Shown: piece by piece, positions 1 to 64,000 of the stretch
Position numbering within the stretch: the first letter of the stretch is position 1
Layout of the letters: each line of letters begins with the position of its first letter
NCBI GenBank assembly: GCA_027405735.1
Contig: JAPEHQ010000003.1
Coordinates: forward strand, 1,550,001-1,614,000
Source of the DNA: Mucor racemosus
Taxonomy: Eukaryota > Mucoromycota > Mucoromycetes > Mucorales > Mucoraceae
Length of the DNA stretch: 64,000 nt
Reading direction: 5' to 3'
Position numbers and translations under genes: made by a program
Notes under the pieces: model-generated
What the model saw: the letters and a program-made list of their open reading frames with translations, nothing else
What the model was told of the DNA's origin: nothing
Databases searched by the model: none

Positions 1-1453
1 TAGTTTCTGTAGACAACTAGGAAAGAATATCAAGCGTTAGGGATGTCTAAAGTTCCTAATAAATACCATTACAAGAATTACCGTCTTCACTGGCTTTACG
101 TGGAATCCCAAAATAAACAGGTGGACACATACGCAAACATTCTTTTTGAACTGCATTGTAGTAAGGAAGCTCAAGACGATCTTCAAATGCAGGGATACGA
201 TAGTGTTTTCTAATGAAATTGTCAATTTCCCTGGCAAGCTTTCGTTGTACTTCAGGGTAATGACACAGAAGAGCAAATGTCCAAGCAGTAGTGCTACATA
301 CAAACTCAATGCCAGTAGTAAGTATTTCACCTATCGAATGTTAACATATTTCAATGAGTATTGTAATCTGATACAACTTACCCATAGCTATAGTAATATT
401 CTTTTCGTCGATATCGTATTCTTCTTTCAAAATATCAATCCTTTTGATCAAGTTATCTCTACTACTCTCCCGAGCATTTTGAATTAGTTTTTGTATTAAA
501 GGATAACCTACATTGTTGGCATAGTTTCTCATTTTACGTCTCTTTCTTGAAAAAATATCTAAATATGGCATAATTGAAAAGAATCCAACAGTATTATTAA
601 AAGCACCAGTGTATTGTAGGTTTGCACTGCTCATGCCCATAATGCACTTGTAAAGAGGATCATTTGGTGATTTTACCCCTGAATTACCAAATGCCGTTGA
701 TAGGATAACATTGGTTAAATTGCACCGAATAAAAGGAAGAGGATCCACATTGCCATGATTTTGTGTCTTCTTGATCAGTTGCTCTACTGATACTCGTGCT
801 TCTTCTTGTAAAACTGGATCAAACCCTTTCAATGAACTCGGAGATAAGATGTCAAGGATAGCGGCACGGATATCTTCCCGTTTTATATCATTTTCAGCAA
901 CAGCAACCTGTCTTTTTAGCAGGAATCTGGTCAATTTAAATGTAATTGTTACGATATATATATATATATGCATACCTTCCAACTCCACTGCTTATGGCAT
1001 TATCAAACATAAAATGTGGACTATCCGAGATCAAGTTTGCTTCTAAATTAAATATATCATCAGCTATAGTAGAGTCGCCTATGAATATCCAGTCTTGAAA
1101 ACCAATTTTGACACTTAGAATTGGCCCTAGTTCTTTGTGCCATTCAGTAATTTTGTGTGCTGGCATATTTCCTAATGATAAGGTATGACCTAACGACATT
1201 TATGTAAGCAATCATTGATGAATATCCTTGCTTTATATCATGATTTACCAAAGTAAATTAAAGAGCCTGGAGGTGTAGGGATCATTCTATACTTTTTGGA
1301 ATTGATCTTCCTATCATTTCTGCCTCGAAAAATCATCTTTATTCCGTACATTGTGATGGCAGTAGCAAGTATAGCACTTGTGATTGGTATAAAGTTGTCA
1401 GATTTTCTTATTTTCTGGAATTCATTGAGTAAATCAGAGTAATTGAATCCCAT
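1..1453 (-). CDS. Cytochrome P450 monooxygenase, C-terminal part outside window
   Basis: A membrane-anchored P450 read on the minus strand. My exon model is 1453-1249, 1189-976, 926-382, 330-82 and 16 to beyond base 1. The N-terminus carries one hydrophobic anchor at about residues 23-41, followed by a proline-rich hinge (PTPPG). The fourth exon holds an I-helix-like stretch and the ExxR region (KECLRM) followed by PPVYFGIPRKA, which is usual before the heme-binding loop. The heme cysteine motif must lie outside the window. All four introns have GT/AG ends and keep the frame; the last, 81-17, restores a typical VVYRN segment. Family knowledge: such enzymes sit on the ER membrane and need NADPH-P450 reductase. 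I cannot assign a CYP family or substrate. Its promoter must lie within the 153 bp behind the next gene's stop codon. Confidence 0.88.
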
Positions 1454-1606
1454 TTTGATTTACTAAAGTGAAAGAAGGTACGAGATATCTCAATACAACA
1501 TTGTAAATGTATTAACAATAGCTAATTTCATTGTACCTGAATTTAGATCATGTACAGAAGTATTCACGCTTTCAAAGCATTTTATTGGGTATCTTTAGTG
1601 TACATG

Positions 1607-3430
1607 TCAACTACTATATGTATGTATATACAAAGCATCTCTAGATAATATTGCCAAAAACTCATTAAATCCATTGTCTGTATGCTTGATATCAAGTGTA
1701 GGACCATTTGTAGTAAAAGCCTGTATTTGTTCATCTTTGGTTCGTATTTTTACCTAATTTGACATGGATTAATAACAAACAAACCATAATTCTTTATTAA
1801 AACCTACGAAATCTTTTTCAGCATAGCAAAGAAATAAATTATCATTTCTCATAAAATGCGTATTCCTGCAGATTGGTAATGTTTCTTGCTGTACCGTAAA
1901 AGACCAGTCTTCTTTTACAATTAGGGGTTCATTATTATCAACTACTTGATTGATATTATGCTTTATTGTACCATTATTGCTTTTTGAGGTACAAAAAGCC
2001 TTTTCTGTCAAACTAGTGGAGTAAATTGCAAAAGAATCCTGATTGTCCATATTTTTTTCTTGATTTTCGTCTAATATATACAAATGTTGCGCGGTATACT
2101 TTCCTTCTGACCCATCCAAAGTCCAAATATAAGAAGAATGACGATCCGTACAAATAATAGAATTTCCTTTCGGCATCACAGATATAACAGGCGATTCTCT
2201 TTCTGGATTAACCAACATTGACAGATGATTTCTGGTATTTCTAACATCATAAATCATCAATACACCTGTTGTGAGACCACAATAAAGTAAATTCGAGTTT
2301 TTATCATCAAAAGAACAAGCTCTAGAGGGAGCACTTAATTGATAACTATGCAAAATTGTTGATGTCTATTTATTCGAAAAAAAAAAAAAAAAAAAAAAAA
2401 TACTTACGATTGAACCACAAGGTTTTTGACAATGGAGGTCAATTTCAAGGTTTTATCATCACCTGTACTAAGTATCATACTATTTGACGAATGTTTGATA
2501 TCTCTTATGACATTTTGATGATTTGTGGGTATAAATTCCGTCACTGATGTGTCGTACATGTTGATTTTTCTAAATCCATGAAGCCCTTTTGGACTTTGAT
2601 ATGTTGATACAACAGCCATATCTTCCAAAGGATTCAAATCGACTACATTATATACCTTAAAATGACATTAATAGGTGACATATACATATTTTACTATGTT
2701 TACCTCTCCTTCCATTGATATCCTGCTTTGAAAACTAAATTGTCTATTTTGTCGAGGTTCAGGGAGCGTGGATTGAGTGTCCTGAGTTGGTTGAGATGGC
2801 ACTGCTTCAATTCGAGGACTTATATTATCCAGTACAGCTCTATTCTCGGCTAAATCTTTTTTTACAGTTGCATTTTGCAAAGCTAATTCCTCCAATCTTT
2901 TATCCAACTCTTCTAATTCGGATTTCAAGGAATCGAGATACTCTTCTTCCTCGGGAAACAATTTTGTGGGCCATATTTTTCTAATTTCTTTTTTTGTTGT
3001 GATTCGCCTAGATCAGAAAAGTAAGTTTAATGTCATGTATACAAGAGGGTTGATCTGCTTACCCGCATACTGGACAGTTGAATTTGCTATTTTTTGTATT
3101 ATCCCGTTTATACAAATTAATGCATCTAAGAAAAAAAAAAGTAAATATCCTCGAGTTGAGTAAGCATTGAATCTATTAAACCTACGTTCGTCCAAAGCAG
3201 TGGCCACACTTCATTTGAGTTATACAATGTATTCCATTATTGGTCCATTCCTTTTGACATATACCACACACAGTAACATCCTCTTCGTCTTCCTCACTTT
3301 CTACATCATCAATCTTACGCTTATTGTTTTCATCTGGTATAACAATTGGTTCTTGAAAGTCAGAAGAACTGTCAAATACTTCAAGTTCTGGAACATCTAC
3401 TAACTCGTCAGGGTCCAATTCTGCATTCAT
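1607..3430 (-). CDS. RFWD3-like E3 ubiquitin ligase (RING, coiled coil, WD40)
   Basis: Six exons (3430-3186, 3125-3063, 3007-2704, 2655-2408, 2345-1808, 1753-1607) join to about 514 residues with no frame break. An acidic N-terminus is followed by a RING finger that crosses the first intron: CGIC, then KCGHCFGRTCI, then CPVC. A charged coiled coil (EYLDSLKSELEELDKRLEEL) follows, and the rest reads as WD40-type repeats (DDKTLKL, LLYCGLTTGVLMIYDVRN). This order is that of metazoan RFWD3, which ubiquitinates RPA and RAD51 during interstrand crosslink repair; the same role here is inference. The acceptor before SYQLSAP was chosen because it restores a VVQSYQ blade seen in the family. Intron 2407-2346 contains a long poly-T tract on the coding strand. 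Length is shorter than human RFWD3, mainly at the N-terminus. Confidence 0.78.
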
Positions 3431-5666
3431 GAATTGATGTACACACGAAAAATAACCGAAAAAGCAAGCTTGGTCTGCACGTTCAAAAGTAGTATGACAG
3501 GATAATGACTTTTTATGTGCAGTCCCGCGATTTCACTGATAGAAAATTTGATAAAATATCCAATGTTCTGTGTGCCAGATTTCCACAATATTCTTAAATT
3601 ATTTACTAACAAAAAGTATGCACATTTGTTTCATAAGCTGTATTTTACTCTCGAGTAAACATCCCGTTGATATCTTCAACAAAATACCAGGAAAAATTCT
3701 TTAAAGGCAAGTATCCCACTGTATGAGAACCCACCGAAATAATCGTTTTTCCATGGCGAAAAAATCTTTTTTCGAGCTCGAAAACACGAAAAAAACAACA
3801 CATTCAACAACGAGGAACATATTGATACGATTTCTTGCAAATTTGGAGAAATTGAGGTTTGATGAAAATTTGCCCATTTTCGACCATTTTTGGATGAGCA
3901 TCTATAAGGGTTTGGACCCCAAAATCACTAATTTGAAATTTAAATGCAAATATTCTCAAAACTCACAAAGACATTTATAATGAAAAATGTGCATAATTCA
4001 ATACGCTATCACATCCAACCTTTTGATTTCAAATTTCTTATAATTAATTTTGACTTTTGGCAAGAAAACGGGTTTAAGGTTTTTCAAAGAAAACTCGCCC
4101 AAAATTCATTCAATTATTGTCAAACCGGTACCACTGGAACCGCAGAAGAATCGTCTATAAACTACATTATAAGTACCGTACGTGTTAACATAGTATTTTT
4201 CTTTGCTAAATGCCCTAAAAGAAAATTGTTTGTCAAATCGATCCAGGTTTTTAATTTTTGAAAATAAAATTTAATGTCCGGTCTAAGCAGTAATCATCTA
4301 AATTTTAAGACAAAATTCGATGTTTGACTATAAAAAACGTATTATTTGCTTTATTTACAAAAGAAAAAAGTAGGATAGGATACTTGACATCATCAGTAAT
4401 ATTTGAAATAGTTGATATGCTTTTTAGCTTTAATTTTGATTGAGTAACAATTAAAGATGCCGTAATTTTTTTAAGGAGAGTGGTTTTTTTTTTTTTCAAT
4501 TGCTATTCAAGATCTAGCCAGGCGCATTTTTTGTATCGTTCTTTTCACTTTATCTCATGAATTTTACTATTGTATGCATGTTTATCGCCACCCCAATTGA
4601 TGTAATACTATATTTATCAGCGCCAATACTAATATTCATCAAAATATTTCAAGAATTACATACGAATGACGACAAATATCAGTTTGTTGAGAATTGTTTG
4701 GCTTTAAGTTTCCCAAAAAGCATTGTTGGATTGCGATATATATATATATATATATATAAATATCTAATGATAAGATGTATATCCATATGCATGGAAAATC
4801 GCAATAACATTCAAATATGCACTCGTTATATAAAAGATGTGATTGGTGAAGTATCCATTTAGCAAGCTTCTTGGCAAACCGTAATTTGAATGAAACCTCA
4901 CAAATATAAACTGTAAGCATTTGAAACACTGAAATTTAAAAGCAAGTATTGTTGAGAGACATTACATACAGATGATTACGTATCAGTAACCACATGTTTG
5001 GATATATGTGTTTAGCAACTACAATTGGTCTTACATACATTTGCATAGCAGCAGAATATATATAATGGCAAAACAAGTAGCACACAAACATGTACACAAG
5101 GATTTGTGTTTGAAAAAAAAAAAGATATAGTTATTAAATTTTATCGTATTAGATTTGATTAAATAGGTACATGTACAATGACCAAGGAGAGAAATTATCA
5201 ACTAGGCGGCGATATGATACAAAAAGTGTCAATTAAAATGTCGTTCGCTCATTGATTTGCCAAGTGATTTTCCTCATTCTAATCTTCGGTAAGAATTAAT
5301 TAAAGGTAGTACAAGCAAATTGAAAAGAAAAAAAGATCGTCTCTTTTGTAACTTGTATCTTCTCTTTTTGTTTGATCTTTCAATAAAAGTTCTTTTGTTG
5401 GGCTAAATTATAGATGGAAAAGGAGAGCTCCTATAAGGAAAAAAGGCGGGGAGTTTAAAGGGGATTTATGATCATCACTAAAATACGATGTACAATCCAC
5501 AACATAGCTGCTTGCTGTTTCCTTTACTGGAGTCACCTTGATGCGACTCCGATTGTAATAATAAAAGATTTTTTGGGTTGTTTGAGCTTAACCAAGTCGA
5601 GCTATTTCCCTTTTCTTCTTCTTTTCTTCTTTCTTTCTTTTTAAATAAACAAAACTATATAAAAAA
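3431..5666. other. Intergenic, AT-rich, no gene seen
   Basis: About 2.2 kb between divergent genes. Open frames here are short, lack splice partners and do not resemble a protein I know. The stretch 3765-3780 is a small palindrome of A and T runs. A TA microsatellite lies at about 4735-4758. The last 250 bp before 5667 are pyrimidine-rich and are probably the promoter and 5' leader of the transporter gene. Confidence 0.6.
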
Positions 5667-7013
5667 ATGGGAGAAACCAAGCCAGATTATACTGTGGTTA
5701 TTGACCAAGAACCTGAGAATAATCAGAATCAACAAAATACGGTCGTTGCACCTTCTGGCTTCAAGTTATCTCCTGGAATGAGAGCTGTTCTTCCTATCGC
5801 CAGTTATTGTTGTGCTTCCATTCTTATGACTGTAACAAATAAATATGTTCTTAGTGGATATGATTTTAATATGAATTTCTTGCTTTTAACTATTCAAGTA
5901 AGTGGTGCTATTTGTTATAAATTCATTCAGATTTCTTATTTTAGTGTTTAGAATTTGGTTACAGTTTTATTGTTACAATCATTCAAGTTTCTTAACCTTA
6001 TTAAGATCCGTGATTTTGATAAAGATGAGGCCCGTAAATGGATGCCTATTGCTGCTTCACTCGTTGCTATGATTTATACAGGTTCAAAAGCCCTTCAATT
6101 CCTCCGTATTCCCATTTATACTATTTTCAAGAATTTAACTATTATTCTTATTGCTTATGGTGAGGTTCTTTGGTTTGGTGGAAAAGTAACTCGTTTAATG
6201 TTGGTTTCATTTGGTTTAATGGTAAGTGTTTTGTGTGTGTGTGTGTGTGTGTTGGTCATGTATTTATATAAATTTATTAGGTCCTTTCTTCTGTTATTGC
6301 TGGTTGGGCAGATATTAATGACACTTTATCTCAAATTACCGAACTTGATACAACTATTGCTGGCTACTTTTGGATGGCTACAAACTGTCTTGCTTCTGCA
6401 GCATTTGTACTTTATATGCGCAAAAGAATCAAGCTCACCAATTTCAAGGATTTCGACACTGTTTATTATAACAATCTTCTTTCAATTCCTCTTTTAATTA
6501 TTCCCAGTTTCATCTTTGAAGATTGGAGTGCTGAAAGTTTAACAAAGAATTTGTAAGTATTTTTATGGATGATATGGGGTAATGCAAGTACTAATTTAAA
6601 ATTAGCCCTCCTGATGTACGTCAAGCTATGCTTATTGCTATGGTTTTCTCTGGTGCTTCTGCTTTTGCCATGTCTTATGCTTCTGCTTGGTGTGTTCGTA
6701 CCACTTCATCTACAACTTATTCCATGGTAGGCGCATTAAATAAATTGCCTATTGCTGCATCAGGTATTATGTTCTTTGGCGATCCAGCTACATTTGGTAA
6801 TGTTACAGCCATCATTGTTGGTAAGTATTTATAATGTGTGTATATATAGTTTTATTTATTAACCCTTTTTTATCAGGCTTTATTGCTGGTTTAGTTTATT
6901 CAGTTGCTAAAACAATGTCCAATAAGTCGCCAAGCAATAACAAAGATATCATTCCCATGTCCTCTTCTAGTCAGAGCAATGCTGATGCTGTTAAAGATCA
7001 TGGAAAACCATAA
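5667..7013 (+). CDS. VRG4: Golgi GDP-mannose transporter
   Basis: Five exons (5667-5897, 5952-6221, 6281-6552, 6606-6820, 6877-7013) encode 374 residues. The protein is a multi-pass nucleotide-sugar transporter of the drug/metabolite transporter superfamily. Hallmarks are [19 protein letters not shown] in the first helix, [13 protein letters not shown], and the GALNKLPIA motif, which in yeast Vrg4 binds GDP-mannose. It should exchange cytosolic GDP-mannose for GMP across the Golgi membrane and feed protein and lipid mannosylation. The N-terminal cytosolic tail is polar and the C-terminal tail is serine- and asparagine-rich ([10 protein letters not shown]). Intron 2 begins with GTAAGT and carries a TG microsatellite. 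The start follows an A-rich leader and is the only ATG that gives the family's N-terminus. Length is normal for the family. Confidence 0.95.
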
Positions 7014-7759
7014 ACATTTCTACACAACACACATCAATTTTACAATCAACTATACACACACACACACACACATATACAACTCACACACTGAAATCGTCCA
7101 TATATTGTTAATCTCTCCCTCAACTTCTCTTCTTTTTTATCTCACATATTAAATAGAATTCTTCAAAGCATTTATTTCTTTTTTTTTTTCTTCTTTTTTT
7201 TTCTTTTTGCAGTTTTTTTGCAGTTTTTTTCTCTCTAATAAATAGTTTAGTGTCAAAGGAAATTAGGATTAAATTGAAAATGTCCGCGGATATCATTAGC
7301 CATCTTAAAAATATTCTTTAACACAACCTATTATGCGAAATGATTATATAAAACGACTATTAGACGTTGCTCCTTGTCGTCATGCTTTTGTTTTTGTAAA
7401 AAAATTATATTATTTCATCTAAATAGACAAATAGTTATGATTTTCTCACAATCATAGATCACCTTTGAACATTGGTATATTGAATTGCGCCTTATAAAGA
7501 AGTATAAATGTATGTGTAAACGTATAAATAGCTTATTTGTGCTACAGCATCAGTGTGCGGGATATTCCTCATCCTGAATAAACAGGGTAAAATATACCAA
7601 TCTGTGCATGTCAAAATCAGAAGGCATGTCCGGCTTTCCCGATGAATATATAAAAAACTGAAACTTTTTCATATTAAATATATTCCCACTTTTTGTTGTT
7701 TCTTAATTCTTTTACTACACTATATTTGACATTTTTCATACAAAGCATAATTTGATGCT
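7014..7759. other. Intergenic 3' UTR and promoter region
   Basis: Contains a CA dinucleotide run at about 7052-7071 and a long pyrimidine tract at 7170-7230, probably in the 3' UTR of the transporter gene. The remaining 500 bp are AT-rich with no coding signal. Confidence 0.6.
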
Positions 7760-10700
7760 ATGATACAAATGAAGAAGCCAAGAAAAAACAAAAAGTTTAG
7801 TAAAAAGAAAGGCAAAACATCAAGCGAAAAAGCCCAGAAATTTCGACTTTCTGCAACTTCAGGTCATTTAATTCCTCTTCAAACTATTCGACAACGAATT
7901 AAAGGAATATGGCAATCTTTAACATGGCCTATTTGTGTCAAAATCCTAAAAGCAAACATTGCAGTGACAATCGCACTTGCTTTATTACTGATTGATCCTG
8001 TCCGAAATATTTCGTCTACTGGTGGAATTTTGGCTTCTGTTGCTGTAGAGTTTGTACATCCTGCTAAATCTTATGGTTTTTTGGCAGAAGATATCTTGCT
8101 AGGCACTATAATGTGCTGTATATCTGGATCGTGGGCTATTTTGGGTACTTATCTTGCATCGCTTGTTAGAGATCCTAATGATCCAACTTTGGCTCAACCA
8201 CATGTGTGTGCTATCCTATCTTGCTTTTTAGTTTTTGGTTGCTTTTGTTTAAGCATGTTTCGAGTCAAAGTTGAACAAGCAAATGTTGGCGCAATGTTAT
8301 CGGCCTCGATCATGGTGATTAGTTTGACTTCGGCAGTAATTCATACAGAATTTACTGCTACTACCACGGTATGTTTCATGTTCCGTAATTAAAGGGGAGA
8401 TCAAGAAATTAATACAACTCTATAGTTACAACTTTTGGTACCTACAATTGTAGGATTTATGCTTATTTTTACTATATTTCTAGTTGTATTTCCTGAAAAT
8501 AGTACTCGAATATTTGTACAAGATTTAATCAAAGTGTTTGAGTCATTTGATGGCATTATTCAGCGCCAAGTGATTGCATTTATCAAATTCAATCGTGGCC
8601 CTAGTATGTCAATAGATCAGACCGAATCACTAGCTACGATCCATCAAACTGTAGATACACTAATTACAAGTCTTATTCAAAAGAAACGTATGGTTATAAG
8701 AGAGCCTTCATTTAATGCCATTGCACCGACAGATGTCAGTGAAATAACTTCACTTGTTAAAAAGTTGAGGGTCCCGTTGCAAGGTCTTGGTCTTAGTAGA
8801 GCAATGGAGGAAAATATGCGTAAAGCAGAGAAAAACGTATTTGAAGTTGTACCACCAGAAACAATGAATAATCAACAAGAAAGAGAAGAAGAAGATCCCT
8901 TAGCAACAGATAATGAAGGACAAAATTTACCTCCACCATTTGCTCGACCCAGAAGTTATTACGGTGGTACAGATGATGAAGAAGATGATAGTTCTAACGA
9001 TGATACAGCGGCTGTTACAACAGACGATGATGCATCTACATACTCAGCCTCACATACACCATCTACAGCAAATACTTCAACTACTTCATTAGTAAGTGAT
9101 AATGCACCATCACCACGCCGAAGAAAAGTTCGTTGGAATGATCATATGAAAGTAATGGGTTATTGGAGACAAGATTACAATGACGTTTTAAACATTGTAA
9201 AACCAGCGTATCTTGAATTAACAGATGCATGTTCTTTAGCAGTAGAAGAGTCGGTTAAAAGATTACGTCGAATGCAAAACTTGGACCCGCGATATCAAGA
9301 TAAGCCATTCTTTTATGAGTGGTATTACAAATGGAAAGTGGGCTCTAAACAAGCATCGGAAGAAGCATTAGCCAATGAATATAACCGTATGCATGATCCT
9401 TCTGTGTCTCTTTTTGAAGCAATTGCAAGATTTCATCAACATCGATTAGTTGGATTAGAAAAACTTTATACTAAATCAGGTGTACCAAGAAGAATTCTGT
9501 TTTTATTATTGACATTTCAATTCAATTTACATACATATGCAGAAACTATCTACACACTAACATCACTTATTTATGAATTGGATCAAATCCGAATTAAACG
9601 CCGATTTCGGATGCCACATATATCATTAAGAAAATGGTTTTTTCAAGGACATACAGCCGAAGATACATTAGATTCCCCAAATGCAATGGCTGATACTATT
9701 AATCCGACTTCATTACAAAGAAGTATGTCTAGAAGAGCTACTCTCATTGCAGCAGCAGCAGCAGCAGCAACAACAACAAATTCTCCTCCTGTTGTAGACC
9801 TTGAAGCACAAAATGTATTATATAAGCTAGAAACTCCTCATAGAGGTGAAGTGCACTCTCCATCAGAACATCATGAAAGACGTCCATATGATCTTGCCGA
9901 AAAAAGACGACCATCTCAAAATATCAATCCTTGGCGACAAAATACACTAGATCCTCTTGAATATCATGATCCAGATGTTGCTTATCCTACAACATCTACT
10001 CAAAGATTCTTTTATTCTATTTATCTATTTTGTGTCAAATATTTATACACAGCTGATGCAGCATTTTCATTTCGAGCAGCTATCGTTGTAGCATTTCTAT
10101 CATTGCCTGGCTTTTTAGAAGATTCTGTAAGATGGTATAACGAAGCGCGGGGACAATGGGCCGTTGTTGTTGCCCTCATTTGGATGGGTCCATCTGTAGG
10201 CAGTAACTTTTTTGGGTAAGGAATTTATTGTGTATACATGCGTACAAAAAAAAAAAAAAGAAGGCCATTTTTGATTGACATTGAATAATTTAGTACAATG
10301 ACTCGAACTCTAGGTACATTTATTGGAGCAATAGAAGCCATAATCATTTGGGAAATAAGTAGAGGCAGTGTACCTGGGTTGATTATTTTAACATTTGTTT
10401 GCAATCTTCCTTGGTGGATGATCTATATCCAAGGTAAATTTTGGAAAGCAACAGGTCTTTTCTCAATGATCACAATATCACTTAGTAAGTTTAAAAATAA
10501 TCTAATATAATTTGATATATATATATATATATAAACTAAATCTTATTTTGTGTATCTTAGTTGTTGGATATACATATAGCTACAAACCAAATGGATATCC
10601 AGTATCTGTTCTTGTCATAACATGGGAGGTAAGTCATTTGAAACATCTTTCATATATATATATAAATCTCATTTCAAATGTTTTGTAGAGAACTATTGAT

Positions 10701-11486
10701 GTGTTGGTTGGTGTATTTGCTGCTCTTATTATAAGTGTATTTCCATTTCCTCGTACAGGTCGAGTGGTTCTTCGACATCGTATATCACAAACATTAAGTG
10801 AACTTGGTGCATTGTATTCTTCATTTTTAGCACTATTATTGAAAAATAATGTTGACGATCGCAATGTGATTGATGCTAATCAGAAAATGTTTCGATCTGT
10901 TGCCATGTCAATTAGAAGGCAAATCAAAGGTGAAAGAGTTTTGCTGGAGCAAAGTAGATTCGAACCTGCTTTGCGTGGAATATTTCCTGAAGATAAATAC
11001 CTTCATATATTACAAATCTTGGATAATATTCTTAGTTTGATGCTTGAAATGGAGTTTTCAATGGAAAAGATTCCTTATGCATGGAGAATGATGATTGTTA
11101 AAGATACATGGAAAGAAAGAAAAGCAATGGTAACATGTGTATTATACCATTATTTATACAAGTACTAATATACGCCGTATATTATATATACATAGATTGC
11201 TTCCTTTTTAACTACCTTGCATTTAGGATCAAATGCCCTTACAAGTAAAGAACCTTTACCTCCATACGTAATACGTCCAACCAAAGCAAGAAGAGAATTA
11301 ACCAATAAGGCTCGTAAATCACCTGCACTTCGATATCAACATTTAGGTGATCGAGAATATACCTATTTCAGCACTTATTTAATGAATTCTGAACAATTAT
11401 CAGTAGAATTAGAGTTATTAATTGCTACAATTCGTGATCTTGTAGGGCCTGATAGTGTCAGTGTGTGGCTTAATTATAAGCATTAA
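7760..11486 (+). CDS. Bre4/ArAE-like multi-pass membrane protein (putative exporter)
   Basis: Six exons (7760-8368, 8426-10215, 10294-10484, 10561-10628, 10689-11129, 11196-11486) join in frame to about 1129 residues. The N-terminal part is a block of about six hydrophobic helices starting near residue 65 (ANIAVTIALALLLIDPVRNI). A long polar, acidic and serine-rich cytosolic region follows, with a short poly-alanine run. A second helix block (AAIVVAFLSLPGFLEDSVRW to the FPFPRTGR segment) and a C-terminal soluble domain end the protein. This two-block layout matches the fungal Bre4 family (ArAE_2_N plus FUSC-like plus DUF2421), related to plant aluminium-activated malate transporters. In yeast, loss of Bre4 gives brefeldin A sensitivity; substrate and organelle are not known to me. 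The last acceptor at 11195 was preferred to a later one because it keeps the frame. Confidence 0.85.
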
Positions 11487-12055
11487 TATACAGTGGCTAG
11501 TAGAATACATATACCCCTCCCTTTTTATTTACACGCTAGATGTTATTGCACATGTGTTTAAATACTAATTAATAGAATAACACTAATAATTATAAAGTTA
11601 CACATACAGAAGATCCTCCCTGCTATTATGTTTTTGGATGAAATACTGTATAATTAAAGTTTAGACCAAATGAGATTAAAAGCTTATATAATGTATATAT
11701 AGAATGAGAAAACCGAGAAAATTGCAATTACATGCACATATATATTATATGTATATATATATAGTGCATATAATTATAGTCAGTTCAATACATGTACATG
11801 TACTATTTACCATCTTATCGCATTTACATCATAGCATGCCATTATTAAATGCCACGTTCCACAAATCCAAAACATTCGTATTTACTCCAAATTAATGATG
11901 GTAGTGTTTTGTTCCTTTTTCTCTCTAGTTTTTAATCAAGTAGCTATATAGAATTAGATAAATTCTTTTCTCTTGGTAGAATCCTTTTTCCTCTTTACTT
12001 TCTTTTTACACTTTGCTCCCCATTCCTTTCCTTTTTCAACCCCATCACAATCCTT
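11487..12055. other. Intergenic, no gene seen
   Basis: AT-rich spacer with TA-rich runs near 11700-11770 and a pyrimidine-rich stretch at about 11960-12050 directly before the first protease gene, likely its leader. No coding or RNA signal found. Confidence 0.6.
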
Positions 12056-13676
12056 ATGAAATTAGCCAGTTATTTCATTTATACGGCTATAATCCTTGTT
12101 TTACACTCGGAGGCAGCAAAAACCAATCATGACGATTCACCTAAATTGCTAAGAATACCTATTAAGCGAAAAGAAAATCTCACGCCTTCAAATAACCACA
12201 CAAAGTTTGGAAAAAGAGCAAATAACGATGTTTCATTGTATAATGCAAACGGAAAAGAATATCTGATTGAAATTGGTATTGGAACACCACCACAGTTCTT
12301 TAATGTCACCTTGGATACTGGAAGGTATTTATATCAATAATAGACACTTTATACATTCAAAAAGTTAATTCTGCCTTTGATACAGCGCTGATTGCTGGGT
12401 TCCTGCTCAATCATGTCCTACTTCCATGTGTCCCCATACTCGTTTTAATAATCAGAAATCATCTTCATTTAAAGCTTTATCTCAGCAGCTTGCCATTAGC
12501 TATGGTGTTGGATCTGCAAAGGGCACTTATGCTACAGATACTTTGACATTAGGCTCCGTTGATGGAACATCCCTGTCAAATTTTACTGTGGGTTTGGTGT
12601 CAAACACCAATAACATTTTGATGGCATCAGAAATAGAAGATGGAGATGCCGCGCCTTCTAATGGCATTTTTGGTTTAGGATACCCTAATCTAAGCATGAA
12701 GACAGGCGATAAACCTGGTCATTTTGTAATGGGTTTGTATCAAGCAAAAACTATTAGTGAACCCATTTTTTCAATCTTCTTGAATACTCAATCTGCTTAC
12801 GGAAACAGTGGAGAAATGCTTCTAGGCGGCATTGACAATAATAAATATACAGGACAAATCCAATATGCTCCTGTAATTAGTTACGATGTATCTAGCTTTA
12901 TAGTTTCGCCTAATTTGGGCGCTAATATGTCAAGTAAAGAAGCAAATAGCCAAGAATCACATCTTTATTGGGCTGTACCTGGTCAAGGAATTGAAACATC
13001 TAGCGGCTATAAACATAATAGCAAAACATTACAAGGCTACATTCTGGATACCGGCACAACATTGACATACGTGCCTTCATCGGTAGCTAAGTCAATTGTC
13101 ATGTCTGTCACGAAAAACGCAAAAACGACTCAATTAGATGCGATCAATGGTGTCTATCAAGTCAGCTGTTCAACAGCAAAACAGAAGGGTTATGTTTCCT
13201 TTTTAGTATCAACTTCCTCCGCAACAGCATCAACCAGTCCAATCTCAATTCAAGTTCCAATTTCTGATTTGATCATACCTTTGGATGATGCACGCACAGC
13301 CGATACATCTAAATCATGTATGTTTGGCATTGCACCATCACCAGTAGGGTTAGATTTAACATCTGGAGAAACATGGATTTTGGGTGAATCAACACTTCGA
13401 TCACTTTATACAGTTTATGATTTAAAAGAGAATCGAGTTGGATTAGCCAAGTTAGCCAATGAAAATAGTGTATCGAATGCAACAACATCAAATGATGCTG
13501 TATCTAATTCCAAATCATCATCATCATCATCTGCTGCTTCTTCTTCTTCTTCTTCTTCTTCTGCTGCTGCTGCTGACGATAAATCCCAAGAAACCAGTGC
13601 AGCTTCATCATTGATGCACTCTTGTTATTTATCACCTGCAATCATAATAATGCTTATCATGGTGATGTATATTTAG
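12056..13676 (+). CDS. GPI-tailed pepsin-like aspartic protease 1 of 3
   Basis: Two exons (12056-12324, 12386-13676) encode 519 residues. A signal peptide (MKLASYFIYTAIILVLHSEA) leads into a basic propeptide that ends at a KR pair near residue 54, a likely Kex2 site. The first catalytic motif DTGSAD is at residue 87 and is cut by the intron inside GS; the second, DTGTT, lies in ILDTGTTLTYVPS. After the domain come long serine and alanine runs and a hydrophobic C-terminus (SPAIIIMLIMVMYI), the pattern of a GPI signal as in yapsins. Paralogues follow on the same strand. The position before W is cysteine (SADCW) instead of the usual leucine, paired with extra cysteines nearby. The serine run is a TCT microsatellite and may vary in length. 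Expected at the cell surface or wall. Confidence 0.93.
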
Positions 13677-13920
13677 TAACATTTATAAATAAAAGTTTCA
13701 CAACCATTCGGTGGATAAATTATCTAATCGCATTAAACATGAATACATCTAGTTTAAATGACGTTTTTCTATCACTTCGTTCCCCCCCCCCTTCCCTTTT
13801 CCCTTCATGGTTTTGTCTCGGGACTAGAATCGGTGTATATTAAAAATTCACAACATGATAAAACCATTATTTTTTGATTAATTTTCCATTTGTTTGTTTG
13901 TTTCTTTTTTCGATAATAAT

Positions 13921-15462
13921 ATGAAAATTACTGTTGCAATTTTGGCTCTTGTAGCAGTCATCAATGCTTCATCTAATGTTGCATTAGAGGATGGCATTCT
14001 TCGCTCAAAAATCATCAAAAATCCTCGTCAGTCAAATCCATTGGAAGTTGCAAGAAAAAGATATCAAATTCTTAATAAAAGAAAGCTTGATAAAAGAGAC
14101 CCATTCAATGCCGCATTATACAATGATCAAGGTTCTCAATATCTCATTGAAGTTGGTATCGGTACTCCACCTCAACATTTTGCTGTGACTCTAGATACTG
14201 GCAGTGCAGACCTTTGGGTTCCTTCGACTGAATGTCCTGCAAGCTCATGTCCATTCTATAGATTTGATACATCAAATTCATCAACATTTAAATCGCTTGA
14301 TAAACCATTTGGTATTCAATATGGCATTGGCAGTGTAAACGGTACTTATGCAACTGATACTGTTTCAGTTGGTGGCGCATCAATTCCAAATCAACAATTT
14401 GGTTTAGCTTCAATTACTGAAGATATCATGCAACCAAATCCTTCTGCTGGTGGTACTGGTTCAAATACTCCAGAGCCATTTAATACATCAGGTTCTGATA
14501 CCGTTGAAGCCAATGGTATCTTGGGTCTTGGCTACCCTTCTTTAACACAAGCGAATAGTCAAGGTGAAGGCGCTTATAATCCTTTTGTCTTTAATTTGGC
14601 TTCTCAAAATGTCATTAAAGAACCTATCTTTTCTATTTTTCTAAATAGTATTTCGGAACCCAATTGGTCTGGTGAAATCATTTTTGGTGGAATTGATGAA
14701 ACTAAATTTGTTGGTGATTTAACTTACTTGCCTGTTGCCAGTTTGACAACAAGGTCTTCATCCGGTGTTTCATCATCTGTTGATGGTCAGAGCAATGCTG
14801 GTTATTATTACTGGATGGTATATGGTCAAGGGATAGGTGTCAAAAATTCCAATACTGGTTCTAACCCAAGTTGGAAATTACGTGAAATTGGTGCTTACAT
14901 TCTGGATACTGGTACTACATTGACGTATTTACCTACTTCTGTTGCCACTGATATTGTCACTGCATTTGCCGGTGAAAGGAACTTTGCTCTGGATCGTCAA
15001 TCTGGTGTTTTCATTGTTGATTGTGCAACTGCTAAAAGTCCTGCCATTTTCCAATTGCAAATGTCTCAATCAAGTTCTGTCAGTGATAATCCTTTGATTT
15101 TAAGTGTCCCTGCGTCTGAATTGGTTATTCCTATTGATGGCACCTCTGCTGATAATGCTCAAGTATGCATGTTTGGTATTGCTCCTTTAGGTGGTGCTGG
15201 TGGTATTGGATCAAACATGTATCTTATTGGTGATTCAGTGCTTCGTTCTGCATATATGGTATTTGATATGGGTCAAAATCGTATTGGTCTTGCTGCAAAC
15301 AAGAATATTGGCGGTTCAATTACAGTTGATAATGTCACAACAAATTCCTCTTCTGATTCTTCTAATACTGAAAACTCTTCTGGTGGTCAGTCAATGAAAT
15401 CTTCAATTATTGTCACTACCGGTGCATTGGTAATCACTGCAATTACTATGGCTGCATTGTAA
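13921..15462 (+). CDS. GPI-tailed pepsin-like aspartic protease 2 of 3
   Basis: A single exon of 513 residues. The start at 13921 was chosen over an in-frame ATG 27 bases upstream because it gives a clean signal peptide (MKITVAILALVAVINAS). The propeptide ends at LDKR near residue 59. The first active-site motif DTGSADLW begins at residue 92 and the second is YILDTGTTLTYLP. A serine/asparagine-rich stalk and a hydrophobic tail (SSIIVTTGALVITAITMAAL) indicate a GPI anchor. It lacks the intron that splits the DTGS motif in both flanking paralogues, so it probably lost it, or was copied through RNA. An insertion rich in N, S, T, P and G sits after the flap region. Function should be extracellular or wall-bound proteolysis at acid pH, by family. 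Confidence 0.94.
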   Translation: MKITVAILALVAVINASSNVALEDGILRSKIIKNPRQSNPLEVARKRYQILNKRKLDKRDPFNAALYNDQGSQYLIEVGIGTPPQHFAVTLDTGSADLWVPSTECPASSCPFYRFDTSNSSTFKSLDKPFGIQYGIGSVNGTYATDTVSVGGASIPNQQFGLASITEDIMQPNPSAGGTGSNTPEPFNTSGSDTVEANGILGLGYPSLTQANSQGEGAYNPFVFNLASQNVIKEPIFSIFLNSISEPNWSGEIIFGGIDETKFVGDLTYLPVASLTTRSSSGVSSSVDGQSNAGYYYWMVYGQGIGVKNSNTGSNPSWKLREIGAYILDTGTTLTYLPTSVATDIVTAFAGERNFALDRQSGVFIVDCATAKSPAIFQLQMSQSSSVSDNPLILSVPASELVIPIDGTSADNAQVCMFGIAPLGGAGGIGSNMYLIGDSVLRSAYMVFDMGQNRIGLAANKNIGGSITVDNVTTNSSSDSSNTENSSGGQSMKSSIIVTTGALVITAITMAAL

Positions 15463-16891
15463 CACCTCCCCGAAAATATTGTATTATGTTGACGTGAATG
15501 TGGAGTTCACTAGAAGATGATTATATATTAACTAATTACAACTTTTTCCTTTCTTTGTAATATCTACTACCTTTGTAATTAAAATTCTATTCATATAAAT
15601 AATAATAAACCCCATATACTTCCTTATCTCATTGAATACATACATCTGAGAATACAATCGTCTTGGCTAAGGCTTTATTAATATTCTCACGAGCTAAAAA
15701 AAAAATTAATTAGTTTTTCTAGACATAGATCAACATTTATCAATTGATAAAATAAACATTATTAATCAAGATTTCGAGTAAAAATCCTTGAGAGGTGCAT
15801 TGCAAACGTATCAGAGCTTAAAAACGGTTCCATTATAAATAGAATTCAGAACTATTTCGGGCCAAAACCCTTGCGAGATAACGTTTAGCATCAATAGATA
15901 TATTGCGTAGTCATTTCATGTGGTTTTCCAGAAAATTTTAGGTGATTGTAAAACATGTGAATTTTGGCCCCATTTGGGTCGAGGTATGGTAAGGGAAAAA
16001 GGTCCGATATCGAAAAATTAAAGTTTAAAGCTAACAAAATCGGGTTTCACTAAAACCTGTCTTAATGAAAAACAACCGCAAAGAGCTCCTCTATCACTCT
16101 AAATTAAAAACTTTTCTATCACATATGCAAATATAAGAATTTTGGTCAAAAAACCATTTTTCAATAATTCAAGGATTCTTAAGTGTATGCCAGTTTAATT
16201 ACATCACGAGTAGTACTATTAAATTCAGCGTGAAATTCCGTACAAAAACGGTTACACCACCCTTTTAGATATATCTATAAAAATGGTACGTAAGATGCCG
16301 AAAACTGTTGATGAAGATCAAAATTGCCAAAAATCATGAAATCCAAAACGAAGATAAAGCCTACATTTCAATCTCCGCTTCTCAAGTCAATTGATTTTTG
16401 ACGGATTCTTGTAAATGGTTTGTATATAACAACAAGCAATAAAAGACACTATAAGCATTTAACAGTATATATACTATTGTATCAAAGCTTTATTTTCAAA
16501 AAACCTGTTTATTAATATGTATCTTATTGCAATTTATGAAGAGATCAAGATTTTTAGCACTGTAATTGAGCTTCGATGATATTTCAGAAAAAATTTGCTT
16601 CCGTTTATATTTCCCTCATACTTGTTCCTTACAATGATCCATTTATGTGAATAATAATATCGCATATAAATCAATCTATTCCAACGATTTCTTGGTGTTC
16701 GATAATACTTGATTGACGCACTTCAAAATATTATATTCACGATGAAACATTTCAACCTTCAAATGATTCCGCAAATTTCATATCTAAATGAGGGGTTTGA
16801 CAAAAAAAAATTTTCAATTTACAAATGTAACAGAATACGTAAATCAAACTTTTTACTTCATTTCCATGGCATTCACCCTGTGTATATATTA
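15463..16891. other. Intergenic, no gene seen
   Basis: About 1.4 kb of AT-rich DNA. The stretch 15780-16480 has short purine/pyrimidine motifs such as GGGCCAAAACCC and TTTTGGCCCC that look like decayed repeat DNA, but I found no second copy in the window. No open frame looks like a protein. Confidence 0.5.
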
Positions 16892-18343
16892 ATGATGATT
16901 AAAGTTGTAATTTTATTCATCTATTTATTTATTATCTCACCAGCACAAGCAAATGGAACCACTATATCTTTACCGCTAGAAAAAATCAACCATCAGGCAA
17001 AACTGCAAAAAAGACAAGCTACACATAAGTTGCAGCTGTATAACAATGAGGGAACAGAGTATTTAATTAATATTGGCATTGGAACTCCCATCCAAAACTT
17101 TACTGTGTCCTTGGATACAGGAAGGTAAATTCTATCACATTTGATTGAAAATCACCCAATATACAAAGGTAAACTAATAAAATCTTTAGCTCTGATCTAT
17201 GGGTACCTAGTATAGCTTGTTCTGAACAAGAATGCCCATATAACCGGTTTGATCCTTCTCAATCTTCTACATTTTCAATTGTCAACGATACACCTCCGTT
17301 TTATATTGCCTATGGTATTGGACAAGTAAATGGCACTTTTGCAAAGGATGATGTACATTTAGGAGACGCATATATTTCTCAGCAAATGTTTGGGATAGCC
17401 TCATCCACAAAAGATCTCATATTAATGTCTAGCTCACCCTCCAATGGCATTTTAGGGCTTGGTTATCCAGCATTAACTTCAGGCAATGTAAAGTATGATC
17501 CGTTTCTGTTCCGACTACAAAAGGAAGGTCTAATTGAAAACCCTGTGTTTTCCATTAGCATGGGATCCGTGCATGATAGTGGCTGGGTGGGCGAAATTCT
17601 TTTAGGTGGTACAAATCCAGAAAAATATGTGGGAGAAATTGCTTATGAGCCTGTATGGGGTGATAAAACCTATTGGATGGTTGGTGGAAAATCGATCCAG
17701 GTTGTCAAGGAGACTACACAAAGTGAGGTCATGCTAAATAGTACATTCGCATCTGTACGAGGCTTAATTATTGATACTGGTACTACCTTGACGTATATGG
17801 ATCATGCCCTTGCAGATGAGATTGTCCGCATGGTAGCAGGGAACGTTGTACTCGATCAAATGTCAGGAATCTACATGATTGACTGTGGAGTAAAAGGAGA
17901 TGCAACAACCGATTATTTTTTGGAATTTACAATGGAGACTACAAAACTTGTTATCCCTATCAAGGATCTTATTTTACCCCTAGGAGGAGAAGGACAACGA
18001 GATGGTATATGCATGTTTGGTATTGCCCCATGGATGACTACAGGAACAAGCCAGAAAATGAACGAGAAGGGCTGGATATTAATTGGAGATTCTGTGCTTC
18101 GATCCACTTACTTGGTTTTTGATATGAAAAATCACCAAATCGGATTTGCTAAAGTAGAGTTTACATTTTATATGCACATGTAACACAGAAACTCATTCAT
18201 GTTTTTTTTAGACTTCTTTACATGCCACGAAAAATGCATTGTCCTCCCTCGATAGTGGTACTCTATCTCCGAACATGTCTTTACATAAACTGAAGATCAT
18301 CTTTGGTGTAGCACTTGTAGTCACTCTAATTCTTAATAGTTGA
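16892..18343 (+). CDS. GPI-tailed pepsin-like aspartic protease 3 of 3
   Basis: Three exons (16892-17124, 17190-18153, 18212-18343) encode 442 residues. I start at 16892 because it opens a signal peptide (MMIKVVILFIYLFIISPAQA); upstream in-frame ATGs would bury it. The propeptide ends at LQKR near residue 41. The first motif DTGSSDLW starts at residue 75 and is split by an intron at the same place as in protease 1; the second is IIDTGTTLTYMD. The long frame stops at 18183, but a GTAGAG donor right after GFAK and an acceptor at 18210-18211 join a short last exon ending in a hydrophobic tail (LKIIFGVALVVTLILNS). This gives the same GPI-like end as the paralogues. It is the shortest of the three, with a short stalk. 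Confidence 0.9.
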
Positions 18344-19356
18344 ATGGTCCGTGCAGTTCCGGATTATTTAATGTATATTATAACGTTTTTTTTTTTGTAT
18401 TAAACGGAAAAGATTGATTTAACCTTCTTTTTTATGTAAAAAACGGAGATGTTTTGTTTATTTTAATGTGCATATTTTAAGAAAATATTTTCACAATTCT
18501 GAGTAACTATAGCCTAATATTCTCAGTACCAAGAAACAAGGATAATAGCATAATCTATTCACATTCGATAAATTGCATCAAGAAAGTCCATTACCATGTA
18601 AATCGGTTCCTGGTTACCATGGTAACACATTTCATTGCTATAGTCGGACTTTTTGCTGTTATTTGATCCTGGTTGCTATGGATGTTGTATCCTCGGTCAT
18701 AATAGATCAAGAATTACTCCTTCATAGATAAGCTTAATACTACTGTATGAGGAGTTCCTTTGGTAGTACCCGGTTCAACCTTGTAATGTGTACTGCAATT
18801 GCATCACATTTTATTATAAGATTGGTTCCAGACCGCAGTTGATAGATAACGTGATGTTTGATTCAATCAGCAGTTCATTTATCTTTCACTGAATATGCAG
18901 CATTATAAATTGAGATTCAACATTTTCAGATATTTTGTAATTCGGCAATATATTTTTTACAATACAACATGTATTGTTTCACAAACTATGATGAGGCGCA
19001 TCACAAAACCAAGTACTACCATGTACCCATCCCCTCCCCTCCCCTTTATTATCTATCCATTGAATAGAGCGGGGAATACAAAGCAAACCGTAATCCCTGG
19101 AATATAATATCATGGTAATTATATATAAATATGAATATATACTAAGCATATTTTGAACTACCAAGTTATAGTTTAATCAATGACATTTTTTCTTTGCCTT
19201 GAAATAGACTCTATTGAGTTAATTAAGCGTCCATCTCCGCGCATTACTCCAAAGGTCATTGGTTCATTTTAATTTTACAAATGTTTTATTTTTGGTATTT
19301 TTCTTTCCTCTTTTTTTCTCCTTTTTTTTTTTTTTTTCTTTTTTCTTAATATTATA
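18344..19356. other. Intergenic with small palindromes
   Basis: About 1 kb without a gene. It holds a perfect 14 bp palindrome, GTTACCATGGTAAC, at 18613-18626. A pyrimidine-rich stretch of about 80 bp (19290-19350) directly precedes the next start codon and is probably its leader. Confidence 0.55.
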
Positions 19357-19943
19357 ATGGATATTATAAATCAACAACAACAACATCATTATGAAAATAC
19401 CAAAGAACTTTTAATGAAAAGATTAGCGGATGCTAGTCAATATAAAATATACCCATCGATTATTCCAAGAAATGAACTACCTTTAAGAAAGATTTTACTC
19501 ACCACGAGGTAAATTATAAGCTGCGAGATTCTATTTCCCACACGATTATTTAAACCATAAACTCTAGATTGTGGAATCATGTACGTAGGCAACAAGCCAT
19601 GTTGACCATGACATCAACATCAGATGAGTGGTTATTCGAACAAGAAAATAGTAATGAAATTATACCCATAAAAGAAGAGGAGGAGGAGGAGGAAGAAATA
19701 CAAGAAGAAAAAGCAGAAAGTTATAGCCATAAAAGAAGAATCGATGATGAACCAGAACAATTACAAATAAAAAAATCGAAACCATCAAACAACAACAACA
19801 ACAACAACAACAATTTTCATCATCAACATTTCATTGATTCCCCGGCTTCACCGGCTGGTCCGGTTTCTTCGTTATCATCTACTTCTTCCTCTTCTCCTCC
19901 TCCAACGACAAGCAATAGCCCTGCAGTCTTATTAAGCGCATAA
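19357..19943 (+). CDS. Unrecognised low-complexity protein, 175 residues
   Basis: Two exons (19357-19508, 19568-19943). The N-terminal third is ordered-looking (NELPLRKILLTTRLWNHVRRQQ), with an amphipathic basic helix that runs across the intron. It is followed by an acidic run of glutamates, a basic patch that could act as a nuclear signal (SHKRR, IKKSK), a poly-asparagine run coded by an AAC microsatellite, and a proline/serine tail. The composition suits a nuclear regulatory or adaptor protein, but this is inference only. No signal peptide or membrane segment is present. The intron keeps the frame and has clean GT/AG ends, which is the main reason to believe the gene is real. Confidence 0.65.
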
Positions 19944-20304
19944 GAGCCCCAAAAAAGAAGAACTCTCTTATATTATTATACTATTATATTTACTACAATA
20001 TTAAGAAAAAAACTGGTTGAAATAAAAAAAAGATATATAAATATATAAAACCATATAAATAAAAAAACTATAAATAGCATTAATACTATGGTTAAATAAA
20101 TTGCCACACATATAAATTGTTGTAAATCATCTTGTTTTTGCCCATCAATTCAATTAATCAAAGGATCTGTCTATATCGAACGGATTATGTAAGTAATAAT
20201 TGCATAACAGGGTTAGAATTATAAAAGAAAAAACATTGGTAGTCATTCCTTTTTCCTCTTTTTTGTTTCTCAATCAAAAAAACTAAAACTTTCTCGAACT
20301 TACC

Positions 20305-20613
20305 ATGGTTAAATTTATGCAAGCTCTTACTCTCTTGGCTGCACTTATTCAAGTTTCACTTGGTCAATTACTTGTACCAGACGTTTCCAATAACTGCACT
20401 GTTGAGCTTTGGGATTTATGTGATCAGTTCTTATTGAATGGTGGTTTACAATGTCATCGCAACTCTCAAATTATCTGCTATCATGAAAATCAAGAAAATA
20501 ATGATAAGGAATATTGCACTCAAAATGCTACTTACAATTGCCGAACATTCAGATCAAAATATGGTTATACTTGCAATGCTACCTCTTGCATAGTCTCGAA
20601 TAATGTCATTTAA
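20305..20613 (+). CDS. Small secreted cysteine-rich protein A
   Basis: A 102-residue protein with a signal peptide (MVKFMQALTLLAALIQVSLG) and a mature part of about 80 residues carrying eight cysteines. The spacing is Cx7Cx10Cx7C, then x12, then Cx7Cx10Cx4C, so the mature chain is two copies of one four-cysteine module, each with phenylalanine three residues after its second cysteine. N-glycosylation sites (NCT, NAT, NAT) are present. No intron. It lies 540 bp before a paralogue on the same strand and downstream of three secreted proteases. I do not recognise the family. Small cysteine-rich secreted proteins in fungi act at surfaces, as inhibitors or as effectors; none of these roles is shown here. 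Confidence 0.82.
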   Translation: MVKFMQALTLLAALIQVSLGQLLVPDVSNNCTVELWDLCDQFLLNGGLQCHRNSQIICYHENQENNDKEYCTQNATYNCRTFRSKYGYTCNATSCIVSNNVI

Positions 20614-21151
20614 TTTAGCATGGGAAGAGGACCCTTCTTTTGACCCTTCTTCTTGAAAAGATATTTGACCCCCTTATTTTCCCCTCTCTCCTCCCTCCAA
20701 CTCACATTTTAAGTATCCCAAATAAATAAAAAATGCACAATGTTCATATGTTTATTGGCGTATTCAATTTTGTATGTTTTATCAGTGTGATAATCTGTGA
20801 TATTTATCATGATAATCTGTCACGCTAAAATACCCATTAGAAACAAATTTATTGAAAAAAGCACATCTCAAAATGTGGCTATAAGAATTTACAAGAAATG
20901 TTATAAAAAGGAATATTTTCTTATAAACAAATAAACAACGCCAATCTACCTATTCTTAGTCGTCTTGAACAACAAGATGCATAAATTAACAAAAGAAAAG
21001 GCGAAAGATTAAATTAACACCAAAAATGCTACTAGCAGCAAAAGAAAGACGTAAACAAACTTTCTTACTCTACTTTACCTTTATAGAAGCATCAAAATTG
21101 GCATCCTCTTTTCTTCTCTAAATACATATACCTTTACTATATGCATACACC
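20614..21151. other. Spacer between the two cysteine-rich genes
   Basis: AT-rich, with a short pyrimidine-rich 3' UTR start (20630-20700). No further copy of the four-cysteine module was found in the spacer. Confidence 0.6.
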
Positions 21152-21445
21152 ATGATTCATCCATTATTATTTGCTGCTTTTGTGTTACTCGTCACTATTC
21201 CCAATTGTGTAATAGCTCTAGTATCATTAAGAAGATGTGATATCGGCGCAAGATTAGCATGCAACAATTTCAGGAAATATACAGGCAAGCTGTGTGCTTT
21301 GGATCCAGTTCTCTGCTATGTCCAAGATGCAATCGATAATGAAAAGAACTGTAATCCAGAAACATTAGATTACTGTAGTGCTTTTAAAAGCCATCACGGT
21401 TATTTATGTACTGATGCATTTTGCTTAGTTACAGTTACTGAATAA
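21152..21445 (+). CDS. Small secreted cysteine-rich protein B, paralogue of A
   Basis: A 97-residue protein with a signal peptide (MIHPLLFAAFVLLVTIPNCVIA) and eight mature-chain cysteines in the same order as protein A: Cx7Cx10Cx6C, x11, Cx7Cx10Cx4C. Shared residues outside cysteine include the F after the second and sixth cysteines, a CY pair at the fourth, and HGY/YGY before the seventh. Overall identity is otherwise low, so the duplication is old or the pair evolves fast. No intron. The family is unknown to me; secretion is the only property I would assign. Confidence 0.82.
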   Translation: MIHPLLFAAFVLLVTIPNCVIALVSLRRCDIGARLACNNFRKYTGKLCALDPVLCYVQDAIDNEKNCNPETLDYCSAFKSHHGYLCTDAFCLVTVTE

Positions 21446-21940
21446 AACTACACCTTTTGAACAGTATTTGCACACCAAATCCTGGATTAATATTTACTGT
21501 GCAAATATTTATGCAAGTACTTGCTATATTTGAGCGATGAAATGAGCACCATACTTATGGTATATGTGTTTTGTGTTTTGTTACAAAGAAGGAATGGGAT
21601 TATTGAATTCTAAGTATTATTTGTATCCAATTTTACATTAACCTGCTATGATACTTCTGGGGGGGCAGTTACATTCCATAAGTTAAAATGGATTCTGGTG
21701 GTTTTTTATTTTTATACCTGCTCGAGTAAAATTTAAATTTTCGAAAAATAGTTTTCAAACTTCAAAATCGGAGCGTGCCCTCTTTTCTACAACTAACCTC
21801 ATACAAAACACTTTTTAAGATATATCTTAGGCACTGCTAAACAGATTCTAAATTGATGGTATTAGGCATTATATCATCCGTTCTTAAATTCATTTAGTAT
21901 TGCGCAAAAGACATATAAGGAGGTAAAATTTACCGCCATT
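21446..21940. other. Intergenic, no gene seen
   Basis: AT-rich spacer. The string AAAATCGGAGCGTGC at about 21767 recurs near 37219, hinting at a shared decayed repeat, but flanking similarity is too short to define one. Confidence 0.5.
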
Positions 21941-23170
21941 TCCTTGAAAACTGGGTCTTACTTTTCATTTCTGTTCTACTTTTTTTTTCACTAAATAATA
22001 CCAAGAAAAAATTATATGCCGATGTACCTGAGATGTTCAACTTTAATTCAAAAATGAGTATCCAGAAATATCCTATTTTTTGTGGTTAGTATTAATTTTT
22101 TAGTACTAATGTTTCAGATTTTTACGCGTATTTCACTGCTAAAAATTGAAAACTTTGATCCTTCATACCTCCATGAAACCTTAAGCTATGCTAACACTTT
22201 TTAATAATAAAACTTACTTGTTTTAAAGTGCTCTATAACATATTTAATATAAAAAAATTCGGAACACTTTTATTTTTTTGCATTTTTTTTGGCATTTCTA
22301 TAGTACGTTTCAAAATATTAGTTAAATTGAGCAATACTTTTTCACATTCATGCCATTAAGCTCGTTGATCTCTCTCGGATCCAATTTAGTTTTTTTTAAA
22401 ATATTGGTTTTTCGTGGAGATATCCTCAAGAATGTGTACAAAAATATACCTTCATTTCTAGCTTCCATTTTTCCCTTATATACCCTCATCCCAAATTCCG
22501 AATCTGAAAAAAATTGGACAAACATCTTGTTTTCTCTACGACAAATGCAGCTAGAATATTCCGCAATAGCTCGATCGATAGATAATATTTGTGCGCATCA
22601 TTTTAATTAGTTATAGTTTAAATATGCTTATAAAAAGTGATATGTATCTTCAAAAAACCTCCAAAATTTCAATTGCATTTTACGCAAAATTTAAAGTGAA
22701 ATTTTTTCTGATTTTTGTAGATGTATGCAGAATTCAAAACTGTACAAAAACTATTTAATATGTTAGGTCAACTTACTTTGCAGCTCATCAGCCATTAAAC
22801 GATTTTGTTTTTTTGAATCATTTGTCGTTCATTTCAACAAATAAATTTTGGAATCCCGGTATGATAGGTTTTAAGCTGTAATAAAAACTATTATTTTGGT
22901 TATCTCGACGAAAAATAAATATTTTTTGCTAAAACAAAAAATGCAGAGTAGCAATTACTTAAACCTATCTTGTGAATACAGAAATTAAGCCCTGCTTAAT
23001 GAGTTTTAAGTTTTACAAAATAATAAACTAATATTTACAACTACAGAAAAAAAAGAAAAAAAACCTCATCCTTGTAAATATTGATCCAATTAATCTTCCA
23101 TCATATATGATGATGATGGATTTAAGTATATCTTGAATAAAAGTTTATACTTCTACTTTCATAAATAACT
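21941..23170. repeat. Dispersed repeat family, copy 1
   Basis: This stretch is clearly similar to 27850-29665, 45655-47573 and 53838-55185. Shared landmarks in order are AACTGGG(T/G)TC, AATTATATGCC, ATGTACCTGAGAT, TTTTTACGCGTATT, a block reading on the minus strand as FSDSEFGMRVYKGKMEARNE, TGCATTTTACGCAAAATTTA, and TATCTTGTGAATACA. Copies 1 and 3 also share a tail ending near AATAACTGT (23170), absent from copies 2 and 4. No long intact frame and no clear terminal inverted repeat was found, so the class of element is unknown. Confidence 0.85.
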
Positions 23171-25440
23171 GTATCGACTCTAGTGAATAATAGGTTTTTA
23201 AATTACATTTGCTTTTATTAATATAGATTATAGACAATACGTTGTTGATATAGAGCAATACATGCCAGAGCCAATATATTTACGGTTATCATCATTTGTA
23301 AATATGCTTATAGCTATAATGTTTACAGCAACAATGATTTTTGCTCGAGCATGAACTTAAATGACACTTACTGCTTAAATTTATATGTAAACCAATCTAA
23401 TATTATAAATGTTACGATGTTGCTTTATCACACATAAATTTAAACAAATTAACACTCTTTAAACTTACTGTTTTATCAATAACAATAAGAATTGAACAAG
23501 AGTAAAAGGTGTAGTTTTATTCAATGTAGACAATGAGATTATATATAGAAGAGATTATCAAGTGATACAATAGCTATTGATGGTGTAACAATAACAATAT
23601 CCTGATAATACAACTACTGTAGCGCTATATCTAGATTCTGATATAACACTTCTTACTATTTTAGTTTACGATTGTCAGCTGTAAAAAGATTTGTTTTCAA
23701 GTATAGCTACGTGTAATAAGTGCTATGATCTTGTAATAGGTTGAGTCTATTAAGAAGGAAGAAGTATATGTAGGTGGACGTTGTTGGTGTTACTAATTGT
23801 AGTTGACTTTTACTTTGGTCAATACTTACTATGTATTAAGTGTGATTAATATTTGACAAGTAGTATTAAGTAATAGATCGGTTGTGGTTGTGATAATAAG
23901 TTTATTTGATTAAATTTATTAATGAAGGACAGAAACAGATATTTTCACTAATGTTCAATATCTGATTCAACATTTACATATTTATATGAATTATACAACT
24001 GAAACTAATTCATGCAATTATTGTTGAAACATCATGTAATGTGAATCATAACACTACGATCAAAACTATGCTTATTAGCAAGACATTAAATTCTTCTTTT
24101 TTTTTTGTTTCTATATCATTTGAAATTTTATCACTTTTCTGCAACATTTCATGGGTTTGTAACTAGTTCAACTTTTTTATTGAGTATATATAAAATATCA
24201 TTGCCTTCGATTTGATTTGTTAATCAAGAAATACGTCCAATTATACAGTAGTAGTAAATAATAATATTAGATCCTAAAATGCGGTTAAATGAAAATATCA
24301 TTTTCTAATATAACGACTGCTACCTATATTAAAAACATTATTAATCCCTTATGTTGGAATGCGTATTCAGATACAAGAAAACAATACCAGCTTGATAGTC
24401 TGGGATGCCTTATCAAACGGTGGATATATCCTTGGAATATGAAAACAAAAAGAGAGAAACAATACACGTATAAAAGGATTTTCAAAGCTTTACATTATTT
24501 AACGCAATTAAACCCCTGCTAAACTGCGCATTTCAGTCAATGTAAAAGCAGCATTACAGCACATCAACAATAAACTAAACAAAATAGGCAGTATCTGTCA
24601 TCAGAGAAACACGCATTTTCTACCAGAAAAACCGGCTTTCATATCATAAATTCATTTAAAAATTGCAAAAGCGAGCCCGTAGAGCAACGCCGTAATTGAG
24701 CATAGCAAGATTGAACGACTAAGTCTCTTATACTATGGTATATATCTAAGTTTTAAATAAAAATGCGTTTTTGTTTTTTACTTTTCTTATATTTAACCAT
24801 GTACGGTCTGAAAATTCAGTTTTTGTAGCGGACATTTTTGGTGACTCATTTTATCCTTACCAACACTCATGGTTTTTAACAAAAAACAGAAAAATCAAAT
24901 TTTGATACCAAAATCAACGTTTAAATATACTACATTGTGAGAGAAAACTGTAGCCATGACTAATACACATTTTATAAAAGCTTAATATTAAATGTTAAGT
25001 AATGAAACTTTGCACTTTTGGCCCAAAAACGGTTTTTTGATTAAAGGATTTTCATATAATATTTTGCAATAAAAATGTTTATTATTTTTTATTCAACAAA
25101 TAGAGCGCTGAATGTTGTATATGTACATATTTTTGTTTTTATAATTGGTAGTGTAATTAACTCTAGATTTGCAAAACTAAAAAAAAAAAATTAAAAAATG
25201 TCAAAATTGATGATCTGGACAAAAATAATTTTCTAAATTAATATTCCGCTTATAAGCCTTGCAAGTCTTAAAAATAAGAGATTTTATAATACTTGAGAAC
25301 TTTTTCAAGAATTTACAATGCTGTACCCACCTGATTCACGCTTACTACTGTAAATCTTTATACATATTAATATTGTGTGGTACTTTATTTGGTGATAGTA
25401 TAGTCTTACGTTACAATTACTGCGCTAGAGGTAATTTACA
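23171..25440. other. Gene-poor AT-rich region
   Basis: More than 2 kb with no credible coding region. Part of it (about 23500-23950) has the feel of old LTR-type sequence, but I could not find matching ends or a second copy. The short open frame around 24289-24522 has no splice context or recognisable motif. Confidence 0.45.
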
Positions 25441-25680
25441 TTGAGCTTTAATTTTACGTTTCCAATATCATTAACGTAAACATGGCCATCATTGAAACCT
25501 ATTGCTGTCTTTTTATCCTCTTTGTCCCAAGCCAATTTATTCAATGCTTTACCATAGGCAACTTAAGCAGCACTTACAAATGATTCCTCGGTGTTTGCAT
25601 TCAAATTCCATAAACTAAATTGACTGGTTCCATATTATACAGTAATATCAAACGCATCATCAGCCCGCCGCCTTATGATA
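25441..25680 (-). pseudogene. Decayed dynein intermediate-chain WD40 fragment
   Basis: On the minus strand one frame reads about 75 residues of a WD40 blade pair interrupted by two in-frame stops (one before YGTSQFSLWNLNANTEE, one before VAYGKALNKLAWDKEDKK) and continues with TAIGFNDGHVYVNDIGN. The LWNLN..TE...V and ALN+..W...IG...G.VYV.DIG signature is that of the C-terminal beta-propeller of cytoplasmic dynein intermediate chain. The rest of the gene is not recognisable nearby, so this is a fragment rather than a full decayed locus. Confidence 0.65.
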
Positions 25681-27399
25681 AATGTCAATCTAAAATTAGA
25701 AACATCCCATTGTCATTGTTATAAGCTACGAAAAGCTTGATTTTTAATAATATAGCAATTAAATAAAAAAACAAGACGGTACTAATAGCATATGGTGAGT
25801 ATTCAACATCTAGTTGAGTTTAATGAAGGATGCTTTTGAATCCTTTTGGAAATCCTGAAGCAAACACAACATCTTGGTCCTGTAATTTGTATCCATCAAA
25901 ATGTAGCGATTTCCACCACACAATAAATGCGCCTTTTATCAATCTTGACCTCGTTTTATATTGAGTATCAGTTTTTTACCAGTTGTATTTTCTCTGATTC
26001 ATTAATATTCGGCCATTTTGAACGATAGTGTATTAAATTACAATTTAGCAGTATACTGCTAGTAGTTTTTTGTTATTAATTTAAAAACTTGTTCCTATTT
26101 TTATTATTACTATTTTTATTATTCTTACCATTGATTATACTTGTCAAACTGATTGATTCATACAGTATATCATATTATTATTTTGTATTAGTAGATTATT
26201 ATACAGTTGATACCTGCATTTAACAATGGTGGATTGGAAAGTTGCTGTATGTCTTTAGTTTGATGAATAATGCGTACTTTGGTTATCCAGTATAATTTAT
26301 AATTCTAGGTGTTTCTACTCCTAAAAACTGAATTTCCAAATGCAGTTGCATCTGTTAAATAGCACTTGAGTTTCTGTGCGTTGTAGCTCATGTTTTACTA
26401 ACTCCCATTTTGGAAAATATTGCTTTATATTTATCCATATTCAATTTTTGTGTTATACAGCTTAATATTAATGTACTAACATTGAGTTTTGTCTATATCT
26501 CTGCAGTGGAATCACATACTAAAAACGCTTGATAAAAATAAAACAACCTAAATTCCAAGTGTCGCTCATAAGATATGATGCCACTTGAAATGTAAATAAC
26601 AATAATAAACAAACGCTTCAATTGAACACAATAACAAACGCATGCTAAAAATATGAAATACCTTTTTGAACTATACATGTCATGTAGATGATAGTAGTAC
26701 CCTTGATCACGGCGCAATCGATTACACAAATGACATATATATCAAAACAGGATTCTATCCAAATCAATAATAATAATAAACAAAGATATCAATTTAGTCA
26801 ACTGCTCATCTATATTGAAGTTGCACTATCAATATAAATAAGATTCAAGCATATAAAAACTACCCCTTAAAAATCAAGGTTACATAAAATGGATCTAACA
26901 AAAATAAACAAAACAACCATTTCCCAAAAGGTCGATATTGTCACACTTGACATACAATCCCTTATAGTCAATGCTCTACACAATTTACCCCTTAAAATAT
27001 CAAATCAATAACAATGCACTCAAAACTGGAAGATTACTAAATATACATCCATTCAAGTCTGATGGTATCCAAGTTCTCCAAATCACTATAAATACCCTCA
27101 TACTTTTCAATTATTTTAACTCTTCAGAAATCTTTTGTAATAAAAACTTTAGCTGATTATAATTGTATTTCTACTGTTTTTGTTTTTTATACTTTTTTTA
27201 TTTTAGTAAATAACTTCGTCATTTACTGCAATCTCCACCAAAAATTGGCAAATTTTCCAGATGATGTCTACTACCAATATCTGAAAAGTTCTAGTATCAT
27301 TTCCAAAAAGAAAAATACATCTTAATTTGCTGCATTTCCCAAAATAGTGAAAAACTGACAAATACATGTCCACAAATACGGCGATTAAAATTGTAGACC
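25681..27399. other. Gene-poor AT-rich region
   Basis: No credible gene. Open frames on the minus strand at 26493-26729 and 27203-27457 have no family resemblance and unlikely composition. Confidence 0.45.
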
Positions 27400-27575
27400 A
27401 AAGGAGAGTGACAAGCTTAACATGTAGCGTATGCGCTACAAATTGAGTGCGACACACATATTCGTGAGTTCAAACCCGCCAAAGGGGAAGCCCTTTGGTA
27501 TTAGGATATGAATTTCGAAAGAGAATCTCCGATGACCTTGCTTCTCATCGAATATGATCCTCCTTTTTTTTTCTT
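27400..27575 (+). repeat. SINE-like element with tRNA-type box B and poly-T end (candidate)
   Basis: A sequence resembling an internal Pol III promoter: AGTGACAAGCTTAA as a poor box A, a self-complementary GTAGCGTATGCGCTAC, and GAGTTCAAACCC as a good box B. An 8 bp hairpin (CCAAAGGG, GAAG loop, CCCTTTGG) follows at 27479-27498, and a T-rich run near 27563-27575 could end Pol III transcription. It does not fold as a functional tRNA. Only one copy is in the window, so repeat status is inferred. Confidence 0.35.
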
Positions 27576-27849
27576 AGTAAATTTTGCATATGTCTAACAA
27601 TTTTTTTCCTTTTTCATTAGTGCATATGATATGCATACTAGTAAATTTGGCCGGCAAAACCCGGCTCGACACCAATGCTACCAGCATCTATGGGTCATTT
27701 TACGTTCAGCCAGTTCAATCAACAAGTTGGTTACCTGCTACTTACACCTACTAAGATCAGCAAGCCCATCACTTCTTCTGAACGAATATGAATCTAAATG
27801 ACTGACCTCCCGTTGCAATGGCAGGTACTTCTAGCGCTGATCCGCAGAA

Positions 27850-29665
27850 TTGCAAACTTCTGAAAACTGGGGTTCACTTTTCATCGCTGCTATACTTTTT
27901 TTTCACTAAATAATACCAAGATAAAATTATATGCCAATGTACCTGAGATGTTTACCTTTAATTTAAAAACAAGTATCCGAAAATATCCTATTTTTTACAA
28001 TTGGTATTAATTTTTCAATGCTAATGTTTCAGATTTTTACGCGTATTCCGCTGCTAAAGAATTGAAAACTTTGAGGCTTCATATCTCTAGAAATAATTAA
28101 GCTATACTAACACTTTCTAATGATAAAACTTACTTGTTTTGAAGTGCTCTATAACATATTCAAGTATAAAAAAATTATGAGCACTTTTATTTTTTTTTCA
28201 TTTTTTTTGGTATTTTTGTAGCAGATTTCAAAATATTCGCTAAATTGAGCAGCATGTTTTTTTACATTTATCTCATCAAGCTCGTTGAGCTCTCTTGGAT
28301 CCAATTTAGAGTTTTTCAAAATATTAATTTTTCGTGGAGATATTTTCAAAATATGTACAAAAATATACCTTCATTTCTAGCTTCCATTTTTCCCTTGTAT
28401 ACCCTTATCCCAAACTCTGAATCTGAAAAAAATTTGCACAAAAATCTCGTTTTCTCTACGAAAAATGCATTTAAAAGATCCAGTAATAGCTCGATCGATA
28501 GATAATTTTACTGTGCATTATTTCCATTACTTATGTTTGAAATATGTTTATAAAAAATGTTATGTATCTTTAAAAAACCTCCAAATTTTCAATTGCATTT
28601 TACGCAAAATTTAATGTGAAATTGTTTTCTGGATTTTACTTAGATGGATGCGGAATCCAAAACTCTACAAAAACCATCTAATACGCTAGGCCAACTTACT
28701 TTGTATTTCATGAACTATTAAAGGAATTTATTTTTTTGATCGTTTTCGATCGATTTTACACCATTGATACAGATCGAGTCGTATGAGATTAAAAATGATT
28801 TAGTTTATACGAGCGATCGAAATTATTAATATTTAAATGATGATTTTCCAGTAAATTTAGGAATGTGTTCAGTTAAATACACTTTTATATAGAAGATTAT
28901 CTCTAACTAGTAGATGAATGTGTTCTTTTAGAAAGATTTTATTAATCAAACGAGAAGATTTCTATGGTATTTAGATGTGTTCCGTTTGTACTTTGAATTG
29001 AATGTGTCCTTAATAATAAAGGTGATTTCCAAAAACAAAGAATTTGTTAAAAAATAGTAGGATGATTTTCAGATTAAGAATGTGTTCCTCTATTTACTTT
29101 ACTATGATGATTTCCTCAGTAAGGATGTGTTCAATAGATAAAGATTTGTTACAAAAGTAAATAAGATATGATTTCCGTTTTATAGGATGTGTTATGCTTA
29201 TAAACTCGAAGTTATAAAGAATGTTTCTTTTACAGATGTGTTCTTATAACAGATAAAGGGGTTTAATACAGGTATATGAGTATTATTAATGGGTTGAGAT
29301 AGATATACAAGTTTTTAATAAACAAGGCTAATTTTAAGCAAGAAAATAATCTGAAGATTTTATTTAAAGAAAAACATAGGGCATATTTATAAGAAATTGA
29401 TAAGTTTGTGTATCATAAAAAGAACGTGTGAATGAACATATAGATAAGGGCATCAGGAACAGCATAGGAGATAGAAAAAATTAAAGTAGCGGCGAAGTTA
29501 CCACCAGGCCGTAACACCATATTCAATTTTGGAACTCAGTTGCCATAGATGTAAGCTGTAGTGTAATTTATTGTTTTGATTATTTCGACGAAAAATCAAT
29601 ATTTTTCGCCAAAACAAAAAATGCAGGGTATTTTCGAGTCGAATCTATCTTGTGAATACAAAAAA
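27850..29665. repeat. Dispersed repeat family, copy 2, split by a solo LTR
   Basis: Similar to the copies at 21941, 45655 and 53838. Its left part runs to 28764 and its right part resumes at 29517 with the segment that begins ATTTTGGAA in the other copies. The interruption is exactly the 752 bp solo LTR described separately. It lacks the upstream 330 bp shared by copies 3 and 4. Confidence 0.85.
28765..29516 (-). mobile_element. Solo LTR nested in repeat copy 2
   Basis: A 752 bp insertion that starts TGATACAG and ends CGTAACA on the plus strand, so it has the TG...CA ends of an LTR. It is flanked by a direct duplication CCAT (28761-28764 and 29517-29520). The empty site is visible in the other repeat copies, where the two flanks are continuous. 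On the minus strand it begins TGTTACGGCC, a start I associate with Ty3-type LTRs; orientation and class are inference. No internal retrotransposon genes are present. Confidence 0.75.
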
Positions 29666-29782
29666 ATAATATCTCCATTTAGATACTCAATTTAGATGGT
29701 GCCAAAACTATTATGAATATATCGAACCGACAAATGATAATTGATAATTCTATATTTTATTAATCTAGTAGTAAATTTGAAG

Positions 29783-32700
29783 TTATGCAAACATGAACAC
29801 ATTCTTTTGAGCTGTGCACATCTTCTTTGCTCTTTCTGTACCAACAACACGCTCCAGTTTCAAAAAGTCGTACTTTGAGAACAAGGCTGTACAAGAGAAT
29901 GTTGCCTCTTCTGCAGCACTAGCTTCATCAAATTTGAGGCCCAAAAAGTTGACAATTTCTGTATAATACAAAGGATCTTCTGGAAGTCCATAAAAGACAA
30001 CGTGGAAAGTACCACGAATATTGTATCTAATGAAATATTAATAATTGCCAAACAACACAAGTACTATGTATATAATACCTTCTAAAGAAATGCAATCTCT
30101 CGGTATATAATAAGAAATTGGAGCGACCGTGAAAGAATTGTGCTCTTGATCTAGTAATAGCAGGCCCAGAAGCATATCTATTTGAATGGCGTTAGCTTAT
30201 TTTTTTCTATACTTATTGAGTTTTTATACCAACTTACTCTGAACATGGCTCATAGGAATACCTATTGTCTTCGAAATAATTTCTCACTCTAACGAAATCA
30301 AAATAAGACGGAATGAAGATGAGGGTATGTGATTGCATAATAGCAGATTTACGAAGAGTGGGCAATGTCTAGTATCTGGATGAGTAGCTACTCCTATATG
30401 TTTGTATGCAATATTTAGTAGTTTACCTTTTCAATGAAATATTTGTAACGAACATCATTGATCATTTTTAAAGATGGAGCATCGATACGAGTGAAGCTCT
30501 AAATATGCATTGTTAGCGTATTTAAAGACAAATGCTATTTAATGGTTTACCTGTTGAACTTGAGGAATAACATCCAAAATTGAACCTTCTTCATATGAAT
30601 GCTTAATTTTCAATTTTCCTGCGACATTTTTCATATATTTGTTGAATAATGCGTTGAATTCAGGTGTTAAAAAGTCAGCAAAGACAAGTGTTTGACGAAG
30701 ATATTTAGCTCTGTTAGAAAAAGTAAGTAAGAAATTCTTGTACACTAGATATCAATACTTACTTTCCGTCCAAATACCAGCTTTTGATTCTGGAAATATC
30801 ACAACCATGGCCATCAGTAGGAATTAAATTGAGATGTTGGAAAATATGATCAATGTGTTCCCAATTTTGCATCAAGAAATGATTAGTTTGATCCAAGATG
30901 ACCATTTCAATAGAAGACAAAAAGTCGAAATCTCTCTTCTTATCACTAAAATTAAAGGCGTTTGAGTATAACCGAAGCGCTACAATTTTATACGTTTATC
31001 TTACCCTTCTGTACCGATCAAGGTACGCAAACCCAAAGGCGAAGCAATGATAACATCGGCATTGTAAAAATCAGAGTAAATCTTCATTGACTTCTTTGCA
31101 AATTTGATACCTAAACGGAAATGATCATCAATATTGCCCTGGAAGTTTTGTAAATAATCGGCAGGCTTGGATGTATCGATGGCTTCTTCTTCACGCAAAT
31201 TGAACTGCTCAAAAAATCGGTTTTTATTCTCATGTTGCTCTGTTCCGGATAATTTGATAAATGTATCCACAAGATCAACAACAGTATTTCTGAATGGTAA
31301 AATGATCAAAACTTTGGGACGAGTGAAGCCTTGGTCACGCATTTCACTATTTTGTTCAATAATAGAGTTAAAGTCATGTCTTTGCTCATATAGTTAGCCT
31401 AATTTACCCTGCATCGGTGCCCTCTTTTTGAGCTTTGCTTAATTTAGCATTATTCTTGAGAACACGATCTCTAGTTCTAAAAAGAAGAAATTAGACAAAG
31501 GTTGTGTACAATCGGTTTATAATACTAACTTTGTGATGTGATTCAATGCATGAAGAGCATAAGCATTTCTAATTTCTTTAGCATTACCCAAACTACGGTT
31601 ACAAAAAACCATATCACGGTAATTGTTCATTTGGTTAAAAAGATGATCTTGCAAGGGAGTAAAAGTTACAGCTGCAAACAAAATAAGGTTAATAGAAAGA
31701 TCTACAAATGCAGTATCAAATACTTACTCTTCTTGATTACTTCTTTATTGGCCTTGGGCCAACAGTTTGCAATACGCTGCTTTACTTGAACGTCTTCCAG
31801 TTTTTCAATCTTTGGCATATCTTTTACAGATTTGTCTACACTGGTAGTCAAGGCAGTAACATCTTTCAAGATTTCATCCTCAAAGGTTTGTGATACCCAT
31901 TTCTTTTGTTCAATGATAGAAATCTTCTCATCAAAAGATGCAGGCTGTTGATCAGCAAATCTATCCTCGAAAAGATCATCTATATTAGAAAAGCATAAGT
32001 ACAAATTCAAGCTAGTAGACTCAATCAGTACCTGATACATCTTCCTCTTCAGCGTCGCTTCCTACATATACAATTTCCTCCTCTTCTTCTTCGTCTTCCT
32101 CAATGGGATCTGCTGCATCGCCGTCAATTGGCTCAGCATCTTCCACATCTTCCTCGTCATCGTCTTCTTCCTCATCGTTATCTTCCTCGTCATCATCATG
32201 CTCAATTTCTTCACCCTCATCCAAGTTATCAATCTCTTGTTCAGCATCTTCATCGATTTCTTCTTCGTCAACGAGCTCCTCGTCTTCGCTATCAACAGCA
32301 TCCTCAATGCCTTCTTGCTCACGCTGGATTTTCTTATAAAAATCCTTTTGTTTAGAGTTTTTCTTTAATGATCCCATGAGTAAAGAGTATGCAGAAGGTT
32401 TCTTCCAGTCTTCCTCTTCCTCATCATCACTCTCAGAATCATCTTGCTCATCAGAATCATCAAATTGTCCCTCAGCTCTACGTCTTTCTTCGTCCATTTC
32501 TCGATCCAAATCGGCTTCTGATACAACTCGTCTACGTCTAAAAAGTAAAATTAGCATGTGAATATCCAAATATTTGATTGCATTTACTTTGTGCCATCTT
32601 CTTCATCTTCCTCGAAATCTTTAGGTACAAGCTCTCCATAATCTTCAAAATCTTGCTTTTGCTTTCTGGAAAGCTTTCCATATTTGACAGGTGCCTCCTT

Positions 32701-32802
32701 TCTTTTGCTGGCAGTTTTTGAAGTAGAAAGACCTGATACATGCGTACCAGATACTTTCTTTTTACTCATATTTTTGCTAATTGCTGAACGTTCTTTGGCC
32801 AT
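29783..32802 (-). CDS. UTP25: Utp25, U3 snoRNP-associated ribosome biogenesis factor
   Basis: Twelve exons (32802-32588, 32537-32032, 31979-31728, 31671-31530, 31476-31408, 31379-31005, 30945-30763, 30710-30551, 30498-30427, 30368-30238, 30177-30079, 30026-29783) join in frame to 815 residues. A basic lysine-rich N-terminus and a very long aspartate/glutamate-rich region precede a DEAD-helicase-like fold. Family-typical segments are [64 protein letters not shown] and [24 protein letters not shown]. Utp25, the orthologue of vertebrate Digestive organ expansion factor, joins the small-subunit processome in the nucleolus and is needed for 18S rRNA maturation. The Walker and DEAD residues of true helicases are not conserved in this family, and I see none here. 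The length is somewhat greater than yeast Utp25 because of the acidic region. Confidence 0.92.
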
Positions 32803-33488
32803 TTTGACTTGTTATGTAGATATAGACAGAAGAAAAAAAAGTAAAACGAACCTGTAAATGGCATAAACTTTTGAAATAACATAGGAAAACCTGTCACCGA
32901 AGGATAATCAACCAACCCAAGAACAAGTGAGTGGCGTAAATCAAACCAAGATTTGAACCGAAATTTGCGTTGATAACAACAGAATAGAGAACATTTTACC
33001 AGGAGATTCTAATCATTGTATTGTCGAAAAGGCCACAAAATATGTTTATAACGGCTTTAGCTTATTTAAGTTACAATATCTGCAAATATATGGAATAATT
33101 GGAGCAATGCCTGAATTTCAAAATTGCACCAGCAAGGATTTTAAAAGTTTTCAAAGGTTGAAATTGTTTGAAAATTCACAAATAGAAAATTGGCTAGTAT
33201 GATTGAGCATATATTTTATTTACTCACATTTTTTATTTGGCAATTACAAGCTTGAATTGTTTTAAATAAATCCTTTGAAGTTGATGTATACATGATTACA
33301 AATTAGGAAATTATTGCGGTTGTGTACGAAATATTCGTAAATATTATGATTATCAGATAAAATTTCAAGGATTTTATTAGAAAGATGTCGTAATTATGAA
33401 AGGATATAAAAAAAAATAAGGAGCAAAGACTTTTTCTTGCATTTTTCTTGAGGATATTATGTTACAAAATGTAGGGAAATGGATAATT
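32803..33488. other. Intergenic between UTP25 and the CofD-like gene
   Basis: About 690 bp, AT-rich, containing the promoter of the upstream end of UTP25 and the 3' UTR of the CofD-like gene. No further signal found. Confidence 0.6.
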
Positions 33489-35179
33489 TTAAATATGTAC
33501 AATGGATTCAATGACTTGAGTAAACAAATCTTCGTTATAAATGGGTTCTCCAGAGCTATTAAGAGTGCCTTTCATACAAACGCATTTGATACCAAGTCTT
33601 TCAATGGATGCAGTATCAACTTTAATGGCACTATTGTCGAGATAAACCATATGAGTGATAAATGAAGAGATGGGACTAGGATAAAAGGAGTTGTTTGGAA
33701 AAGGAGGATATCGATGAGAAGGAGATGCTGGCATACTACCAATTGCCATGGAAGATAATTGATTGTTAAGAGAATAAGATGAAGGTGGTGTTTGAATAAC
33801 GGTGCTTGTAATACTGCTTGATCGACTATTGGGATCATACAAATCATCATCGTCATCTTCTTCATCTTCCTCTTCATCATCACAGGATTGATAAAATGCA
33901 CGACGTGCATCAATTCGTTGGCTTTCGTTTAAAGCAGAAGCGATTGCATTGATAAAGTCAATAGCTGTATAATCACTGGTTTCACGATCATTTGTGCCAT
34001 TCAACAATAGAATTTTGTGCCTGAGACTTTGTGATTGAACAATAGAGTTTCCAACGCCGCGAAGAATGAGACATGGAATTAGTGAAGTGTACAAGGAACC
34101 AATGGAATACACTAATGTCTTTTTCGATGACAATTGACTAACGACTTTAGGATTAGCTACTGGGTAGATTTCTTGGCCATATTCATTAATATAGTAAATG
34201 CGATCGATAGGAGAAGTAAGTTTTTCATCAATGTGCTTTGAAAAAAATAGGTTCGCATTATCCATGGCTTTAGGTTCTGATGTAATATTAATAGGATCTT
34301 CAAAATATGAGAATGCATCGATAGGATTCATACGCTTCTTTCTAGGTGTACATGCACCATTTTTTCTTTTTTGTTGAAAGGGTGAAGGGTGTGATATTTC
34401 GCATTGACCAACTAACGTTTCTCCATTTGATAAAGATGCAGCAATGGTAGCTGTTTGATTTGTATTGATAACTGGAACAACAGATGTAGGCACAGATGTA
34501 ATACCAGTGATAGAAGCAAATAAGAAAATAGCAGCTTCCAAAGAACCAGTAAATAATCTAGCGCCTGTCAAGAAGAAATTGCCAACACTTCCATTACAGA
34601 AATTGAATCGTTTGTGAGCTCTTTTCAAGATTTCAAAATCGAATAGGGTTAGAAAACCTCGAATAGCTTCTTTTTTCTCGATGGAAATGTCACTCCACAG
34701 ACTATTATATATTTAGAAATTAAACATCAAAGTATTGATTGCATTGGAATTAACATTATGTACCTGTGTCTTCCTTCCACAATCAAGGCCCATTCATCAC
34801 GCACTTTTTGGAGATCTTTATCAGCAGGTAATCGATAACTCAAAAGGTCTTTAATAGCTTTCATTTCAGTTGAAGCAGTATTTTCATTCAAGGTGTCCAT
34901 GAGACGAATTAATCTTGAACGTAAATCACCAACACTAGGGCCGCCTAACACTCGCAAGAGTTCACTCTATTTTATATTATAACGACGAGTATTTAGAGAT
35001 AATGATTTTTTTTATTAAAGGAGTGATCTTACAGTGGATCCACCATTGTCAGAAATACCAAGTATATAACTAACATCATGTGAACTTGTTTTATGAAAAC
35101 CATCTAAAATATGATTACAAGCTGATCCACCTGAAAACACTACATACGATGATTTTGAAGCAGAAATTGATTTCTCCAT
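33489..35179 (-). CDS. CofD/YvcK-like (UPF0052) protein
   Basis: Three exons (35179-35033, 34966-34764, 34701-33489) encode 520 residues. Family segments are clear: VVFSGGSACNHILDGF at the N-terminus, ILGISDNGGSTSELLRVLGG across the first intron, PSVGDLRSRLIRL, NFCNGSVGNFFLTGARLF, VYSIGSLYTSLIPCLILRGV and KILLLNGTNDRET. These are the nucleotide- and phosphosugar-binding elements shared by bacterial YvcK and archaeal CofD. Fungi do not make coenzyme F420 as far as I know, so the CofD reaction is unlikely and the true substrate is open; yeast YNL011C is in the same group. A lineage-specific insert rich in acidic and serine residues sits near residues 390-440. I started at 35179 because it leads directly into the conserved strand; an in-frame ATG upstream adds an unlikely 32 residues. 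Confidence 0.88.
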
Positions 35180-35845
35180 TTTGTGTATAGAAAATGTAAG
35201 GGAAAATAAGGAAATTGAAAGAGGAGAGAAGAGAGGGGATCTCAAGTCAAGTAGATCACTATTTATACCAAACAAGCAAGGCCATCTCCGGAAACTTGAA
35301 TAGATAGCGAATTTCTATTATCTTTTGATAAGAGAAATATAAACCAATGGCATATGATAATTAGCATTAAATCGGCGATATGGTATGACAAAATACCATA
35401 ACATAATGTGGATTTTATGGACAAGAGATAAATTGATAAGATTTTGTACTTTTATATTAAGGGATCTAGTTCGATCTATACACATACTATTGGCCTATTT
35501 AACCATCTTATCTAATTATACATGAATGCATCAAAAAAAGAACTTTATAGAACTCGTTACACAAGTAGCGAGATATCCAAGAATAATAATACTCCTTTGG
35601 AGATATACTGAATATATACGGGCGTGATATAGTATTAAAATAGTGAGCGGAAAGAATTTCAGTTGACTGTCTGAGCTGAATCTTTTTGTTCCATGGGGCT
35701 TCCTTTCTCTCCGGGGTGGAATAGTCTGAAAGTGTATTTAGAATCCATAAGCTGAGACATTAAACCGGATCAAACCTTTTCCATGGACATTACAAGATCA
35801 GTTCTCCTGACTAATTTTTTTTCTCTACATGTTCATATCGTCATG

Positions 35846-35888
35846 GATATAATGTCATCGAAGTCCTCGATGCATGACATTATATATC
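35846..35888. repeat. Inverted repeat, about 16 bp arms
   Basis: GATATAATGTCATCGA and TCGATGCATGACATTATATATC face each other across a 5-base loop, with one bulge. It could form a hairpin in RNA or be a small MITE remnant. Confidence 0.6.
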
Positions 35889-36035
35889 CCTCATTAATCA
35901 TTTACAATCACATGCCGCTTTATAGTTGAATATAGTCTATAAAAGAAATAGGATATGTTTGTGCAACAGCAAACCCAAGTTAGACATGGAGGCTCCTATT
36001 GGAAAATTTAACTAAAATACTTTTATAAGCGATAG

Positions 36036-36071
36036 CGAGCTGGTCAACGCCGCTACGTGGTGTGCAGCTCG
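36036..36071. repeat. Short hairpin in a GC-richer patch
   Basis: CGAGCTG at 36036 pairs perfectly with CAGCTCG at 36065, enclosing a 22-base loop (AACGCCGCTACG in the middle). The surrounding 60 bp are far richer in G and C than the neighbourhood. An uncharacterised structured RNA or a repeat end is possible. Confidence 0.4.
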
Positions 36072-36273
36072 TACTGCCCGGAGGCTTGTTTTACTTGATT
36101 GTAAGAAGCTTTTCATTGTACTGTACAAATAGCTAGAATAATATTTAATGATAATGCAAATACAAGTTACTAAATAATTGTATTGCTTTTTTTGTATATC
36201 CTTGTTCTCCTCTTCCTCCTCTTTGTTTGGGTGTGCGTTGTCGTTATATAGTTCCTTAAATTATTGTATTTAT

Positions 36274-36720
36274 TTAATTGACTGAAATACGACCATATGA
36301 TTTTAAAAATAAAGTGGTAACTAGTTTATTCATAATAAATGCAATATAGTTGTACTTATCCATGATGATCAAAACGCAAGTGGCCAATTCATTGATTTTG
36401 TCTGGGTGATCGTCCGTCAGAACACAAAGCATGTCTTTTAGACACTTTGGCAGTTTGATCATGCCATCATCCATATATTTATTATCGGCCTTACTTGCTG
36501 AATCCTTTATATACATCCAAGCTCGTAATCTTTATAACTGTATATTATATCTATTCTATCACCTATTATTCTGCTGGATCTTTTCCCGCTTGTTGCAAGA
36601 GTTCTATTAACATTGTGTCTGGCTGTGGAAGCAATACCAGTGTTGCATGCCACCAAGCACCATACTTCTCACCTTCTACAGTATCAATATATCTTACAAT
36701 ATATTGACTACGACATGTAT
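36274..36720 (-). pseudogene. Fragments of an unrecognised, probably repeated, protein family
   Basis: Two adjacent minus-strand stretches read as protein. Upstream (about 36716-36567) a frame without an initiator reads QYIVRYIDTVEGEKYGAWWH and ends AGKDPAE before a stop. Downstream (36516-36274) a frame holds IKLPKCLKDMLCVLTDDHPD followed by KINELATCVLIIMDKYNYIA. The pattern K(L/T)P..LKDM..L followed by I.EL...G is similar in layout to the C-terminal domain of the gene at 50914-53021. There is no credible splice join between the two, so I treat this as a remnant. Confidence 0.4.
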
Positions 36721-37020
36721 TGAAGTGCAAAGTCTTGATATCAGATATAAGATACTCTTAGCGTACTAAATTTATCCAGCAATTAAAATTTAATGGCATT
36801 TGTTGATATATCGTTAAACATAAGAAGATGCTATGATTCATATCCAATGTACCGCTCAAAATAAAATAGAAAAAGTGCAGACACCAATACATAACGCAAA
36901 TAGACAAGTCTACGTCTGTTGATTTAATTATATTATGTAGTTTTTTATCGATTTGGGATCATTAAAGGCTATAATTAAATCAACCTTAAATGCATTTCGT
37001 TGAAAATCCCTCTCTTCCTG

Positions 37021-37090
37021 CCGGGAGTATTATGTATGTATTTGCGAAAAGCCTTCCGCGGAGGGGTTCCCGATGTATACATAATACCGG
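37021..37090. repeat. Inverted repeat with GC-rich loop
   Basis: CCGGGAGTATTATGTATGTAT at the left and ATGTATACATAATACCGG at the right are complementary apart from a two-base insert and small end mismatches. The loop contains CCTTCCGCGGAGGGG, which can fold further. It looks like a small foldback element or a structured transcript. Confidence 0.55.
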
Positions 37091-37884
37091 AATGAGTCAC
37101 TCTATTCTTGCTATTGGTACCTCAATGTATTTATAGCATTTCGGATTCCTGATAGGTAAAGCAATGACAGTAAACCTAGTGGCAGTGTTATGATATTTTT
37201 TTTAGAAAGGTGATTTTCAAAATCGGAGCGTGCAACATTTAGACATGCTAGAATTATTATTAAACTACCATTAGAAAGGTCAGAAGTAGGACAATATTTT
37301 GACTTTTAAAAAATAAATTTAGCTTGTGTATTAGAGTAGCTACAGCTTTTTGAAGCTGTAATTTTTGTTTAAAAAACGCGTTGAAGCAGTAATGCCTACT
37401 TCGACGGGCTGAGTTTAAACGTCGAATGAGCCGTTTTGAAGAAATAACCAAATCAAGTTGGATATTTGAGATTATATGGATACAATGCATAATAAAAACT
37501 ATCTCTTTCAAAGCATTTTAATATATTAATCCTAAATCTAAGCTATGGGAGCTATTATATAGAGAATATCAAAAGCCAGACCGCTTTAATTGTTATCTAT
37601 AAGCAGGAGCATGCTGTATGATATTTGCATTTTAGCCAACCTTAAAGGATTTTTATTACTTGGTAAATGCTCAATTTGTAAAAAAAAGCTAATATTGAGT
37701 AGTTAAATTCTCTCAAAAGTAGTTATATATTTTTTTCAAGCTCTTTATATAGTATTAAAAGAAATTGTATGACTTTTAAAGAAAAAAAATTAAAGTAATT
37801 GTTGGAGCAGGTAGTAATTCCGCAAACGTAATATGTGCTCTGCGAGTTTATTTATATGCCGTTATGATCATTCGATGATATTAT

Positions 37885-39125
37885 TTAGTGGTAAATATCA
37901 GCATTATAGATACCAATGGCGATACTAAGTCCTGCTAATGTAATTCCCGATACCATTACTAATACTTCTTTTGCGTAATCCACTTTATACCAACTGATTC
38001 GGCTTGCATTTGGTTCGGCAACACAGTAATATGCATACATGGGAAATGAAATTCCATAGATAAATTGGAAAATGACCCACCTACATATGTTTAGAATGTG
38101 TGTTATTTTATATAAACAAATACATCAAACTTACATATAAAAATGATTTGTAAATGTTACTAAAGCATTTCCAATAGCATGAAGTGTTGCAGCAATGTAA
38201 ATGATAGCAACATTTGAATGAGGATATACCATAACTTCATATTTCAACTTTTTACTAGAGTCATTATTCAATTCCTTTTGTTGTTGTTGCAATTGCTGTA
38301 CCAATTGATCACATTCTCTGGTGTAATCATCAATAGACTCACATTCATCATCATCAGTAGTAGCAACCAATGTACCAATACTGGCTTTTTTATGCAATCC
38401 TTTGTTATGATAATATAATCTACCCAAGTCAATGCTAAGTGCAAAATCTGTAGCTAAGCCCTGAAATTTAAAGAAAAGTGCGTCTAATGGCCATGGTAAT
38501 ACAATAACAATAAACATTGTGGACAATAAATAGACGAAGCAAACTGATACGAAGTTTCGCTCTCTAAAAAAAAAACCTAGATGTTAAACAATGAACAGTG
38601 CATCCATTGTATGTAACTTACAATAACGATTTTTGTCTAAGCATGATATGTGATAACAGTGCAATTTCAAACAAGTTATGAAATACACCAAATGCTGCCC
38701 AAATTCTACCTGCATTCATCATTGAAAATGTAAATGAAGCAAAGAATGTTGAGATAAGATATAACAAGATCAAAGCATTGAATGGTCCAATTGCTCTACG
38801 ACTACGAGGCAATGTTGGTAAATGGACCCAAAAGATATGATACAAGGAATATATCGTAGATACAGCGATAATGATAACACTAAAGATGGTCGTAGCATTA
38901 AATGCATCATCATTATAATCTAATATCTTGTGTGTCAATATCTAGATGTTGGGGGGGGGGGAGGTTTAAAGTTTAAATACCTTCAATATGAGAAATCCAT
39001 GTGGGAACTGCAAATAATTTACTAAATCCTCTGCTTGGTGCATTTGGAATCTCGGATATCCATTTTGCATCCACTTGAGATGAGATTAATAGTAATAAAG
39101 ATGATATGAGTAAGCGTGAAATCAT
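37885..39125 (-). CDS. Unrecognised multi-pass membrane protein with signal peptide
   Basis: Four exons (39125-38981, 38919-38622, 38563-38135, 38080-37885) join in frame to 355 residues. An N-terminal signal sequence (MISRLLISSLLLLISSQVDA) is followed by a short lumenal part and about six to seven hydrophobic helices. A loop of about 70 residues rich in acidic residues and glutamine (QQLQQQQKELNND) separates the middle helices from the last ones. The start at 39125 gives the signal sequence; an upstream ATG would not. I do not recognise the family. The helix count and single polar loop would fit a fungal integral membrane protein of the secretory system or plasma membrane, but no motif supports a reaction. 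Confidence 0.75.
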
Positions 39126-39272
39126 TTTAAAATGTTGTTTGATATTCGTTATTTTATTTAACATGTTCTTTATATAATATACAGGATTTACGGCCGGACG
39201 TACGGCTTGAATAAAGGATCGTTATGTTTGAATATTGACCGTATATCTTTAAATTCATAAAACCGACACATA

Positions 39273-39273
<1 letters not shown>

Positions 39274-39310
<37 letters not shown>
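39274..39310. repeat. Poly-A homopolymer, about 37 bases
   Basis: An uninterrupted A run between the membrane protein gene and THI5. No retroposed gene lies next to it, so it is probably a nucleosome-free promoter tract rather than a retroposon tail. Confidence 0.8.
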
Positions 39311-39312
<2 letters not shown>

Positions 39313-39611
39313 TTAACAAAAAATCGGATTCGATTATGCAAGTTGAGTCATCGTGTGAACCATCTAAATTTGCATTTATGGTATGATATTTTCATTAAAA
39401 TACGTAAATGCACGCTTTAATTGTAGATGTGTTGCTTTGTTACACTAAATGTTGGGTACTATAGGGTTCATCTAGTTTTTTTTATATTGATCGTTGGTCT
39501 AAAATGACAAATTAAGTTTAATTCCATCTAACGCAGAAACATGTATAAATACAGAGACAATCTATTCAGAAAAGAAGAAACAAAAAGTAATTTTACTCTA
39601 TATCTCATAAA

Positions 39612-40709
39612 ATGACTACTTCTACTACTGATAAAATCACTGTACTTTTAAACTGGAAAGCTACACCTTACCATTTGCCACTCTTTTTGGCTTCCAAGAT
39701 GGGTTATTTCACGGAAGAAGGAATTAAGGTTGCTATTCTTGAGCCCAACGATCCTTCCGATGTTACCGAAATTATCGGCTCTGGCAAGGTAGATCTTGGA
39801 TTAAAGGCAATGATTCATACGATCGCCGGGAACGCTCGCGGCTATCCGATCAAGTCTATCGGTACTCTTTTAGATGAACCTTTCACTGGTGTAATTCATT
39901 TGAGCCATAAAAGTGGTATTACAAATGATTTTACTTCTCTTCGTGGTAAACGCATTGGTTATGTTGGTGAATTTGGCAAGATTCAATTGGATGAATTGAC
40001 TAGCCATTTCAATATGACACCCAAGGACTATGATGCTGTTCGTGTTGGCATGAATGTTACTGATGCTATCATTCGTGGTGAAATTGATGCTGGTATTGGT
40101 ATCGAAAATGTCCAACAAGTTGAATTGGAAGAATGGTCTGTTCAACAAGGAAGATCTCGGGATGATGTCAAGATGCTTCGTATTGATGAACTCGCTGAAT
40201 TAGGATGTTGTTGCTTCTGCTCGGTAAGATAACTGATGTTTTACATGAATATAATCATTGGTTTTAATATAATTAAATAGATCTTGTACATTGGTAACGA
40301 AGAATTCATCAAGAATAACCCTGAAAAAGTACGCAAATACCTTGCTGCTATTAAGCGTGCTACTGATGACATGATTGCTGATCCTGTTGCTGCTTACAAA
40401 AAATACACTGAAATGAAGCCTCATTTGGATTCTGATATTAATCGCAAGATCTTTCAAAGATCATTCCGTTACTTTTCTCGTGATCTCAAGAACGTTGAAC
40501 GTGATTGGAACAAGGTTACCAATTATTGTAAACGTCTTGATATCGTTGATAGCGATTTTGTCCAAAATCAAACTAATGAATTCTTGAGTTGGCCAATGCT
40601 TCCCGAATCCCAACCCGGTGTTGAGCCTGCTACTGTCGAAACAGGTGTTGTTGAAGGCGGATGTCGTCGTTGCCAACATAGTAGTATTTCCCTCCCAGTC
40701 TTTGCTTAA
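39612..40709 (+). CDS. THI5: HMP-P synthase, thiamine pyrimidine biosynthesis
   Basis: Two exons (39612-40223, 40281-40709) encode 346 residues. The protein is a Thi5/NMT1/Thi12-type enzyme, which makes 4-amino-5-hydroxymethyl-2-methylpyrimidine phosphate from its own active-site histidine and PLP with iron and oxygen; each molecule acts once. Visible hallmarks are [14 protein letters not shown] at residues 14-27, LKAMIHT with lysine 65 and histidine 69 (by alignment the PLP lysine and donor histidine), and the iron-site motif CCCFC at 199-203. The single coding intron falls directly after that motif. Length matches the family. A TPP riboswitch lies 130 bp behind the stop codon, which makes thiamine control of this gene very likely. 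The stop codon TAA is followed at once by GTAAGT, a good splice donor for a 3' UTR intron. Confidence 0.96.
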
Positions 40710-40837
40710 GTAAGTATCTTTATGTTGATTTTTTGTATAAATTTTGTATACTAACTATCTAATTCTGCCATTTTACCGCATTTTATCTGTTTATTTTCTC
40801 TTTTTTTTTTGTTTTCTATTTATTTTTAATTATTATG

Positions 40838-40952
40838 AACAGACGCTAGGGGGGCCTGAATTTGCTACATTGGCATATTCTTAAATTGGCTGAGAACTTT
40901 AAACTCTTTGTACCTGATCAGGTTAATACCTGCGTAGGGAAGCGTTTCTGTT
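40838..40952 (+). promoter_or_regulatory. TPP riboswitch in the 3' UTR of THI5
   Basis: The conserved thi-box elements are present in order: AGGGGGGCC (J-P2 side), GGCTGAGA, ACCTGATC, GGTTAATACCTGCGTAGGGA. The ends AACAGACGCT and AGCGTTTCTGTT form a P1 closing helix of about ten pairs. The P3 region between GGGGCC and GGCTGAGA is longer than in bacterial aptamers, as usual in eukaryotes. Family knowledge: TPP binding stabilises P1 and P4-P5 contacts and in eukaryotes changes splicing. Here the AG at 40841-40842, preceded by a T-rich tract, is a candidate 3' splice site inside P1. It cannot serve the neighbouring downstream gene, which is on the other strand. Confidence 0.93.
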
Positions 40953-41035
40953 TAATTCTATAATGATAAATAAAAACCTTTATATGAATTGTAATATGCA
41001 TTGGATTTCTTTTTATTATTATGTTAATGTATAAT

Positions 41036-43269
41036 TTATGGAGTATCTTTAGGGCAAATGATTTCTTTATAGTCCTTAATAGTACCAGAAAATTTGTTGA
41101 GCACACCACCTTCACAAATCCAAATTTCATTACAGACAGTATTAATAAATCTTTCATCGTGAGAAACAATAATAACACCACCCTTATATTCTGCAAGAGC
41201 ATCTTGTAAAGCATCCATAGATTCCATATCCAAATGGTTAGTAGGTTCATCAAGAACCAAAATATGAGGATTTTGCATACTAAGGCATGCAAATGCGACG
41301 CGAGACTTTTGACCACCAGATAATGTCTTCATAATTTGAAGACCTACCATACCAGTAATACCAAATGAACCTAAATGACGACGATATTCTTCTTCTGTCT
41401 TACCAGGGAATTGATCAGCCATGAATCCAACAGCATTTTTAGTTAAATCAAGTTGATCAATGTGATGTTGGGTAAAATAAGCAATACGAAGACGACCATT
41501 ACGATGAACAACACCTGAAGATGGTTTGTTTTCTTCCGTTAATAATTTCAACATGGTAGATTTACCAGCACCGTTAGGACCAACAACTGCAATACGAGAA
41601 TCCATTCTTAAATCAATGTTGACATGACGAATAATTGTCTTTTCAGAATTATAGCCAAATGTAACTTCATCCATTTGAAGAATAGGTGGTGACAATTGAT
41701 CAGGATTAGGGAATTGGAAAGTGATCAATTTCTCATCCTCAGGAGGCTCCAAGACGGGTAACTTTTCGAGAATCTTGATTTTAGATTGAGCTTGAGGTGC
41801 ACGTTTAGCATTGTATCTCCAACGGTCGATAAAATCTTGAAGATGTTTACGGTATTGTTCTTGAGATTCATATTCTTTGAATTGAGCTTTACGACGTTCT
41901 TGCTTGGTAGCATGAAAGTTGGTAAAGTTACCCTTGTAGTAATCCAATTTCTCAGAATGCATGTATAAAATATCTGTAGCGACTTCATCCAAGAATTCTC
42001 TGTCGTGAGAAACAACAAGCAATGTATTGGGCCAAGTTTTAAGATAGTTTTCTAACCAAACAATAGCAGGAATATCCAACATGTTATCAGGTTCATCAAG
42101 CATAAGAACATCAGGCTTACAGAACAAGGCACGAGCAAGTGAGATTCTCATTCTCCAACCACCAGAGAACTCCTTGGTAGGTCTCTTTTGTTCGGCAGTT
42201 CCAAAACCAAGACCAGCCAAAATAGCAGAAGCCTTACTTTCAGCCTTATCACTTTCAATTTCGGTAAGTTTGTTGAATATTTCCTTGAGTTCTGTATTCA
42301 ATTGATCCTTTTCAGCTTCGATAGCCTTCTTTTCATCTTCAGATAATTCCTCTTCGTGATCTTGTTCAGATTCGAGAGCATTGATTCTTAAAGACAAATC
42401 ACGCTCTTTACCGAGCAAATGTTCACGCCAGACATCAGCACGAAGAACCATTTCAATAGCAGGTGTATCATCACCATGCACCTACAATTAATTAGAATAA
42501 AGTTGCCATATAAACAAATGTATCCACTTACTTCTTGTTCGACATAAAGGAGCGAAATGTGTTGAGGTACAGAAATTTCACGACGAGACATGGCTCTAAG
42601 CAAAGTGGATTTACCGATACCGTTTTTACCAACAACACCATAACGTCTACCAAATGCAACTGTCAAGTTGGCATCTGTTAAAATACGACGACCAGCAAAT
42701 GAAATATCAAAGTTCTCAATCTTAATGTCCTTGTTCTTTCCTTTGGTAGTAGTGTAATCCAAAATAGGATTGTACAATTTGTATTCTTCTTGCAATGCTC
42801 TTTGTTCATCCAGCAAACGAGAAGCTTCGTATTCTACCTTCATGTTGCTCTTTTCATTACGTTTAGCCATCTTGGCAGCAATCTTTAGCTCTGCTTTACG
42901 TAATTTATCTTGGTTGACTTGAGATTGAACACGACGACCTGAAGCATGTTCTAAATCAACAGCACCTCTACCGAGACTAGAAGTAGCGGATAATCCAGTT
43001 TGGCTACCCATAGTAAATGAGTGTTCTAATTTAGAAAGCTTGGCTGGAGCAGCAGCCTTTTGATTTGCTTGTAATAGACTCGATAAATGTTCACATAATT
43101 CATCAATTTTATCCTCATCGCCTCCAGCGTCAATTAAAATAGGCTTTACAAAATCAGCAATGGCATCTTCATCATCTTCAAAATCATTTTCTCTAAGGTA
43201 GCCATCAATATATTCGATAATGGCTTCATCAGCTCCGGGCACTGCCTTTCTAATAAGCTGAATAGACAT
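41036..43269 (-). CDS. GCN20: ABC-F ATPase, Gcn20/ABCF3 type
   Basis: Two exons (43269-42532, 42481-41036) encode 727 residues. It has a Gcn20-like N-terminal domain of about 190 residues (MSIQLIRKAVPGADEAIIEY) and two ATP-binding cassettes without membrane helices. The first cassette has Walker A GKNGIGKST, signature FSGGWRMR and Walker B VLMLDEP; the second has GPNGAGKST, TLSGGQKSR and ILVLDEPTNHLD. The first Walker B continues DNMLD instead of TNHLD, a change worth noting. Gcn20 works with Gcn1 on the ribosome to activate the Gcn2 kinase when amino acids are short. The start at 43269 was chosen because it begins the conserved N-terminal domain. It shares a 220 bp promoter with eIF3l. Confidence 0.94.
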
Positions 43270-43489
43270 TCTATAGGTTGCTTTAACAAAGAAGCTGAAC
43301 GAAAACTCTTTCTGTAACTTTTTGAAATGTTTAATCAACCGCAGTATCTCGGTGGCTTGATGTTATACCATCTCTACATTCGTGAAAAAAGTGACTCGAG
43401 ATCCTCCTATCTGTTTGTCCTTCCCTATCGAAATAGAATTTTTTGGGGGGATGTAAGGTTTTTCTTTTTCTCGAAATACAAAATACGAA
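43270..43489. promoter_or_regulatory. Divergent promoter between GCN20 and eIF3l genes
   Basis: Only 220 bp separate the two start codons. The block is pyrimidine-rich on each side. Two translation genes sharing one promoter region suggests common control; no defined element is identified. Confidence 0.6.
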
Positions 43490-45278
43490 ATGTATCAAGA
43501 TACTTTTGAAGAGGATGATTTGATTGCTGAGGTTGAGCTCGTTGCTCAAGCTCGTTACTCTCAAAATAACGATGTAGATGATGGTTTCGATACCGAAGGT
43601 AAATCAAGCGACATGCCGTTGTCATGGCAACCCAAAATATGCTAATAACCAAATTTAATTAGTTGTTTCTTCTCAAACCACTACTACACAAATCCCTGAT
43701 GGTGTTAGAAACTTCATCCTTCATTTTTATCGTAATGTCATTGATAACAATGTTTATGAACTTCACAACATCTACGACAGTTCTTTCAACAAGTTGACTG
43801 AAAAGTATTATCAGAAGCAAGCTTGGCCCGAGGCTGAAGTCGTTGCTCCTCTCGTCAACGATGGTAAATCGATTTATACACAATTCAGTTATTCACAGTA
43901 TTTATATTGAATATTTCTTAATAGATCAAGTTTTCTTGACATTGTATCGTGAACTCTACTATCGTCACATTTACGCTCATTTGACTCCTACTTTGGACCA
44001 ACGTTTCCATTCATATGAGAATTATTGTGATCTTTTCAACTACATTTTGAGTAAATATACAGCATTTACAATGGATACGCGCCATGTTTGTTTGCTAACT
44101 AATTTTTTTCTATCAAATTAGACTCTGAAGGACCTGTTTCATTAGAATTGCCTAATCAATGGCTTTGGGATATCATTGACGAATTCATTTATCAATTCCA
44201 ATCTTTCTGCAATTTCCGTGATCGCACCAAGAACAAGACTGATGCTGAAGCTGTTTTGATGCAAGAGAATTCTCAAATCTGGAGTTGTTATAGCGTTTTA
44301 AATGTTCTCTATTCTTTCATCCAAAAGTCTCGCATCAATGAGCAATTATTGGTCAGTAAGAATGGTGGTGATATGATGGAAGCTGCTGGTGAATACGGTT
44401 CTCGTCCTCTTTATAAGATGTTGGGTTACTTTTCCATTGTTGGCCTCGTTCGTGTCCACTGTTTGTTGGGTGATTACATTCTTGCTTTGAAGATGATGGA
44501 TAACATTGTCTTGAACAAGAAGGCCATGTTTGCTCGTGTCACTGCTTGTCATGTCACTACTTACTATTATGTTGGTTTCGCTTACATGATGCTTCGTAGA
44601 TATGCTGATGCCATCAAGGCTTTCTCTACCGTCTTGTCCTTCATTCAAAGAACTAAGCAATATCACTCTCGTTCATACCAATTCGATCAAATTGCCAAGA
44701 AGGGTGATCAAATGTACGCTCTTTTGGCCATCTGTATTGCTCTTTGCCCTACTAGATTAGATGAAAACATTCACTCTCAACTTCGTGAAAAGTATGGTGA
44801 ACAACTCTTCAAGATGCAAAAGGGTGAAGAATCTCTTCCTGTCTATGTTGATTTGTTCCAATTTGCTTGTCCTAAATTCCTTTCTCCCAGCGGTAAGGGA
44901 GCTGATGCTCATCAAAACCAACTCAAGGTATTCATGTCCGATATCAAAAACCAAATCAACCTTCCTACTCTCCGTTCATTCATGAAGCTTTACACTTCTA
45001 TGGGTATTGAAAAATTGGCTAAATTCTTGGAAGTTGATTCTGAAGAGCTCAAGACTCAATTATTGATCTTTAAGCAAAAGTCTCGTCAATACAAGTGGGT
45101 TGAAGGTAACCTTTTGGAAGGTGAATATTTACCTACTTCAGATCTTGATTTCTGTTTGAAGCAAGATGTTGTTCATATTGCCGAAAGCAAGGTGGGTCGT
45201 CGTTATGGCGATTGGTTCTTGCGTAATATCAACCGTTGTGAAGATATCTTGGCTAACTTGGAACTTAGCAAAGCTTAA
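43490..45278 (+). CDS. Translation initiation factor eIF3 subunit L
   Basis: Four exons (43490-43598, 43663-43863, 43925-44050, 44122-45278) encode 530 residues. Family segments include [68 protein letters not shown], and a C-terminal PCI domain ([20 protein letters not shown]). The subunit is part of the PCI/MPN octamer of eIF3, which helps 43S complex recruitment; it is present in filamentous fungi and animals but absent from budding yeast. The start gives the expected acidic N-terminus ([10 protein letters not shown]). Codon choice is biased to C- and G-ending codons compared with neighbours, in line with high expression. Three introns cluster in the first third. Confidence 0.95.
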
Positions 45279-45654
45279 ATTTACAAGTGATTAAATTTAT
45301 ACATATATTTTTTGTTTTGTCTCTTTATACATCACTATTTTCTTTTCTTTCATTTTGACACTCTTTTTTTTTTATAATTTTCCCTTTTCTTACCATTTCC
45401 TTTCTCCCTTTTTTGTTGTTAAATTAAAATTACATAAATCATTTATAACAACATATATTGAAAGTATTTCATGTTAAGTTTATGTTATATATCTTAGCTG
45501 TGAATTAGTATTGTACTTGAAACCAGTATTCGCAATTGTATGCATAAGCATTTTGAAACAGATTCTGTCATTCACAAGTGAAAATTGATATATCCATATT
45601 CTGCGAAATAATCGACCCTAAAATTGTTGATAAATAGGCTTATTCAGTCCTAAT

Positions 45655-47573
45655 ATAATAGATGTCCTATCACGAAATGTTACATAATCTATACCATCAT
45701 TGAATGGTCTCGTTACACACCTATTCAATATTTGATGCTTACTTGCATACAACATACCATTACATGTTAAGATTAGATGCAATAGTTAGTGTTTTGAGAA
45801 CCTTAGTAGACGTATCGTATTGCACCTTCACCCACGCTAAACAATATTTGAGATGTACCCAGGATCCTGAAAAATAGATACGAATTGGTTTCAGTATGTG
45901 GCCTGCCCCTGAATTTATTCGATGTCTTACGAACGGCTCAAAAACATATGAAATTCAGTGCTTTTCCTTTGAAACTGGGTCTTACTTTTCATCCCTGCTC
46001 TACTTTTTTTTTCAATAAATAACACCAAGATAAAATTATATGCCAATGTACCTGAGATATTCACCTTTAATTCAAAAACAAGTATCCGGAAATATCCTAT
46101 TTTTTACAATTGGTATTAATTTTTCAGAGCTAATGTTTCAGATTTTTACGCGTATTCCACTGCTAAAGAATTGGAAACTTTGAGGCTTCATATCTCTAAA
46201 AATAATTAAGCTATACTAATACTTTTTAATAATAAAACTTACTTGTTTCAAAGTGCTCTATAAAATATTCAAGTATAAAAAAATTCTGAGCACTTTTATT
46301 TATTTTTTCATTTTTTGTGGCATTTTTGTAGTAGATTTCAAAATCTTTGTAAAATTGAGTAGCAGCCTTTTTTCACTCATGTTATCAAGCTCGTTGAGCT
46401 CTCTCGGATCCAATTTAGATTTTTTTAAAATATTGATTTTTCGTGGAGATATCCTCAAAAATGTGTACAAAAAGATACCTCATTTCTAGCTTCCACTTTT
46501 CCCTTATATACCCTCATCCCAAATTCTGAATCTGAAAAAAATTTGCACAAACATCTTGTTTTCTCTACTAAAAATGCAGCTGGAAGATTCCGCAATAACT
46601 CAATCGATAGATAATAATTTTGCGCATCATTTCAATTAGTTATATTTAAAATATGCTTATAAAAAGTGATCTGTATCTTCAAAAAACCTCCAAATTTTCA
46701 ATTGCATTTTACGCAAAATTTAATGTGGAATGTTTTTTTTATTTTTGTCTAAATGTATGCAGAATTCAAAACTGTACAAAAGCTATTTAATACGCTAGGT
46801 CGACTTACTTTACAGCTCATGAGCCATTAAACGATTTTGATTTTTTCATCATTTTTCGTCCATTTTTTAAAATAAATTTTGGAACCCAGTTATCATAAGC
46901 TGTAAGCTGTGATAAAAACTATTATTTTGATTATCTCGACGAAAAATTAATATTTTCTGCTAAAACAAAAAATGCAGGGTAGCAATCAATTAGACCTATC
47001 TTGTGAATACAGAAATTAAGCCCTAGTTAATGAGTTTTAAGTTTTACAAAATAATAAACTAATTGCTACAAAAACGTAATTATAAAAAGCGATGGGAAAT
47101 ACAATTATAACTCTTCTAAGTTTATTAAAGGTATAAAGTAAAGCAACGATTCATCTACTCGATGGATCGTTGTGGTGTTTATATTAAATGTCTAATTCAA
47201 ATTACTAATGCAGTAATTTGATCATCTTGGTTTTAAAGCTGGTGGGAAAAGGGATCAGCAATTACTAATTCAAGTTATACAATTATCTATAATTGTTGTT
47301 TGTGATTTTAAATTATAGTTAAGTTTCTATATTTCATGATCTTGGTTCTCACACCAGATTCATGTTATTCATTACTAATTCAATTTGATGTGTGAAAGAC
47401 TGCCAGTAGTTCACATCACTAATATTTATAACTGCAGAAAAAAAAGAAAAAAAAACCTCATCCTTTTAAATACTGTATTGATCCAATTAATCTTCAATCA
47501 TATATGATGGTGGATTTAAATATATATTGCATAAAAGTTTATATTTCTACTTTCACAAATAACTGTGAATTGA
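45655..47573. repeat. Dispersed repeat family, copy 3, split by a second solo LTR
   Basis: Shares with copy 4 (53838-55185) an upstream block of about 330 bp that is almost identical, starting GTCCTATCACGAAATGTTAC. From there it follows the same order of landmarks as the other copies, up to TATCTTGTGAATACAG and a tail shared with copy 1 (AAAAAAAAGAAAAAAAACCTC, ending AATAACTGT). It is interrupted at 47064-47418 by the LTR listed next. Confidence 0.88.
47064..47418. mobile_element. Solo LTR nested in repeat copy 3
   Basis: A 355 bp insertion starting TGCTACAAAA and ending TTCACATCA, flanked by the 5 bp duplication CTAAT at 47059-47063 and 47419-47423. The empty site is seen in repeat copy 1, where AATAAACTAATATTTACAAC is continuous. 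TG...CA ends, size and a 5 bp duplication fit an LTR of a Ty1- or Ty3-type retrotransposon. No internal genes are present. Confidence 0.75.
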
Positions 47574-49194
47574 GAAAACCATCAGCAAAACATGATATTT
47601 TTGTCTAATGTCCAATAAAACCACCTGCTGCTGTGTTCTATATTTTCATGTTTGATAAATAATACTTAAAAAAAGAATACAATTAAAGGAGAGTGAGTAA
47701 TGAATCAGTTCTTCAACTGTATAATAAAAACAAGATATCGTTTATTTAGATATAAAAGCATGGCCTTTTATATTGATTTGACATTGAGATTCTGAGATGT
47801 AATTTAAAGCAATATTGAACCATTAGATCTGTTTGATAGTGATCTATGGATTTGAATGGATCAACCATAATTTAACTGTTCCTGCAGAGCTTGTGAGTTG
47901 TCTTGTTTCAATGCTGCGCAGAATATGCTTGATTGGATGTCGATTTGATTGCTACTTGATTGATTGACCGCTGGGATAAAATAATATGGTGTTATAATTG
48001 AGATCCAAGCGTTATTGGTAATCGCTGGATAAACTTAGTACGCTAGAAGTCTTTTATATCCAGTATCAAGAGTTTGAATTTCAATAAATCTCGTAGTCGA
48101 TAAATTATAAAAAGATGCATTGATACTGTAGAAGGTGATAACATATGGTACTTAGTAGTGACATGGTGACATACAACATAATATATGTTTCATATTTTTG
48201 CCAATGGTCACTCTTTCAAAAAAAAGCCGAACAATCTCCGGAAGCGGCCGTCTAATAATAATATTTCCAAACTTTAAATCTCTGAAAAAAATTACCGGAC
48301 AGCCCGGACGCGGCTGCTTAAACATTCCAAGCAATTATAAGATGCAAGTATCGAAATTTCATACAAAAATTAAGTTTCGGCTGTATTGCTGCTATTAATT
48401 ATTCAAAGGCTTATTTTGATTAAAGCATAAATACAACCTACTACGACATTATTAGCTTGATAACGGACTGAACTTAAAAAATATAAGATGATACAAACGG
48501 ATTCAAAAAGAGTCCATAAAATTACAAATTTAAAGGATTTATATATAAAAGCACTACGGCCTACGGCCGACCTGTGCTGCACAAGATGATTTTGTTGTGC
48601 CTAGGTGGGCTGCACAGCAATGTCAACTACCGATAATAATACTTAAACGTCCTCTTTATGTATAATTAAAGTTGTATTGCAATGTGTTCTAGATATTTTT
48701 TCTCAAAAACGCTAGATTCCAAATATTGACCTCAAAAACTACAAGCAGAAAATTGTAAATCTTTGTTTCTTGAATGAGTTGTTCCTATATAAACAAACAG
48801 TAGACAACGTTATCTACTGGATACATTTACTTTAAAACGCATCGAATTGTTTTTTTTGAAGAAGATGTCAAATGATATTGTCAACATTTAATATTTTATT
48901 GATATACTACATAGGTTCATAAAATAAAGAAAGAGGGATAAATTTACAAAAAAAATTGTGTATCCATGCCATGTGTAAAATCATACACGACGATTTTACC
49001 AAGATTTGAGCAACATACAATCTTACTAAAATCGAACTGCAGATTAAGAATTCTATATAAAAAAAGTTATTAGTTTGGGGCTTGTAAGATCATAGTAAAT
49101 ACATATCTTCCATGTAGTGTCTGATTTAATGTTATTGTTACTTTTCCCTCTTCTAAATTCCATATTTTGAGACTTCCATCATAACTTCCAATTT
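47574..49194. other. Gene-poor region with a degenerate GC-rich direct repeat
   Basis: No gene seen. Within 48236-48330 two similar strings (CCGGAAGCGGCCGTCTAA and CCGGACGCGGCTGCTTAA, each followed by ATTCC or ATTTCC and AA) lie about 60 bp apart in the same orientation. Another GC-rich block with CCTACGGCCGACC is at 48560-48580. Confidence 0.5.
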
Positions 49195-50552
49195 TATTAA
49201 TTAAAGTTCCGTAAAAACTATGTAAGTGTAAAAAAAGGTACATAATTGGAAGGGTTTTGCACGCATTATCAAAAAAAGATTGAAGCTTATTTAAATGCAG
49301 TCAATAATCAATACCGTAACCTTTTGCTTTAATACGAGCTTTTACACAATTAGGCATACTCGAAATAACTTTTGATATTCCCAAACTGTTATGTTGTCAT
49401 ACCGAATCTCTTGAGTTCTGTCCCAAATATCATTCATCCCTTTTGGGGATGTATCGTATTCGTTTAGGCGGATTTTTAATAACCTCCACATATTTTCAAT
49501 GGGATTAAGGTCTGGAGATTGCACTGGCCATGACATTACTTCATATTCTTTTGTTTTGAAGTCTTCTTTCATTAAATTAGAGGTGTGCTTAGAATCGTTG
49601 TCTTGTTGAAGGATAACCTACTAATCACGACGCAACTTTAATTTTTGACACATGTCGTCAATAGATTTCTCCAAATCATCATCGATAATAGTTTTGTATA
49701 GGTTGGAGTTCATATTACCTTCGACCTTGGGCAACCAAACTACACCAGACCAAGAAATAGAGCTCCAAATCATGATACGACCATCTCCATTTTTTCTTGT
49801 TTTTTGGTATGCTTAGGTTTTATCTCCTCGCTGTCTCTTTTCCAGCACCAAATTCGATCATCCGAGTTAAAACAATTAATTCTAGCCTCATCAGTAGATA
49901 TAACACGCTTTCAGTCATCCAAAGTCCAATCAATTCTGTTTTTACATCAGCGGAGGCGATCCTTTGCATTTTCATTACTAATTTCTGGCTTTTTTATCTT
50001 AGGTAATGCGCCTAAACCATTATCCCGAAGAGCCCTAGTACAGTATTCGCACTGCCATTAACGTGTACATTACGATGAAACTCTTTTTTGGCTTGTACCG
50101 CATTATCCAAGCCATCTTTGGTGATTTTATGGACACAATATCTCGTATCCGCAGTAGTCAGCTTAGATGGTCGGTCTCCTTTAAGTTTTTCTCGGTCAGG
50201 ACAGGCCTTTTTTCCAATACGAAATACTGTGGCTTGACTAACAGCTACATGATGAGCAATTTCCGATACGGTATGGCCTGAATTTAACAGAGAGATAACG
50301 TCATTACCTTTGGCATCCGATAAAGTTTTCATCTTGATGATTTTGCTTGAAACTACTAGTAAAAAAGGCAGGGTAAAAGTTGAAAAACATCTCATATATT
50401 TTCCGCATATTTCTTTGTTTTATAAGATATCCAGCGTTAATGTACAAGTTAGGGGCTACAAAATTGTAATTTTAAGCCTGTGCGTGCAAAACCCTTTCAA
50501 TGATGTACCTTTTTTTAAACTTGCATAGTTTTTGCGGAAATTTAATTAATTA
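49195..50552 (-). mobile_element. Dead Tc1/mariner-type DNA transposon with inverted repeats
   Basis: The left end (49195-49268) and right end (50482-50552) are inverted copies of each other over about 70 bp. They share GTACATAATTGGAAGGGTTTTG versus its complement and an outermost TTAATTAA, which makes the exact TA target ambiguous. The interval is about 1.36 kb, the usual size of a Tc1-like element, and contains a decayed transposase on the minus strand. The two ends have diverged at several positions, so the element is old. Confidence 0.8.
49342..50326 (-). pseudogene. Tc1/mariner transposase remnant
   Basis: Read from 50326 downward, the N-terminal HTH region is intact (DVISLLNSGHTVSEIAHHVA, ATVFRIGKKA), followed by GDRPSKLT typical of the linker. 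Later parts appear in different frames with stops: STDEARIN (first catalytic aspartate), QQDNDSKHT (second), and PDLNPIENMW (third acidic position). The order and motifs are those of the DDE domain of Tc1 transposases. Several stops and shifts exclude a working enzyme. Confidence 0.85.
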
Positions 50553-50913
50553 GATCGGACTTTTTGAAATAATTTAAAAACGTTTGAATTACTTAAAATA
50601 GAAATTTAGTGTATCTCCGATTGAAACTGAGAAAGTTATGGTTATTTTCATTCAAATTTCCAAATCATTGAAAGGATTTTGCGACTCACTGTATCTTTTT
50701 AGATTATTGCACCGATAAAGAGAGCTAAATTATCATCATTAAATTTGTAGAACTCTTTACCCTTTTTTTACTATTATATTATTCTGCTGTTTTCTTTCGG
50801 GCCCCGACTAAAAAAAGTTATATCCCCTAAGCATTTTTTTTGTACCCCCTAAGATTAACGATAAATGAATAAATAAATTCGCCCTTTCTTCTACTTAAAG
50901 TAAATTTAAAGCT

Positions 50914-53021
50914 ATGGCTACCAATTTCAAGTTCAAAGAAGGTAATACTAGAAATTATTCCGTCTCACATTAGTGTTTAAATTTACTAACGCATTTCAAA
51001 GCTATTGCTCAAGTAGTGGCTACTCTAGAAAAGAAAACTGCTGGTTCTGCCGATCTTTCCAATGTTATTGTTGAAATGTGTGATCTTGTTAGAGAAGAGT
51101 ATTTGTTACTGATTAATCAACCTGATTTCAGCCTTTCTCAATTTAAAGCAATTTGGATCCAAAGAATAGTTGCAGCAAAAAACAATTTAAATTTGACCAC
51201 TGAAGTAAGTACACGCGCTATTTATATACTGCGCTCGATCACAATATTGGAACTATCATTGAACCCGGCGCAACTATTGTCGTACGCGGTCAACCCCACC
51301 CCTAGCATAAACCCGTTTGCTGGCGTAGCCATTCACGTAGTCTCCGCCCGAACTTTTTTTTTAGTTGTTCGAAGGAGACTACTTGAACGACTCCTGCCAA
51401 TAACTTGCGAAGCAGTATAAATAAACTAATTCTTCAGTTGACTAAAGTTCTTTTGCTTTTACAGAAAAAAAGTCATACCAAAAAAAATTTGGAAGAAAGT
51501 ACTTCCACCGCAACCGCAACCGCAATCACCTGCTCCTCCTTCAATCTCCAGAAGTTCTTCATCAAAATCTTCTCCTACTACTAGCGAAAGCTCCAAGTCG
51601 AAGCAAAGCACTAACTCAAGCTTAAGCTACCAAAAAAAGTTTTCAACCAACGACCTTACTATTCTTGAGAACAGCCATCGTCGTATTACCAATAAATGGA
51701 ATTTGAAATCAGGTGCTTCTGTTGAAGATATAGTTTATAATAAAGCAAAACTATTCTCGTATGAGCAGTAAGTATTGATATGTATGCATGTTATTAAAAA
51801 GAAAGTTTTAAATGTTGACAAATAATGTGTTGTTATTTTTCCTTATTAGCCCGTTACATTCGTTTATTATCGATTTGCATGATGGTAGCCTTGAGGACCA
51901 AATCGGGCAAGAAGAGTTCGAGGAAATCCGATCTTTTTCTGATGATGCGCTTAACAAAGCAACGCCTGATAATTTGAAACAAATCTTAAATAGATTGAAC
52001 CAAAAGGTTAGTTCATAATAGAGCTTAATAATATAGATTCTTAAATATGTTGTTCTTATTTTTGTTAATTGCTATAGTGCTCTTCAAATGATATTTTTGA
52101 TGAGTTTAATTCAATTGCAGCCCATCCTACTAAAGATCCTGAGATTTTTTGGTTGAAACAAGCAGTAATTGATTACGCCTTGCTTTTTATGGACCAAAAT
52201 GACATTGCTTTGAAGTTACCCAGTACAGAACAGGATTTGTTGGAAGATGTTTATGGATTTATTAAGAAATCAAAAAGATTAAGCTCAACAACTTGTATCA
52301 CGTATGATCAGATGCAGTAATATAGTTCAATTTTAATAAACTAACGATGCTAATATTTTCTGCTTATATATAGTGGTAATGAAAGTCAAAGTTCTTCAAT
52401 ACATAAAAACAGCTTACGAACTATTGGTGGTAGATACCAAGAAAAAAAGAAAAACCGTTGGCGATCATGCCGATCTTTGCTTTTATTATGGTAGTACAGA
52501 GCTTGCCTGTTTGGAAATTGGACTTGCAGATGGTGGACCGCATGGAACCAAGGAATTAAATGAAGCAGGTATTAAAACACCAATTATGATGAAGAATTTC
52601 GCCATTCAGATTTCACAACAATATGGGATCAAAATGAGCGAAATAAGAATTGTTGGCATGGTCATCAGTGGTAAGAAGGATTAGTGAAAAAAAAATAGAA
52701 AAAAAACGTGTATAACTTATTGGTTTATTAATTTATGCCATAGGGTTCAGTTTAACTGCCTTATTGATGACTTTTAAAGGTTCTACGTCCTTGATCACTA
52801 GATCGAAAAGAATTTTATTACCTCAAAACGTAGCTGATATTCCCCGTCTTCTGCCTCTTGCTTTAAAATTGGTTTATAATGCTTCACAAATTGTAAAGGG
52901 TACAATGGACACTATTAAAAAGGCCTCAGCATCTGTCATTTTAGATGAAAACGATGATTTACCTTATTTCCCTCCTTGCCATATCAGCACAAACAAAAGA
53001 AAAAATCCTGAAGAAAATTAA
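50914..53021 (+). CDS. Unrecognised multi-exon protein, possible nuclease-like domain, probable frame defect
   Basis: Seven exons are supported by frame and splice signals (50914-50941, 51002-51204, 51465-51767, 51850-52006, 52078-52294, 52374-52670, 52744-53021), about 494 residues. A helical N-terminus (DLVREEYLLLINQPDFSLSQ) is followed by a proline/serine linker, an acidic central part, and a C-terminal domain with HADLCFYY, CLEIGLADGG, GTKELNEAG and IRIVGMVISG. The D...E.G arrangement recalls PD-(D/E)XK nuclease-like folds, but that is inference. I do not recognise the family; a fragment with a similar layout is at 36274-36720. Exon 3 is in the wrong frame by one base relative to exon 2. 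Either a base was lost or gained at its A7 run or an internal exon is hidden in the 260 bp intron, itself unusually long. Confidence 0.6.
51219..51423. mobile_element. MITE-like insertion inside an intron
   Basis: The intron 51205-51464 is about four times longer than its neighbours. Most of it is a 205 bp GC-richer block whose ends mirror each other: TATTTATATACTGCGCTCG at the left against CGAAGCAGTATAAATA at the right. Inside is a perfect 9 bp hairpin, GTAGTCTCC (51337) with GGAGACTAC (51374). No target duplication could be fixed and no second copy is in the window. Confidence 0.5.
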
Positions 53022-53658
53022 ATTATTATGCTGTATGGCATTGTAATGCTTTACCTCCTTCCATACCCTGTATTCATTATTACTATAGTCATTATTATTA
53101 TCGTATTATCATATTACCTTATCCTTCTTTCTTATTACCATTTTTTATTTTTACAACATGTAATAAATTATGTATTCAGTACTATTTATTTCTAAAAACG
53201 TTTTTACAATAAGCCGACAGAAATACATATGAGCTCCAAACGAGATGGCTATCAATTCTAAAAGTTTTCATTTTATTTAATAACTTCTTATTAAAAACTG
53301 TTTCTGCGTGTCCTTTAAAGCAGGCAATTATGCAAACGGTGAGTCAAAAGGGAGAGATATTAATTAAAGAGAAGAAACCAGTATAAACAAGTATAAAATT
53401 TTTTCTTTCTTTCTTTCATTTTTTTTCCCTGACAACTACTATGGTATACTATCTTCAAGACGCCTACTACATTATCTTGTGCAATCAAAATATGTACATC
53501 TTCTTATGAAACTCAAGCGAATGAAAAGACTCTGCTTCTTGCGAAAGGCTACTCTTGTTTGCGTAAATTTATCGGGTTGGATGATGGAGGTGAGAAGCTC
53601 GTTGGTGGTGATTTTTGATGCTTCAAAAACTGAAACAAGAAGAATAAAAATGTATTTC
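53022..53658. other. Intergenic, no gene seen
   Basis: AT-rich with pyrimidine runs. A minus-strand open frame at 53472-53660 has no resemblance to any family I know and no splice context. Confidence 0.5.
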
Positions 53659-53825
53659 ATACCAAAAAAAAATTAATTCGTCCCAACTTCTATTTTCAAA
53701 GCGTACCAAAAATAAAAAAATGCGTGCCAAAAAAAATAATAAAGTGTGCCAAATTTATTTTGGAGTCGTACCAAAAAAAAAATTAAACTGTACCAAAGAA
53801 AAAATCAAGCGTACCAATTAAGACT
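53659..53825. repeat. Imperfect tandem repeat, unit about 22 bp
   Basis: Seven or so degenerate units built on the core GTACCAAAAAAA followed by an A/T stretch (variants ATACCAAAA, GTGCCAAA, GTACCAAAG, GTACCAATT). It ends right before repeat family copy 4. Confidence 0.7.
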
Positions 53826-53837
53826 AAAAACCTGTAA

Positions 53838-55185
53838 TACACGTCCTATCACGAAATGTTACATAATCTAATACCATCATTGAATGGTCTCGTTACACAC
53901 CTATTCAATATTTGATGCTTACTTGCATACAACATACCATTACATGTTAAGATTAGATGCAATAGTTAGTGTTTTGAGAACCTTAGTAGACGTATCGTAT
54001 TGCACCTTCACCCACGCTAAACAATATTTGAGATGTACCCAGGATCCTGAAAAATAGATACGAATTGGTTTCAGTATGTGGCCTGCCCCTGAATTTATTC
54101 GATGTCTTACGAACGGCTCAAAAACATATGAAATTCAGTGCTTTTCCTTTGAAACTGGGTCTTACTTTTCATCCCTGCTCTACTTTTTTTTTCAATAAAT
54201 AACACCAAGATAAAATTATATGCCAATGTACCTGAGATATTCAACTTTAATCCAAAAATAAGTATCCGGAAATATCCTAATTTTTGCAGTTGGTATTAAT
54301 TTTTCAGTGCTAAGGTTTCAGATTTTTACGCGTATTCCACTGCTAAAGAATTGGAAACTTTGAGGCTTCATATCTCTAGAAATAATTAAGCTATACTAAC
54401 ACTTTTTAATAATAAAACTTACTTGTTTTAAAGTGCTCTATAACATATTTAAGCATAAAAAAATTATGAGCACTTTTATTTTTTTTCATTTTTTTTGGCA
54501 TTTTTGTGGTAGATTTCAAAATATTTGTTGAATTGAGTAGCATTTTTTTTTTACTCATGTCATCAAGCTCGTTGAGCTCTCCCAGATCCAATTTAGTTTC
54601 TTTTAAAATATTGATTTTTCGTGGAGATATTTTCAAAAATATGTACAAAAATATACCTTCATTTCTAGCTTCCATTTTTCCCTTATATACCCTCATCCCA
54701 AATTCTGAATCTGAAAAAATTTGGACAGAAATCTCGTTTTCTCTACGGAAAATGCAGCTAGAAGGTTCCACAATAGCTCGATAGATAGATAATAATTTTA
54801 CGCATTATTGCAATTAGTTATATTTTAAATATGCTAATAAAATGTGATGAGTACCTTCAAAAAACCTCCAAAATTTCAATTGCATTTTACGCAAAATTTA
54901 ATGTAGAATGTTTTTTTGATTTTTGTTTAGATGTATGCAAAATGCAAAACTGTACAAAAACTATTTAATACGCTACGTCGACTTACTTTGCAGCTCATGA
55001 GCCATTAAACGATTTTGTTTTTTTGGATCATTTTTCGTTCATTTCAACAAATAAATTTTGGAACCCCGGTATGATAGGTTTTAAGCTGTGATAAAAACTA
55101 TTATTTTGGTTATCTCGACGAAAAATTAATATTTTTTGCTAAAACCAAAACCACAGGGTTGCTTTCAACTACGTATATTAGTGGA
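53838..55185. repeat. Dispersed repeat family, copy 4
   Basis: Uninterrupted copy with the upstream block shared only with copy 3 and then the common core. On the minus strand it keeps the longest open frame of the family (54771-54406, 121 codons), including FSDSEFGMRVYKGKMEARNE and ISPRKINILKETKLD. It ends at the GTGGAATACAG block without the tail of copies 1 and 3. Confidence 0.87.
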
Positions 55186-56104
55186 ATACAGAAAAGCGAT
55201 ATTTCAATTTTGGGGTTCAAATTTTGCAATCGATTTTAGATCAAGTTCAGGTACAAATCGAAAATTCAGTTTCAAATTTATACATTAAAAACAATATTTT
55301 TTGACAAAACAAATTACACCAGACAGCTCAATAATAATTATAAAATGAAATTAAGAGTGTATGTAAAATGAATCATCGTATCTTTTTACGACCTCAAACC
55401 CTCTCCAAAAAGCATAAAAAACTTACATATATATATTTATAGAGTGCAACAAAAAAATGGAGTTTAATAATTGGGCACGACGCTGTTATAGTTTAATGAT
55501 TTCATAAGATATTGCCCTTCAAGTACCTCGCATTTAAGCTGTGGAATTTGGAACATAGTTATTCAAAGAATTGTTTCTACCCTCTGGCAGCAGCAAGATA
55601 CATAAAGCTTTAATTGCATTAATTCATGATATCGTAGGTATGTTTTCGCTCTATCCTATTTAATGTTAATATTAAAAAGATGCTGTATTATTATTTAAAA
55701 AACTGGTTTAAAATTTGCCATGATGTACGGTAATATAGCTCTGATTTTTCGTGGAAAAAAACCAGTTCTGGATCAAGAATCAAAGATTAATTAAAATGTG
55801 AAGGGTGGTTAAACTGATAGACCGCATTTTCAGATATCTCAAGTATACAATCAGTGTATAAACGTATAATGTGAGCCTTTTGTGCCGTCTAAAATACTTG
55901 AAATTTTACTAGAAGGGGGGGGGGTTTACTGCGGTAGATGTTGCACGGGAGCTGTGGGCGAAGTTACTATGGTACGAGAAATTGAGAGTAGCATAAAAGT
56001 GACTACCTCAACATTGACAATATAAAAGGTGCTGATCGTTGACAAACGTTAACTTTCTCATCCGTTTTTTTACCAACGTTTAAGAACAATAAAATCAAAG
56101 AAAT
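55186..56104. other. Intergenic, promoter of the queuosine salvage gene
   Basis: About 920 bp. Contains a G11 homopolymer at about 55915-55925. The last 100 bp before the start codon are the likely leader. No gene seen. Confidence 0.6.
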
Positions 56105-57274
56105 ATGTCTTCTATTTCTTCCAATGAAATGAATCAATATGCTTCTGAATTTCCTACTGGAAACTTTATTGAAGCAGTTCGTACATCTTGTCGTTCATTT
56201 GTTGAGCAAAGTTCAGTAAAAGTTTCTCAAAAAGGAATCGAGAACTTTTTAGATAAATTAGACAAGTTGCAATATGTGGAACTTTCAGATGATGTTACCA
56301 TCAAGATGCCTCTCAAGTTCGAAACAGTTAATGATGAGTTAAATTTCATTACTGTTATTGATTTGTTAAATTTTGGAAGTGGATATCGTGTTCCTCTTCA
56401 TGAATTAGCTGGCAGAGGGTAAGGGGCTTTTTTTTTATTATTTTCTTGTAAGAATAATAATTCATGCTAACGCGTTCTTTATTTAATTAGTGCTTTTGAT
56501 ACCATTCGTTTTGGTGCCATGTCTTTTCATATTGGTGGCAAACCTCTGGATGCTGAAACTTTCAAGAATTCAACTATTTTTGATATTGCCGAGACCTTTC
56601 AAATTCCAATTGATCGTGAGGTGAAGCATGAAAAGTTAGATTTTGTTACGATTTCTGAGCCTACAGCTCTCAAGCCTTTTGCTGCTGGTTTAACTGCCGT
56701 TCTTAATACCACTGGTGAATACCTTCAAGCCCACAATTACAAGGATCTTGCTCAATTTATCATGGAGCACGTCAAAGAAAATCCTCAAAACGCTACCAGC
56801 CTTGCCGAACATTTGATCAAAGCATTCCCTGGTCTTCATGATAGCTACTTGTTCCCAGATCAAACTGAACCTGTATTTTTATATAAAAAGGCACAAATCA
56901 TTGTATATCATCTCTGGTATACATTCAAGGAGCAATTACCCGAATTATTTGACTTCAAGGATATTGATTCACTCACCGTTTTCTCTGATAATGTAATTCC
57001 TACCATGTTGGCTCACCTCGGTGTTATTGAAGTTCCAGAAGCATGGCAACAAGATATCGACAACAACATTGATTTGAGCGTAGAAGCTGCTACAACATTG
57101 AGAGCTGCAGGTGTTATTGCATGCGAAGATATTGTTAAAGCCGCTCGAGGTGGAGCTGGACCTGTAAATAACATGACAACTGGTGGTTTAGATGTTTTTT
57201 TGTGGAGATTGGGTAAAGTTGGAGATTACAGAAAAGTTCCTCGATTCCAATTAAGAGATACTGTCATGTTTTAG
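56105..57274 (+). CDS. QNG1: Queuosine nucleotide N-glycosylase (queuosine salvage, DUF2419)
   Basis: Two exons (56105-56418, 56491-57274) encode 365 residues. Family segments are the N-terminal helix bundle ending in DLLNFGSGYRVPLH, RFGAMSFHIGG, FPGLHDSYLF, FLYKKAQIIVYHLWYTF, VFSDNVIPTMLAHLGVI and the C-terminal IACEDIVKAAR with LDVFLWRLGK. These match C9orf64/QNG1 proteins, which release queuine from queuosine 5'-phosphate so it can be put into tRNA again. The fold is HhH-glycosylase-like; the aspartate of FSDNVIP is the residue I expect in the active site. Eukaryotes cannot make queuine, so this enzyme marks scavenging from diet, bacteria or tRNA turnover. The gene ends 34 bp before the stop of a convergent small gene. 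Confidence 0.92.
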
Positions 57275-57308
57275 TTGAATAAATGTAGTTTATTAAATAA
57301 AAATCTAA

Positions 57309-57858
57309 TTATTGTTTTGTTTCCCATTCTGCTTGCTTTGCAGCTGCATTCATTCTTTCCATAAATTCTGATTTAACACAGCTCTCGGAATTGATTCGAG
57401 ATAATAACTGATTTTCATGTTCTGTAATAATTTTAGTTTTTGATTTATCAGTATATGCTGTAATTTTGATATTGTATAATTTGCAATCTAAAGCTCCTAA
57501 TGCTGGGGATAGGAAATAATAACGAGGATATTCGAAATCTTCTTGATCTCCTTTTAATTGAACTGCTTGAACGTGAATAGGTTCACTTGAATCAACTGGA
57601 TTTTCAAATGTTGCTTCGATGTAAGGTTGCTTTTCTTTAAGGGGTTTATATAACTGAACTAACCAAGAGTAACTATATATGATAAAATATTAAATAAACT
57701 TGTCGTTTACTTTAGAAACATTATATTTACTGTGCTCCCAATTGTTCATTTTTGGCATTAATCGCAAAACTTGCGCTCAGGTCTTCGAAATATTTCGATT
57801 TCTTGAAGCGAGGTTCTTTTACTTTTTTATCAAATAAACAACCACACGAAAAATTCAT
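57309..57858 (-). CDS. Small conserved-looking protein of unknown function, 163 residues
   Basis: Two exons (57858-57731, 57672-57309) join in frame across a 58 bp GT/AG intron. The second exon has no early ATG, so a simple open-frame scan misses the gene. The N-terminus is MNFSCGCLFDKK; the paired cysteines could be lipid-modified. The second exon reads SWLVQLYKPLKEKQPYIEAT then ENPVDSS, LKGDQEDFEYPRYYFLSPAL and a helical end (FMERMNAAAKQAEWETKQ). Composition, a clean intron and the convergent spacing with the salvage gene support a real gene. The family is not known to me; no enzyme motif is visible. Confidence 0.72.
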
Positions 57859-58080
57859 CTTGTTCTAATGTTGGAAATAAGCTAAAGAAGAACAGCAAAT
57901 ACTCGGTTTCAAATAAATGCTCACAACCACAGTCAAAACATTTAGTTTTAAGCAGAGAGAAGCTATAGGCCAATAGTTCCACATGGCAAAATATAATCTC
58001 CCGAGAAACCAAAAACGATTTTCATCTTTTCCTGAATATCTAATTTTTATCTCTGTTGAGTGATTATTACTTGATGTTAT

Positions 58081-61000
58081 ATGAGCTCTCCACCATATAA
58101 CACTCCTCAATTCAATGGCTATCGATTTGGTGAACAAATTGATATTGCTAATGGCGGTACATCATCTAGTAGTCCTGTGTCACCATTAGCATCACCACAA
58201 AGATATTCATCCAGTAATGGTAGTTTATCCCCTTTACAAAGCATAATTTCACAACAACAAGATCAAAATCAATATGTACAGCCACTTACAAGAGATATCC
58301 TCGAAAAGAAAGATAGATTGGACATGCTACTTTTAAATAGACCTATACCTGGAGTAAGAATGATTCAAAGACGTCGGAGTATATCCAATGGCAACATTTA
58401 CCGTCGTTTGTATAATGAAGACAACTCGCCCATGACATTAGCTACACCTTTTACAAAAATGGGATCTGAGAATTCAGATGCTTCAGTCAATTCTCCAAAT
58501 TCCCAATATGATGTAAAATTTAATCATCAATCTTTACGTCGTAATTTGGAACATCATCACATACATCATCACAAGCATCATCATCGACATTCTGCATTTC
58601 GTATTTCATCTTCAATGGATAAAACGAATAAAACATTGAGTGATAGTAACCGAAATCGCTCTTATGGATCAATTTCAAATAAAAAACACTCTACAAATAG
58701 TCGATCTGTCAATACAAGCCATGCTTCCAGTAGTAGTCATCCCTATAGTTACACTCCACAGCAACCTGTCATTTCAGGTCCACCAAGACGATTTTCAGGA
58801 TTAGTACGATTATCTGCTGCTCACATTGCTCTCAATCGAACAAGAAAAAACAAAAAAAGGCATCACCAATCTAAAATTTATATCATTTTTCATAAATTAA
58901 AGGTTATGGCATCTCGAGTAGTTAATAGTCGTATATCAGAGCCAGCGGATACAAAAATGTCAATTGAAGAATTGACCTCATTGTCGAGATATTTGTATGT
59001 TTTGAAAAATGGATACAACATAGATGACAAAAACGAGAGTGAAGATGATGATACAAATACACCAAGTAATGGTGCACAATCTCCAGTGACTCCAGAACAT
59101 CCCATAATTGGTTTATATGTAGAAGAGGAAGCTGAAGGCAGTAATCGAGATCAAGAGGTTTCCATGGCAACCACAGATGACGATCATGAAGAGGAATCTT
59201 CTCCCCTATTAGCCTCATCATCAAAGCATGAAAAGAAAAGAAACCTTAGTAGTTTGGGTAACATATTCCCTTTTGCACCTATTGATCGTATACCTAGCAT
59301 ATCAAGATCAGAATCAGAGAGTAGCCAAATAAACACATCAAAGGTACCTACGGAGTCAGATCGTCTATTACCACCAACATTCCATTCTGAAACATTGCCT
59401 AGATCTCAGAAACAATGCTATCTAGATAAGATTGCAATCAAGATATCCAAATTCATAAATCATATATGTCATCCTATTGTTCATTTTCAACAGTGTCAAC
59501 GTCGTGAAGAGCATAATACTCATATTCGATTTGAGGGTTGGTCGTTATTCTTCTTTTCTCCTACAAGTTTAACTAGGCTTTATCTATGGAAAGTCGTCGG
59601 ATCAAGGTTAGCAATCGCAATAGAGTAAAAAATATTGTAAGAATAGTGATTGATTTTGTTTTTATTAGATGGTTCGAGGTGCTTATATTGTTATTGCTGC
59701 TTACACAATGGATTCTAATGTCATTTGTACCAGTATTGTTCAACAAAGATCCAGCACTGTTTACAAGAAATGGTGATTTCCTTCTTTTAGTGATCTACAT
59801 AATCTATACGTAAGTAAAAGATATATCTTCAAATATGCAAATATATACTAAGTTATACTGCATTATTGTATACAGATTTGAATTGATTTCAAAAATTATT
59901 GTATATGGTTTGTTATTTAATACACATTCTAACTCAAAACCAAGTTTAAAATCATGGCTCAGTCGCATCAGTAATCCACAACGACGACCCAGTTTTCTTT
60001 CTGTGATTCATGCTAATGATGTTGAATCAGTCATCTCACAAGATGATGATGAGGAGAATGATATCACCTCTAATTATATCCGTACTCATCATCGCCACAG
60101 TCTATTACCGCCTTTTGCGCATAAACCTAGATCTATATCATCACCCACTTCAATTTTATCAGCTACGGAAAGAAATTATCCTAATCATGTAACACATAGT
60201 TCTAGTGAAAGTAATTGTATATCTGAGCCTCCATCTCCAAGCTCTGCATCTCCAGCAGCAACTACAGAGAATACCAATATATGGGAATCCTCTTCTCATG
60301 TAGATGATTTAGAATCTGTCTATAACAATGGGCCTCGCCTATCCCTCCCTAAACATCGCACACAAGTTGAAGAAACAGAAAGTGAAGATGCTAAATCTAT
60401 TCTTTCAGCAGCAGAGCAGCAAGTACTTGCTAGCTTGAATCCATACCATCATAATACATCTAAAGAAGAAAACGATATCGATCTCCTAAAAGTAACTCAC
60501 AAAAGCTTCTTATCTAATCTAGCCAACATTATCGATCTGGTATCTGTAACATCGTATTGGATTGATATGATTACAGTGCTATATCTTGGTATACGTCCAT
60601 ATCCCATCTTCCAAGCATTTGCCGCTACTCGATTACTTCGACTTTTAGTAATAACCGAAGGCACCACTGTTATTATGAAATCTCTTAGTAGTAGTTATGA
60701 TATGCTCAAGAATGTAATGGGCTTTTTTGTATTCTTTTGGTTGCTATTTTCTTTGGCTGCCCTGTTTATTTTCATGAATGCTTTTAGTAGACGTTGTGCT
60801 GTTTGGCCTGAAGATGGACTACACAAGAATTTGTCAGATATACAATATGTGGAACCTCGTATTTCTTGTAGTGGGTATATGACAACAACTACAGAACGAA
60901 CTGGTCCCTATGATATTAACACTGGTACACAGTATATTCATCCTGGAGGTGATGGTTTGTTTTGTAAACTAGGGCAAGTCTGTATCCAAGATGTTGCTAA

Positions 61001-64000
61001 TCAGCCAGAGTATGGTTACATGAGTTATGAGAATATTTTGTATACAATGCTCAACATACTGACTGTAATTTCTACGGAAAATTGGACTGATTTACTATAT
61101 ATTACGCAAGATAGTGTCTCGAATCTTGGTGCAGCTATGTTTTACTCATTTTGTATCTATTTTATGTCATTTATCATGGTGCCCATGTTTATTGCTGTCA
61201 TTACCACATCATTTTCTCATGTACGAGGAGATATGCGAGAGAGTGCTTTCTCATCTAAACGAAAGGCTAGGTTATTGTTGGCATCTGGAAGACGACAAAA
61301 AACTCATCATCAGGAAGAGTATGAGGATGAAGACCATGAAGAATGGATATATGAAGGAACAGGCTTAGGAGGTCATCTGCAGGCGAGGTCACTGATACAA
61401 GGTTGGGCTCATTACATTACTCATCATGCTTATTTTCCTTATATTGGAAGTATTCTGGTTGTATTGAATGTGCTTGCAATGATGTTTTATAATGCAAACA
61501 TGCCAACACAGGATAAAATATACTATGGTAAACATAATAATATTTTCTGTATTGAGATACTAATAGCAAATCAAGACCTTGTTGGTAGGATTTACACGTC
61601 TATATTTGCTCTTGAAATCATTGTTCGAATTTATGGATGTACGCATTGGAAACAATTTTGGCGAAGAATAAGAAACCGAGTTGATTTAATTATTGCAATT
61701 GCAACAGTGATTGATGAATTCTCATTTGTTAGATCAAGTAAATATCATATATACTTGCTAGTATTTAGTGTTTGTAGATCTTATCGTATCGCTTACTTGT
61801 TTCCTGGTGTATTACGATTGCTTGTATGTATTGTTTTTTATATTTTAAATTACCAACTAAACATTCATTTGATAGTCTGATGTAATTGGAGATGGTCAAG
61901 GTATCATGAATTTGACATTCTTTACATTTCTGGTTCTTTTATTGCTGTCCCCAATGTCTGTTCAGTTATTTGGTGGTGATTTTAAGTTTGTGGGAGAAGA
62001 TGAAGCATCAATGAGATTTGATAATTCATATCAAGCTTTTTTGGCTCTATTTCAAATTATGACAGGTGAAAATTGGACAGATATCTTGTATGATGCTATG
62101 CGTAGCCAAGAAGATGCATCAGTATCTTATGCAGCTATCTTTATGATATTTCTATACTTTTCAGTTCATTGTAAGTTTAACAAACTAATGCTGAATTGAT
62201 AATATCTGATTTTGTTTTGTAGATATGGTCCTGAACCTTTTTATTGCTGTTATCATGGAAAACTTTGATTTAGACGAAGAAGAAATCAAACAAATTCAAA
62301 TCAAAAAATATATTCGAGAACATCGATGGAAACCCGAGTATTTTAAAATGGATACAATCAGCAGGTATGGATTTCTCATGCAGAAATAATTATTTGAATA
62401 CTGACATACTTTCTATGTTTTCAGACTTTTATTACCACTATTCATTATTCAAGACGAGAAAAAGCTAGATTTCAAAAGTATACCGCACAATTTAGTTGCA
62501 CATGTTACTACTAGCAAGTTCAAGGATTTTTTAGCTGAAGACATTAGTGAAAATTTACATCTCGATTCCCCAGAACACACAAATAGCAACATGTCGCATT
62601 TTTCGTTGTCTGGAAAAGATTATTCACGAATTATGGGCAGAAGGCCATCATCTCTGTTATCTCATAAAAGCGCAACAAGTGGTAGAAGATCCTCTGCTGT
62701 TTCACGATATAGTAATCATAGTCTTCGATTAGATACTGCATCCATATCCTATCTTGATCATGATGAAGAACCATTAGTAAAATACGGCGATGAATACGAG
62801 CTCAATGTGTCCAGAGAAAACAAGGCAGTTATTGTAGAAAATTTGAATGTATTTCGATCTATTATCATTTTAAAAAAGGACAATATTATACGTAAGGTAT
62901 GCACACATCTTGCAGCAACAAAAAACTATAATTGGAGTATTGTGGGTTTGATCTGTATAAGCACTCTACTTGCGCTATGGGCAGACGAATCGAACCGAGA
63001 AACGCATCCTAAACTGATCCGTAATATGATTGGGCCTTTACATGCACTACTTCTTTTGATATATTGGATAGATGTCTTTATACACATGGTAGCAGATGGT
63101 GTATTCATGCTTCCTAAATCTTATATGAGAAATGCATGGAATTTACTCGATATGATGAATTTGGCTGGTCAAATTGTTCTTACTATTCTTACTGTAACTG
63201 ATATGGATTCTCCTGAGAAGATTGCAGCTTATGGTGGATATTTGAGGATTCTAAGAACATTACGTTCTATGCGTATTGTCTATTATGTACATGGCATGCG
63301 AGTTATCTTTTTGGATCTGGTGTATGGCTTACCTAAAATGATTGATGCGGTTGCTTTGAACTTTCTGGTATTTGTACCATTTGCTATCTATGGATGCTAT
63401 TTGTTTAGTGGTCGATTTTTCATTTGTAATGATGATGATGTTGGCTCAAGACAAGCATGTTTTGGTGAATTTCAATCTAAAGATGATGATAATTTTGGTA
63501 TATTATTGTCAAGAACATGGAAAAACCCTTATGATTATTCTTTTGATACATTTGGAAAGTCATTATTGCATCTTTTTGAATGTGCTTCGGGTGAAGGATG
63601 GGTAACAACCTAGGCATATGATAATTGAAATTGGAATTAACATTACTCAAAATAGATTTTGTCGTTATTTTCTGCAATGAGTGTCATTCCAGAAGATAAA
63701 GATCTCCAACCACAGTTTAGCTGGTCATCTTCATCTATTTTCCATTCCCTGTATTATGTGATTTTCATGTTTGTAGCATCTTTATGTTCAATCCAGCTAT
63801 TTATTGGTGTAAAGTATACAATGTTTAATGTACGAATTGAGATATATTCAACGAATTATTTAGGTGTTTCTGGAAATCTTCAAGCAAAGAAACGGCATAT
63901 CTTCATTAACAAATACACAAAGGCAATTCCGAGATTTGCAGAGACAATTAGCACTACTGAAACCTTCTAGAAAATCAGAGAGGCCTTCAGATGGCTCATT
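58081..64000 (+). CDS. CCH1: Voltage-gated calcium channel alpha subunit, 3' end outside window
   Basis: Eight exons are in the window (58081-59606, 59669-59809, 59876-61823, 61876-62170, 62223-62364, 62425-63601, 63656-63808, 63864 to beyond 64000), about 1839 residues. A cytosolic N-terminus of about 490 residues, rich in serine and histidine, precedes domain I. Pore segments are STENWTDLLY (domain I), TGENWTDILYD (II) and CASGEGWILSLFSAMSV (III, joined across an intron). Voltage-sensor-like arginine helices include RLLRLLVIT and LRILRTLRSMRIVY. After domain III the conserved linker EIFKQRNGISSLTNTQRQFR is reached; domain IV lies outside. Fungal Cch1 with Mid1 forms the high-affinity calcium influx system of the plasma membrane used in stress, mating and tip growth. 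A 39 bp stretch at 61528-61566 could be an extra in-frame intron. Confidence 0.94.

Follow-up and report, generated by a model that had tools for sequence, protein, structure and literature searches.

Does a fungal TPP riboswitch act from behind the stop codon of its gene, and by which route would it do so? Fungal TPP riboswitches are 5′-leader or internal-intron splicing switches, and control from the 3′ untranslated region (3′UTR) is known in plants and has been proposed in some algae. However, the initial annotation of a 64,000-nt stretch of Mucor racemosus DNA (the whole stretch analysed, hereafter the window) placed a TPP riboswitch at 40838-40952, about 130 bp past the stop codon of THI5 on the coding strand, and pointed out the contrast with the known 5′-leader switches of fungi.

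The THI5 locus and its aptamer

The whole window was scanned by cmscan against all Rfam families, in which the gathering cut-off for TPP (RF00059) is 54.3 bits. At the gathering threshold, exactly one Rfam match was obtained, the TPP aptamer, which covers the full model (1-105) with 68.0 bits at 40838-40957 (+). The covariance-model search for this family thus bore out the annotated riboswitch, and the span given for it was essentially right. The features of the locus are:

39612..40709, plus strand: THI5/NMT1 (HMP-P synthase) coding region, from ORFs, Pfam NMT1, and homologs
40224-40280, plus strand: THI5 coding intron, picked by eye from a frame-consistent listing of GT..AG pairs
40707-40709, plus strand: THI5 stop codon TAA, from the ORF list
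40838..40957, plus strand: TPP riboswitch aptamer RF00059, from cmscan (68.0 bits)
40843..40847, plus strand: P1 core 5′ strand ACGCU, with its partner at 40941-40945, from the cmscan alignment and pair list
40913..40938, plus strand: P4-P5 arm of the aptamer, from the cmscan alignment and pair list
40969..40974, plus strand: AATAAA, candidate poly(A) signal 3′ of the extended P1, from the sequence
41036..43338, minus strand: convergent ABCF-type ATPase gene, from ORFs and Pfam

Pfam NMT1 matches both THI5 exons, and the joined protein (346 aa) shares 92% identity with one from Mucor hiemalis. Between the THI5 stop codon and the aptamer lie 128 nt, so the aptamer starts 129 nt past the stop, close to the distance first annotated. 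The cmscan alignment shows every core thi-box element said to be visible (CUGAGA, the G-rich P2 strand, UAAU in L5, and GCG), and the long P1 helix proved real as well. Its extension pairs 40838-40843 with 40947-40952 and includes a segment AACAG; flanks of 26 and 28 nt including P1 pair at −13.9 kcal/mol, and 10 of 1000 shuffles paired as well.

The next gene downstream is convergent. Its piece 41036-42481 matches ABC_tran in two stretches and ABC_tran_Xtn, and the Pfam scan of this piece gave ATP-binding families only, with no membrane-domain family; we take the ATPase to be of the GCN20-like subfamily. The plus-strand aptamer is antisense to this gene, and the ORF list holds no plus-strand ORF of at least 80 aa starting between the aptamer and 43843. 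The alternative named in the initial annotation, an unannotated plus-strand gene with the aptamer in its 5′ leader, is therefore unsupported, and we conclude from the arrangement of these genes that the aptamer most plausibly belongs to the 3′ region of THI5, not to the leader of another gene. The identity of the aptamer and its site behind the THI5 stop codon are solid; the extent of the 3′UTR, at THI5 as at the other three aptamer genes described below, is presumed from the sequence. Elsewhere in the window, a run of 37 A lies upstream of THI5 (39274-39310), and neighbouring ORFs at 12426-18183 resemble, by eye, secreted aspartic proteases in tandem.

TPP aptamers across the genome

The genome (53.2 Mb in 54 contigs) was searched with the covariance model; scoring covered 49 of the 1057 first-look candidates, and matches were accepted at E ≤ 0.001. 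Four TPP aptamers were found in this candidate set, and all four (4/4) lie 3′ of a same-strand stop codon, namely those of THI5, THI4, and two transporters, A and B, with stop-to-aptamer gaps of 128, 122, 243, and 245 nt, respectively. Transporter A is on contig 8 and transporter B on contig 4; both belong to PF00083. The three aptamers outside the window scored 52.3, 46.9, and 44.5 bits, which is below the 54.3-bit cut-off, with E values from 4.4e-8 to 3.6e-6; when the E limit was relaxed to 10 in the same candidate set, the next matches reached 20.9 and 19.7 bits. The annotated contrast with fungal 5′-leader switches is strengthened by these three further 3′ aptamers. A motif-pattern search returned eight sites: the aptamers already found, plus four more sites that are not aptamer-like, one of which (L018) gave no match when rescanned. 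No Neurospora-type 5′UTR aptamer was found in the window at gathering level, nor in the genome at E ≤ 0.001 (49/1057 candidates scored).

The cmscan alignments contain the CUGAGA and GCG motifs and paired P1, P2, P4, and P5, with some non-standard pairs in P1-P3, and AGGGG is present in all four aptamers and in the family consensus too. By hand count on the alignments, all eight P4/P5 pairs are standard in 4/4 aptamers. Six of the eight are changed on both sides across the four copies, the transporter copies being related and the changes partly non-independent; such both-sided changes support a real structure.

The genes associated with RF00059 here, THI5, THI4, and the two PF00083 transporters, are of thiamine type, the transporters as candidates. 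Transporters A and B share 52% identity across their aligned region, carry their aptamers at nearly equal distances, and differ in their downstream neighbours. One transporter of the genome is 98% identical to a Mucor fragilis protein, and the homolog search found close relatives of transporter B in many Mucorales. The fetched stretches of either transporter hold no second aptamer, both known ones lying 3′ of the stop, and the three next-closest transporter paralogs (L022-L024) have none at all in their fetched flanks. As members of the Sugar_tr family with 3′ TPP aptamers, the two proteins are candidates for the transport of thiamine or a precursor.

Among ORFs of at least 70 aa, the plus strand 3′ of the THI4 aptamer contains only two, of 70 and 85 aa (about 5.3 kb fetched), and the fetched region 3′ of the transporter B aptamer only two overlapping ones of 120-124 aa, which start inside the aptamer and have a low-complexity look. 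Downstream of transporter A, a same-strand ORF of 103 aa lies about 0.7 kb off and one of 561 aa, phosphate-permease-like by eye, about 1.65 kb off. Taken together, these results argue for a genome-wide 3′ placement of TPP aptamers, a firm pattern as far as the search reached.

Searches for relatives gave none in viral contigs and none in plasmids, and the genome contig search gave two loci, both in bacterial MAGs (L032 and L033). The contig L032, from a MAG labelled Pseudomonadota, carries a TPP aptamer of 67.9 bits at 2579-2674, ahead of a THI5-like gene at 3001-3576 (best-segment identity 56%); this looks like a bacterial THI5 controlled by a 5′ TPP switch.

The candidate 3′UTR intron and the folding of the aptamer

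The initial annotation had read the 3′ site as control through 3′-end processing or message stability; the 3′ position stood, but this interpretation had overlooked splice signals between the stop codon and the aptamer, namely a donor, a branch point, and an acceptor in P1:

40710..40842, plus strand: candidate 3′UTR intron of 133 nt, GTAAGT...AACAG, from the sequence and its splice signals
40710..40715, plus strand: candidate donor GTAAGT, directly after the stop, from the sequence
40749..40755, plus strand: candidate branch point TACTAAC, from the sequence
40786..40793, plus strand: TCTGTTTA, a repeat of the P1 3′ strand sequence, from the sequence; paired in the minimum fold of the whole 3′UTR
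40838..40842, plus strand: AACAG, candidate acceptor that forms part of the extended P1, the first AG past the branch point

The candidate branch point is followed by a pyrimidine-rich, AG-free stretch that runs up to AACAG, and the repeat at 40786-40793 is able to pair with the acceptor segment in place of P1. In tests set up after these signals had been seen in the sequence, GTAAGT directly followed a stop-like triplet at one of 7884 such triplets on both window strands, and TACTAAC lay 20-70 nt past GTAAGT at one of the 47 GTAAGT sites on both strands; in each case the single hit is the THI5 site. Two of the coding introns picked by eye likewise begin with GTAAGT. A looser motif, also chosen after the sequences had been seen, combines a stop-adjacent GTA with CTAAC and occurs in 2/4 aptamer genes (THI5 and transporter B), compared with 26 of the 7884 stop-like triplets, THI5 included; it was found at none of nine control gene ends (ORF ends assumed to be true gene ends). 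THI4 and transporter A lack it within the scanned range, and a donor of this kind in transporter A, seen by eye and uncounted, lies one base outside that range. No AATAAA occurs inside the THI5 candidate intron; in both transporters, AATAAA sits between the stop and the aptamer.

Coding introns for comparison were taken by eye from the frame-consistent listing, except for one from an automatic finder and two, in THI4, from the sequence. Ten of the 11 measure 50-65 nt and one 120 nt, and the 133-nt length of the THI5 candidate, with about 90 nt from branch point to AG, counts against a splicing model. So does THI4, which has no good donor past its stop (by eye) and an extended P1 that is not significant. 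The THI4 3′UTR (L002:1379-1511) does hold an acceptor-like TATTAATTTTTTTTTATAG, together with a CTAAT that precedes the CTAG of the aptamer by about 20 nt, and it is conceivable that the last coding exon of THI4 is skipped.

The extended P1 was compared with shuffled flanks in the other aptamers as at THI5. In the transporters, whose aptamers (L003:1501-1655 (-) and L004:1440-1615) have very long P1 helices, 0/1000 (A) and 14/1000 (B) shuffles were as good; in THI4 the pairing was no better than chance (254/1000). The THI5 aptamer alone has a folding energy modestly below that of its shuffles (z −1.78, 12/200 as good), and its minimum-energy fold forms the extended P1, P4, and P5, canonical P2 being absent. 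The fold of the whole THI5 3′UTR is no more stable than its shuffles (z −0.33). When a longer RNA was folded, the preferred structure was a different one, with the P1/P2 5′ strand base-paired to the end of the coding sequence (40690-40699), a pairing at chance level (126/400 shuffles as good). Constraining the RNA to form the aptamer core raises the ensemble energy by 5.7 kcal/mol, and TPP binding in the nanomolar range could make up for such a gap. The acceptor AACAG is paired in the aptamer-only fold and in the free and constrained folds, so the fold calculation, with the acceptor paired in both states, shows no gating.

Pairing of the donor with P4/P5, the mechanism of plants and Neurospora, is no better than chance at THI5, where the donor window ranks 61/178. 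The best pairing of the THI5 3′UTR with the P5/P4 3′ strand lies away from the donor, and 349/1000 shuffles were as good; the corresponding counts were 124/1000 for THI4, 25/1000 for transporter A, and 1/1000 for transporter B. When four aptamer segments were tested in each of the four genes (16 tests, uncorrected, 400 shuffles each), only the P5/P4 strand in the transporters beat chance (11/400 and 7/400, with 200/400 for THI5 and 88/400 for THI4). The complementary segments of the transporters are not at candidate donors (ranks 155/294 and 87/295), and these 3′UTR stretches, strongly complementary to their own P5/P4 strand, may act as anti-aptamers. Because the P5/P4 strand beats chance in the two transporters only, we make no claim of a plant-like pairing at THI5. 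Two matches seen by eye were also dropped: a 12-pair match between the THI5 donor and P5, for which window starts of 40698-40708 gave ranks from 57th to 186th among 238, and an 11-pair match in THI4, abandoned as proof, whose window ranks 14/172.

On balance, and at a little better than even chance in our judgement, the TPP riboswitch in the THI5 3′UTR would lower THI5 output when TPP is plentiful, likely via splicing of the candidate intron. The putative donor adjoins the stop codon and the putative acceptor sits in the extended P1 of the aptamer. In the form that we favour, bound TPP would lock P1 and hide AACAG, the intron would be retained, and the intron-retaining THI5 message would be poorly exported or quickly degraded; at low TPP, alternative pairings would open P1 and the intron would be removed. 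Ligand binding, splicing, its direction, and the fate of the RNA are predictions from these signals, among which splicing control of the 3′UTR intron appears likely. As to direction, we lean modestly towards TPP inhibiting 3′UTR splicing rather than promoting it as in plants: closure of P1 over the acceptor is favoured because the extended P1 has statistical support and the donor pairing has none. Both directions exist in nature, since plant THIC and Aspergillus oryzae differ.

Known TPP switches and rival explanations

The literature cited here describes how the two directions come about. In plant THIC, TPP exposes a 3′UTR donor, splicing removes the poly(A) site, and the resulting long message is unstable, whereas in Aspergillus oryzae thiamine inhibits splicing of a 5′UTR intron (PMC10226581). 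Spliced plant THIC is described as lacking about 7 nt of the aptamer 5′ end, and most other plant species analysed as having an intron directly after the THIC stop codon (PMC5853225); the acceptor in plants and green algae is given as the AG of AGGG in P2 (PMC9544697). M. racemosus THI5 is like plant THIC (Arabidopsis, cassava) in carrying the same aptamer class in its 3′UTR. Its candidate 3′UTR intron, known from sequence signals, would end at the 5′ edge of the aptamer as in THIC, and would directly follow the stop, as an intron does in most of the other plant species analysed. Unlike in plant THIC, the gene is THI5, donor-aptamer pairing is unsupported, and AATAAA lies behind the aptamer rather than within the intron. 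With Neurospora NMT1 and THI4 (type I of fungi), it shares orthologous genes, the aptamer class, and probably splicing as the output; however, the Neurospora aptamers lie in 5′UTR introns and act via upstream ORFs, and those described here lie past the stop codon.

Both THI4 and THI5 are well known in fungi as genes under TPP-switch control, and the 2018 survey, in the sections cited here, gives 5′UTR and internal-intron types, lists a Mucor NMT1 switch, and names as its one 3′UTR case a TPP match on Postia placenta eIF5B for which the authors' structural validation was unsuccessful (PMC5882874). This match is likewise fungal and in a 3′UTR, but eIF5B is not a thiamine gene. In Candida, TPP switches are placed in 5′UTRs and internal introns (PMC5997356). 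The 3′UTR TPP switches on THI5-like genes of Micromonas and Aureococcus resemble the Mucor THI5 case in gene and position; these are algae, however, and the genes are single-exon and intronless (PMC4260697). The 2024 survey describes NMT1, THI4, and sugar-transporter aptamers in Mucoromycota, placing the last (TPPsw-SUGAR) in the 5′UTR 'consistently' and elsewhere in 'most' cases (PMC11683625). Our genome agrees in that 2/4 aptamers are on sugar-type MFS transporters, but both of these lie 243-245 nt 3′ of the stop. The same survey assigns aptamers in Mucor irregularis and M. lusitanicus to ABC-type ATP-binding proteins without membrane spans (PMC11683625). Because the ABC ATPase beyond the THI5 aptamer matches ATP-binding and no membrane-domain Pfam families, we infer that these may be the same THI5-aptamer-ABCF arrangement filed under the wrong gene. 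In the literature searched, as far as its cited sections go, we found no report that assigns a 3′UTR position to the aptamer of THI5, THI4, or a transporter in any fungus.

Three other explanations were weighed against TPP-controlled splicing. The aptamer might act on 3′-end formation without splicing, in that an extended P1 stabilised by TPP would mask or expose the AATAAA at 40969-40974. We consider this unlikely, although it has points in its favour: both THI5 and THI4 (L002 1622-1627) have an AATAAA some 16-26 nt 3′ of P1, the THI5 copy is fully paired when the aptamer is forced (unpaired probability at most 0.10), and THI4, which has no convincing intron donor, needs a splice-free route. 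However, even in the free fold all but one of the six AATAAA bases are mostly paired, the arrangement is not shared by the transporters, where the nearest AATAAA in the stretches covered is upstream of the aptamer (L003 1756-1751, L004 1325-1330), and the splice signals of THI5 are left unexplained; moreover, a diatom THIC aptamer that overlaps a predicted poly(A) site is described as showing no such response (PMC9544697).

That diatom case bears also on the idea that the Mucor aptamer is a relic, or a TPP binder that regulates nothing, since diatom 3′UTR TPP aptamers are reported as conserved and yet the one on Phaeodactylum THIC as unresponsive to thiamine (PMC9544697). Here, however, four aptamers on thiamine-type genes keep their binding motifs, with the P4/P5 pairs standard throughout, and we regard a relic as improbable. 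Far less credible still is a 5′ leader of an unannotated downstream plus-strand gene. Such a leader would fit the known fungal TPP switches, which lie in 5′ leaders or internal introns, the 5′UTR position that the 2024 survey gives for sugar-transporter aptamers of Mucoromycota (PMC11683625), and the two same-strand ORFs downstream of transporter A. Against it, the plus strand past the THI5 aptamer is antisense to ABCF and free of ORFs of at least 80 aa before 43843, THI4 and transporter B have only short downstream ORFs in the fetched stretches, and the genes that recur with the aptamer are the upstream ones.

Collectively, these results suggest that the mould probably controls THI5, THI4, and the transporters through the 3′ part of their messages, in a manner somewhat like that of plants. 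More tentatively, and at somewhat less than even chance, in Mucor and perhaps in Mucoromycota at large the TPP riboswitch set would work from the 3′UTR, for THI5 through a stop-adjacent intron with its acceptor in the aptamer; this would amount to a fungal parallel of plant THIC control, arisen independently on THI5, THI4, and transporters and misfiled as 5′UTR in surveys. The finding suggests that surveys may put some Mucoromycota aptamers at the wrong gene end or on the wrong gene. With all four detected aptamers behind genes, Mucor offers a fungal case in which 3′UTR riboswitch control is testable, and it bears on whether plant-type 3′UTR control evolved more than once.
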